Assembly (NCBI RefSeq): GCF_964031115.1
Contig: NZ_OZ035006.1
Location: 1,613,605 to 1,677,604, forward strand
Source of the DNA: Spiroplasma endosymbiont of Clivina fossor
GTDB taxonomy: Bacteria; Bacillota_I; Bacilli_A; Mycoplasmatales; Nriv7
DNA length: 64,000 nucleotides
Reading direction: 5' to 3'
Under the pieces are notes generated by a model. That model saw only the letters and a program-made list of their open reading frames with translations, searched no databases and had not been told where the DNA came from. Made by a program: the position numbers and the translations under genes. Positions 1 through 64,000 of the stretch are shown here, piece by piece. Position 1 is the stretch's first letter. Each line of letters opens with the position of its first letter.

Positions 1-60
1 GTAAGGTAAAATTCTCCATCAATATTTTTTTAAAGAACTAATTAATTTGTTTGATTTCAT
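1..60 (-). CDS. Plectroviral small membrane protein, N-terminal part only
   Basis: The start codon lies at 58-60 and the gene runs out of the window at base 1. The visible start reads MKSNKLISSLKKYWWRILPY. It matches the start of the 96-residue protein at 43980-44270, which begins MKLNKLINSLKKYWWRIWPY. The first codons overlap the end of the upstream 130-residue gene, the usual packing in these viruses. TGA is read as Trp. Function unknown. Confidence 0.6.
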
Positions 61-430
61 TTTTCAAGGCTCTTTTTGCTTTAATTTTTTGAATAATAAA
101 GCGGATTAATTTTTCAAATTTAATTGCAAAATATATTGCTCCGCCTCATCAAAAAACAAATATTCCTGCCAGCATAATACCACTATTGAACTTTCCAAAG
201 AATTTAACCATCTCTTCATTCATAAAATTATTAAATTCGTTACTTGTTCCGGTTATTCATTTAGTATCGATTGCTGTTAATGCACAAATTAATAAGCTTA
301 TAAAGATGAAAATGATACTTAATGCTATTTTTAACCATTGCTTTTTAAAAGAATTTTTAATTCTTAATTTTAACAGCGCTTTTTCTTTTGAATTATCTTT
401 TTTAAATAATTTTACTAAAAGTTTTTTCAT
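38..430 (-). CDS. Plectroviral membrane protein, 130 aa
   Basis: Starts MKKLLVKLFKKD and has a basic N-terminus followed by two hydrophobic segments, around residues 31-48 and 84-100. It aligns with the 116-residue protein at 44248-44598, sharing the DTKWI..GT motif and the RALKNE tail. An upstream ATG at 445-447 is out of frame, so 430 is the start. The gene sits in a tight minus-strand run of viral genes. Role in the virus unknown; a membrane or assembly protein is an inference from its shape. Confidence 0.65.
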
Positions 431-452
431 TTTAATTCTTCTTTCATATTTT

Positions 453-701
453 TTATCGTCCTTTAATCACAATAAATAAGGCAATAAGTACACAAGTAAC
501 GCCAAGAATGGTAAAGATTGGATGTTGTGAAAATGTTCGTGCCATTGGTTTAAACAGTTCTAAAATTGTTAAATTGCTAGTAATAAACTTTTTAAAATTG
601 GCAAGGCCTTCGCTAATATAGTTCGTTAAAGTTTCAAAATGACTACCAGCTAATAATCCAAGAACAGTTATTAAGATAAAAATAATAATTAGTTTAAACA
701 T
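453..701 (-). CDS. Plectroviral small membrane protein, 82 aa
   Basis: Two hydrophobic segments flank a short polar centre containing the FKPM.R.FSQHPIF motif. The same motif occurs in the 81-residue proteins at 5493-5738 and 40462-40707, so this is a conserved viral family. In all three loci it directly follows a protein of the MEN/MANL type. The size and topology resemble minor coat proteins of filamentous phages, but that role is inferred. Confidence 0.65.
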   Translation of the reverse strand: MFKLIIIFILITVLGLLAGSHFETLTNYISEGLANFKKFITSNLTILELFKPMARTFSQHPIFTILGVTCVLIALFIVIKGR

Positions 702-703
702 CG

Positions 704-1024
704 TTAGTTACCTTGTTTTATTTTTTTATTTCTTTGTTTTCAATTAATTTTATTTGGATTTATTGGTTTTATTTGTTTTTTAACTTTTCCTCACGCACTT
801 AAACGACCACTATTTTTAACGGCATATTGGCGTTGCTTTTCTAAATTAACTTGTTGACTGCCAAAACCAAGAATAATTGCCATAAGAAATTCTACAGCAA
901 GCGTTAAGAATAAGGGAAATATTAGTTGAATTTTTGTTCCCGGCACTTCAAGACTTCAAATTAAATCAAAAACTTTATAAAGCATTTGGGCAAGAAAGTC
1001 GGCCATTTTTGCGAGATTTTCCAT
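704..1024 (-). CDS. Plectroviral minor membrane protein, 106 aa
   Basis: Begins MENLAKMADFLAQMLYKVFD, has a central hydrophobic stretch (about residues 36-60) and a very basic C-terminal tail rich in Lys, Arg, Gln and Asn. The first 60 residues match the 77-residue proteins at 5738-5971 and 40707-40940, but the tail is longer here. The gene lies 3 bases from the next gene downstream and directly follows the Zot-like gene. A minor virion protein is plausible; this is inferred from gene order. Confidence 0.65.
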
Positions 1025-1027
1025 TTT

Positions 1028-2014
1028 TTATTGTTCCTTTTCTTTCATTTTTCTTAAAAATTTGCTAAATTTATCCATTTTTAAGTATTCTAAGTCTTCT
1101 AAATCAATTGCCGTATCAGTATAGTATTTATCTTCATAATCAGGATTTACTTTTGAATTTAAGTAATCTCTTAAAAATGCTAGGTAAAAAGAATTGTAAG
1201 TATTAAGTATTGGTAGGGGAATTTTTAGTTTAAAAAAATAAATATCAAGTTCAGGAATATCCCGGTATTTAATGCGACGACCCTTTTTACTATTTTTAGC
1301 ATCAATTAAGGTGTTTCGTCAGCGTTCATATTCTTCAATGCTAGTAAAGGTGCCATAGATGACTTTTAAGTAGGGTCGAAAAATATTAACGGGTTTTTTA
1401 CGAATGCCCACAATCACATTATTGGCAATATCACGAACTTTAACTCAAATATGTTTATCTCTTTGACCGCTAGCAAGCACAATATGACCGAAATGCCGTG
1501 CCAGAGCGAAATATTCTTGAATACCGGTTTCTTCATTTTTGGTATTATTTTTTTCTCAATCAGTTCCTTCTAAAAATAAATTGGTTTCATCTCACAAAAG
1601 TAAGGTTTTGTCTGGCAATACCGGATAATCAAAGTCTAATAATCCCATATGTCCTAAACTTAATTTTTGAGTTTCTAGTAATGGAAAGGTTGAGGCGATG
1701 TGATATTTCTTCTTTTTTAGTAATTTTGATGCGTATACTAGAAAAGCGGTTTTTCCAGTTCCCAATGAACCTATCACAATATTTAATGGTGAATTTTTTA
1801 AGAAATTAATAACTTTGTTAATTTGTGTTAAATTACCAATTTTAAAAAGGAAAATTAAAATACAACCCGCTAAAAATAAATAGCTCACAATGTTTTTAAA
1901 ATAACCGTTGTAAATATATCAAATTGCTCCGCAATGTCATAAAATTAAAAATGAGGTGCGATTTAATTCAATAAAATGGTTATTTTTTTCTATTATTCAT
2001 TTGCAAAATTTCAT
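1028..2014 (-). CDS. Zot-like (pI-type) phage assembly ATPase
   Basis: A 328-residue protein with a Walker A motif GSLGTGKT at residues 82-89 and a Walker B-like LLLWDETN around 138-145, preceded by hydrophobic segments in the first 60 residues. This is the layout of the inner-membrane ATPase (gene I / Zot family) that drives export of filamentous virions. The start at 2012-2014 lies just after the coat gene and gives an N-terminus similar to the copy at 40979-43045. Several in-frame TGA codons encode Trp. It is the intact copy of three in the window. Confidence 0.8.
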
Positions 2015-2038
2015 CTTGCACCTCACTTTATTTTTTTG

Positions 2039-2284
2039 TTAGCGTACAGCTCCAAGTAATTTTTCAAACATTTTAAAGCAAATAAAGAATATTGCCAAAA
2101 TAAATGGAAAAATGAATATTCAGTAGTCAGCAAAGAAGTTACCGACTTGTGGCATATTAACAGCAATAATTTCTCACATTTTAGTAAACGCTGTTATAAT
2201 TGCATTTCACAATTTAGTCATCGCGTCACTAGCTGTTATTTTTTCTACTGTTGCTGGTGCATCGGCCAAGAAAATTCCAAACAT
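2039..2284 (-). CDS. Plectrovirus major coat protein, 81 aa
   Basis: Small protein with an amphipathic N-terminal half, one strongly hydrophobic segment (about residues 54-70) and a short basic C-terminus (FEKLLGAVR). This is the architecture of filamentous phage coat proteins. It follows a strong Shine-Dalgarno (AAAGGGGGTGAT) and precedes the Zot-like gene. The paralogue at 43076-43321 has the same length and the YWIF.FP and MFEKLL motifs. Assignment as the SpV1-type coat protein rests on size, topology and position. Confidence 0.7.
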
Positions 2285-2303
2285 ATAATCACCCCCTTTC
2301 TTT

Positions 2304-2417
2304 TTAAAACATTCATCATTTATATTCAAAGTTTTTCTTAAATTTGTTAAAACCACGATTAACCTTAACACGATTGTGTTTTTTCCTAATTAATTTTGAA
2401 TTTCTTTGTGAATGCAT
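2304..2417 (-). CDS. Basic viral peptide, 37 aa
   Basis: Begins MHSQRNSKLIRKKHNRVKVN and stays rich in Arg, Lys and Asn, ending KWWMF. It fits exactly between its neighbours in a compact viral operon. A basic peptide like this could bind viral single-stranded DNA, but nothing in the sequence proves it. A GTG directly before the ATG could also be the start. Confidence 0.5.
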
Positions 2418-2449
2418 CACAATTTAGCTTCGCGACATTACTTTTGCTT

Positions 2450-2680
2450 CTATCTAAATACTGATATGGTTTTTCAAAGTAGCATTAGAATAAATCACAC
2501 CATAACTGCTGTCAAGAATCAAAAAGCAATGTTTGCTATTAAAAGTCAAAGTGGCTCTTCAGTTAAATTAATTTCTTTACCACCAGTAATATGAGCTGGA
2601 ATAGTTGTAATTTGAATAAATAAATCTCAGAAAGTTTGTTTAATTTGTTCTCAATTAAATTCTTTTAAGTTTATTGTCAT
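2450..2680 (-). CDS. Plectroviral membrane protein, 76 aa
   Basis: Contains the conserved block EQIKQTFWDLFIQITTIP and a C-terminal hydrophobic segment. It closely matches the 77-residue protein at 43363-43596. The gene is 3 bases downstream of the 53-residue gene and upstream of the basic peptide and coat genes. Six TGA codons are read as Trp, so the gene is visible only with code 4. Function unknown. Confidence 0.65.
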
Positions 2681-2683
2681 TTT

Positions 2684-2845
2684 TTATCTCCCAAAAATCA
2701 TTTTTATTGGTAAATACATAATTGAAATTAAGGCGAAAAGAAAAGTAATGATAATAATTAATCCGGCAATAAACGCAACTTGTGCAGGCATTTTTTCTAT
2801 CGGAACAAACAGTTCTAAGAATTCCATGATAATTTTTCAAAACAT
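2684..2845 (-). CDS. Plectroviral small membrane protein, 53 aa
   Basis: Mostly one hydrophobic segment, with the conserved start LELFVPIEKMPAQV and end YLPIKMIFGR. It matches the 54-residue protein at 43587-43751, which has P...LPPQV and FLPIK at the same places. The start overlaps the stop of the upstream 73-residue gene, suggesting coupled translation. Function unknown. Confidence 0.6.
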
Positions 2846-3066
2846 TATTTTTTATCCGCGTTATTGTTTTTTGAATTAGGAGCTTTAACTCATTCTTCAA
2901 AGCGAGCAATAAATACTTTTTCGTCTTTTGTAAAATTACCAGTATTACTTTTAATGGCATTTTTATATTTAATTCGCATTTTTATTTTGGCATAAATTTT
3001 ATAAGCAAAATATGCCAATAGCATTATGCAAATGATAATAAATATTATTCCAATCGCAATATTCAT
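2845..3066 (-). CDS. Plectroviral membrane protein, 73 aa
   Basis: N-terminal hydrophobic segment (residues 2-24) then a basic cytoplasmic-type tail with the motif F.K.EK.FIA.F. Related proteins are at 10186-10440 (84 aa) and 43756-43980 (74 aa). It starts 3 bases after the 108-residue gene and overlaps the next gene at its stop. The role is not known. Confidence 0.62.
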
Positions 3067-3068
3067 TT

Positions 3069-3395
3069 TTAAACTCCTTTAAAATAGTTATAATTTATAT
3101 CTTTTTTGTTGTTTTCTTTTTCGGCAATGAAGAAGCCTAATAATTCTTGGCCTTTAATTAACTTGGTTTCTTGCTCTTGTTGATTAATTGAAATTACTTG
3201 ATATTTACTATCTTTTATTATTCCGATGCAAATTGAATTTTCATATTTTCCTTTATAAACAAATCGCTTTGGAAACCAAATACCGATTTGTTCACTAAAT
3301 CACGGAATTTTTGGGGCTTTAATAAGCATTGCGTTTTGTGTTTCTTTTAAGAGATATTTCTTAGTATTTAAGAAAATGTTTTCAATGTTTTTCAT
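3069..3395 (-). CDS. Plectroviral conserved protein, 108 aa
   Basis: Soluble-looking protein beginning MKNIENIFLNTKKYLLKETQ, with the block WFPKRFVYKGKYENSICIGI. It is a close relative of the 109-residue protein at 9487-9816. Both are the first gene after a region of repeated TAACTTAGTT motifs, so it is probably the first gene of the viral operon. An AGAGG Shine-Dalgarno lies 8 bases upstream. Function unknown; an early regulatory or replication protein is possible from position only. Confidence 0.65.
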
Positions 3396-3419
3396 AATAA
3401 ATTACCTCTCTTATAAATA

Positions 3420-3457
3420 AACTAAGTTATATTAACTAAGTTGTTAGTTAACTTAGT
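3420..3457. promoter_or_regulatory. Repeated AACTAAGTT motifs upstream of viral operon
   Basis: Three copies of AACTAAGTT or its reverse complement lie in under 40 bases, two direct and one inverted. They are immediately upstream of the viral operon that starts at 3395. The same motif clusters upstream of the related gene at 9487. This looks like an operator or iteron set. Confidence 0.5.
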
Positions 3458-3469
3458 TTTTTAAACACT

Positions 3470-3904
3470 TATATATCGCAGATTTAAGTGTTTAACAAAC
3501 TTTGTTACTGAATTTTGTTTTTTAATTAGATAAAGATTTTAATAATTTTAAACTTAGCATACCCCTATATAGAAATTTTTACACTTTAACATCCGCATCC
3601 TACCCTTGGAACTAATTTAATAGCGTGTATATTTTTAGGAAATCCACCCATTCATTTTTTTATTGCAAAACGAAACAAATTGCTATAGTTAATAGGATGT
3701 TATCTATTAACTGGTAAACTTCTTTTGGTTATGGCGACCACCCACAATTTATCGTGCTTTAATACATACCAACATTATTAATTCACTTGTATTTAATTTT
3801 CAAAGAACAAATTTTTAACATCTTATAAAATAAAAAGACAATCATTGCTGACTGTCTTAATACTTATTCAAATCTTTTCCCACCTAACAAAACTTTATGC
3901 GTCC
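3470..3904 (+). repeat. Viral intergenic repeat R1 with terminator hairpin
   Basis: About 435 bases shared with 19861-20301 and, in part and inverted, with 7812-8030. It holds no gene longer than about 40 codons. It contains a hairpin near 3838-3862, a 10-bp stem with a GCAA-type loop followed by T or A runs, that looks like an intrinsic terminator. On the minus strand a short reading frame ending VPRVGCGC is kept in R1 and R3. The right edge is CTTTATGCGTCC at 3904. Confidence 0.6.
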
Positions 3905-3913
3905 ATACATTAT

Positions 3914-4249
3914 GGTCGCGTTTAGTTTTCTTAGGTATTTTTTTAAAAAAGAAAAAATAATCATTTACTATAAATTATTTCAATATGCAAATTAAGTATA
4001 TATTTCTTATGTATGATTTTTTTTTATTTTATCAAGAGTTTTCGACAAAATTAAAATAAAAAATTATTTTAATGTTGTTTTTATAAGCATTTTACTTAGT
4101 TTCTATAGAATTTTATTGAGATTATGTTTGTTAATATTAAATATTTTGTTTTATTACTTATTTTTCAAATAAAACGATAATTAAATTGTAGTTACTTTTC
4201 TTTCAAAATTAATCAAATATTTTTCCACCTAACAAAACTTTACGCGTCC
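3914..4249. mobile_element. MITE-like element, copy a (336 bp)
   Basis: Bounded by imperfect inverted ends GGTCGCGTTTAGTTTTCTTA and, at the other side, the complement of GGACGCGTAAAGTTTTGTTA. It has no coding capacity. The element at 31222-31522 has the same ends and interior. This copy is 35 bases longer because it holds a lone IS1595-type end. Its right edge sits exactly where the ORF3-type transposase gene is broken. Confidence 0.5.
4015..4056 (+). mobile_element. Lone right end of the IS1595-like element
   Basis: Reads TTATTTTATCAAGAGTTTTC and on to the element terminus ATTAAAA. It matches the last roughly 40 bases of complete copies such as 62776-63921. No other part of the element is present. 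The related MITE at 31222 lacks it. It is a scar of deletion or aberrant transposition. Confidence 0.75.
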
Positions 4250-4893
4250 GCGTGCATTTCGTCAATGAAATCATAAATGTAATATTTTTTATCAACCGGA
4301 AAATTTGTTGTAGTAATAATTTTGGCATCCATTTGCAAAAGACCAATTTCGGAGACTTCATAACGCTTAAAATGGCGTTTTGTTTGTTTGATTTGTTGTT
4401 TTAATTCTTTTCAACGAGGGTCGGATTTAATTCAGCGATAAAAAGTTTTAATGTTTTTAGGAACTTCTGAATTTTTGACATCGTGAAAACTCATTTTTAA
4501 ATTGTTAAATAAAGACCACATTCCACCGGCTTGAATATTTCTATAATCAAAATATAAATCACATACTTTTTCACGAGAATTTAAACTATACTGATAACTA
4601 ATTTTGTTAGGTTTTGTATATTTAAAAATTAAACTATTAAAATCATCACTTTGATAAGCAGTAAGAATTTTATTAGCTCATTGATAAAATGTATTTCGTG
4701 TACCGTGAAAATGCTTTTTTACTAATTTATTTAAAGTTATTGGTTCTAAATAAAATTGATTACATAAATTCAAATAACTAATAACTCGTTTTTTAGTTTT
4801 GTAATAGTGTTTGTGGTTATAAATTGTTGTTAATCAACTCTGGATTTTTGCTTTTAAATCTGCTAAATCAGCTTGGGAAATAATATATTTCAT
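4250..4893 (-). pseudogene. SpV1 ORF3-type transposase, truncated
   Basis: Start codon at 4891-4893 (MKYIISQADLADLKAKI). The N-terminal two-thirds match the intact copy at 32922-34004, including the first catalytic region LLQMDAKIITT. The gene is cut by the MITE-like edge at 4249 just after DFIDE, so the second Asp and the Glu of the DDE triad are missing. No function expected. Confidence 0.8.
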
Positions 4894-4914
4894 TTTTAAA
4901 CTCCTTAAATTAAG

Positions 4915-4942
4915 AAAATCGTATTACAAAAAATACGATTTT
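4915..4942. terminator. Stem-loop terminator between viral genes
   Basis: A 9-bp stem AAAATCGTA / TACGATTTT with an A-rich loop. It follows the end of the attachment/lipoprotein hybrid gene. Related hairpins sit at 34026-34054 and 38072-38098, each just after a lipoprotein gene, so it probably ends that transcript. Confidence 0.6.
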
Positions 4943-4962
4943 TAATAATATTTATTAAATTA

Positions 4963-5468
4963 CTAATTTTTATTAGGCATTTCGGCAGAGAATGAGGTAA
5001 TTATATAACCGGCACGCCTATCATACCTGTCTAAAGCTGAAGTTTTTAAAATTGTAATCTTTACATTAACAATTTTATCAATATAATATTTATCATATTC
5101 ACCATTAACATTAATAATTCTAGTCATATTTTTTTATAAAAATTAAAAACATAACCTGACATACTACCACGTTCAGGAATTGTAAGAGCAGAAACATCTT
5201 GAGGCAAATCATCTAATTTATCATCAGTATTTCAAACAAAACCAAGAGCAGGTCATTTAAAAATATAACTATTTTGAATACTAGCAAACTCCAACTTACA
5301 ACCATTATCACATTGACTAGGATTTGTGGCTCGTTTTTCTCGCTTTATAAAAGATTGTTCCATACTAGGTTTTGGTGGTTGTTTTGTATCAAAGAAGGCA
5401 CCTAGAGGGACTAAACCAATAAAAGCGATAACTTTTTTATATTATAACCACGACATAAATTTATACAT
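4963..5468 (-). pseudogene. ORF1/lipoprotein hybrid of plectrovirus (third domain allele)
   Basis: The start is that of the viral attachment protein (MYKFMSWL, then VIAFIGLVPLGAFFDTKQPP). It is followed by a variable domain unlike the two alleles at 34-40 kb, starting CKLEFASIQNSYIFKWPALG. The tail SFSAEMPNKN is the tail type of the lipoprotein at 34075-34606, not of ORF1. Two frame disruptions are visible, one after MYKFMSWL and one near 5128. The conserved ORF1 body of about 450 residues is absent. It looks like a recombinant between an ORF1 and its downstream lipoprotein gene. Confidence 0.65.
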
Positions 5469-5492
5469 ATCTATTTGTCCTTTCTTTTGCGT

Positions 5493-5738
5493 TTAACTTC
5501 TTAAAATAAAGTATATTGTTGATAAAATGCCAATTGTTCCAAGAATAATAAAAATTGGATGTTGAGAAAATAACCTAATCATTGGTTTAAATAATTGTAA
5601 AAATTCACTGTTAGTCACAATAACTTTATTAAAATATTCCAACCCTTCATTTACAAAACGCCATAAACCAAGAAATTCATCAAAAGCAAAGATAGAAAAA
5701 ACGGTAATTAAAAGAAAAATTATAACTAGTTTAAACAT
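5493..5738 (-). CDS. Plectroviral small membrane protein, 81 aa
   Basis: Nearly identical to 40462-40707 and related to 453-701. Two hydrophobic segments flank the motif FKPMIRLFSQHPIF. It lies between the 77-residue membrane protein and the ORF1-type gene, the same order as in the fuller virus at 38-46 kb. The start overlaps the stop of the upstream gene. Confidence 0.65.
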   Translation of the reverse strand: MFKLVIIFLLITVFSIFAFDEFLGLWRFVNEGLEYFNKVIVTNSEFLQLFKPMIRLFSQHPIFIILGTIGILSTIYFILRS

Positions 5739-5971
5739 TATTTCTCACCTCACTCTTTAACAGATTTGTTAGTTCTTGCCTTTCTATAACTTTCTTTGGC
5801 TTGCATTCCAATACCTAAAATAGCAACAAAGACAAAGTTAGCAATTAAAGAGATTAAAGGAATAATGATAATCCGAATTCCGGTGCCAGGAATAGTCATA
5901 CTTCAAATTAAATCAAAAACTTTATAAATAAAATCAGCAAAGAATGATGCCATTTTTTCTAAATTTGCCAT
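5738..5971 (-). CDS. Plectroviral minor membrane protein, 77 aa
   Basis: Begins MANLEKMASFFADFIYKVFD, with a central hydrophobic segment and a basic tail ending KEWGEK. It nearly equals the copy at 40707-40940 and is a shorter relative of the protein at 704-1024. It normally follows the Zot-like gene, but here a MITE-like insertion lies between them. Confidence 0.65.
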
Positions 5972-6021
5972 AATTAAGTATCCTTTCTTAGATTAAAATA
6001 ATATGATAGTTAATTCCCTTG

Positions 6022-6150
6022 CTAGTAGCGAGAATTTTGAAAGAAGATAATTGCAATGATAATTACAATAACAACTAAAGATGTTTTCCTAAAACTTTTA
6101 AGGGCGTTGGGAAAACATAGATAAAGTAGTATAAAATTTCTTAGTAGCAT
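6022..6150 (-). CDS. Possible small membrane peptide, 42 aa
   Basis: ATG at 6148-6150, ending QNSRY at a TAG within the inverted repeat. The C-terminal half is strongly hydrophobic (VVIVIIIAIIFF). It lies inside the MITE-like insertion and no other copy is seen here. It may be only a chance frame. Confidence 0.25.
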   Translation of the reverse strand: MLLRNFILLYLCFPNALKSFRKTSLVVIVIIIAIIFFQNSRY

Positions 6151-6208
6151 TTTTTATCGTTTTAATTCATCTAATTTACAAACTTTTTAGAAAATAAACA
6201 AATATAAT

Positions 6209-7276
6209 AGACTTCTTGCAAAATTAATTTAAAATATAATTGAATTGTTGTTTTTAATAAAAAGGTGGAATTTAAATGAAATTTAAAAAAAATAATCAAA
6301 TAAGTGATAAAAATTTTTTAAGATTAACTGGTATTAAACATACTACTTTTAATAAAATGCTAGAAATTTTAAAAATAGAAGAATTAAAAAAGAGATTTCG
6401 TCGCGGAAGAACCAATAAATTATCATTAGAAAATCGTATTTTAATGACTTTAGAATATTGAAGAGAATATAGAACTTATTTTCATATTGCAAAAAGTTAT
6501 GATATTAGTGAAAGTAGTTGTTATAGAAATATCAAATGAATTGAAGACACTTTAATAAAACACCCTAATTTTCAACAACTTACTGGTCAAAAATCACTAT
6601 TAAAAGATTATTTCAAAGATAAGACTGTTATAATTGATGTAACTGAAAGCCAAATCCAACGCCCAAAAAAAGACAAAAACAGCACTACTCAGGAAAAAAG
6701 AAAAAACACACAATAAAAACACAAGTTATAATTGAAAAAGATAGTAAAAAAATTATTAGTTCTGATTTTTCTTATGGTAAAAACCATGACTTTAAAATTT
6801 TAAAAGATTCAAAAATTAAATTTTTACCAGAAACAACTGTTTTAGTGGATTTAGGTTATCAAGGCATACAAAAAATTAATCATAATGTTTTAATTCCTAA
6901 AAGAAAATCAAAGAAAAACCCTTTAAATAAAGAAGAAAAGCAAAATAATGAGCGAATTTCAAAAATGAGAATTGTTATTGAAAATGTTTTTGCTATACTT
7001 AAAAAATTTAAAATTATTAGTGAAAAATATCGAAATCGTAGAAAAAGATTTGCTTTAAGATTTAATTTAATAGCTTCAATTTATAATTTACAACTATTAG
7101 TTTAAATATATTTGATAATTTAAAATTTCAGTCTTTTTTTATTGTAAATAATAATTTTTATTATGTTTTAATGACAAAATATTTGTAAAAATAATCTAAA
7201 AATTATTTTAATAACACTTTTATATTTATTTTAAATTTAAAAATTATAATTATCATATTAATTTTGCAAGAAGTCT
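6209..7276 (+). mobile_element. IS5-A copy A (IS5 family, ISL2-like), 1068 bp
   Basis: The ends are AGACTTCTTGCAAAATTAAT and its complement. The 3-bp repeat AAT flanks the element at 6206-6208 and 7277-7279. An ANT target duplication is typical of the ISL2 subgroup of IS5. This copy is inserted in a MITE-like element of the viral segment. Confidence 0.9.
6276..7105 (+). CDS. IS5-A transposase (frameshifted OrfA-OrfB)
   Basis: The first frame opens MKFKKNNQISDKN with a helix-turn-helix-like N-terminus and stops at a TAA after KRKNTQ. A -1 slip on the run of seven A near residue 131 joins it to the second frame, giving YSGKKKKHTIKTQ, the usual IS5 core. The fused product is 276 residues with catalytic candidates D121, D192 and E236 (IENVF). 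TGA is read as Trp (LEYWREY). All nine copies keep the same shift site and stop, so this is programmed frameshifting rather than decay. An AAAGGTGG Shine-Dalgarno precedes the start. Confidence 0.85.
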
Positions 7277-7311
7277 AATATAAACCATTATTCTCGCTAC
7301 TAGCAAAGGAA

Positions 7312-7811
7312 TTAATTCTTATCTTTCAAATTACTTTTTAGTAATTTCATAATACGACTAAATTTTTCCATTTTAAGGTATTTTAGTATTTCTAAATCAA
7401 CTTCGGTAGTTTTATAAAATTTATCTTCATAAGTGTCAACAACAATGCGATTAGCAATAGGGCGTAAAAAAGATAAATACTTGTTGTCATAACACTCTAA
7501 GACGAACATTGGAATTTTTAATTTAAAAAAGTAGATATCTAATTCCGGAATATTACGATATTTAGTTTTACGACCTTTTTTATTATTTTTAGCATCAATT
7601 AAACTCGTGCGTCAGCGTTCATATTCTTCTACAGATTTAAAAGTGCCATAGACAACTTTTAGGTAAGGGCGAAAAATATTAACTGATTTCTTAGTAATAC
7701 CAACAATAACCGAATTAGCAATATCTCTGACTTTAACCCAAATATGTTCAGGTCGTTGTCCACTCGCTAGAACAATATGACCAAAATGTCTAACTAGAGC
7801 AAAATATTCTT
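7312..7811 (-). pseudogene. Zot-like assembly ATPase, C-terminal fragment
   Basis: Contains the C-terminal half from ALVRHFGHIVLASGQRPEH to the stop at 7312. The Walker A half is missing because the gene ends at a GGACGCATAAAG element edge at 7812. It closely matches the C-terminus of the copy at 40979-43045. Not functional as it stands. Confidence 0.75.
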
Positions 7812-8030
7812 GGACGCATAAAGTTTTCTTAGGTGGGAAAAGATTTGAATAAATATTAAGACAGTCAGCAATGATTGTCTTTTTATTTTATAAGGTGTTA
7901 AAAATTTGTTCTTTGAAAATTAAATACAAGTGAATTAATAATGTTGGTATGTATTAAAGCACGATAAATTGTGGGTGGTCGCCATAACCGAAAGAAGTTT
8001 ACCAGTTAATAGAAAACACCCTTATATTAA
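7812..8030 (-). repeat. Viral intergenic repeat R2, partial and inverted
   Basis: Inverted copy of the right part of R1: GGACGCATAAAG edge, then the hairpin AAGACAGTCA GCAA TGATTGTCTT (7857-7880), then the block GTGGGTGGTCGCCATAACCG. It is cut by the IS256 end at 8031. No gene is seen. Confidence 0.65.
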
Positions 8031-9179
8031 GGGCCTGTCCAAAATTCTGTGTCTCGATAATTCATTCTGAATTATACTTAAACGAAGGAGAACAGAAAAT
8101 GACAAAAAAAATAAAAAAAGAACCTGACGCAATTGATAAAGTTGTTGATTATTTTTTAGAAAATATTGATAATCCACAAGATTTATTTAAAGGCAATACT
8201 ATTTTTCAGGAATTTACCAAAAAATTAACTGAACGAATGTTAAATACGGAAATTAAAGATTATCTTGAAACTGATGAGAATCATAATAAAAGAAATGGCA
8301 ACACACAAAAAACCATTATTACTAAAAATGGTTCAATCGCAATTGATGTACCAAGAGATCGAAATAGTACTTTTGAACCAGTAATTATTCCGAAAAGACA
8401 AAGAAGATTTGATAACTTTGATCAAAAAGTAATTTCTTTATATGCAAGAGGAATGACAATTTCTGATATCAAAGCACAATTGCAAGAATTCTATCACGGA
8501 GCAGAAATTTCAGAAAGTTTAATTAGTCAAATAACTGATGATGTTATTGAAGAAGTTAAAATGTGACAAACTAAACCTTTAGAGAAGATTTATCCGATTG
8601 TTTATTTTGATTGTATTGTTGTTAAAGTAAAGCAAGATAAACGAATAATAAATAAAGCAGTTTATCTTGCTTTAGGAATTAATTTAGATGGTTTAAAAGA
8701 TATTTTAGGAATGTGAATTAGTGAAAATGAGGGAGCCAAATTTTGACTTAATAAATCTTACGGAAATGAAAAATCGTGGGTTACAAGATATTCTTGTTGC
8801 TTGTAGTGATAATTTAACTGGGATGTCTGATGCAATAGAAGCTGTTTTCCCAAAAACACAGCATCAATTATGCATTGTTCATCAAATTCGCAATAGTTTA
8901 AAATTTGTTCCTTACAAAGATCGCAAACTTGTAGCTAATGATTTAAAATCAATTTATACAGCAATTAATGAAGAAATAGCGTTAATTGCTTTAGATCATT
9001 TTTCTGAAAAATGAAATAAAAAGTATCCACAAATTACTAAATCATGAAAAAATAACTGAAATAATTTAATAATTTTTCTTGAATATCCTCAGGAATTTAG
9101 AAGAATTATTTACACAACTAATGCGATTGAATCTGTTAATAGTCAATTAAGAAAAGTCATTAAGAATAAAAAGATTTTT
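8031..9179 (+). mobile_element. IS256-family element, copy 1, 3' end lost
   Basis: Begins with the left end GGGCCTGTCCAAAATTCTGT. Homology to the copy at 16304-19860 stops at 9179, inside the transposase gene. The right inverted repeat is absent and no target duplication can be seen. Confidence 0.85.
8099..9179 (+). pseudogene. IS256-family transposase, frameshifted and truncated
   Basis: Starts MTKKIKKEPDAIDKVVDYF. The mutator-type (IS256) core is clear: IDVPRDRNSTFEP, VISLYARGM, IYPIVYFDC, DNLTGMSDAIEAVFPKTQHQ and [16 protein letters not shown]. An extra A near 8752 (AATAAATC instead of AATAATC) breaks the frame. The gene ends after VIKNKKIF, so the last 45 or so residues are missing. Eight A precede the T in the codon 2-4 region, the in-frame length; other copies have 13 or 15. 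Confidence 0.85.
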
Positions 9180-9486
9180 TGTAGAAACCATATACATATG
9201 ACAAGATTTTGGTTTTTACAAGTTTGCTGTTAAATTGATAAATAAATAGGAGCTCATTTATTTATTACAAGAAATATAAGGTTAAATTAATATTTATTAT
9301 TTTTAGTTATGCCTTGTATTTTTTTGTGCCTTGATAGTAATAAACTAAGTTAATTAGTAAACGAAGTTTACTAACAAATTTTGTTAAACATAAATGTTTA
9401 AAAAAATAAATATTTAACTTAGTTAGATAACTAAGCTAAATATAACTTAGTTTAATATAACTAAATATTGTAAGGATGGTATGTAT
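9180..9486. other. Gene-free stretch before small viral operon
   Basis: No convincing gene. The right half carries the TAACTTAGTT motif cluster and the upstream sequence of the viral gene at 9487. The left half, from the IS256 break to about 9340, shows nothing recognised apart from a palindrome-like AAATAAATAGGAGCTCATTT near 9240-9260. Confidence 0.6.
9343..9465. promoter_or_regulatory. Cluster of TAACTTAGTT-type motifs
   Basis: At least five copies or close variants of AACTTAGTT occur in both orientations (near 9343, 9360, 9414, 9427 and 9445), plus inverted pairs such as AACTTAGTTAGATAACTAAG. The cluster lies directly upstream of the viral gene at 9487. It mirrors the cluster at 3420-3457. 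Likely operator, promoter region or iterons. Confidence 0.5.
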
Positions 9487-9816
9487 ATGAGAAATATTGA
9501 AAATATTTTTTTAAATACTGAAAAATATCTTTTAAAAGAAACACAAAATGCAGTACTTATTAAAGCACCGGCAATTCCGTGATTGTATGAATCTACTGGT
9601 ATTTGGTTTTCGAAACGATTTGTTTATAAAGGAAAATATGAGAATTCTATTTGTATAGGAATAATTAGAGATGGTGAATGTCGGTTAGTTTTTATTAATG
9701 ATAAAGGTCAAGAGTCTAGTTTGATTTTAGGTCATGAGTTGTTAGGTTTTTTTGTTGCTGAAAAAGAATATGATAAAAAGGTTGTAAGTTTTGATTATTT
9801 TAAAAATTCATTTTAA
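9487..9816 (+). CDS. Plectroviral conserved protein, 109 aa
   Basis: Homologue of 3069-3395. It starts MRNIENIFLNTEKYLLKETQ and shares RFVYKGKYENSICIGIIRDG. A second ATG two codons upstream (9481) is possible. The AAGGATGG Shine-Dalgarno spacing and the paralogue favour 9487. One TGA (PWLYES) is Trp. First gene of a three-gene viral fragment. Function unknown. Confidence 0.65.
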
Positions 9817-9887
9817 AAATGTTTTACGGTGTTTTAAGAATAGGGGTAAATAAAAAAATATTTTAGTTAGTTTTTATGGTGTTTAAA

Positions 9888-9913
9888 CGGTGCGGAAAGC
9901 GTATGCTCCGCCC
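9888..9913 (+). other. GC-rich conserved viral motif, candidate origin element
   Basis: A 26-base GC-rich patch in otherwise AT-rich DNA, with the core GCGTATGC. The same patch, with two changes, occurs at 45533-45558 in the same orientation relative to the viral genes. It could be part of a rolling-circle origin or a structured element of the viral single strand. Confidence 0.45.
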
Positions 9914-9979
9914 GTTAATTATCTATGTTAGTTGAGTTATTTAACTAAGTTATTGCAATTTTTTTGAGGAGTTTTAGAA

Positions 9980-10156
9980 ATGAAAATGTGAGTTAATGTG
10001 GATGAGTCTGGCAAAGATTATTGTCAAGAGTTTATATATTCTATTAATAAAAAAACTGGATTAGAACAAAAAATTTGAGCGTCTAAATCTGCAGTTAAAT
10101 CTGTTAGAACTGATTTAGTCGGTGATAATTGACTTTGTGTTGATATTGCATATTAA
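9980..10156 (+). CDS. Plectroviral small protein, 58 aa
   Basis: MKMWVNVDESGKDYCQEFIY..., soluble, ending DNWLCVDIAY. A strong GAGGAG Shine-Dalgarno lies 10 bases upstream. Three TGA codons read as Trp. It sits between two recognisable viral genes. No homologue in this window and no known function. Confidence 0.55.
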
Positions 10157-10185
10157 AAGATTAAAAAATTAAGGAGAAAAGAAAC

Positions 10186-10440
10186 ATGAGTATATTTGGA
10201 TTAGTATTTTTTACGATTTTAACATTATTACTAGCATATTATATTGCAGTTAATATTTATCGGTTTTTTAAAGATAAAAAGAAATATGGTAGTGAAGCAA
10301 AACAGCTACCAAAAGATTTTACTTATTCACAACGAATATTTATTGCGAAATTTAAGAAAAATTTATTAGAACAAGATGAAAAAAAATTAACAAATAAAAA
10401 AATATTTAGAATATTTTTAAAAGTACATAGATATGACTAA
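10186..10440 (+). CDS. Plectroviral membrane protein, 84 aa
   Basis: N-terminal hydrophobic segment (residues 2-24), then a basic tail with F.YSQRIFIAKFKK. Related to the proteins at 2845-3066 and 43756-43980. An AAGGAG Shine-Dalgarno lies upstream. It is the last viral gene before the IS256 nest. Confidence 0.6.
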   Translation: MSIFGLVFFTILTLLLAYYIAVNIYRFFKDKKKYGSEAKQLPKDFTYSQRIFIAKFKKNLLEQDEKKLTNKKIFRIFLKVHRYD

Positions 10441-10510
10441 ATTTAACTATAATTAATCGAATTAAGAGCACAAAAAGGGGGACTGTACAATTAACTGTGT
10501 CTTTAAGTAA

Positions 10511-11022
10511 TTAACTTAAATTCACTCTGTCCTCAAATTTTATCATTAAATGTGAAATTGCACTACCCCAATTTTGAATTGGCATCGTTCATTTCTTAAC
10601 CATATTTTGAAATGCTAAATAAAATATTTTAAAAACTGATGCGTCATTAGGAAAAATCTTTTTATTCTTAATGACTTTTCTTAGTTGACTATTAACAGAT
10701 TCAATCGCATTAGTTGTGTAAATAATCCTTCTAAATTCTTGAGGATATTCAAGAAAAATTATTAAATTATTTCAGTTATTTTTTCATGATTTAGTAATTT
10801 GTGGATACTTTTTATTTCATTTTTCTGAAAAATGATTTAAAGCAACTAGCGCTATTTCTTCATTAATTGCTGTATAAATTGATTTTAAATCATTAGCTAC
10901 AAGTTTGCGTTCTTTGTAAGGGACAAATTTTAAACTATTACGAATTTGATGAACGATGCATAATTGATGCTGTGTTTTTGGGAACACAGCTTCTATTGCA
11001 TCAGACATTCCAGTTAAATTAT
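10511..11022 (-). pseudogene. IS256-family transposase, C-terminal fragment
   Basis: Covers the region from DAIEAVFPKTQHQ to the end DRVNLS and the stop at 10511. The homology stops at 11022, where an inverted left IS256 end begins. It lacks the N-terminal DNA-binding part and the first catalytic Asp. Confidence 0.85.
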
Positions 11023-11024
11023 GA

Positions 11025-11105
11025 GGCCTGTCCAAAATTTTCTGTTCTCCTTCTTTTAAGTATAATTCAGAATGAATTATCGAGACACAGAATTTTGGAC
11101 AGGCT
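11025..11105. repeat. 81-bp IS256-derived mini-element with own inverted ends
   Basis: Consists of the IS256 left end and 5' leader up to just before the start codon, then turns back into GGACAGGC. Both outer edges read GGCCTGTCCAAAATT inward. It separates two IS256 relics. It may be a hairpin-type derivative that could be mobilised in trans, or a recombination scar. Confidence 0.5.
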
Positions 11106-13120
11106 CTCTTAATTGACTATTAACAGATTCAATCGCATTAGTTGTGTAAATAATTCTTCTAAATTCCTGAGGATATTCAAGAAAAATTATTAAATTATTT
11201 CAGTTATTTTTTCATGATTTAGTAATTTGTGGATACTTTTTATTTCATTTTTCTGAAAAATGATCTAAAGCAATTAACGCTATTTCTTCATTAATTGCTG
11301 TATAAATTGATTTTAAATCATTAGCTACAAGTTTGCGATCTTTGTAAGGAACAAATTTTAAACTATTGCGAATTTGATGAACAATGCATAATTGATGCTG
11401 TGTTTTTGGGAAAACAGCTTCTATTGTATCAGACATCCCAGTTAAATTATCACTACAAGCAACAAGAATATCTTGTAACCCACGATTTTTCATTTCCGTA
11501 AGATTATTAAGTCAAAATTTGGCTCCGCTCCCTCATTCTCACTAATTCACATTCCTAAAATATCTTTTAAACCATCTAAATTAATTCCTAAGGCAAGATA
11601 AACTGCTTTATTTATTATTCGTTTATCTTGCTTTACTTTAACAACAATACAATCAAAATAAACAATCGGATAAATCTTCTCTAAAGGTTTAGTTTGTCAC
11701 ATTTTAACTTCTTCAATAACATCATCAGTTATTTGACTAATTAAACTTTCTGAAATTTCTGCTCCGTGATAGAATTCTTGCAATTGTGCTTTGATATCAG
11801 AAATTGTCATTCCTCTTGCATATAAAGAAATTACTTTTTGATCAAAGTTATCAAATCTTCTTTGTCTTTTCGGAATAATTACTGGTTCAAAAGTACTATT
11901 TCGATCTCTTGGTACATCAATTGCGATTGAACCATTTTTAGTAATAATGGTTTTTTGTGTGTTGCCATTTCTTTTATTAGACTTGGTACATAACTATAAC
12001 TAGCTTAATTCAAAATTATATATTCCTGAAATTAAGTTAAATCGTAATCCAAATCTTCTAATCTTATTGCGATAACGATAAACTAGTATTTTAAATCTTT
12101 TTAATCTAGCAAAAACATGTTCAATGACAATTCTAACTTTACTTAAAAAGCTATTATATTCCTTTTTATCTGGATTTAAAGGATTATTTTTTTTAATTTT
12201 GTCGAAAACTCTTGATATTTATTGAATATACTTAATTTTAGGTATATTTTTAATATGATAGAGGTGGCTAATAATTATGGAAAAAATAATTCAAGAACTA
12301 GTAAATACTTTAACAGATGATCAATTTTTAGAATTTTATGAAAAAGTCAAACAACAAGCAGAATTAATAAAAAAACAAAAACGTTTAAATGAAATTGATC
12401 AAAAATTTAGAGCGCAAGGTATTAAATGCCCTAAATGTGAATCTTACCATTGCGTTAAAAATGGACATAATTCAGAAGGAAAACAAAAATATTTATGTAA
12501 AAATTGCCGTGCAAGTTTTGACGCTTTTCGTAATCATTTTATTTATTGAAGTCATTTAAATTATGAACAATGAAATTTATTGATTCAAATTTCATTGCTG
12601 GGGCAATCTAGTAAAACAATTTCTCGTTTTATTAAAACTACATTAAAAACTGCTTGATATAATCGTCAAAAATTAATGAAATCAAAACAATTAGAAAATA
12701 CCCAATTAAAATTTAAAAAATTATCTGGTAAAATCCAAATCGATGAAACATTTATTAAAGAAATCCATAAAGGAAATTTCAAATATAAAACTGATCCACG
12801 AAGAATTCACCTTGACCCATTCGCAACTAATACTAAATGCTGTATTCAAATGGCAATTGATAATAATAACAATATTTATGTTAAATCCACAAACACCAAA
12901 CGTTTACAAAAACAATGAGTTATTGAAAATATGAACAAAGAATTAATTAACGAAAATTCAATTATTACTTCTGATATGCAAAAATTATATTTTTTAGTAG
13001 CAAAACAAACAAATTCTACTTTATGTGTAACTAAAACAACAATTAATCCTGAAGCTAGTTATCGTAACTTAAATAAAATCAGTAAATTACAATCTAGTCT
13101 TAAAGAAGCCTTAATTCATT

Positions 13121-14188
13121 AGACTTCTTGCAAAATTAATTTAAAATATAATTGAATTGTTGTTTTTAATAAAAAGGTGGAATTTAAATGAAATTTAAAA
13201 AAAATAATCAAATAAGTGATAAAAATTTTTTAAAATTAACTGGTATTAAACATACTACTTTTAATAAAATGCTAGAAATTTTAAAAATAGAAGAATTAAA
13301 AAAGAGATTTCGTCGCGGAAGAACCAATAAATTATCATTAGAAAATCGTATTTTAATGACTTTAGAATATTGAAGAGAATATAGAACTTATTTTCATATT
13401 GCAAAAAGTTATGATATTAGTGAAAGTAGTTGTTATAGAAATATCAAATGAATTGAAGACACTTTAATAAAACACCCTAATTTTCAACAACTTACTGGTC
13501 AAAAATCACTATTAAAAGATTATTTCAAAGATAAGACTGTTATAATTGATGTAACTGAAAGCCAAATCCAACGCCCAAAAAAAGACAAAAACAGCACTAC
13601 TCAGGAAAAAAGAAAAAACACACAATAAAAACACAAGTTATAATTGAAAAAGATAGTAAAAAAATTATTAGTTCTGATTTTTCTTATGGTAAAAACCATG
13701 ACTTTAAAATTTTAAAAGATTCAAAAATTAAATTTTTACCAGAAACAACTGTTTTAGTGGATTTAGGTTATCAAGGCATACAAAAAATTAATCATAATGT
13801 TTTAATTCCTAAAAGAAAATCAAAGAAAAACCCTTTAAATAAAGAAGAAAAGCAAAATAATGAGCGAATTTCAAAAATGAGAATTGTTATTGAAAATGTT
13901 TTTGCTATACTTAAAAAATTTAAAATTATTAGTGAAAAATATCGAAATCGTAGAAAAAGATTTGCTTTAAGATTTAATTTAATAGCTTCAATTTATAATT
14001 TACAACTATTAGTTTAAATATATTTGATAATTTAAAATTTCAGTCTTTTTTTATTGTAAATAATAATTTTTATTATGTTTTAATGACAAAATATTTGTAA
14101 AAATAATCTAAAAATTATTTTAATAACACTTTTATATTTATTTTAAATTTAAAAATTATAATTATCATATTAATTTTGCAAGAAGTCT
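13121..14188 (+). mobile_element. IS5-A copy B, innermost of the nest
   Basis: Flanked by ATT at 13118-13120 and 14189-14191. Inserted into the transposase gene of the IS1595-like element, so it is the most recent event in the nest. Confidence 0.9.
13188..14017 (+). CDS. IS5-A transposase, copy B
   Basis: Same frameshifted 276-residue product as copy A, differing by Lys for Arg at residue 16 (NFLKLTG). The slip site, the D121, D192 and E236 candidates and the stop are all kept. Confidence 0.85.
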
Positions 14189-15371
14189 ATTATCATGGTT
14201 TAGGTTTTACTAATATTCAAAATTATTTAAATCTCTGAAAATGAAAATACCAACATAAGGGTTTAACTCCCAACCAACAAACAGCGGTATTATATTTTAA
14301 TATATAAAAAAGTTAAAGTAAAAATAGTAATTTTACATAAAAGCCTTTTAAAATTATCAAGTTGATGATTTTTTTTATTTTATCAAGAGTTTTCGACAAA
14401 ATTAAAAATTATTTTTACTCTTTTTAATTGGCAATAATGTATTTTTATGAACATTTTGCAAACCTTGATATCCTGAATCGGCAATTAATTCTAATTTTGG
14501 ATTTATAAGTGTATTTGATTTTAAAAATAACTTATAATCATGAGTACTGCCATAACAAAAATCTACTGAAATAATTTTATTGTTAAATAAATCAATAATT
14601 ATTTGCGATTTTAATGAATGTTGCCTTTTCTTACCAGAAAATAATAATTTTAGTTTTTTTTAATTCTTTCAATTGGAATTTTTGTAGCATCAATTGCTAA
14701 TAAATTATTAGTAGTACCCTTATTTTCTAATAATATCTTTTTGCCAGGTATATGAAAGTGACTATTTTTTATTAGAGTATTTTCAACTCAAAAGATATTA
14801 CGAATACAACTAACATGACTAATATTATATTTTTTTGCAATAATACGATATGTACTATATTCTTTTCAGTATTCTAAAGTCATAAGTAATCTTTACTCTA
14901 TTGATAATTTATTTGGTCTACCACCAATTTGTTTTTGTTTAGCTTCACCTTCTTTTAAAATTTCTACCATTTTCATGAAAGTTTTATATTTTATGCCTAT
15001 TAAACTATAAAATTCGTTTTCGTCTTTGTATTTATCTAACATTTGTACTTCACCTAGGAAATAATATTATCAAAATAGTAGATAAAATTAAAGGTTATGT
15101 ACCAAGTCTATTATGATTCTCATCAGTTTCAAGATGATCTTTAATTTCCGTATTTAACATTCGTTCAGTTAATTTTTTGGTAAATTCCTGAAAAATAGTA
15201 TTGCCTTTAAATAAATCTTGTGGATTATCAATATTTTCTAAAAAATAATCAACAACTTTATCAATTGCATCAGGTTCTTTTTTTATTTTTTTTTTTTTGT
15301 CATTTTCTGTTCTCCTTCTTTTAAGTAGAATTCAGAATGAATTATCGAGACACAGAATTTTGGACAGGCCC

Positions 15372-15738
15372 GACGAAAAAATGTTTGATAATTATTTATA
15401 GTAATATCTTCTGATATTAAATTAATTGTTAAAGTTCTATCTTCATTTGAATCATAAATTTTAATGCCTTCTCTTAACAATTTGGTAGCTTTAATATTCA
15501 TCTCAAGCAATGAATCAGATATTTTTCTAATTTCATTAATAGCTTTATCAGCAATTATGCTATCTACATTATTAATTTTAATAATAGATTTTTTAAGAAC
15601 ACTAAAATTAATAGTCTCTTGGTTGTCAGCTCTCTTTAAATTTTTATCTAATAGCTCATTTCATTCTAGTGATATTAGTTCATTTTGAATATAATCTTCA
15701 AATATTTCTTCATTTATGATTATTTTATTTTTGTTCAT
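15372..15738 (-). pseudogene. hsdR: HsdR-like type I restriction subunit, N-terminal fragment
   Basis: Starts MNKNKIIINEEIFEDYIQNE at 15738. It includes the segment NIKATKLLREGIKIYD, which resembles the N-terminal region of type I restriction enzyme R subunits. The IS256 left end at 15371 cuts the gene after about 122 residues (NNYQTFFR). No catalytic motif is present, so the identification is tentative. A second-best reading is an unknown N-terminal domain. Confidence 0.5.
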
Positions 15739-15792
15739 ACGTTTATTATATATTTATTTATTGGGTATTAAGTATGAAATGTAGTAAATAAT

Positions 15793-15821
15793 AAAAAAAG
15801 ATAACTTAGTTATCTTTTTTT
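15793..15821. terminator. Bidirectional terminator after rpmB
   Basis: A perfect palindrome centred on AACTTAGTT with seven-base A and T runs on its two flanks (stem AAAGATAAC / GTTATCTTT). It lies between the rpmB stop at 15837 and the start of the hsdR-like fragment at 15738. Confidence 0.75.
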
Positions 15822-15836
15822 ATACTTTATATAGAA

Positions 15837-16025
15837 TTAAATTCCTTTGCGTTTTAATGTTCTTAAAGCACGAGTTGACATTTTAACTTTTTTTACTTGG
15901 CCATCAATTTCCACTTTTACAGTTTGTAAATTAACATTTCATTTTCTTCTTGATGCATTCATGGCATGAGAACGCTTATTACCAGACAGAACACTTTTAC
16001 CAGTTACTTCACATTTTCTTGACAT
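15837..16025 (-). CDS. rpmB: 50S ribosomal protein bL28
   Basis: A 62-residue protein beginning MSRKCEVTGKSVLSGNKRSH and ending RALRTLKRKGI. The CEVTGK start, the SHAMNASRRKW block and the length are those of bL28. The protein is part of the large ribosomal subunit. The gene is single, with an AAAGGAGAA Shine-Dalgarno and a terminator downstream. One of the few intact host genes here. Confidence 0.95.
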
Positions 16026-16303
16026 TTTAGTTCTCCTTTATAAAATCAATATCACAATAATAATATCATACTTATTGAGCTTTTCAACAATTAAAAGGAC
16101 ACGTAGGTCGCGTTTAGTTTTCTTAGGTATTGCTTTGAAGAAGTAAAACAATCAGCTAATTATATTATTTAATTACTAAACTAACCTTGCCTTTCTTGTT
16201 ATTGTCATTTTTATTCGTTACCATTTTATCATATTATTGAATTTTTACACAATAAAAAATTATTAATTTTATTAAATTTTAACTATATATATAAAAAAAA
16301 TAT
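16026..16303. other. rpmB upstream region with a MITE-type edge
   Basis: No gene is seen. A GGTCGCGTTTAGTTTTCTTA edge like that of the MITE-like elements begins at 16106, without a matching right end. On the minus strand, TTGTGT and TAAAAT spaced about 18 bases apart near 16220-16250 could be the rpmB promoter. Confidence 0.45.
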
Positions 16304-16479
16304 GGGCCTGTCCAAAATTCTGTGTCTCGATAATTCATTCTGAATTATACTTAAACGAAGGAGAACAGAAAATGACAAAAAAAAAAAAAAATAAAAAAAG
16401 AACCTGATGCAATTGATAAAGTTGTTGATTATTTTTTAGAAAATATTGATAATCCACAAGATTTATTTAAAGGCAATAC

Positions 16480-17627
16480 TTTTAATTTTGTCGAAAACTC
16501 TTGATATTTATTGAATATACTTAATTTTAGGTATATTTTTAATATGATAGAGGTGGATAATAATTATGGAAAAAATAATTCAAGAACTAGTAAATACTTT
16601 AACAGATGATCAATTTTTAGAATTTTATGAAAAAGTCAAACAACAAGCAGAATTAATAAAAAAACAAAAACGGTTAAATGAAATTGATCAAAAATTTAGA
16701 GCGCAAGGTATTTAAATGCCCTAAATGTGAATCTTACCATTGCGTTAAAAATGGACATAATTCAGAAGGAAAACAAAAATGTTTATGTAAAAATTGCCGT
16801 GCAAGTTTTGACGCTTTTCGTAATCATTTTATTTATTGAAGTCATTTAAATTATGAACAATGAAATTTATTGATTCAAATTTCATTGCTGGGGCAATCTA
16901 GTAAAACAATTTCTCGTTTTATTAAAACTACATTAAAAACTGCTTGATATAATCGTCAAAAATTAATGAAATCAAAACAATTAGAAAATACCCAATTAAA
17001 ATTTAAAAAATTATCTGGTAAAATCCAAATCGATGAAACATTTATTAAAGAAATCCACAAAGGAAATTTCAAATATAAAACTGATCCACGAAGAATTCAC
17101 CTTGACCCATTCGCAACTAATACTAAATGCTGTATTCAAATGGCAATTGATAATAATAACAATATTTATGTTAAATCCACAAACACCAAACGTTTACAAA
17201 AACAATGAGTTATTGAAAATATGAACAAAGAATTAATTAACGAAAATTCAATTATTACTTCTGATATGCAAAAATTATATTTTTTAGTAGCAAAACAAAC
17301 AAATTCTACTTTATGTGTAACTAAAACAACAATTAATCCTGAAGCTAGTTATCGTAACTTAAATAAAATCAGTAAATTACAATCTAGTCTTAAAGAAGCC
17401 TTAATTCATTATCATGGTTTAGGTTTTACTAATATTCAAAATTATTTAAATTTCTGAAAATGAAAATACCAACATAAGGGTTTAACTCCAAACCAACAAA
17501 CAGCGGTATTATATTTTAATGTATAAAAAAAGTTAAAGTAAAAATAGTAATTTTACATAAAAGCCTTTTAAAATTATCAAGTTGATGATTTTTTTTATTT
17601 TATCAAGAGTTTTCGACAAAATTAAAA
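16480..17627 (+). mobile_element. IS1595-like element copy 3
   Basis: Length 1148 bp. The 8-bp duplication GGCAATAC is at 16472-16479 and 17628-17635, exactly repeating the IS256 target sequence. Confidence 0.9.
16566..17526 (+). pseudogene. IS1595-like transposase, one frameshift
   Basis: An extra T in GGTATTTAAATGCC (near 16710) shifts the frame just before the zinc ribbon and produces an early stop. The rest of the frame is intact to the end VLYFNV. The same frameshift occurs in copy 5 (25972-29240), so these two share a defective ancestor or a mutation-prone site. Confidence 0.85.
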
Positions 17628-18406
17628 GGCAATACTATTTTTCAGGAATTTACCAAAAAATTAACTGAACGAATGTTAAATACGGAAATTAAAGATCATC
17701 TTGAAACTGATAAGAATCATAATAAAAGAAATGGCAACACACAAAAAACCATTATTACACTAAAAATGGTTCAATCGCAATTGATGTACCAAGAGATCGA
17801 AATAGTACTTTTGAACCAGTAATTATTCCGAAAAGACAAAGAAGATTTGATAACTTTGATCAAAAAGTAATTTCTTTATATGCAAGAGGAATGACAATTT
17901 CTGATATCAAAGCACAATTGCAAGAATTCTATCACGGAGCAGAAATTTCAGAAAGTTTAATTAGTCAAATAACTGATGATGTTATTGAAGAAGTTAAAAT
18001 GTGACAAACTAAACCTTTAGAGAAGATTTATCCGATTGTTTATTTTGATTGTATTGTTGTTAAAGTAAAGCAAGATAAACGAATAATAAATAAAGCAGTT
18101 TATCTTGCCTTAGGAATTAATTTAGATGGTTTAAAAGATATTTTAGGAATGTGAATTAGTGAGAATGAGGGAGCCAAATTTTGACTTAATAATCTTACGG
18201 AAATGAAAAATCGTGGGTTACAAGATATTCTTGTTGCTTGTAGTGATAATTTAACTGGGATGTCGATGCAATAGAAGCTGTTTTCCCAAAAACACAGCAT
18301 CAATTATGCATTGTTCATCAAATTCGCAATAGTTTAAAATTTGTTCCTTAACAAAGATCGCAAACTTGTAGCTAATGATTTAAAATCAATTTATACAGCA
18401 ATTAAT

Positions 18407-19474
18407 AGACTTCTTGCAAAATTAATTTAAAATATAATTGAATTGTTGTTTTTAATAAAAAGGTGGAATTTAAATGAAATTTAAAAAAAATAATCAAATA
18501 AGTGATAAAAATTTTTTAAGATTAACTGGTATTAAACATACTACTTTTAATAAAATGCTAGAAATTTTAAAAATAGAAGAATTAAAAAAGAGATTTCGTC
18601 GCGGAAGAACCAATAAATTATCATTAGAAAATCGTATTTTAATGACTTTAGAATATTGAAGAGAATATAGAACTTATTTTCATATTGCAAAAAGTTATGA
18701 TATTAGTGAAAGTAGTTGTTATAGAAATATCAAATGAATTGAAGACACTTTAATAAAACACCCTAATTTTCAACAACTTACTGGTCAAAAATCACTATTA
18801 AAAGATTATTTCAAAGATAAGACTGTTATAATTGATGTAACTGAAAGCCAAATCCAACGCCCAAAAAAAGACAAAAACAGCACTACTCAGGAAAAAAGAA
18901 AAAACACACAATAAAAACACAAGTTATAATTGAAAAAGATAGTAAAAAAATTATTAGTTCTGATTTTTCTTATGGTAAAAACCATGACTTTAAAATTTTA
19001 AAAGATTCAAAAATTAAATTTTTACCAGAAACAACTGTTTTAGTGGATTTAGGTTATCAAGGCATACAAAAAATTAATCATAATGTTTTAATTCCTAAAA
19101 GAAAATCAAAGAAAAACCCTTTAAATAAAGAAGAAAAGCAAAATAATGAGCGAATTTCAAAAATGAGAATTGTTATTGAAAATGTTTTTGCTATACTTAA
19201 AAAATTTAAAATTATTAGTGAAAAATATCGAAATCGTAGAAAAAGATTTGCTTTAAGATTTAATTTAATAGCTTCAATTTATAATTTACAACTATTAGTT
19301 TAAATATATTTGATAATTTAAAATTTCAGTCTTTTTTTATTGTAAATAATAATTTTTATTATGTTTTAATGACAAAATATTTGTAAAAATAATCTAAAAA
19401 TTATTTTAATAACACTTTTATATTTATTTTAAATTTAAAAATTATAATTATCATATTAATTTTGCAAGAAGTCT
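18407..19474 (+). mobile_element. IS5-A copy C
   Basis: Inserted in IS256 copy 3. AAT flanks it on both sides (18404-18406, 19475-19477) and joining the flanks restores the IS256 sequence. Confidence 0.9.
18474..19303 (+). CDS. IS5-A transposase, copy C
   Basis: The protein reads like copy A in both frames, with the same seven-A slip site. No damage is seen, so it may be active. Confidence 0.85.
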
Positions 19475-19860
19475 AATGAAGAAATAGCGTTAATTGCTTT
19501 AGATCATTTTTCAGAAAAATGAAATAAAAAGTATCCACAAATTACTAAATCATGAAAAAATAACTGAAATAATTTAATAATTTTTCTTGAATATCCTCAG
19601 GAATTTAGAAGAATTATTTACACAACTAATGCGATTGAATCTGTTAATAGTCAATTAAGAAAAGTCATTAAGAATAAAAAGATTTTTCCTAATGACGCAT
19701 CAGTTTTTAAAATATTTTATTTAGCATTTCAAAATATGGTTAAGAAATGAACGATGCCAATTCAAAATTGGGGTAATGCAATTTCACATTTAATGATAAA
19801 ATTTGAAGACAGAGTGAATTTAAGTTAATTACTTAGAGACACAGTTAATTGTACAGTCCC

Positions 19861-20301
19861 GATTTATAAGTGTTTAACAAGCTTTGTTAGTAAATTTTGT
19901 TTTTTTATTATTATTAGATAAAGATTTTAATAATTTTAAACTTAGCATACCTCTATATAGAAATTTCTACACTTTAACATCCGCATCCTACCCTTGGAAC
20001 TAATTTAATAGCGTGTATATTTTTAGGAAATCCACCCATTCATTTTTTTATTGCAAAACAAAACAAATTGCTATAGCTAATAGGGTGTTATCTATTAACT
20101 GGTAAACTTCTTTCGGTTATATGGATATGGCCGACCACCCACAATTTATCGTGCTTTAATACATACCAACATTATTAATTCACTTGTATTTAATTTTCAA
20201 AGAACAAATTTTTAACACCTTATAAAATAAAAAGACAATCATTGCTGACTGCCTTAATACTTATTCAAATATTTACCTACCTAACAAAACTTTATGCGTC
20301 C
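19861..20301 (+). repeat. Viral intergenic repeat R3
   Basis: Copy of R1 (3470-3904) with few differences, including the terminator-like hairpin and the minus-strand frame ending VPRVGCGC. It starts right at the IS256 right end and finishes with ATGCGTCC at 20301, where the IS1595-like fragment begins. No viral gene remains next to it. Confidence 0.65.
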
Positions 20302-20674
20302 TAATAACAATATTTATGTTAAATCCACAAACACCAAACGTTTACAAAAACAATGAGTTATTGAAAATATGAACAAAGAATTAATTAACGAAAATTCAAT
20401 TATTACTTCCGATATGCAAAAATTATATTTTTTAGTAGCAAAACAAACAAATTCTACTTTATGTGTAACTAAAACAACAATTAATCCTGAAGCTAGTTAT
20501 CGTAACTTAAATAAAATCAGTAAATTACAATCTAGTCTTAAAGAAGCCTTAATTCATTATCATGGTTTAGGTTTTACTAATATTCAAAATTATTTAAATC
20601 TCTGAAAATGAAAATACCAACATAAGGGTTTAACTCCAAACCAACAAACAGCGGTATTATATTTTAATGTATAA
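20302..20674 (+). pseudogene. IS1595-like transposase, C-terminal fragment
   Basis: Begins near NNNIYVKSTNTKRLQK and is open to the normal stop. It keeps the second acidic motif TSDMQKLY but lacks the zinc ribbon and the first catalytic Asp. Confidence 0.85.
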
Positions 20675-20775
20675 AAAAAGTTAAAGTAAAAATAGTAATT
20701 TTACATAAAAGCCTTTTAAAATTATCAAGTTGATGATTTTTTTTATTTTATCAAGAGTTTTCGACAAAATTAAAA
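20302..20775 (+). mobile_element. IS1595-like element copy 4, 3' part only
   Basis: Starts inside the transposase gene at the R3 edge and runs to the right end ATTAAAA at 20775. The right end abuts the sequence just downstream of the 5S rRNA. Confidence 0.85.
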
Positions 20776-20798
20776 AAGTGAATTAATAAATTAAAAAA

Positions 20799-20904
<106 letters not shown>

Positions 20905-20979
20905 TAGAGAGATTGCTCTCTCAAAACTAGACATAAACATTATTTTAGACTTTCAACAATAGGAATTACTTTTAAAATA

Positions 20980-23903
<2,924 letters not shown>

Positions 23904-24115
23904 CTAATTTTTCTTTGTCAAAAGAAAAACCTATTGCAATTATAAAAAATAAATGTTTATATCCAGTTTTCAAAGAACAATGCTCATAGAAATTACACTG
24001 TAATTTCTCATATTGCGTTTGAGAGATAAATAATCTCTCAAAACTAAACAGAACATCCTCAACCAAAGTTATTTGTTAAAATCTAATGTAATTAGTTTAT
24101 AAATATAAACTCCAT
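23904..24115 (-). other. 16S-23S spacer without tRNA
   Basis: About 210 bases with no tRNA-like fold recognised. It contains a GAGAGAT...ATCTCTC hairpin near 24019-24038 and a TTTTCAAAGAACAA box near 23960, likely processing or antitermination signals. Confidence 0.6.
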
Positions 24116-25646
<1,531 letters not shown>

Positions 25647-25800
25647 AAAAAGTGAAAATAAAAAAACATTTTATATTAATGTTTTCAATTTTTATTGTTT
25701 GTTTCATAACTCATCAGATTGACAGATTGTTCTGTTTAGTTTTCAAAGATCATTTTGTAATAGTAAGAAGCTTAACGACTTAATTACTAGTACATTTAAG

Positions 25801-25829
25801 ATAATACTGAATTTGGAAATAAATGTCAA
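25801..25829 (-). promoter_or_regulatory. rRNA operon promoter
   Basis: On the minus strand, TTGACA (25824-25829), a 17-base spacer and TATTAT (25801-25806). It lies about 155 bases upstream of the 16S gene. A leader TTTTCAAAGA box is near 25740. This is the best promoter match in the window. Confidence 0.75.
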
Positions 25830-26331
25830 CATAAATTTAAACTTTTTTTAAAATAATTCTAATTATCTTTTAAACCAATATTTAATCAATTAAATTCAAT
25901 ATATATCTTCGGAGTGTTTTAAAACCATAAATATATATTACCACAAATTTTAACTATTTAACGATATAAATTTTTTAATTTTGTCGAAAACTCTTGATAT
26001 TTATTGAATATACTTAATTTTAGGTATATTTTTAATATGATAGAGGTGGATAATAATTATGGAAAAAATAATTCAAGAACTAGTAAATACTTTAACAGAT
26101 GATCAATTTTTAGAATTTTATGAAAAAGTCAAACAACAAGCAGAATTAATAAAAAAAACAAAAACGTTTAAATGAAATTGATCAAAAATTTAGAGCGCAC
26201 GGTATTTAAATGCCCTAAATGTGAATCTTACCATTGCGTTAAAAATGGACATAATTCAGAAGGGAAACAAAAATATTTATGTAAAAATTGCCGTGCAAGT
26301 TTTGACGCTTTTCGTAATCATTTTATTTATT

Positions 26332-27377
26332 AGACTTCTTGCAAAATTATAATTATCATATTAATTTTTAAATTTAAAAATAATTTTTAGATTATTTTTA
26401 CAAATATTTTGTCATTAAAACATAATAAAAATTATTATTTACAATAAAAAAAGACTGAAATTTTAAATTATCAAATATATTTAAACTAATAGTTGTAAAT
26501 TATAAATTGAAGCTATTAAATTAAATCTTAAAGCAAATCTTTTTCTACGATTTCGATATTTTTCACTAATAATTTTAAATTTTTTAAGTATAGCAAAAAC
26601 ATTTTCAATAACAATTCTCATTTTTGAAATTCGCTCATTATTTTGCTTTTCTTCTTTATTTAAAGGGTTTTTCTTTGATTTTCTTTTAGGAATTAAAACA
26701 TTATGATTAATTTTTTGTATGCCTTGATAACCTAAATCCACTAAAACAGTTGTTTCTGGTAAAAATTTAATTTTTGAATCTTTTAAAATTTTAAAGTCAT
26801 GGTTTTTACCATAAGAAAAATCAGAACTAATAATTTTTTTACTATCTTTTTCAATTATAACTTGTGTTTTTATTGTGTGTTTTTTCTTTTTTCCTGAGTA
26901 GTGCTGTTTTTGTCTTTTTTTGGGCGTTGGATTTGGCTTTCAGTTACATCAATTATAACAGTCTTATCTTTGAAATAATCTTTTAATAGTGATTTTTGAC
27001 CAGTAAGTTGTTGAAAATTAGGGTGTTTTATTAAAGTGTCTTCAATTCATTTGATATTTCTATAACAACTACTTTCACTAATATCATAACTTTTTGCAAT
27101 ATGAAAATAAGTTCTATATTCTCTTCAATATTCTAAAGTCATTAAAATACGATTTTCTAATGATAATTTATTGGTTCTTCCGCGACGAAATCTCTTTTTT
27201 AATTCTTCTATTTTTAAAATTTCTAGCATTTTATTAAAAGTAGTATGTTTAATACCAGTTAATCTTAAAAAATTTTTATCACTTATTTGATTATTTTTTT
27301 TAAATTTCATTTAAATTCCACCTTTTTATTAAAAACAACAATTCAATTATATTTTAAATTAATTTTGCAAGAAGTCT
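26332..27377 (-). mobile_element. IS5-A copy D, 1046 bp variant
   Basis: ATT flanks both sides. It is 22 bp shorter than the other copies. Near the 3' terminus a 20-bp segment is inverted (TTATAATTATCATATTAAT in place of its complement) and the following bases are deleted. The outer GCAAAATT end is kept. Confidence 0.85.
26481..27310 (-). CDS. IS5-A transposase, copy D
   Basis: The coding part is unaffected by the change at the terminus. Same 276-residue frameshifted product, with the same slip site and catalytic candidates. Confidence 0.83.
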
Positions 27378-28063
27378 ATTGAAGTCATTTAAATTATGAA
27401 CAATGAAATTTATTGATTCAAATTTCATTGCTGGGGCAATCTAGTAAAACAATTTCTCGTTTTATTAAAACTACATTAAAAACTGCTTGATATAATCGTC
27501 AAAAATTAATGAAATCAAAACAATTAGAAAATACCCAATTAAAATTTAAAAAATTATCTGGTAAAATCCAAATCGATGAAACATTTATTAAAGAAATCCA
27601 TAAAGGAAATTTCAAATATAAAACTGATCCACGAAGAATTCACCTTAACCCATTCGCAACTAATACTAAATGCTGTATTCAAATGGCAATTGATAATAAT
27701 AACAATATTTATGTTAAATCCACAAACACCAAACGTTTACAAAAACAATGAGTTATTGAAAATATGAACAAAGAATTAATTAACGAAAATTCAATTATTA
27801 CTTCTGATATGCAAAAATTATATTTTTTAGTAGCAAAACAAACAAATTCTACTTTATGTGTAACTAAAACAACAACTAATCCTGAAGCTAGTTATCGTAA
27901 CTTAAATAAAATCAGTAAATTACAATCTAGTCTTAAAGAAGCCTTAATTCATTATCATGGTTTAGGTTTTACTAATATTCAAAATTATTTAAATCTCTGA
28001 AAATGAAAATACCAACATAAGAATTTAACTCCAAACCAACAAACAGCGATATTATATTTTAAT

Positions 28064-29131
28064 AGACTTCTTGCAAAATTAATATGATAATTATAATTTT
28101 TAAATTTAAAATAAATATAAAAGTGTTATTAAAATAATTTTTAGATTATTTTTACAAATATTTTGTCATTAAAACATAATAAAAATTATTATTTACAATA
28201 AAAAAAGACTGAAATTTTAAATTATCAAATATATTTAAACTAATAGTTGTAAATTATAAATTGAAGCTATTAAATTAAATCTTAAAGCAAATCTTTTTCT
28301 ACGATTTCGATATTTTTCACTAATAATTTTAAATTTTTTAAGTATAGCAAAAACATTTTCAATAACAATTCTCATTTTTGAAATTCGCTCATTATTTTGC
28401 TTTTCTTCTTTATTTAAAGGGTTTTTCTTTGATTTTCTTTTAGGAATTAAAACATTATGATTAATTTTTTGTATGCCTTGATAACCTAAATCCACTAAAA
28501 CAGTTGTTTCTGGTAAAAATTTAATTTTTGAATCTTTTAAAATTTTAAAGTCATGGTTTTTACCATAAGAAAAATCAGAACTAATAATTTTTTTACTATC
28601 TTTTTCAATTATAACTTGTGTTTTTATTGTGTGTTTTTTCTTTTTTCCTGAGTAGTGCTGTTTTTGTCTTTTTTTGGGCGTTGGATTTGGCTTTCAGTTA
28701 CATCAATTATAACAGTCTTATCTTTGAAATAATCTTTTAATAGTGATTTTTGACCAGTAAGTTGTTGAAAATTAGGGTGTTTTATTAAAGTGTCTTCAAT
28801 TCATTTGATATTTCTATAACAACTACTTTCACTAATATCATAACTTTTTGCAATATGAAAATAAGTTCTATATTCTCTTCAATATTCTAAAGTCATTAAA
28901 ATACGATTTTCTAATGATAATTTATTGGTTCTTCCGCGACGAAATCTCTTTTTTAATTCTTCTATTTTTAAAATTTCTAGCATTTTATTAAAAGTAGTAT
29001 GTTTAATACCAGTTAATCTTAAAAAATTTTTATCACTTATTTGATTATTTTTTTTAAATTTCATTTAAATTCCACCTTTTTATTAAAAACAACAATTCAA
29101 TTATATTTTAAATTAATTTTGCAAGAAGTCT
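28064..29131 (-). mobile_element. IS5-A copy E
   Basis: AAT at 28061-28063 and 29132-29134. Inserted about 10 bases before the stop codon of IS1595-like copy 5. Confidence 0.9.
28235..29064 (-). CDS. IS5-A transposase, copy E
   Basis: Same protein as copy A in both frames. No damage seen. Confidence 0.85.
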
Positions 29132-29605
29132 AATGTATAAAAAAGTTAAAGTAAAAATAGTAATTTTACATAAAAGCCTTTTAAAATTATCAAGTTGATG
29201 ATTTTTTTTATTTTATCAAGAGTTTTCGAGAAAATTAAAATTTTTTACAATCCGCATTAAATGTTCAACTGTCATCTCACCACTTTCAACTAAATGATTG
29301 TAAACACTTAGCGGTTGTACTTCAATATAATCATAAAATTGCATTATTGCTTCCAATTCTTGTTGACTCCGATTACGAGTAAACTCAAAAACCTCACCAT
29401 TAACACAACCAGAACCAATAAAAACATTAGCGCGCATTTCTTGCAATGCCGCAATCGTAATTTTAGGACTACTATAAAAGTACTTAGTATGCGACAACGA
29501 AACTAACGAAAATAAATCTTTCAATCCTTGCTCATTTTTAGCAATTACTGTTGTTTGATTACCAAATAGCTTGGCAAAAATTGGTTCATAATTAATCTTT
29601 TCAAT

Positions 29606-30673
29606 AGACTTCTTGCAAAATTAATATGATAATTATAATTTTTAAATTTAAAATAAATATAAAAGTGTTATTAAAATAATTTTTAGATTATTTTTACAAA
29701 TATTTTGTCATTAAAACATAATAAAAATTATTATTTACAATAAAAAAAGACTGAAATTTTAAATTATCAAATATATTTAAACTAATAGTTGTAAATTATA
29801 AATTGAAGCTATTAAATTAAATCTTAAAGCAAATCTTTTTCTACGATTTCGATATTTTTCACTAATAATTTTAAATTTTTTAAGTATAGCAAAAACATTT
29901 TCAATAACAATTCTCATTTTTGAAATTCGCTCATTATTTTGCTTTTCTTCTTTATTTAAAGGGTTATTCTTTGATTTTCTTTTAGGAATTAAAACATTAT
30001 GATTAATTTTTTGTATGCCTTGATAACCTAAATCCACTAAAACAGTTGTTTCTGGTAAAAATTTAATTTTTGAATCTTTTAAAATTTTAAAGTCATGGTT
30101 TTTACCATAAGAAAAATCAGAACTAATAATTTTTTTACTATCTTTTTCAATTATAACTTGTGTTTTTATTGTGTGTTTTTTCTTTTTTCCTGAGTAGTGC
30201 TGTTTTTGTCTTTTTTTGGGCGTTGGATTTGGCTTTCAGTTACATCAATTATAACAGTCTTATCTTTGAAATAATCTTTTAATAGTGATTTTTGACCAGT
30301 AAGTTGTTGAAAATTAGGGTGTTTTATTAAAGTGTCTTCAATTCATTTGATATTTCTATAACAACTACTTTCACTAATATCATAACTTTTTGCAATATGA
30401 AAATAAGTTCTATATTCTCTTCAATATTCTAAAGTCATTAAAATACGATTTTCTAATGATAATTTATTGGTTCTTCCGCGACGAAATCTCTTTTTTAATT
30501 CTTCTATTTTTAAAATTTCTAGCATTTTATTAAAAGTAGTATGTTTAATACCAGTTAATCTTAAAAAATTTTTATCACTTATTTGATTATTTTTTTTAAA
30601 TTTCATTTAAATTCCACCTTTTTATTAAAAACAACAATTCAATTATATTTTAAATTAATTTTGCAAGAAGTCT
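29606..30673 (-). mobile_element. IS5-A copy F
   Basis: Inserted in the second polC. AAT flanks both sides, and the right flank has two extra bases (AATATATC against AATATC in the intact polC). Confidence 0.88.
29777..30606 (-). CDS. IS5-A transposase, copy F
   Basis: One substitution against copy A, Lys to Asn, in PKRKSKNNPLNK. Slip site and catalytic candidates unchanged. Confidence 0.85.
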
Positions 30674-31122
30674 AATATATCTAATAATGTTTTTACTTGA
30701 TAATTATCTTCTAAATCCGTTAACATCACGGCAAATACAGCAGCTAATATTTCAGCATCATAATCAGCACGATGAGCAATTTCTTCATTATACTTAATAT
30801 TATATTTTCTAACAACCGTTCCTAAACGATGATAGCGTAACTGTTGTTGCAATAACCGTGATAATTGCAAAGTATCAATAATCGGATTAGTAAGTTTTCC
30901 ATTAACCCATTTGATTTCACAGTTCTTGAATAAAACCAATATCAAATGATGCATTATGAGCCACAAGAACAGCATTCTGTAAAACTTCTTTAATCTCAGC
31001 AGCCACAACTTCAATTGGTGGCTTATCTTGTAACATTTCATTACTAATCCCAGTTAATGATTCACTAAAAGCACTAACATTACTTTTGGGTTTAATTAAA
31101 AAATCATTCTAATTTTAAAGTA

Positions 31123-31224
31123 TGTAATATACCACAGACTTATGACAAACACAAGAGGTTTTTTAAAAAAGGTTGTAATATACCGCAGACTTATGACAAG
31201 CACAAGAGGGTTTTTAAAAAAGGT
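31123..31224 (+). repeat. Two 51-bp tandem repeats
   Basis: Each unit begins TGTAATATACC, continues with CAGACTTATGACAA and CACAAGAGG, and ends in T and A runs with AAAAAAGGT. The two units differ at a few places. They sit between the broken polC and the MITE-like element. No coding potential. Confidence 0.75.
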
Positions 31225-31522
31225 CGCGTTTTATCTTAGGTATTTTTAAAAAAAGAAAAAATAATCATTTACTATAAATTATTTCAATATTCAAATTAAG
31301 TATATATTTCTTATGTATGATTTTTGTTGTAAAAAATTATTTTAATGTTGTTTTTATAAGCATTTTACTTAGTTTTTATAACCCTTTATTAATATTATGT
31401 TTGTTAATATTAAATATTTTGTTTTATTACTTATTTTTCAAATAAAAAGGTAATCAATTTTTAGTTGCTTTTCTTTCAAAATTATTTAAATCTTTTCCCA
31501 CCTAACAAAACTTTATGCGTCC
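31222..31522. mobile_element. MITE-like element, copy b (301 bp)
   Basis: Starts GGTCGCGTTTTATCTTAGGT and ends ACTTTATGCGTCC. The interior matches the element at 3914-4249 but lacks the lone IS1595-like end. No gene inside. Confidence 0.5.
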
Positions 31523-31671
31523 TAAATCAAATAATGCAGGAATTTCTTAAAAATAGTTTATAATTAAATTCCAAAATAAAGAAATCGCAGATTAAAATTT
31601 GGAGAAAGCTTCTTGATTATTCAATAAATTTTATTAATTAGTAAAAACTCACGAAAAAAAAGGTAATTAAT

Positions 31672-32612
31672 ATGAAAAAATTATTAGGATTAATGGGAAC
31701 AATAACAATAGCCGGGGGCGGGACGGCCGGAATTGTCGGAAACGCACCAGCTTCAGCAAAAAATAAAATTAATTATTTACAAACAAATAATTTAGAAAAT
31801 TTAAATAGAAAAAAAGAAATACAAGTTTAGAAAGTGCTGGTGCTGTAGGTTTAGAAAGTGTTGTTAATAAGTTGGCTCCTGCGGTTTCAAATGTTGCTAA
31901 AGGTCATGTTATTACAGAAAGTATTAACACAGCAACTAACACACTAAAGAGTGGGGCAGATATTGTTAAAGCAGGATTTGATATTGATAATGCAAATAGA
32001 AAAACGGGTGCCGAGATTGGAAAAATGAATTCTGAAACAGCATTAAATGAAGAAAACTTAAAATCCATTAAAATTGACAATCAATATAAACCTAAATTCC
32101 AAGAAATTAAAATAAAGCAAGAAGAAGCTAAAATAGATCAAGAAAAAGCTATAGCGAGACAATATGAAGCTAAAGCAAATCAAGAAGAAGCTAAAGCAAA
32201 TCAAGAAAAAGCTAAAATGGATCAAGAAAAAGCTATAGCAAGACAATATGAAGCTAAAGCAAATCAAGAAGAAATAAAAACAGAACTAAAAGAATTTGAA
32301 ACTTATCAACTGGAAAAACAGAGGGAAAATGTTGTGTTTCAAATAAATAGAATAGATTCTGAAACTAATGATTTTAAAGAAGAAATAAAATTATTGAAAA
32401 CAAAAAAACAAAAATTAGAAGATAAATTAAATAAATTAGAAAATGATCAAGATATAGATGAATTAAATTCAGAAATTGAATCAAAAATAGAAAAAATTGA
32501 ATCAAAAATAGAAAAAATTGAATCAAAAATAGAAAAAATTAGGGAAAAAATAAAAGAAGCCAACAGAGAAAGAACTTATTATTCTCGTTTAAGTGTGACA
32601 AGCAATAATTAA
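31672..32612 (+). pseudogene. Secreted coiled-coil repeat protein, frameshifted
   Basis: Starts MKKLLGLMGTITIAGGGTAG, a signal-peptide-like N-terminus with likely cleavage after ASA and no lipobox Cys. An A-run frameshift near 31815 stops the first frame after KKEIQV. The second frame continues as NTSLESAGAVGLESVV to SRLSVTSNN. The mature part is rich in Lys, Glu, Gln and Ala, with a repeated block DQEKAIARQYEAKANQEE (twice) and SKIEKIE (three times), typical of a long coiled coil. It was probably a surface or secreted protein; one base change would restore about 313 residues. Confidence 0.65.
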
Positions 32613-32630
32613 AATAAAAAAATATTGGGA

Positions 32631-32914
32631 GGGACCTACACAATTAATTGTGTCTCTAAGTAATTAACTTAAATTCACTCTATCCTTGAATTTTATCATT
32701 AAATGTGAAATTTCTTTACCCCGATTTTGAATTGGCATCGTTAATTTCTTAATCATATTTTGAAATGCTAAATAGAATATTTTAAAAACTGATGCGTCAT
32801 TAGGAAAAATCTTTTTAGTCTTAATGACTTTTCTTAATTGACTATTAACAGATTCAATTGCATTAATTTGTGTAAATAATCTTTCTAAATTTCTGGGGAT
32901 ATTCAAGAAAAATT
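32631..32914 (-). mobile_element. IS256 copy 4, right-end fragment
   Basis: Right end GGGACCTACACAATTAATTG and the last 80 or so codons of the transposase only. More diverged than the other copies. The break at 32914 lies 8 bases from the stop of the ORF3-type transposase. Confidence 0.8.
32664..32914 (-). pseudogene. IS256-family transposase, C-terminal remnant
   Basis: Keeps the motif [14 protein letters not shown] and the end SHLMIKFKDRVNLS. An extra base before INAIES marks a frameshift against other copies. Confidence 0.8.
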
Positions 32915-32921
32915 CTAACAA

Positions 32922-34004
32922 TTACTTTGTTAAAAATTCTTGTAATTTTTGAAATGGAGTTTTAGTGTTTAAAGATGAGTGACAGCGTTCAAAGTTATAA
33001 AAGTAATAATATTTGTTTAAATAATGTTGAAGCTCATTTTGATTTAAATTTTTATCCTTAGCATAAAATAATTTGGTATAATGTTGATGAAACCGTTCAA
33101 TTTTACCATTACTCTGTGGCGAACGAATTGGAGTAGTTTCGTGGACAATTCCGTTCCTCGAAAGAAAGGTTGTAAAAGGCCTTTCTTTTACTTTGTATGA
33201 TTTTTTATTACTTCAATTGGTAGTAGTAAATTCCGGAGCATTGTCAGTACGAAGGCGTTTAATTGTTATGCCAAGTTCGCCGAAATCTTTCATTGCTCTT
33301 TGCACGGCATTAATAGCATTGTTAGTTCCTAAACTATCATAAACATAACCAAATACTATGCGTGTTATTTCGTCAATGAAATCATAAATGTAATATTTTT
33401 TATCAACCGGAAAATTTGATGTGGTAATAATTTTAGCATCCATTTGTAAAAGACCAATCTCGGAAACTTCATAACGCTTAAAATGGCGTTTAGTTTGTTT
33501 GATTTGTTGTTTTAATTCTTTTCAACGAGGGTCAGATTTAATTCAACGATAAAAGGTTTTGATATTTTTTGGAACTTCTGAATTTTTTACATCGTGAAAA
33601 CCGATTTTTAAATTGTTAAATAAAGACCACATTCCGCCGGCTTGAAGATTTTTGTAATCAAAATATAAATCACATACTTTTTCACGAGAATTTAAACTAT
33701 ATTGATAATTAAGGTTTTGTGGTTTTGTAGTTTTAAACAATAACAAATCTAAATTGTCAGAATAATAAGCGGTCATAATTTTTTGTGCTCAACGATAAAA
33801 GGTTTTCGTTGCGTTCTTAAAATATTTTTTAATAAGTTTTGTTAAAGTAGTTTCTTCAATATAGAAATAAGTACATAAATTTAAATAGGCAGTAATGCGT
33901 TTTTTAGTTTTATAGTAATAAGGATTACGGCAATTAGCACTTAATCAGCTTTGTACTTTTGCTTTTAAATCTGCTAAATCAGCTTGGGAAATAATATATT
34001 TCAT
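32922..34004 (-). CDS. SpV1 ORF3-type DDE transposase, intact
   Basis: A 360-residue protein from MKYIISQADLADLKAKV to the stop at 32922, with no frame break once TGA is read as Trp. The integrase-type (rve) core shows the catalytic set: D in LLQMDAKIITT, D in RLRTDNAPEF and E in SNGKIERFH. The N-terminus has helical, DNA-binding-like segments. Viruses of the SpV1 group carry such a transposase, which could explain their integration. This is the only complete copy here; fragments lie at 4250 and 49264. Confidence 0.85.
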
Positions 34005-34025
34005 TTTTAAACTCCTTAAATTAAG

Positions 34026-34054
34026 AAAATCGTATTACAAAAAAACACGATTTT
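34026..34054. terminator. Stem-loop terminator after lipoprotein I
   Basis: AAAATCGT / ACGATTTT stem with an A-rich loop, 20 bases after the end of lipoprotein I. Same family as 4915-4942 and 38072-38098. Confidence 0.55.
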
Positions 34055-34074
34055 CAAAAATATTTATTAAATTA

Positions 34075-34606
34075 CTAATTTTTATTAGGCATTTTGACAG
34101 AAAAGGATGTTATAACTCGGTTCTGATAATAATTTTGATTAGGCAATGGTTGCGGTTGCTCGTTATCCTTTTTGGGTAAAAGCAGGAGAAGCAAACATTA
34201 ATTCTAATCAATCATATTGTCAATCAGCTCCCATGCCCATCTCACTTGTTCCAATATTATAAGTATGAATTTTACCTTTAATACTAACTGCATCAACTTT
34301 ACCTAATTTTGTTAAATCATAATCACCAGTCAATAAATCACTAACAGTTTTTTCCGTAAACCGAAAAGATGGATATCAAGTAATACCATTAATCATATTC
34401 TCTGGTAAATTTTTTAACTCACTTTTATTAAAATTTGAAAACCCAACAAGATTTCTTTTAGAATTATTACCTTGTCAATTAATAGTTGCCTTAGATAAAG
34501 AAAATTCATAAATTTTATTTTTAACAAACTGAAAATCATTGCTTCTACAAGCAAAAGTAAACACCACAATTACTAAACTTAACACTGATAAACTTTTTTT
34601 TAACAT
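34075..34606 (-). CDS. Plectroviral lipoprotein I carrying the ORF1 variable domain
   Basis: Starts MLKKSLSVLSLVIVVFTFAC, a lipoprotein signal with Cys20 as the likely lipid site. Residues 31-141 (KIYEFSLSKATINWQGNN to LMFASP) repeat residues 50-160 of the ORF1 protein encoded just upstream (34663-36525); over about 325 bases I see one difference. The frame stops at 34163 after 147 residues (AFTQKG). A -1 shift there would extend it to SFSVKMPNKN at 34075, the tail kept at 4963. It has a GGAGG-type Shine-Dalgarno. A role in superinfection exclusion is inferred. Confidence 0.7.
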
Positions 34607-34662
34607 AATTAAAAATCCTCCTTTCAAAGAGATTATATTATACTAAGAATATTAAAAATATT

Positions 34663-36525
34663 TTAAGAGAACTTTTTAATTAACATTAATAAAATTGCTA
34701 AGGGCACTACAAACTCAAATAGCATTTGAAATGCCGGAATAACTTCAAACACCGGAAAGGCAGTTTTGGTAAAATTAATCGTTGTTTTGGCAATATCCGC
34801 AAGCGGGCGAATTAAAAGATTAATCCCAGAAAGACCAAGTAATCAATTTAACACACTAACAGAAGCGTGCTGAATGCCACAAGATATTGCACTAAATAAG
34901 CCCCAATAAGAACAGTTGGGCGTAGGAATTAAATCATCGGTATTACCATTTATTCCACCACCAATAAAAGCTGTTGAATTCAAAATGTTAAAATCGTATA
35001 AAGAATAATGATATTTAGTACTTTCATTTTTCTTTTTATATAGTGGAAAAGTTAGCGTAAAAATATTAATTCCATACATCACATCAACTTTGGCATTGTA
35101 AAAATACAATTTATTACTAGTAGTGTTTCATAATTGGTTATCATATGCTTTTAACACATTAAAATCTACTTGATAAGAACTTTTGCCAGTATTAAAACCA
35201 TTGGCGATTTGTTTATCTTTAACAAAAAAATAGGAACGAAAAATCATATTTTTACTATTTTCGATTGTTGAACCAAAATTAATTAAATATTGTTTGGGAT
35301 AAAAAGTAATTAAGGAACGATAGAAAAAACCCATTTGTAAAACATTTTTAGGAATTTGTTGCGTCCCTTTGTAATCTAATTCTACATAAGTAGAAGCATC
35401 CATATCAAAACTCGCATAAAAGAATTGTACAAAAAACTCACCTAAAACTTTATAAATTTTATTAAATAAACCATTAATAAAATCAATAGTTAAATCTTTT
35501 TGATAATGAAGCATAAAATCTTTAAAATCAAATTTTAATTTGTCATCATAGCGTAAAAAATGGAAGGTATTACCATAATAATTAACTTGTCCAAAAAAGG
35601 TATTAATAAAATCTCCTCCAAAACTTGTTCGCGAACCAGATTTTCAAAGCGATTTACCATTTTCTAAAAACTCATTACTACCCACAATGCTACCATGCTC
35701 AGTTTTTATAGTAATAACATCACCAAAACTGGAAAAGGAAAGTTCTCTAAAAATAACTTTTTCAATGAAACCAGGCAGATATGAATTTTTGCGACTTAAA
35801 CTAAATTTACTATTTTGTTTAAAACCATTTAATTTAATTGAAATTTCACTCATATATTTAAAATTATCGTCAAAGAAATTAAAAATCGGAACTCAATATA
35901 AATAACTATAATTAAATTTATCAAAATCTCGCCGTTGTATCATTAAATAGTCTAATTTATCTTGAAACTGAGTATAATCATACTTGCCATCATTTTTAGT
36001 TATTTCCGTAGGTAATGGTTGCTCGTTATGTTTTTCAGGCAGAGGAGGAGAAGCAAACATTAATTCTAATCAATCATATTGTCAATCAGCTCCCATGCCC
36101 ATCTCACTTGTTCCAATATTATAAGTATGAATTTTACCTTTAATACTAACTGCATCAACTTTACCTAATTTTGTTAAATCATAATCACCAGTCAGTAAAT
36201 CACTAACAGTTTTTTCCGTAAACCGAAAAGATGGATATCAAGTAATACCATTAATCATATTCTCTGGTAAATTTTTTAACTCACTTTTATTAAAATTTGA
36301 AAACCCAACAAGATTTCTTTTAGAATTATTACCTTGTCAATTAATAGTTGCCTTAGATAAAGAAAATTCATAAATTTTACCATTACTAGAATTTGTGGCT
36401 CGTTTTTGTCGTTTCATAAAGGAATGTTCCATATTAGGTTTTAGTGGTTGTTTTGTATCAAAGAACGCCCCTAACGGCACCAAACCAATAAACATTATAA
36501 TAAATCAAGAAATAATTTTATCCAT
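34663..36525 (-). CDS. Plectroviral ORF1-type attachment/minor coat protein, allele I
   Basis: A 620-residue protein, open throughout with code 4. The N-terminal hydrophobic segment (residues 5-23, SWFIIMFIGLVPLGAFF) acts as signal or anchor. Residues 50-160 are the allele-specific domain. Residues from about 175 to the end are conserved with allele II, including NTFFGQVNYYGNTFHFLRYD and FYASFDMDASTYVELDYKG. A C-terminal hydrophobic segment ends AILLMLIKKFS. The two-anchor layout with a variable outer domain resembles the adsorption protein (pIII) of filamentous phages; the function is inferred. The upstream viral genes are missing and replaced by IS5-A and an IS3 fragment. Confidence 0.72.
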
Positions 36526-36554
36526 CTCATCACGACTTAAAATTCTTTTTCATT

Positions 36555-37622
36555 AGACTTCTTGCAAAATTAATTTAAAATATAATTGAATTGTTGTTTT
36601 TAATAAAAAGGTGGAATTTAAATGAAATTTAAAAAAAATAATCAAATAAGTGATAAAAATTTTTTAAGATTAACTGGTATTAAACATACTACTTTTAATA
36701 AAATGCTAGAAATTTTAAAAATAGAAGAATTAAAAAAGAGATTTCGTCGCGGAAGAACCAATAAATTATCATTAGAAAATCGTATTTTAATGACTTTAGA
36801 ATATTGAAGAGAATATAGAACTTATTTTCATATTGCAAAAAGTTATGATATTAGTGAAAGTAGTTGTTATAGAAATATCAAATGAATTGAAGACACTTTA
36901 ATAAAACACCCTAATTTTCAACAACTTACTGGTCAAAAATCACTATTAAAAGATTATTTCAAAGATAAGACTGTTATAATTGATGTAACTGAAAGCCAAA
37001 TCCAACGCCCAAAAAAAGACAAAAACAGCACTACTCAGGAAAAAAGAAAAAACACACAATAAAAACACAAGTTATAATTGAAAAAGATAGTAAAAAAATT
37101 ATTAGTTCTGATTTTTCTTATGGTAAAAACCATGACTTTAAAATTTTAAAAGATTCAAAAATTAAATTTTTACCAGAAACAACTGTTTTAGTGGATTTAG
37201 GTTATCAAGGCATACAAAAAATTAATCATAATGTTTTAATTCCTAAAAGAAAATCAAAGAAAAACCCTTTAAATAAAGAAGAAAAGCAAAATAATGAGCG
37301 AATTTCAAAAATGAGAATTGTTATTGAAAATGTTTTTGCTATACTTAAAAAATTTAAAATTATTAGTGAAAAATATCGAAATCGTAGAAAAAGATTTGCT
37401 TTAAGATTTAATTTAATAGCTTCAATTTATAATTTACAACTATTAGTTTAAATATATTTGATAATTTAAAATTTCAGTCTTTTTTTATTGTAAATAATAA
37501 TTTTTATTATGTTTTAATGACAAAATATTTGTAAAAATAATCTAAAAATTATTTTAATAACACTTTTATATTTATTTTAAATTTAAAAATTATAATTATC
37601 ATATTAATTTTGCAAGAAGTCT
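36555..37622 (+). mobile_element. IS5-A copy G
   Basis: ATT on both sides (36552-36554 and 37623-37625). The left flank is viral DNA upstream of ORF1 and the right flank is an IS3-type fragment, so these two were already joined before insertion. Confidence 0.88.
36622..37451 (+). CDS. IS5-A transposase, copy G
   Basis: Both frames read the same as copy A. No damage seen. Confidence 0.85.
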
Positions 37623-38044
37623 ATTATATTTGTTTATTAATTGACTTGTTTAATCGCGAAATAATTGGCTATAGTGCCGGGCCAAACAAAACCGCTAAAC
37701 TAGTGCAACAAGCTTTTCATAAAATAACACGACCATTAAATAAAATAACTTTATTTCATACTGATCGTGGTAATGAGTTCAAAAATAAAATCATTGATGA
37801 AATTTTAATAACCTTTAATATTAAAAGATCATTAAGCAATAAAGACTGTCCTTATGATAATGCTGTGGCTGAAACAACTTACAAAACTTTTAAAACGGAA
37901 TTTATCAAGGGTAAAAAATTTGAAAATTTAACACAATTAAAATACGAACTATTTGATTTTGTTAATTGATATAACAATATTCGAATTCACGGCAGCCTAA
38001 ATTATTTAACACCCGCTGAATTTAGAAAACAGCAGTCCGTATAA
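37623..38044 (+). pseudogene. IS3-family transposase (OrfB), C-terminal fragment
   Basis: Begins within the integrase core (YYICLLIDLFNREIIGYSAG) and runs to RKQQSV. Two of three catalytic residues are visible: D in LFHTDRGNEF and E in NAVAETTYKTFK. The family's C-terminal NIRIHGSLNYLTPAEF is present. The first catalytic Asp, the N-terminal half and OrfA are absent. The sequence after the stop, TTGTCCAAAAAAGGTTGCCA, is probably the right end of the IS. Single occurrence in this window. Confidence 0.8.
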
Positions 38045-38071
38045 AAATTGTCCAAAAAAGGTTGCCATACC

Positions 38072-38098
38072 AAAATCGTATTTTTATAATACGATTTT
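38072..38098. terminator. Stem-loop terminator after lipoprotein II
   Basis: A 10-bp stem AAAATCGTAT / ATACGATTTT with a 7-base loop, 25 bases after the lipoprotein II stop. The best formed of the three related hairpins. Confidence 0.65.
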
Positions 38099-38122
38099 TA
38101 AGAATATTTATTAAATTACTAA

Positions 38123-38548
38123 TTAACTAAACTTTTTTGCCGAGAAAAAAATTAAGGAATAAGGGCTTAAGTTTCTTAATTTAATCACAACATCAACTAC
38201 TTTTGGAATAGTATAAATTTTTTTACTACCCATAGATTGAAAGGTTCCATATTTTTGAAAAAAATCTTTTATAGGCAGGAAAGCTTGACTATCCATAAAA
38301 AAAGGCAAACGATTGGGATAATTTTTATTTTGATTTTTGACATCATTAGGTAATTCAATATCAAATTTAGATAAATCAAAATAAGCACCAGAATCAACAA
38401 CAAGAGTAATATTTAATAAACTAGCAAATTTTAACTCACAACTATTATTGCAAATACTATCTTTTTTTAGTTTAGGAACATCTACTTTACTACACCCAAA
38501 AATAAACATTACACATACTAAATTTAAAGCTAATAAAAATTTTCGCAT
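38123..38548 (-). CDS. Plectroviral lipoprotein II carrying the ORF1 variable domain
   Basis: A 141-residue protein starting MRKFLLALNLVCVMFIFGCS, a lipoprotein signal with Cys19 as lipid site. A GGAGG Shine-Dalgarno precedes this ATG; the in-frame ATG at 38569 lies within it and is less likely. Residues 37-138 (CELKFASLLNITLVVDSGAY to SLIFFSA) repeat residues 54-154 of the ORF1 protein directly upstream (38605-40437), with only a few changes. The reading frame is intact. It should sit on the host membrane outer face. A block to infection by viruses of the same allele is inferred. Confidence 0.75.
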   Translation of the reverse strand: MRKFLLALNLVCVMFIFGCSKVDVPKLKKDSICNNSCELKFASLLNITLVVDSGAYFDLSKFDIELPNDVKNQNKNYPNRLPFFMDSQAFLPIKDFFQKYGTFQSMGSKKIYTIPKVVDVVIKLRNLSPYSLIFFSAKKFS

Positions 38549-38604
38549 AAAGAAAAATCCTCCTTTCAAAGGAATTATATTCTATATAAAAATATTGGAA
38601 ATAT

Positions 38605-40437
38605 TTAAGAGAATTTTTTAATTATTATTAATAAAATTGCTAGGGGAATTAAAAACTCAAAAAGATATTTAAATGCCGGAACAACTTCAAACACCGGAAA
38701 GGCAGTTTTGGTAAAATTAATTGTTGTTTTAGCAATGTCGGCAATAGGGCGAATTAAAAGATTAATCCCAGAAAGACCAAGTAATCAGTTCAACATACTA
38801 ACAGAAGCGTGCTGAATGCCACAAGATACTGCACTAAATAAACCCCAATAAGAACAATTAGGCGTAGGAATTAAATCATCCATATTACCGCTTATTCCAC
38901 CGCCGATAAAAGCTGTTGAATTCAAAATATTAAAATCATATAAAGAATAATGATATTCAGTGCTTTCATTTTGTTTTTTATATAGTGGGAAAGTTAGCGT
39001 AAAAATATTAATTCCATACATCACATCAACTTTGGCATTGTAAAAATGCAGTTTATTACTAGTGGCATTCCATAATTGGTTATCATATGCTTTTAAAACA
39101 TTAAAATCTATTTGATAAGAATTTTTACGGGTGTTAAAACCATTGATAATTTGTTTATCTTTAACAAAAAAATAGGAACGAAAAATCATATTCTTACTAT
39201 TTTCTACTGTTGAACCAAAGTTAATTAAATACTGTTTAGGATAAAAAGTAATTAAGGAACGATAGAAAAACCCCATTTGTAAAACATTTTTAGGAATTTG
39301 TTGCATTCCTTTGTAATCTAATTCTACATAAGTAGAAGCATCCATATCAAAACTCGCATAAAAGAATTGTGTAAAAAAACCACCTAAAACTTTATAAATT
39401 TTATTAAATAAACTGAAATAATATTCACTTGTCAAATCTTTTAAATAAAAAAACATAAAATCTTTAAAATCAATCTTTAATTTATCATCATAACGTAGAA
39501 AATGAAAAGTATTATCATAATAATTAATTTGTCCAAAAAAAACATTAATAAAATCTTCAGTTCAACCTTTCTTTCAAATAAACTTAATTAATTGTTTATC
39601 ATTTTCATAAAAAGTAACCATTCCTAAAGAAATTTCAATTCTAAAAACATTACCAAAACTAGAAAATTCTAAACTATCAAAAAAATATAGCGAGTTTTCA
39701 GGTTCAAAACTACGAATTAAAGTAAATTTACTATTCTGTTTAAAACCATTTAATTTAATTGACATTTCACTCATATATTTAAAATTATCATCAAAGAAAT
39801 TAAAAATTGGGACTCAATATAAATAGCTATAATTAAATTTATCAAAATCTCGGCGTTGTATCATTAAATAATCTAGCTTATCTCGAAACTGATTATACTG
39901 ATATTCGCCATCACTTTTAGTTATCTCAGTAGGTAATGGTTGCTCTGCTTCTTTTTCTGGTAAAAGAGGCATTTGTGCCGAGAAAAAAATTAAGGAATAA
40001 GGGCTTAAGTTTATTAATTTAATCACAACATCAACTACTTTTGGAATAGTATAAATTTTTTTACTACCCATAGATTGAAAGGTTCCATATTTTTGAAAAA
40101 AATCTTTTATAAGCAGGAAAACTTGACTATCCATAAAAAAAGGCAAACGATTGGGATAATTTTTATTTTGATTTTTGACATCATTAGGTAATTCAATATC
40201 AAATTTAGATAAATCAAAATAAGCACCAGAATCAACAACAAGAGTAATATTTAATAAACTAGCAAATTTTAACTCACAACTTTCACCACATTGGCTAGGG
40301 TTTGTGGCTCGTTTTTTTCGCTTCATAAAAAATTGTTCCATATTAGGTTTTGGTGGTTGTTTTGTATCAAAGAAGGCACCTAGAGGGACTAAACCAATAA
40401 AAGCGATAACTAATAACCACGACATAAATTTATACAT
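38605..40437 (-). CDS. Plectroviral ORF1-type attachment/minor coat protein, allele II
   Basis: A 610-residue protein from MYKFMSWLLVIAFIGLVPLG to LLIIIKKFS, intact with code 4. The first 50 residues resemble allele I. Residues 54-154 form a domain with no resemblance to that of allele I. From about residue 170 the two proteins align closely again to the C-terminal membrane segment. It lies between the 81-residue membrane gene and lipoprotein II. Adsorption to the host is the likely role of the variable part; the conserved part would anchor it in the virion. Confidence 0.75.
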
Positions 40438-40461
40438 ATTTATTTATCCTTTCTTCTGTGT

Positions 40462-40707
40462 TTAACTTCTTAAAATAAAGTATATTGTTGATAAAATGCC
40501 AATTGTTCCAATGATAATAAAAATTGGGTGTTGTGAAAATAATCTAATCATTGGTTTAAATAATTGTAGAAATTCACTGTTAGCCACAATAACTTTATTA
40601 AAATATTCCAACCCTTCATTTACAAAACGCCATAAACCAAGAAATTCATCAAAAGCAAAAATAGAAAAAACGGTAATTAAAAGAAAAATTATAACTAGTT
40701 TAAACAT
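40462..40707 (-). CDS. Plectroviral small membrane protein, 81 aa
   Basis: Differs from the copy at 5493-5738 at two places (VANSEF for VTNSEF and FIIIG for FIILG). Two hydrophobic segments. It lies between the 77-residue gene and ORF1 and overlaps the former by 1 base. Confidence 0.65.
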   Translation of the reverse strand: MFKLVIIFLLITVFSIFAFDEFLGLWRFVNEGLEYFNKVIVANSEFLQLFKPMIRLFSQHPIFIIIGTIGILSTIYFILRS

Positions 40708-40940
40708 TATTTTTTACCTCACTCTTTAACAGATTTATTAGCTCTTGCCTTTCTATAACTTTCTTTGGCTTGCATTCCAATACCTAAAATAGCAACAAAG
40801 ACAAAGTTAGCAATTAAAGAGATTAAAGGAATAATGATAATCCGAATTCCGGTGCCGGGAATAGTCATACTTCAAATTAAATCAAAAACTTTATAAATAA
40901 TATCTGCAAAAAATGATGCCATTTTTTCTAGATTTGCCAT
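40707..40940 (-). CDS. Plectroviral minor membrane protein, 77 aa
   Basis: MANLEKMASFFADIIYKVFD, a hydrophobic centre and a tail ending KSVKEWGKK. It follows the Zot-like gene by about 40 bases and is in the same position as 704-1024 and 5738-5971. Confidence 0.65.
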
Positions 40941-41152
40941 AATTAAGTATCCTTTCTTAGATTAAAATAATATGATAGTTAATTCCTATCTTTCAAATTA
41001 CTTTTTAGTAATTCCATAATACGACTAAATTTTTCCATTTTAAGGTATTTTAGTATTTCTAAATCAACTTCAGTAGTTTCATAAAACTTATCTTCATAAG
41101 TGTCAACAACAATGCGATTAGCAACGGGGCGTAAAAAAGATAAATACTTATT

Positions 41153-42220
41153 AGACTTCTTGCAAAATTAATTTAAAATATAATTGAATTGTTGTTTTTA
41201 ATAAAAAGGTGGAATTTAAATGAAATTTAAAAAAAATAATCAAATAAGTGATAAAAATTTTTTAAGATTAACTGGTATTAAACATACTACTTTTAATAAA
41301 ATGCTAGAAATTTTAAAAATAGAAGAATTAAAAAAGAGATTTCGTCGCGGAAGAACCAATAAATTATCATTAGAAAATCGTATTTTAATGACTTTAGAAT
41401 ATTGAAGAGAATATAGAACTTATTTTCATATTGCAAAAAGTTATGATATTAGTGAAAGTAGTTGTTATAGAAATATCAAATGAATTGAAGACACTTTAAT
41501 AAAACACCCTAATTTTCAACAACTTACTGGTCAAAAATCACTATTAAAAGATTATTTCAAAGATAAGACTGTTATAATTGATGTAACTGAAAGCCAAATC
41601 CAACGCCCAAAAAAAGACAAAAACAGCACTACTCAGGAAAAAAGAAAAAACACACAATAAAAACACAAGTTATAATTGAAAAAGATAGTAAAAAAATTAT
41701 TAGTTCTGATTTTTCTTATGGTAAAAACCATGACTTTAAAATTTTAAAAGATTCAAAAATTAAATTTTTACCAGAAACAACTGTTTTAGTGGATTTAGGT
41801 TATCAAGGCATACAAAAAATTAATCATAATGTTTTAATTCCTAAAAAAAAATCAAAGAAAAACCCTTTAAATAAAGAAGAAAAGCAAAATAATGAGCGAA
41901 TTTCAAAAATGAGAATTGTTATTGAAAATGTTTTTGCTATACTTAAAAAATTTAAAATTATTAGTGAAAAATATCGAAATCGTAGAAAAAGATTTGCTTT
42001 AAGATTTAATTTAATAGCTTCAATTTATAATTTACAACTATTAGTTTAAATATATTTGATAATTTAAAATTTCAGTCTTTTTTTATTGTAAATAATAATT
42101 TTTATTATGTTTTAATGACAAAATATTTGTAAAAATAATCTAAAAATTATTTTAATAACACTTTTATATTTATTTTAAATTTAAAAATTATAATTATCAT
42201 ATTAATTTTGCAAGAAGTCT
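41153..42220 (+). mobile_element. IS5-A copy H, inside the Zot-like gene
   Basis: ATT at 41150-41152 and 42221-42223. The target is the Zot-like gene; the uninterrupted sequence is seen at 7480. Confidence 0.9.
41220..42049 (+). CDS. IS5-A transposase, copy H
   Basis: One change against copy A, Arg to Lys in LIPKKKSKKN. Frameshift site and catalytic candidates kept. Confidence 0.85.
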
Positions 42221-43075
42221 ATTGTCGTAACACTCTAAAACGGACATTGGAATTTTTAATTTAAAAAAGTAGATATCTAATTCCGGAATATTACGATATT
42301 TAGTTTTGCGACCTTTTTTATTATTTTTAGCATCAATTAAACTTGTGCGTCAGCGTTCATATTCTTCTACAGATTTAAAAGTACCATAAACAACTTTTAG
42401 GTAAGGGCGAAAAATATTAACTGATTTCTTAGTAATACCAACAATAACCGAATTAGCAATATCTCTGACTTTAACCCAAATATGTTCAGGTCGTTGGCCA
42501 CTTGCTAGAACAATATGACCAAAATGTCTAACTAGAGCAAAATATTCTTGTAAACCTTGAGTTGATTTATCATTTTCTTTATAATCCGTTCCCTCTAAAA
42601 ACAAGTTCGTTTCATCTCATAACAATAAATGTTTTTCTTCTAATATTGGATATTCATTATCCAATAACGACATATGTCCCAAAGATAACATTTGTTGGTC
42701 TAAAATTGGAAATGTTGAAGCCGTCTTTCATTTTTTCTTACCTAAAAGTTTTGAAGCAAAAACTAATAAAGCGGTTTTACCAGTTCCCAATGAACCAATC
42801 ACAATATTTAATGGTGATTTGAATAAAAAATTAATAAAAGATTTACGATTAACTCATTGCATAAATTTAGTAATTAAAATTAAACAATTTAAGATAATAC
42901 CGATGATATGAAAAAATGAAACTCAATATTGTGGATTAATAACAACAAGAAAAGCATAATAATATCAAGAAATAATAAAGAAAGTGCGATTTAAGCTAAC
43001 AAAGTCATTAATTTTTTCACAGATATTTTTTAGAAATTTAAGCATTATCGCACCCCTTTATTTTTTTAATTACTA

Positions 43076-43321
43076 TTAACGAACTCTTAATAGTAGTTTT
43101 TCAAACATTCCAAAAGCAAATAAGAATAATCCAACAATTGCTGGGAATAAAAAAATTCAATATGTAGCAAAGAAATCTACTACTAATGGCATTTGTCCGC
43201 TGATAATATCGCTTCAAATTTTTCCAAAAAGCCCTACCATACTATCTCACAAATTACTAATGGCTTGTTTTCCGGTAATTGCTACTGGTGCGGTTGCATC
43301 GACTAAGAAAGTTCCAATCAT
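43076..43321 (-). CDS. Plectrovirus major coat protein, 81 aa
   Basis: MIGTFLVDATAPVAITGKQA..., with one hydrophobic segment (YWIFLFPAIVGLFLFAF) and a basic end FEKLLLRVR. Same length and layout as 2039-2284 but clearly diverged, so the two viral segments are different virus types. Strong AAAGGAGGTGAT Shine-Dalgarno. Confidence 0.7.
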
Positions 43322-43362
43322 ATAATCACCTCCTTTCTTTTCAAAATATTTATTCTATATTG

Positions 43363-43596
43363 TTAACAAAAATAAGATTTAACTTTATAAAATAAAATCA
43401 ACATAAATAAGATAATAACTGTTGTTAGTAATCAAAAAGCGATGTTGGTTGTTAAAAGTCAAAGTGGTTCTTCAGTTAAATTAATTTCTTTACCACCAGT
43501 AATATGAGTTGGAATAGTTGTAATTTGGATAAACAAATCTCAGAAAGTTTGTTTAATTTGTTCTCAATTTAAATCTTTTCAAACAACTAGAAGCAT
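43363..43596 (-). CDS. Plectroviral membrane protein, 77 aa
   Basis: Shares DLNWEQIKQTFWDLFIQITT with 2450-2680 and has a C-terminal hydrophobic segment. It overlaps the end of the 54-residue gene by 10 bases. No 37-residue basic gene is seen between it and the coat gene, unlike at 2304. Confidence 0.65.
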
Positions 43597-43751
43597 TGAA
43601 ATAAACACTTAATCGGAAGAAAGAGAATACCAATGAAACTGGCAAATAAAACAATGATTACAAGAATTGAGAACAAAAATACTACTTGGGGCGGTAAACC
43701 GGCAGTTGGATAAATTAATTCAATTAATTTAATAATTACATCTTTTAACAT
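43587..43751 (-). CDS. Plectroviral small membrane protein, 54 aa
   Basis: MLKDVIIKLIELIYPTAGLP..., one hydrophobic segment and the end FLPIKCLFQCF. Counterpart of 2684-2845. A longer frame opening at 43793 would include 14 extra residues overlapping the upstream gene; the ATG at 43749-43751 fits the family. Confidence 0.6.
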   Translation of the reverse strand: MLKDVIIKLIELIYPTAGLPPQVVFLFSILVIIVLFASFIGILFLPIKCLFQCF

Positions 43752-43755
43752 TGCT

Positions 43756-43980
43756 TTATCCTTTCGTTTGGGTTTCTTGATTTTGTTTTTCATTTTTTTC
43801 AGTTAAATAAGATAATTTAACAATGAAGCGTTTTTCTTTTTTACTAAAATCCCCTTTAATTTCTTTTGCTTGTTTACCATACTTTTTAACATCATTCATT
43901 CAACGCCATAAACCCCAAGCAACAGCAAAAGCAAGTAATAAGGTTAATAAGATAAAACATATTAGACTAAATATTGCCAT
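43756..43980 (-). CDS. Plectroviral membrane protein, 74 aa
   Basis: MAIFSLICFILLTLLLAFAV..., an N-terminal hydrophobic segment and a basic tail with FSKKEKRFIVK. Counterpart of 2845-3066 and 10186-10440. The start overlaps the stop of the upstream gene by one base. Confidence 0.62.
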
Positions 43981-44270
43981 TATTTTTCAATTTCCTTTCT
44001 ATTTAAAGTTTGGTTTTTTGTTCTTTTAATTTTGATTTTTTTAATAAGTCACTCAATGCTACAGTTTATAACTACTGCTATTGTAATGCATATATCTAAA
44101 TACCCTAGTATCATAAGTGAAATTAATGCTTCAAATTTTTCATATAATAATTTCAAATCATTAATTTCCAATTTTAAAAATGGAATGAAAAAGATAGTAA
44201 TCATAAAAATGTAAGGCCAAATTCTCCATCAATATTTTTTTAAAGAATTAATGAGTTTGTTTAGTTTCAT
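43980..44270 (-). CDS. Plectroviral membrane protein, 96 aa
   Basis: MKLNKLINSLKKYWWRIWPY, then two hydrophobic segments (IFMITIFFIPFL and about residues 50-70) and a basic tail ending NRKEIEK. It is the full version of the gene cut at base 1. It overlaps the upstream gene by 23 bases in another frame. Confidence 0.62.
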
Positions 44271-44598
44271 TTTTCAAAGCTCTTTTTTCCTTAATTTTCT
44301 TAACAATAAGTCAAACTAATTTTTCAACTTGAAAAGCAATAAATATCGCACTACCAAATCAATAAACAAACAATCCGAGCAACATAATAACAGTATTTAA
44401 ACCAAAAAACTTATACATATCTTTTTCAATAAAATCAATAAATTCGCTATTTGTTCCCATTATCCACTTAGTATCTAATAAAGTTAAAGTTCAAAGTATT
44501 AAGTTTATAAAGATAAAAACAATCCTAAGTAATATTTTTAACCAATGATTTTTAAATCAATTTTTAATTCTTATTTTAAATTGAACTTTTTCTTTCAT
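44248..44598 (-). CDS. Plectroviral membrane protein, 116 aa
   Basis: MKEKVQFKIRIKNWFKNHWL, with two hydrophobic segments and the DTKWIMGTNSEF motif shared with 38-430. It lies 10 bases after rep. Function unknown. Confidence 0.65.
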
Positions 44599-44608
44599 TT
44601 TTTAACTC

Positions 44609-45451
44609 CTAATGTTTCATTTTTCTTAGTTGATTTCTAAATCTTAAGCTTTCTAAGGAAGCATAATTTGCAATCTCAAAATCTACATAATCAATATTTT
44701 TAAATTCATAGATTGCTCCACACATTTTAGTTTTAAATTTATTAACTGTTGATTTTAAGTATTTTACAAATTCAGAATTTACAGTTCTATTAACAATATT
44801 ATTCAAAGTATCGGTAAATACTTGTTTTCTAGTAATGGGGTTTTGACAGTTGTAAGAAAATTGATAAGCCTTGATATTTAAGTCATACTGGTTTAATGAC
44901 TTTTCATTCAGGACATTTTTAGTAATATATTTAGAGCAGTATTTTACAACCATTTCATTAGTGTATTCACGAACTCTAATATTTTTATTAATTCCATAAG
45001 GTCAAAATTGTAAAATAATTTTATGAGGTATTTTTTCGGTGATTAAAATATGAAAATGAATAACGCCTCGTTTTTGATATTCATAGGTATATAAATACTT
45101 AATATTTTTATTTTTAACTTTAAATCAATATTTTAATTTTTTAAAAAATTTATTTAAATCACGCTTACATTTTCTAATATCAAATTCATTAACATCAGCA
45201 TAAGTAAGAGTTAAGAATGTAAGTTTTTTGCAGTCTCAAAAATTATGATATGCCTTCCTAATAACATTAGATTTTGCACGAATATTGCTATTAAGCAGTT
45301 TTGTATCACAATTACCTTTATTTTTTAAACCGCTAGCATTGCGGTTATTTGCTTTAATGCGTTCTAAAGGCATAACAATATTACGAATATATTGACCGTA
45401 ATAAATCGTTTTCATATAAAAATCAGTCGGATTTTGAGGTTGTAAATTCAT
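44609..45451 (-). CDS. Plectroviral rolling-circle replication initiator (HUH Rep)
   Basis: A 280-residue protein starting MNLQPQNPTDFYMKTIYYGQ. Motif 1 FLTLTYAD is followed by the metal-binding HUH motif IHFHI (H132, H134) and the tyrosine motif YCSKYITK (Y171 or Y175 as nicking residue). This is the order of HUH initiators that nick the double-strand origin. One in-frame TGA (NFWDC) splits the frame unless code 4 is used. A GC-rich hairpin region that could be its target lies just upstream at 45505-45558. Confidence 0.85.
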
Positions 45452-45504
45452 ATTTTATGCTCCTGTTTTAGATTTTCGCCAGTTGTGTTATTTAATCAAG
45501 TAAT

Positions 45505-45558
45505 AGTCGGCTTCGCCGACTAACCCGCTAGCGGGCGGGGCATACGCCTTCCGCACCG
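45505..45558 (-). other. GC-rich hairpin cluster, candidate viral origin
   Basis: Contains a 7-bp stem hairpin AGTCGGC TTC GCCGACT (45505-45521), a 12-bp palindrome CCCGCTAGCGGG (45524-45535) and the 26-base motif shared with 9888-9913. It stands out in AT-rich DNA and lies between rep and the 93-residue gene. Likely a replication origin; it could also act as a terminator for the 93-residue gene. Confidence 0.5.
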
Positions 45559-45601
45559 CTTCGCAGACCGAAATGATTACCAATTAACTGGACAAGTTTT
45601 T

Positions 45602-45883
45602 TTAATTTTTTGATAATTCAATTTTTTGCAAATTAACTATTTTAGGATTTTTATCAAAAGTTAATTCACAACTAAAAAATGATTTAACATTTTCTTTTAA
45701 CAACTTATAAATTTCTTGTTGTTCTAGATTGTTATCATCAATTCATAAAGCTTTTTGTTCACCAGTAGGCTCAAATAAATCATTTTCATATCGCAAAAAT
45801 TCGGCAGAGTAACCTGACATCGTAGAACCATCTTTGTTTTTAAATACTTTTCTTTTTATACTAACTAATTTAATTTTAAACAT
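45602..45883 (-). CDS. Plectroviral small protein, 93 aa
   Basis: MFKIKLVSIKRKVFKNKDGS..., soluble, ending KIVNLQKIELSKN. The length and position before rep recall the single-stranded-DNA-binding proteins of filamentous phages, but no diagnostic motif is visible. It is the first gene of the viral run and lies next to the pcrA 3' end. Confidence 0.55.
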
Positions 45884-47550
45884 TATTTTTTAACTCCTTT
45901 AATTTTTTTCTTTCATTTTTAAAACTCGTTTGGATTTAGTTATTCATATAAATTTCCCACATCTAATATATTTATAAAAATTAAGCTTTTAATAGCTTTT
46001 CACAAAATTTAAAAGTTCTGTTAATTAAATTTAATTTCTAATAAACTAGTATCAATTTCTGTAATAAATCTTGAAGGTAAACAGTAATTATTAGCTATAT
46101 AAGAAAACCCTTTACTATAACTTAAAAATAATCCTTTTTTTGCTCTTGTAATCGCAACATATAAAACCCTTCGTTCTTCTTCAATAGCAGTAATTCCTTC
46201 TTCAATACTTAAAGTATTAGGAAAAACACCTTCATTTAAACCAATAACAAATACAAAATCATATTCTAATCCTTTAGCATTATGAATTGTCATCAAACTA
46301 ACTTTATCTTGAACAACAGAATTTTCATCTTGGTCAACATATAAACTAACTTCTTGTAAATAATGTTGTAATAATTCTATTCCTTGTAATGAATCATAAT
46401 TTTGCAAATCATAATTTTCCATATGATTAAATAATTCTTTAACATTTTCTAAGCGTTCTCCTTCAAAACCATCCACTAATTGTTGTAAGTAAGTACCATT
46501 ATTTAAAAAATCTTGAGCTAAACAAGTTATTTTTTCATATGACTTTAGTTTTTCTTTTCAAACTTTTAAATATGTAACTAATTTAACTATTGATGGTTTT
46601 AAACTAGAAACATTTACCATTAAATATTTTAAAAGCGATTGCTCGCTATTTTGTGATTGTTCAATTAAATTGTTAATTGTTGTTATCCCCACACCTTTAA
46701 TTAAATTCAAAATTCGTATTATTGATAATTCATCACCATAAACTAAAGTTTTTAAGTAAGCTAAAACATCCTTAATTTCTTTTCTTTCAAAAAACTTAAA
46801 AGCACCATAAATACGATAATTAATATAATTATTAATTAATGCCGTTTCTAAATGATGAGAAAGATGATTAGCACGATAAAGAATTAAAATATTTTTTAAT
46901 AAAATATTTTTTTCAACTAACTTTTTAATTTCTTTAATTACCCAATTAGCCTCGCAAATACTAGTATTACCACAATATAGTTTTATCTTGTTACCGCGGT
47001 TATTCATTGCAAATAAATCTTTAGCAATTCGTGAATGATTATAACTAATAAGAATATTTGCAACATCTAAAATATTTTGTATTGAACGATAATTTTGATT
47101 AAGAATAAAAGTTTTCGCATTAGGAAAATAATTATTAAAATCTAAAATTAATCTTGCTTTTGCCCCTCGAAAAGAATAAATTGTTTGGTCAGGGTCACCA
47201 ACAACAGTAATATTTTGATGTATTTTTACTAAATAATTAATTAATTGAAACTGTAATTCATTAGTATCTTGAAATTCATCAACCAAAACATAAGAAAATT
47301 GTTTCTGTCACTTTTGTAGTACTTCTGAATGCTGAGAAAATAATTTCAAAGTTAATATTAATAAATCATCAAAATCAACCATATTATTTTTAGACAAATA
47401 TTGTAAATAAATCTTATAGATTTCTAATCATTGTTGCTTATATTCATAATAAAAGGCGTTATTAATAACATCACAATAAGATAATTGGTTATTCTTTAAA
47501 TAAGAAATCATACTACTAACTTTTTTAATTTCATTATTATCAAAATTATA

Positions 47551-48695
47551 TTTTAATTTTGTCGAAAACTCTTGATAAAATAAAAAAAATCATCAACTTG
47601 ATAATTTTAAAAGGCTTTTATGTAAAATTACTATTTTTACTTTAACTTTTTTATACATTAAAATATAATACCGCTGTTTGTTGGTTTGGAGTTAAACCCT
47701 TATGTTGGTATTTTCATTTTCAGAGATTTAAATAATTTTGAATATTAGTAAAACCTAAACCATGATAATGAATTAAGGCTTCTTTAAGACTAGATTGTAA
47801 TTTACTGATTTTATTTAAGTTACGATAACTAGCTTCAGGATTAATTGTTGTTTTAGTTACACATAAAGTAGAATTTGTTTGTTTTGCTACTAAAAAATAT
47901 AATTTTTGCATATCAGAAGTAATAATTGAATTTTCGTTAATTAATTCTTTGTTCATATTTTCAATAACTCATTGTTTTTGTAAACGTTTGGTGTTTGTGG
48001 ATTTAACATAAATATTGTTATTATTATCAATTGCCATTTGAATACAGCATTTAGTATTAGTTGCGAATGGGTCAAGGTGAATTCTTCGTGGATCAGTTTT
48101 ATATTTGAAATTTCCTTTATGGATTTCTTTAATGAATGTTTCATCGATTTGGATTTTACCAGATAATTTTTTAAATTTTAATTGGGTATTTTCTAATTGT
48201 TTTGATTTCATTAATTTTTGACGATTATATCAAGCAGTTTTTAATGTAGTTTTAATAAAACGAGAAATTGTTTTACTAGATTGCCCCAGCAATGAAATTT
48301 GAATCAATAAATTTCATTGTTCATAATTTAAATGACTTCAATAAATAAAATGATTACGAAAAGCGTCAAAACTTGCACGGCAATTTTTACATAAATATTT
48401 TTGTTTTCCTTCTGAATTATGTCCATTTTTAACGCAATGGTAAGATTCACATTTAGGGCATTTAATACCTTGCGCTCTAAATTTTTGATCAATTTCATTT
48501 AACCGTTTTTGTTTTTTTATTAATTCTGCTTGTTGTTTGACTTTTTCATAAAATTCTAAAAATTGATCATCTGTTAAAGTATTTACTAGTTCTTGAATTA
48601 TTTTTTCCATAATTATTATCCACCTCTATCATATTAAAATATACCTAAAATTAAGTATATTCAATAAATATCAAGAGTTTTCGACAAAATTAAAA
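47551..48695 (-). mobile_element. IS1595-like element copy 6, inside pcrA
   Basis: Length 1145 bp with perfect outer ends. The 8-bp duplication AAATTATA is at 47543-47550 and 48696-48703. The clean joint shows a simple, recent insertion. Confidence 0.92.
47651..48610 (-). CDS. IS1595-like transposase, intact
   Basis: A 319-residue protein, open with code 4. The zinc ribbon has Cys at 51, 54, 74 and 77 (CPKCESYHC and CKNC). The DDE-type core begins QIDETFI (D156), with a second Asp in ITSDMQKLY (D233). A C-terminal block SSLKEALIHYHGLGFT resembles the ISXO2-like domain. The zinc ribbon plus 8-bp duplications fit the IS1595 family; exact subgroup unknown. The Shine-Dalgarno is AGAGGTGG. Confidence 0.82.
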
Positions 48696-49102
48696 AAATT
48701 ATATTGCTTATTTTTACTAATATTTTTTAAAATATTGATTTTATCAACAGTATCAATGATAATAAAATCTTTTGTATATCCTAAAACCATAATATCTCTT
48801 CTTAAAACCCTAACACAAAAAGCATGATATGTATGGATTCATATATATTTAGATTCATCATTACCAACTAATTCATTTAATCGACTTTTCATTTCATTAG
48901 TTGCCTTATTAGTAAAAGTTACCGCTAAAATTTGACTACTATTAATGGCCAAATTATGAATTAAATGAGCAATTTTATAAATAATAACTCTTGTTTTGCC
49001 ACTTCCTGCACCAGCTATAATTCTATTAGCACCTTCACTACTTAAAACAGCTAATCTTTGCTTCTCGTTTAAATGTTTTAAATTTATAACTTCTTTCAAA
49101 AT

Positions 49103-49204
49103 TTAAAAGCCATTTTTGTCACAAGAATTACAGATTCCAACTGTATTTTTATTACCAACAACATAACTTTCGCTATCGCATTCGATACAAAATATTACTG
49201 CCAA
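49103..49204 (-). CDS. Possible small zinc-ribbon peptide, 33 aa
   Basis: Starts at TTG (49202-49204) and reads AVIFCIECDSESYVVGNK, then TVGICNSCDKNGF. Two CxxC pairs form a minimal zinc ribbon. A GGGGGTG sequence 13 bases upstream could be its ribosome site. It ends 3 bases before the pcrA start, so the two may be co-translated. Very short, so uncertain. Confidence 0.4.
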   Translation of the reverse strand: MAVIFCIECDSESYVVGNKNTVGICNSCDKNGF

Positions 49205-49263
49205 AAGAATACACCCCCAAATAATTTATAAAAACCAAATGTGCAAAACATCTGTGGTTTCTA

Positions 49264-49693
49264 CAGTTTAGGAACCAATAATGCCATTAATGCCATGCAA
49301 AGAGCAATGAAAGATTTTGGCGAACTTGGCATAACAATTAAACGCATTCGCACTGATAATGCTCCGGAATTCACTACTACTAATTGAAGTAATAAAAAAG
49401 CATACAAAGTAAAAGAAAGACCTTTTACAACCTTTCTTTCAAAAAATGGAATTATCCATGAAACCACACCAATCCGTTCTCCTCAGAGCAACGGAAAGAT
49501 TGAACGGTTTCACCGTAATTATAATAGTTTATTTTGGTTTAAAAAATGTGGTTTTGAAATAAAATTTGATGTTAAACAATTACAAATTCATTTGAATGAG
49601 TGGTACACATTTTATAATTTCAAACGAAAACATAAAAGCTTGAATTACAAAACTCCATTTGAAACTTTAAATAAATTTATTATTGCAAAATAA
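49264..49693 (+). pseudogene. ORF3-type transposase, C-terminal fragment
   Basis: Begins near SLGTNNAINAMQRAM and contains D in RIRTDNAPEF and E in SNGKIERFH. The last 50 residues differ from the copy at 32922-34004 (FKKCGFEIKFDVKQLQ), so it comes from a related but distinct element. The first catalytic Asp and the N-terminus are missing. Confidence 0.8.
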
Positions 49694-49997
49694 TTATTTA
49701 AAAAATAATAGAAACTCGTGAAAAATGTTTTAATTTGGTTAATTTTGAATTAAATATTTTTTATTGTGAATAAAATTAATTTTTTTAATTTTAATAACAC
49801 AAAATATGGTATTATTAAATCAATTAAGAGAAGCATAGTCTAATAACTGTGTGTGATTTACACTAATTTTAAAGATAAGTATTGACAGGGTAAAAAACCC
49901 TTATTAAATATAGGGATTTGTAAAAACACGGTTTTATTAAAAACCCAGCAAAATCAAGGTTTTATTGAAATATCAATACTTATCTATAAAATTAAAG
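49694..49997. other. AT-rich gene-free stretch with an inverted-repeat element
   Basis: No gene is seen. From 49867 to 49995 the ends AATTTTAAAGATAAGTATTG and CAATACTTATCTATAAAATT are inverted copies around a roughly 90-base core. A TTGACA (49888) with TAAATA 17 bases on is a possible promoter. The right end touches the polC fragment at 49998. Confidence 0.5.
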
Positions 49998-50600
49998 AAA
50001 AAATCATATCTTTTATCACTTAACCCCCGACCTTCAATAACTACCGCTCCAAATTCAATAATTTCATCATAACGACTGGACAATCCTGTTGTTTCAATAT
50101 CAAAAATAACAAACTTACAAGCATTAATCGCATCACTAGTAGCATTAGTAATCGCTTCTTTAACACACTACTATCAATCATTTGCATTTCCACACCATAA
50201 ATTAACCTTAACAGTAGGATATTTCTTTTGAGCCATTTGCGCATCAGGAAATGATTGAACATTTAAATGATCAATAATCGCAATTGCTGAATGTTTTCAA
50301 AGACTTGCTTGTTTAATATATTCACCAATACTTGTAACCCCATCCATCGCACTCATTTTTGTATGCAAATGAAATTCAATCCGCTTTTCTAGCATATCAT
50401 CAGTTCGTAAATGCGGATCAGCAATCTTTTGAATTTTATTTACTCACAAAACTTGTTCACGAGAAAAATTATCAAACCGCACATCACCTTTAACAACAAC
50501 TCAATCCTTTTCTTGTAATTCTTCTAAAAGCTTGTCTTTCATATCATCACTTGTAAAATATCGTAAGGCAATCGCATCACTAAAATCACTAATTAATATT

Positions 50601-51506
50601 AGACTTGGTACATAACTATAACTAGCTTAATTCAAAATTATATATTCCTGAAATTAAGTTAAATCGTAATCCAAATCTTCTAATCTTATTGCGATAACGA
50701 TAAACTAGTATTTTAAATCTTTTTAATCTAGCAAAAACATGTTCAATGACAATTCTAACTTTACTTAAAAAGCTATTATATTCCTTTTTATCTGGATTTA
50801 AAGGATTATTTTTACTCTTTTTAATTGGCAATAATGTATTTTTATGAACATTTTGCAAACCTTGATATCCTGAATCGGCAATTAATTCTAATTTTGGATT
50901 TATAAGTGTATTTGATTTTAAAAATAACTTATAATCATGAGTACTGCCATAACAAAAATCTACTGAAATAATTTTATTGTTAAATAAATCAATAATTATT
51001 TGCGATTTTAATGAATGTTGCCTTTTCTTACCAGAAAATAATAATTTTAGTTTTTTTTAATTCTTTCAATTGGAATTTCTGTAGCATCAATTGCTAATAA
51101 ATTATTAGTAGTACCCTTATTTTCTAATAATATCTTTTTGCCAGGTATATGAAAGTGACTATTTTTTATTAGAGTATTTTCAACTCAAAAGATATTACGA
51201 ATACAACTAACATGACTAATATTATATTTTTTTGCAATAATACGATATGTACTATATTCTTTTCAGTATTCTAAAGTCATAAGTAATCTTTGCTCTATTG
51301 ATAATTTATTTGGTCTACCACCAATTTGTTTTTGTTTAGCTTCACCTTCTTTTAAAATTTCTACCATTTTCATGAAAGTTTTATATTTTATGCCTATTAA
51401 ACTATAAAATTCGTTTTCGTCTTTGTATTTATCTAACATTTGTACTTCACCTAGGAAATAATATTATCAAAATAGTAGATAAAATTAAAGGTTATGTACC
51501 AAGTCT
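50601..51506 (-). mobile_element. IS5-B copy 2, uninterrupted, 906 bp
   Basis: The ends are AGACTTGGTACATAAC. ATT at 50598-50600 and 51507-51509. Inserted in the second polC; the intact sequence is at 58194-58200. The only complete IS5-B copy in the window. Confidence 0.9.
50622..51439 (-). CDS. IS5-B transposase (frameshifted OrfA-OrfB)
   Basis: The first frame opens MLDKYKDENEFYSLIGIKYK and stops after IERIKKN. A -1 slip on a run of eight A continues as LKLLFSGKKRQHSLKSQIII, giving 272 residues. IS5-type catalytic candidates are D in LLAIDATEIP, D in LIADSGYQG and E in VRIVIEHVF. About half identical by eye to the IS5-A protein. The same slip site occurs in copies 1 and 3. Confidence 0.82.
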
Positions 51507-52110
51507 ATTGAATAAATTCATCGTTTAGTTTTTGTTAATTTACAATCTTTACGAAAAATTTGTCCTTGAATAATAACCCCCCGAACTTCTTCTTCCAATT
51601 CTGAAATTTTACAAGAGTCTTGCAACAATAAATTATCACTACTAGACAAGTTGCCTTTAAATCTCCGTTTTTTTGACAGGCAAAGTCTTTACTTGTTGTT
51701 GTTCTCTTTGTTGGACTTTCATTCGTTCTTCTTCTTCAATTTGTATCATCGCTGGATCAATCAAAACATCATATTGTTCAATTTTTATTTTTAAAGACAA
51801 GTTTTGAAAACCATACCGACGCATTCGCTCCTGATAATATTTTAAATGCCGATTAATCAATGCCATTTGTGATTCATTATTAACTTTAATAAGTAAATCA
51901 TTATTTTCCAACACTAAATTATCACAAGAAATATTACTATTAATATACTCTTTTTGTTTTGTCTTAGTTTGCTTAATATATTCTCAATAATCAACAATTT
52001 ATTCCATTACATAATTAGCATCAACACATAAAAAAGTTATTTTACTACGAAAATCAAGTTTCAATAAACATTGTTCAAGTTCCCTAATAATTTCAATTGG
52101 TAAAATTTTG

Positions 52111-53256
52111 TTTTAATTTTGTCGAAAACTCTTGATAAAATAAAAAAAATCATCAACTTGATAATTTTAAAAGGCTTTTATGTAAAATTACTATTTTTAC
52201 TTTAACTTTTTTATACATTAAAATATAATACCGCTGTTTGTTGGTTTGGAGTTAAACCCTTATGTTGGTATTTTCATTTTCAGAGATTTAAATAATTTTG
52301 AATATTAGTAAAACCTAAACCATGATAATGAATTAAGGCTTCTTTAAGACTAGATTGTAATTTACTGATTTTATTTAAGTTACGATAACTAGCTTCAGGA
52401 TTAATTGTTGTTTTAGTTACACATAAAGTAGAATTTGTTTGTTTTGCTACTAAAAAATATAATTTTTGCATATCAGAAGTAATAATTGAATTTTCGTTAA
52501 TTAATTCTTTGTTCATATTTTCAATAACTCATTGTTTTTGTAAACCTTTGGTGTTTGTGGATTTAACATAAATATTGTTATTATTATCAATTGCCATTTG
52601 AATACAACATTTAGTATTAGTTGCGAATGGGTCAAGGTAAATTCTTCGTGGATCAGTTTTATATTTGAAATTTCCTTTATGGATTTCTTTAATAAATGTT
52701 TCATCGATTTGGATTTTACCAGATAATTTTTTAAATTTTAATTGGGTATTTTCTAATTGTTTTGATTTCATTAATTTTTGACGATTATATCAAGCAGTTT
52801 TTAATGTAGTTTTAATAAAACGAGAAATTGTTTTACTAGATTGCCCCAGCAATGAAATTTGAATCAATAAATTTCATTGTTCATAATTTAAATGACTTCA
52901 ATAAATAAAATGATTACGAAAAGCGTCAAAACTTGCACGGCAATTTTTACATAAATATTTTTGTTTTCCTTCTGAATTATGTCCATTTTTAACGCAATGG
53001 TAAGATTCACATTTAGGGCATTTAATACCTTGCGCTCTAAATTTTTGATCAATTTCATTTAACCGTTTTTGTTTTTTTATTAATTCTGCTTGTTGTTTGA
53101 CTTTTTCATAAAATTCTAAAAATTGATCATCTGTTAAAGTATTTACTAGTTCTTGAATTATTTTTTCCATAATTATTATCCACCTCTATCATATTAAAAA
53201 TATACCTAAAATTAAGTATATTCAATAAATATCAAGAGTTTTCGACAAAATTAAAA
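52111..53256 (-). mobile_element. IS1595-like element copy 7
   Basis: The 8-bp duplication AAATTTTG is at 52103-52110 and 53257-53264. Length 1146 bp. Inserted in the second polC near its 5' end. Confidence 0.92.
52211..53170 (-). CDS. IS1595-like transposase, intact
   Basis: 319 residues, open. A few substitutions against copy 6 (Tyr for His in RRIYLDP, LNVVFKWQ-type change, KGLQKQ for KRLQKQ). Zinc ribbon and catalytic Asp residues are unchanged. Confidence 0.82.
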
Positions 53257-53413
53257 AAATTTTGTTGATTTGCAATGTAAAATACAGCGTATCATTCTTT
53301 TTCTTAAATTCTATTTTCAATAATTTTGCTTATTGTAAAATGTCATTTTTTAAAGAAAACTTCATTATTTTTCACAATTGCTGTAAATTCTTTTCCATAC
53401 TTTCACCCCTGAC

Positions 53414-54364
53414 TTAAATTGTTGAAAAGCTCTGGATTAACATAAAAAATCCAGTAAATATTAATACCAATGACAAACTATCAATCCGATCCAAAAATCC
53501 TCCGTGACCTGGTAAACCCTGAGAAAAATCTTTTACATTATGATTCCGTTTAATAAATGAAAAAAGTAAATCACCCATATGACTTATTAATGACAAAAAT
53601 AAAATTAACAAGAAATAAATTACATATTTATAATCATCTGTTTTCGTTGTAAAAAAGTTAGCAAATGGCTGATACTTCGTAAACTCCGTTAATAACACAA
53701 TATATCCTAAAACAAGTACCCAGGTTACTAAAATACCAATAATCGCCCCTTCTCATGTTTTACTAGGACTAATTTTTGGAGCAAGAGCATTTTTGCCAAC
53801 TAATGTTCCGCCAATATAAGCAAATGTATCATTACTAATAGTAATTAATAAAACCACACTAACTGATGGTCAACCAAACCCTGGTTGAAGCATAATATAA
53901 TTCATTGCTTTAAAAGCAAATACTAAATAAAGTGTCATACAAAATATAAATAATGCATCATTAGCACTAAACTTCTTAAAAACTTTCACCATTAGTAAAA
54001 TAACTAACAAAAATGTCATATAAACTAATAATACCATTCATGATTGTCATCACTGAATCCGAGTTGGACCATCATACTTATTTCAATACGGTTCATACTT
54101 AATATTCTCTGCTATGGGAAACCATAATAATATAATTGCAAAAACAAAAATAATAGCTTTAATAACCCAATTAAAACTTTCTCCTTTCCTTAAATTCATC
54201 ACCTCAAAAATTGTAATCCCTAATAACATACTATTAACTATTAAAAATGCATATGGCATATATCAAACATTAAAACCTCTTCACTCTTGATATATCGCCC
54301 CAACAAATAAATATAAAATTGCAAAAGAAATTAAAAAGATACTAGTAATAATTCGCTTTTTCAT
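53414..54364 (-). CDS. cdsA: Phosphatidate cytidylyltransferase, second copy
   Basis: 316 residues, same length and frame as 58948-59898. It makes CDP-diacylglycerol for phospholipid synthesis in the membrane. Multiple hydrophobic segments are present, and the C-terminal signature ([20 protein letters not shown]) is intact. One notable change is Gly for Val in DFSQGLPGHGG. It lies directly upstream of the broken second polC and downstream of the intact polC, as the second unit of a tandem duplication. Confidence 0.85.
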
Positions 54365-54520
54365 TTAATCACTCCTTCTATCAATATTAACTAATTATAA
54401 CTGATAATTAAATTGAAAAAATAAAATCGCATTTTTAAAAAACTAAACTACCGATTTTAGATACAATTTTAATAAAAGAAAAGCAACAAAAACTTTTGTT
54501 TAGCATATTACACAGAAAAA

Positions 54521-54542
54521 GTAAAACCTTAATAGGTTTTAC
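54521..54542. terminator. Terminator after polC
   Basis: Stem GTAAAACCT / AGGTTTTAC with a 4-base loop, between the polC stop at 54577 and the second cdsA. Confidence 0.65.
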
Positions 54543-54576
54543 TTAACTCTTAACTAATTCATTTTTTCACTTTTAA

Positions 54577-57500
54577 CTATTCAAAAAAGTTCAAAGATAT
54601 TTGATCAAATTTATCTAAACCTGATAGCATACCCATCTCCTCAAATTCCTTTAAATGCGTTTTGGTAATACTAGTCCTCTTTTGTAAATCTTCTAACGAA
54701 GCAATCGCTCTTTCCGTTCTCGCTTCAACAATTGAATTAGCAACAGTACTACCCAAACCATCTAATGCTGATAATGGCGGAACAATCTTTTTAACACCAG
54801 CAAACTCTTGAACAACAAAATTTGTTGCTAGAGAATGTTCTAAATTAATACCAATAAATTCAATTTTGCGAGCATACATTTCTAACGCTACTTCCAACAC
54901 TGGTACTAAATCCTTCTCCTTTTGAGTTAACTTATTAACAACATTATAACCATTATCCATTCGTGATAAGATATCGGTTAATTTTGTTAAAACAGCATTC
55001 CTTCCCTTAGCAATCGTCTTAATATCAAAAACATCACATCGTGTTGAAAAATAAGTCGCATAATATTCGTGCGGATAATTAATTTTATACCAAGCAATTC
55101 GCAAAGCCATTAAAACATAAGCTGTCGCATGTGCCTTAGGAAACATATACTTAATTTTTTGACACGATGCAATATATCATTGGGGAACATTATGACTAAT
55201 CATAATTTTTTGTTGCTCATCAGTGACACCCTTTCCTTTACGAACCGTTTCCATAATGTTAAAAGCAATATCTGACGGAATTTCACGATGAATTAAATAA
55301 GTCATAATATCATCACGACAACCAATAACATCTTTTAATTTTAAATCTTGATGGGTAATTAATGTTTGGGCATTATTTACTCACACATCAGTACCATGCG
55401 ATAAACCAGAAATTTGCACTAAATCAGCAAAACTCGTCGGATTTGTTTCTTCTAACATTTTACGAACAAATTGAGTACCAAACTCAGGTAAACCCACCGC
55501 TCCAGTTTTTTCATTATTAATATCACTACTAGTAATCTTCATAATTTCTGGGGAACTAAATAATGAAAGTACTTCGGCATCATTACACAAAATATTTTGC
55601 GGATCATATCCAGTAAGGTCATGTAGCATTTTTAATGCTGTGGGATCAACATGCCCCAAAATATCTAACTTTAACAAGTTATCATGAATAGCATGAAAAT
55701 CAAAATGCGTTGTTTTTCACTGCGAAGTAATATCATCGGCTGGGAAATTTACTGGCGTAAAATCATTAACATCATAATTCTTAGGAACAACAATAATTCC
55801 CCCCGGATGTTGTCCGGTTGTTCGTTTAACACCCTCACATCCTTGTGCTAATCATTCTAAATATGCTTTTTTAACAAAATGATTACCTTTCACATCTTCC
55901 AAATAACCACGAGCATAACCAAATGCTGTTTTTTGTGCCACGGTAGAAATTGTTCCCGCCCGAAACACATTATCCGCACCAAACATCTCTTTAGTAAAAT
56001 TATGAGCAATCATTTGATACTCACCAGAAAAATTCAAATCAATATCGGGTACTTTATCACCATCAAAACCTAAAAAGGTTTCAAACGGAATATCTTGACC
56101 ATCACCAGTTAAAAGATGACGACATTGCGGACAATTTTTTGGTGGTAGATCATAACCACTACGAATATTTTCATCACTCACAAATTCACTATATTGACAT
56201 TGCGAACACACATAATGTGGCACTAATGGATTTACTTCGGTAATCTTCGCCATCGTTGCAACTAATGACGACCCCACAGAACCACGAGAACCAACCAAAT
56301 AACCATCATTTAATGACCTTGTAACTAATAAATGAGCAATTCAATAAACAACCCCAAAACCATGCTTTAAAATCGCATCTAACTCCCGCGATAATCTTTC
56401 TTCTACCATTATTGGCAATACTGCACCATAAATCTTTTTCGCGTTATCATAACATAATCTTTTCAAATTACTATCAACATCACCATCATCAATTACTGAA
56501 GTATACAAATCATCTTTAATCGGTCGCAATCACGAAATTTGTTCATTTAAATAATTAGGATTAATAACAACCAATTCCTTAATTAAAACTTCATCTTCTA
56601 AAAAACTAAACTCATTTAACATTTCAGCAGTCGTTCTTAAATGTTGCTCAGGATTATTTTTAACCCGACCTTTACGGTCAAATAAAGGATGCATCCTTCC
56701 TCCTAAACCCTTAGTATTAATATATACATCACGAAAAATCTTATCTTGCGGATTTAAATAATGAGTATCAGAAGAAGCAATAACCACCTTATTAAGCTTC
56801 TTTGCAGTATGAACAATATTTTTTACAATCCGCATTAAATGTTCAACTGTCATCTCACCACTTTCAACTAAATGATTGTAAACACTTAGCGGTTGTACTT
56901 CAATATAATCATAAAATTGCATTATTGCTTCCAATTCTTGTTGACTCCGATTACGAGCAAACTCAAAAACCTGACCATTAACACAACCAGAACCAATAAA
57001 AACATTAGCGCGCATTTCTTGCAATGCCGCAATCGTAATTTTAGGACTACTATAAAAGTACTTAGTATGCGACAACGAAACTAACGAAAATAAATCTTTC
57101 AATCCTTGCTCATTTTTAGCAATTACTGTTGTATGATTACCAAATAGCTTGGCAAAAATTGGTTCATAATTAATCTTTTCAATATCTAATAATGTTTTTA
57201 CTTGATAATTATCTTCTAAATCCGTTAACATCACGGCAAATACATCAGCTAATATTTCAGCATCATAATCAGCACGATGAGCAATTTCTTCATTATACTT
57301 AATATTATATTTTCTAGCAACCGTTCCTAAACGATGATAGCGTAACTGTTGTTGCAATAATCGTGATAATTGCAAAGTATCAATAATCGGATTAGTAAGT
57401 TTTCCATAACCCATTTGATTTCACAGTTCTTGAATAAAACCAATATCAAATGATGCATTATGAGCCACAAGAACAGCATCCTGTAAAACTTCTTTAATCT

Positions 57501-64000: not shown

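What the first reader, a model, noticed from the sequence alone, without database searches (positions are those of the whole stretch)
4963..5468. Third domain allele preserved as an ORF1/lipoprotein recombinant
The gene starts like ORF1 (MYKFMSWL, GLVPLGAFFDTKQPP), carries a third unrelated variable domain, and ends like lipoprotein I (SFSAEMPNKN). The 450-residue ORF1 body is missing. Recombination between the duplicated domains of an ORF1 and its lipoprotein would give exactly this. It supports the idea that the domain pair is a general feature of these viruses.
Basis: partly seen in the sequence, partly recalled or inferred. Interest (0 to 1): 0.72.

Follow-up and report, generated by a model that had tools for sequence, protein, structure and literature searches.

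The report
Collapsed twin-domain gene in spiroplasma virus
A broken viral gene in a spiroplasma chromosome is what remains after two copies of one protein domain, one in a virus's attachment protein and one in its surface lipoprotein, recombined and deleted everything between them, and related virus genomes show that such matched domain pairs are the rule in these viruses, perhaps so that an infected cell refuses the same virus again.

Summary
Window 5468-4963 (minus strand) starts as a plectrovirus ORF1 (attachment protein), runs through one variable domain (5288-4977), ends in a lipoprotein tail and continues into the viral transposase. It is a pseudogene: a 12-nt insertion gives TAA at codon 9 and a 1-nt deletion in an A-run shifts the frame. 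The recombination reading holds. The same genome has an intact lipoprotein with this domain. A second species has a full virus with the domain in both ORF1 and lipoprotein, as sharply bounded direct repeats of about 312 bp, 1,850 bp apart. Three further hybrids, each with a different domain allele, show that the deletion recurs; one is intact. The pair is general: in 46 of 47 non-redundant ORF1-lipoprotein loci from five genomes the lipoprotein carries its own ORF1's allele (4.2 expected, maximum 14 in 20,000 permutations), at 93-99.7% DNA identity. Published isolates SkV1 and C74 carry the pair inverted, beside a lipoprotein gene their records do not annotate. 'Unrelated domain' is overstated: this allele belongs to a larger family. 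Most likely function, untested: allele-specific superinfection exclusion by a cell-surface copy of the virion's receptor-binding domain. The hybrid itself is ordinary; the pairing is the interesting part.

The parts
4963..5468 (-). Hybrid pseudogene: ORF1 leader + variable domain D3 + lipoprotein tail
5289..5468 (-). ORF1 leader (signal segment, RxKR-containing linker)
   Evidence: 77% aa identity to the window's intact ORF1; 94% DNA identity to L090 upstream and leader
5442..5444 (-). TAA stop at codon 9, inside a 12-nt insertion absent from the other D3 ORF1 leaders
4977..5288 (-). D3 domain, shared by ORF1 and lipoprotein in complete viruses
   Evidence: 95% DNA identity to the intact D3 lipoprotein of the same genome; block boundaries
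5129..5136 (-). Approximate position of the A-run (7 instead of 8 A) that shifts the frame within D3
4963..4976 (-). Lipoprotein-type tail and stop
   Evidence: Matches lipoprotein copies, not ORF1 copies,
4240..4893 (-). 5' part of the viral transposase (ORF3-like), truncated; lies directly after lipoprotein genes in complete elements
5493..5971 (-). Two small viral genes upstream of ORF1 (5738-5971 and 5493-5753), part of the same remnant
   Evidence: 94% to element L053 over window 6017-5285
34666..36525 (-). Intact ORF1, domain allele A (620 aa)
34163..34627 (-). Lipoprotein with domain allele A (96.5% aa identity over 115 aa to its ORF1)
38608..40437 (-). Intact ORF1, domain allele B (610 aa)
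38123..38569 (-). Lipoprotein with domain allele B (93.5% aa identity over 108 aa to its ORF1)

Best explanation
The locus is the remnant of an integrated spiroplasma plectrovirus. In the intact virus, ORF1 (attachment protein) and the next gene (a surface lipoprotein) each carried a near-identical copy of domain D3, lying as direct repeats of about 312 bp, some 1.85 kb apart. Recombination or slippage between the repeats deleted the ORF1 body and the lipoprotein leader and left leader-D3-tail. The remnant also has a 12-nt insertion with a stop and a 1-nt frameshift, so it should make no product (shown by sequence). Why the virus keeps the pair is inferred: the ORF1 copy sits near the N-terminus, after the signal segment and before the body, where it would bind the host receptor; the lipoprotein shows the same domain on the surface of the infected, wall-less cell, where it would occupy or shield that receptor and block re-entry of viruses with the same allele (superinfection exclusion). 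The confidence below is for the origin of the hybrid; for superinfection exclusion as the pair's function I give about 0.45.
For: Origin: ORF1-type sequence to the domain start and lipoprotein-type sequence after it, with no ORF1 body and no lipoprotein leader; an intact D3 lipoprotein in the same genome downstream of an ORF1 remnant; a complete D3 virus in another genome with repeats exactly 1,850 bp apart and 90-100% identical in the 50-nt steps up to 300 nt, flanks 24-40%; three other hybrids with other alleles. Pairing: 46 of 46 measured pairs carry the same allele, expected 4.2, maximum 14 in 20,000 permutations; 27 alleles at 70% aa identity. Copies within an element differ little (dS 0.03 with ends trimmed, dN/dS 0.41) while the same allele in two different elements differs by dS 0.25-0.44 in the two divergent cases. 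The lipoproteins begin with a lipobox. Pairing persists with the lipoprotein inverted in SkV1 and C74 and in L121. SVTS2 gene 1 is the adhesion protein CoaA (PMC8295915). Ff phages gain superinfection immunity because resident pIII saturates the receptor TolA (PMC7070036). C74 was isolated although its lipoprotein frame is broken, as expected of a dispensable function.
Against: Inter-element recombination cannot be excluded, since several elements share alleles. No experiment supports receptor binding or exclusion. In R8A2B the lipoprotein and ORF1 domains are only 38% identical, so matching is not absolute. The D3 domain model resembles no known receptor-binding fold. Published SVTS2 resistance tied to integrated viral DNA (cited in PMC8140453) concerns a virus in which I found no lipoprotein pair.
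Confidence: 0.85

Rival explanations
1. The hybrid is an assembly artefact: the two repeats of a complete element were collapsed by the assembler.
For: Direct repeats of about 312 bp at 90-100% identity are a classic collapse risk; one other hybrid (L169) is intact.
Against: The window's hybrid carries its own lesions (12-nt insertion, 1-nt deletion) and substitutions on both sides of the junction, and hybrids occur in two assemblies. A collapse would copy an intact parent. The window's genome is one 2.05-Mb contig.
Confidence: 0.05
2. The short form is a functional alternative gene that makes a secreted free domain, kept on purpose; the D3 copy is merely a dead member.
For: L169 keeps an open 169-aa frame with leader, domain and tail, followed by a transposase gene.
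Against: Three of four hybrids are broken; all four lack the body and lipoprotein leader exactly as a deletion would leave them; no complete virus with the short form was seen.
Confidence: 0.07
3. For the pair: the lipoprotein is an assembly or egress partner; matched domains bind each other and hold ORF1 at the budding site.
For: Allele matching would also follow from self-binding.
Against: C74 is an isolated virus with a frameshifted lipoprotein and R8A2B has a poorly matched one, so the lipoprotein seems dispensable.
Confidence: 0.15
4. For the pair: the second copy is mainly a recombination template that lets the virus swap or repair its receptor-binding domain, and the lipoprotein is secondary.
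For: Copies are homogenised within elements; inverted repeats in SkV1 and C74 would allow exchange without loss.
Against: The second copies sit in open reading frames with a lipobox and, in L090, a ribosome-binding site, under purifying constraint (dN/dS 0.41); a template would not need this.
Confidence: 0.15

Closest known systems
Plectroviridae ORF1 / CoaA adhesion protein (SpV1 R8A2B, C74, SkV1CR23x)
   Same: ORF1 of the window's elements is a remote homologue of SpV1 ORF1 (C-terminal half, E about 4e-6); in both, the variable domain precedes a similar LPT..KN.GE stretch and the body; SkV1 and C74 also duplicate the domain beside ORF1.
   Different: In SkV1, C74 and R8A2B the lipoprotein is on the opposite strand and not annotated in the records (C74 and SkV1 only mark repeats); in the window's clade it nearly always follows ORF1 on the same strand.
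Ff phage pIII-mediated superinfection immunity
   Same: Same proposed logic: resident expression of the adsorption domain occupies the receptor.
   Different: Ff uses the adsorption protein itself; here a separate lipoprotein gene carries a second, allele-matched copy. Function not tested here.
Ltp-type superinfection-exclusion lipoproteins (phage TP-J34)
   Same: Phage-encoded lipoprotein of similar length (142 aa) with a lipobox; surface exposure is established for Ltp and expected here.
   Different: No match to any exclusion family in Pfam or NCBIfam; Ltp targets the tape measure protein of tailed phages (reference in PMC3952083), whereas these lipoproteins copy the virus's own attachment domain.

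Membership tests
Plectroviridae attachment protein (ORF1/CoaA) | Sequence homology to ORF1 of isolated spiroplasma plectroviruses | tested here: met
   C74, R8A2B and SkV1 ORF1 vs P0001 over about 284 C-terminal aa, E 7e-7 to 4e-6
Plectroviridae attachment protein (ORF1/CoaA) | N-terminal signal-like segment and C-terminal membrane helices | tested here: met
   Hydrophobic ends in the sequence; helices 2-15 and 545-621 in the model, though model confidence is low
Plectroviridae attachment protein (ORF1/CoaA) | Binds the host cell | not testable with these tools
   Needs an adsorption assay
Bacterial lipoprotein | Signal peptide ending in a lipobox cysteine | tested here: met
   FISGC, FIFGC, PIVGC type motifs in the 27 lipoproteins of the D3 homology group
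Ltp-type superinfection-exclusion lipoprotein | Sequence membership in a known exclusion family | tested here: not met
   No Pfam or NCBIfam match above cut-off
Receptor-occupancy superinfection exclusion (works like) | Expression blocks infection by viruses of the same receptor specificity | not testable with these tools
   Experiment required
Deletion between direct repeats | Left flank of copy 1 and right flank of copy 2 around a single copy, intervening DNA lost | tested here: met

The most novel reading that the evidence does not exclude
Spiroplasma plectroviruses carry a polymorphic, allele-matched pair: a receptor-binding domain in the attachment protein and a near-identical copy in a surface lipoprotein that excludes viruses of the same allele. 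The copies are kept matched by recombination, dozens of alleles are maintained by this exclusion, and the pairing has been rebuilt in both gene orientations.
Probability: 0.4. Interest if true: 0.82.

Novelty: new variant of a known kind. Interest (0 to 1): 0.6.

Why it matters
Most plectrovirus proteins have no known function (PMC8295915). The pairing marks the likely specificity domain of the attachment protein and suggests a function for a lipoprotein that, in the SkV1, C74 and R8A2B records, is not annotated. If exclusion is right, it is a simple, allele-specific barrier that could explain why one spiroplasma chromosome holds many plectrovirus copies with different domains, and it predicts which viruses can infect which carriers. 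A preprint already notes prophage-linked lipoproteins in a tsetse spiroplasma and reads them as host-interaction factors (PMC12408004); this offers another reading.

Tried and rejected
Pfam, PHROGs and NCBIfam gave no family. The D3 domain model (mean pLDDT 77) had no convincing structural match in PDB or BFVD, and the ORF1 model is poor overall (pLDDT 53). Another genus of the same order (g5) had at best one weak match to the SpV1 lipoprotein. Seven ORF1 leaders without a body in G004 looked like further hybrids but are truncations by insertion sequences. My first allele clustering by global DNA identity merged unrelated AT-rich domains and was replaced by protein-based clustering. Among all same-allele quartets, element versus gene clustering is mixed (13 to 13); only the two divergent quartets clearly group by element, so homogenisation rests mainly on uniformly high within-pair identity across 27 alleles.

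Full report
1. The observation. The region at 5468-4963 on the minus strand reads as an ORF1 leader (MYKFMSWL, then GLVPLGAFFDTKQPP and KREKRATNPSQC), a variable domain and the tail SFSAEMPNKN. The reading needs a stop to be passed and the frame to be changed once. Aligned with other copies, the hybrid has a 12-nt insertion containing TAA at codon 9 and one A missing from a run of eight. It is a pseudogene.

2. Its surroundings. Upstream lie two small viral genes and downstream the first part of the viral transposase gene. Window 6017-5285 matches a complete element elsewhere in the chromosome (L053) at 94%, and the stretch from late in the domain into the transposase matches that same element at 89%. 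Both flanks thus fit one type of element. From the domain start into the transposase the DNA also matches, at 88% over 1,045 nt, a locus of the same genome that has an intact D3 lipoprotein downstream of an ORF1 3' remnant.

3. The predicted parent exists. In genome G003 an open ORF1 with D3 (L090 5035-6900) is followed by an open D3 lipoprotein and the transposase. The two copies lie exactly 1,850 bp apart. In 50-nt steps they are 90-100% identical up to 300 nt into the block (75% in the last 24), and the flanks drop to 24-40%. Genome G002 has a decayed version with both copies (L091). G001, which by its contig length is the Spiroplasma endosymbiont of Nebria riversi, has a D3 lipoprotein.

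4. The deletion recurs. Of the ORF1 leaders in five genomes, four lack the body and run from domain to lipoprotein tail and transposase: the window's and L169, L170 and L172 of G002, each with a different domain allele. L170 matches the L058/L110 allele at 92% and L172 the L098 allele at 97%; the L169 allele matched none in my set. L169 is an open frame; the others are broken. Seven other body-less leaders, all in G004, end in insertion sequences and are not hybrids.

5. The pair is general. I took complete ORF1s with a full N-terminus and the next downstream lipoprotein-like frame: 47 non-redundant cases. In 46 the lipoprotein carries the ORF1 domain; in the other (L117) a truncated copy of the same allele remains. 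Measured over the domain the 46 pairs are 93-99.7% identical in DNA (median 97.2% over about 360 nt). By protein they form 27 alleles; every lipoprotein falls with the allele of its own ORF1, against 4.2 expected. Seven more complete ORF1s lacked a listed partner: one has it on the other strand (L121), one lies beyond an insertion (L052), one shows a second copy cut by the end of the locus (L035), one has a lipoprotein leader cut by an insertion (L125), and in three (L149, L159, L160) no copy was found, L149 having an insertion directly after ORF1.

6. Isolated viruses. SkV1CR23x has an open, unannotated lipoprotein on the opposite strand (6042-6506) that repeats its ORF1 domain at 97% DNA identity; its record marks only a repeat region. 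C74 has the same inverted repeat at 95.5%, with the lipoprotein frame broken. R8A2B has an open lipoprotein there with a domain only 38% identical to that of its ORF1. R8A2B and C74 ORF1s are 91% identical overall and differ mainly in this domain. In SVTS2 I found neither a repeat of this kind nor a lipoprotein.

7. Copies stay matched. Within elements dS is 0.03 with ends trimmed and dN/dS 0.41; the same allele in two elements differs by dS 0.25-0.44 in the two divergent cases. This fits gene conversion or repeated re-copying. L121 looks like a recent re-copy: an inverted lipoprotein with another leader and 99% identity to its ORF1.

8. Structure. The D3 lipoprotein model is a compact strand-rich domain with one main helix; the ORF1 model shows the same order of elements at residues 50-160, between a signal-like helix and the body. 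No known fold was matched, and no solved structure by sequence.

9. Function. The ORF1-type protein is described as the adhesion protein in SVTS2 (PMC8295915). A domain near its N-terminus that varies between otherwise similar ORF1s is the natural candidate for receptor specificity (inference). A cell-surface lipoprotein with the same allele would compete for the same receptor (inference), as resident pIII does in Ff phages (PMC7070036). Alternatives are an assembly partner, a recombination template, or a role in the insect host. The broken lipoprotein of C74 and the mismatch in R8A2B suggest that the lipoprotein is dispensable for growth. I give exclusion about 0.45.

10. Verdict. The finding of value is the allele-matched pair. 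Within the papers I could search (about 5.4 million open-access articles) I found no description of it; subscription papers on SpV1 were not available.

Noticed in passing
L181 (X51344) 3042-3455 minus; L183 (EF506570) 6042-6506 minus: Unannotated lipoprotein genes in the published SpV1-R8A2B and SkV1 genomes, convergent with ORF1; in R8A2B the domain does not match that of its ORF1.
   Followed up: partly
L121 3567-4169 minus: In the window's virus clade, a lipoprotein with a different leader on the opposite strand carries a 99% copy of its ORF1's domain: the pair rebuilt in inverted orientation.
   Followed up: partly
L169 4092-4598 plus: Intact 169-aa leader-domain-tail hybrid with a domain allele that matched none in my set, directly before a transposase gene.
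   Followed up: partly
window 46021-49099 minus: A UvrD/PcrA-like helicase gene appears split by an insertion-sequence transposase at 47651-48610.
   Followed up: no
window 53414-59898 minus and 50171-50542 minus: Two near-identical copies of a CdsA-like gene flank a large PolC-like DNA polymerase gene, with a further PolC fragment nearby.
   Followed up: no
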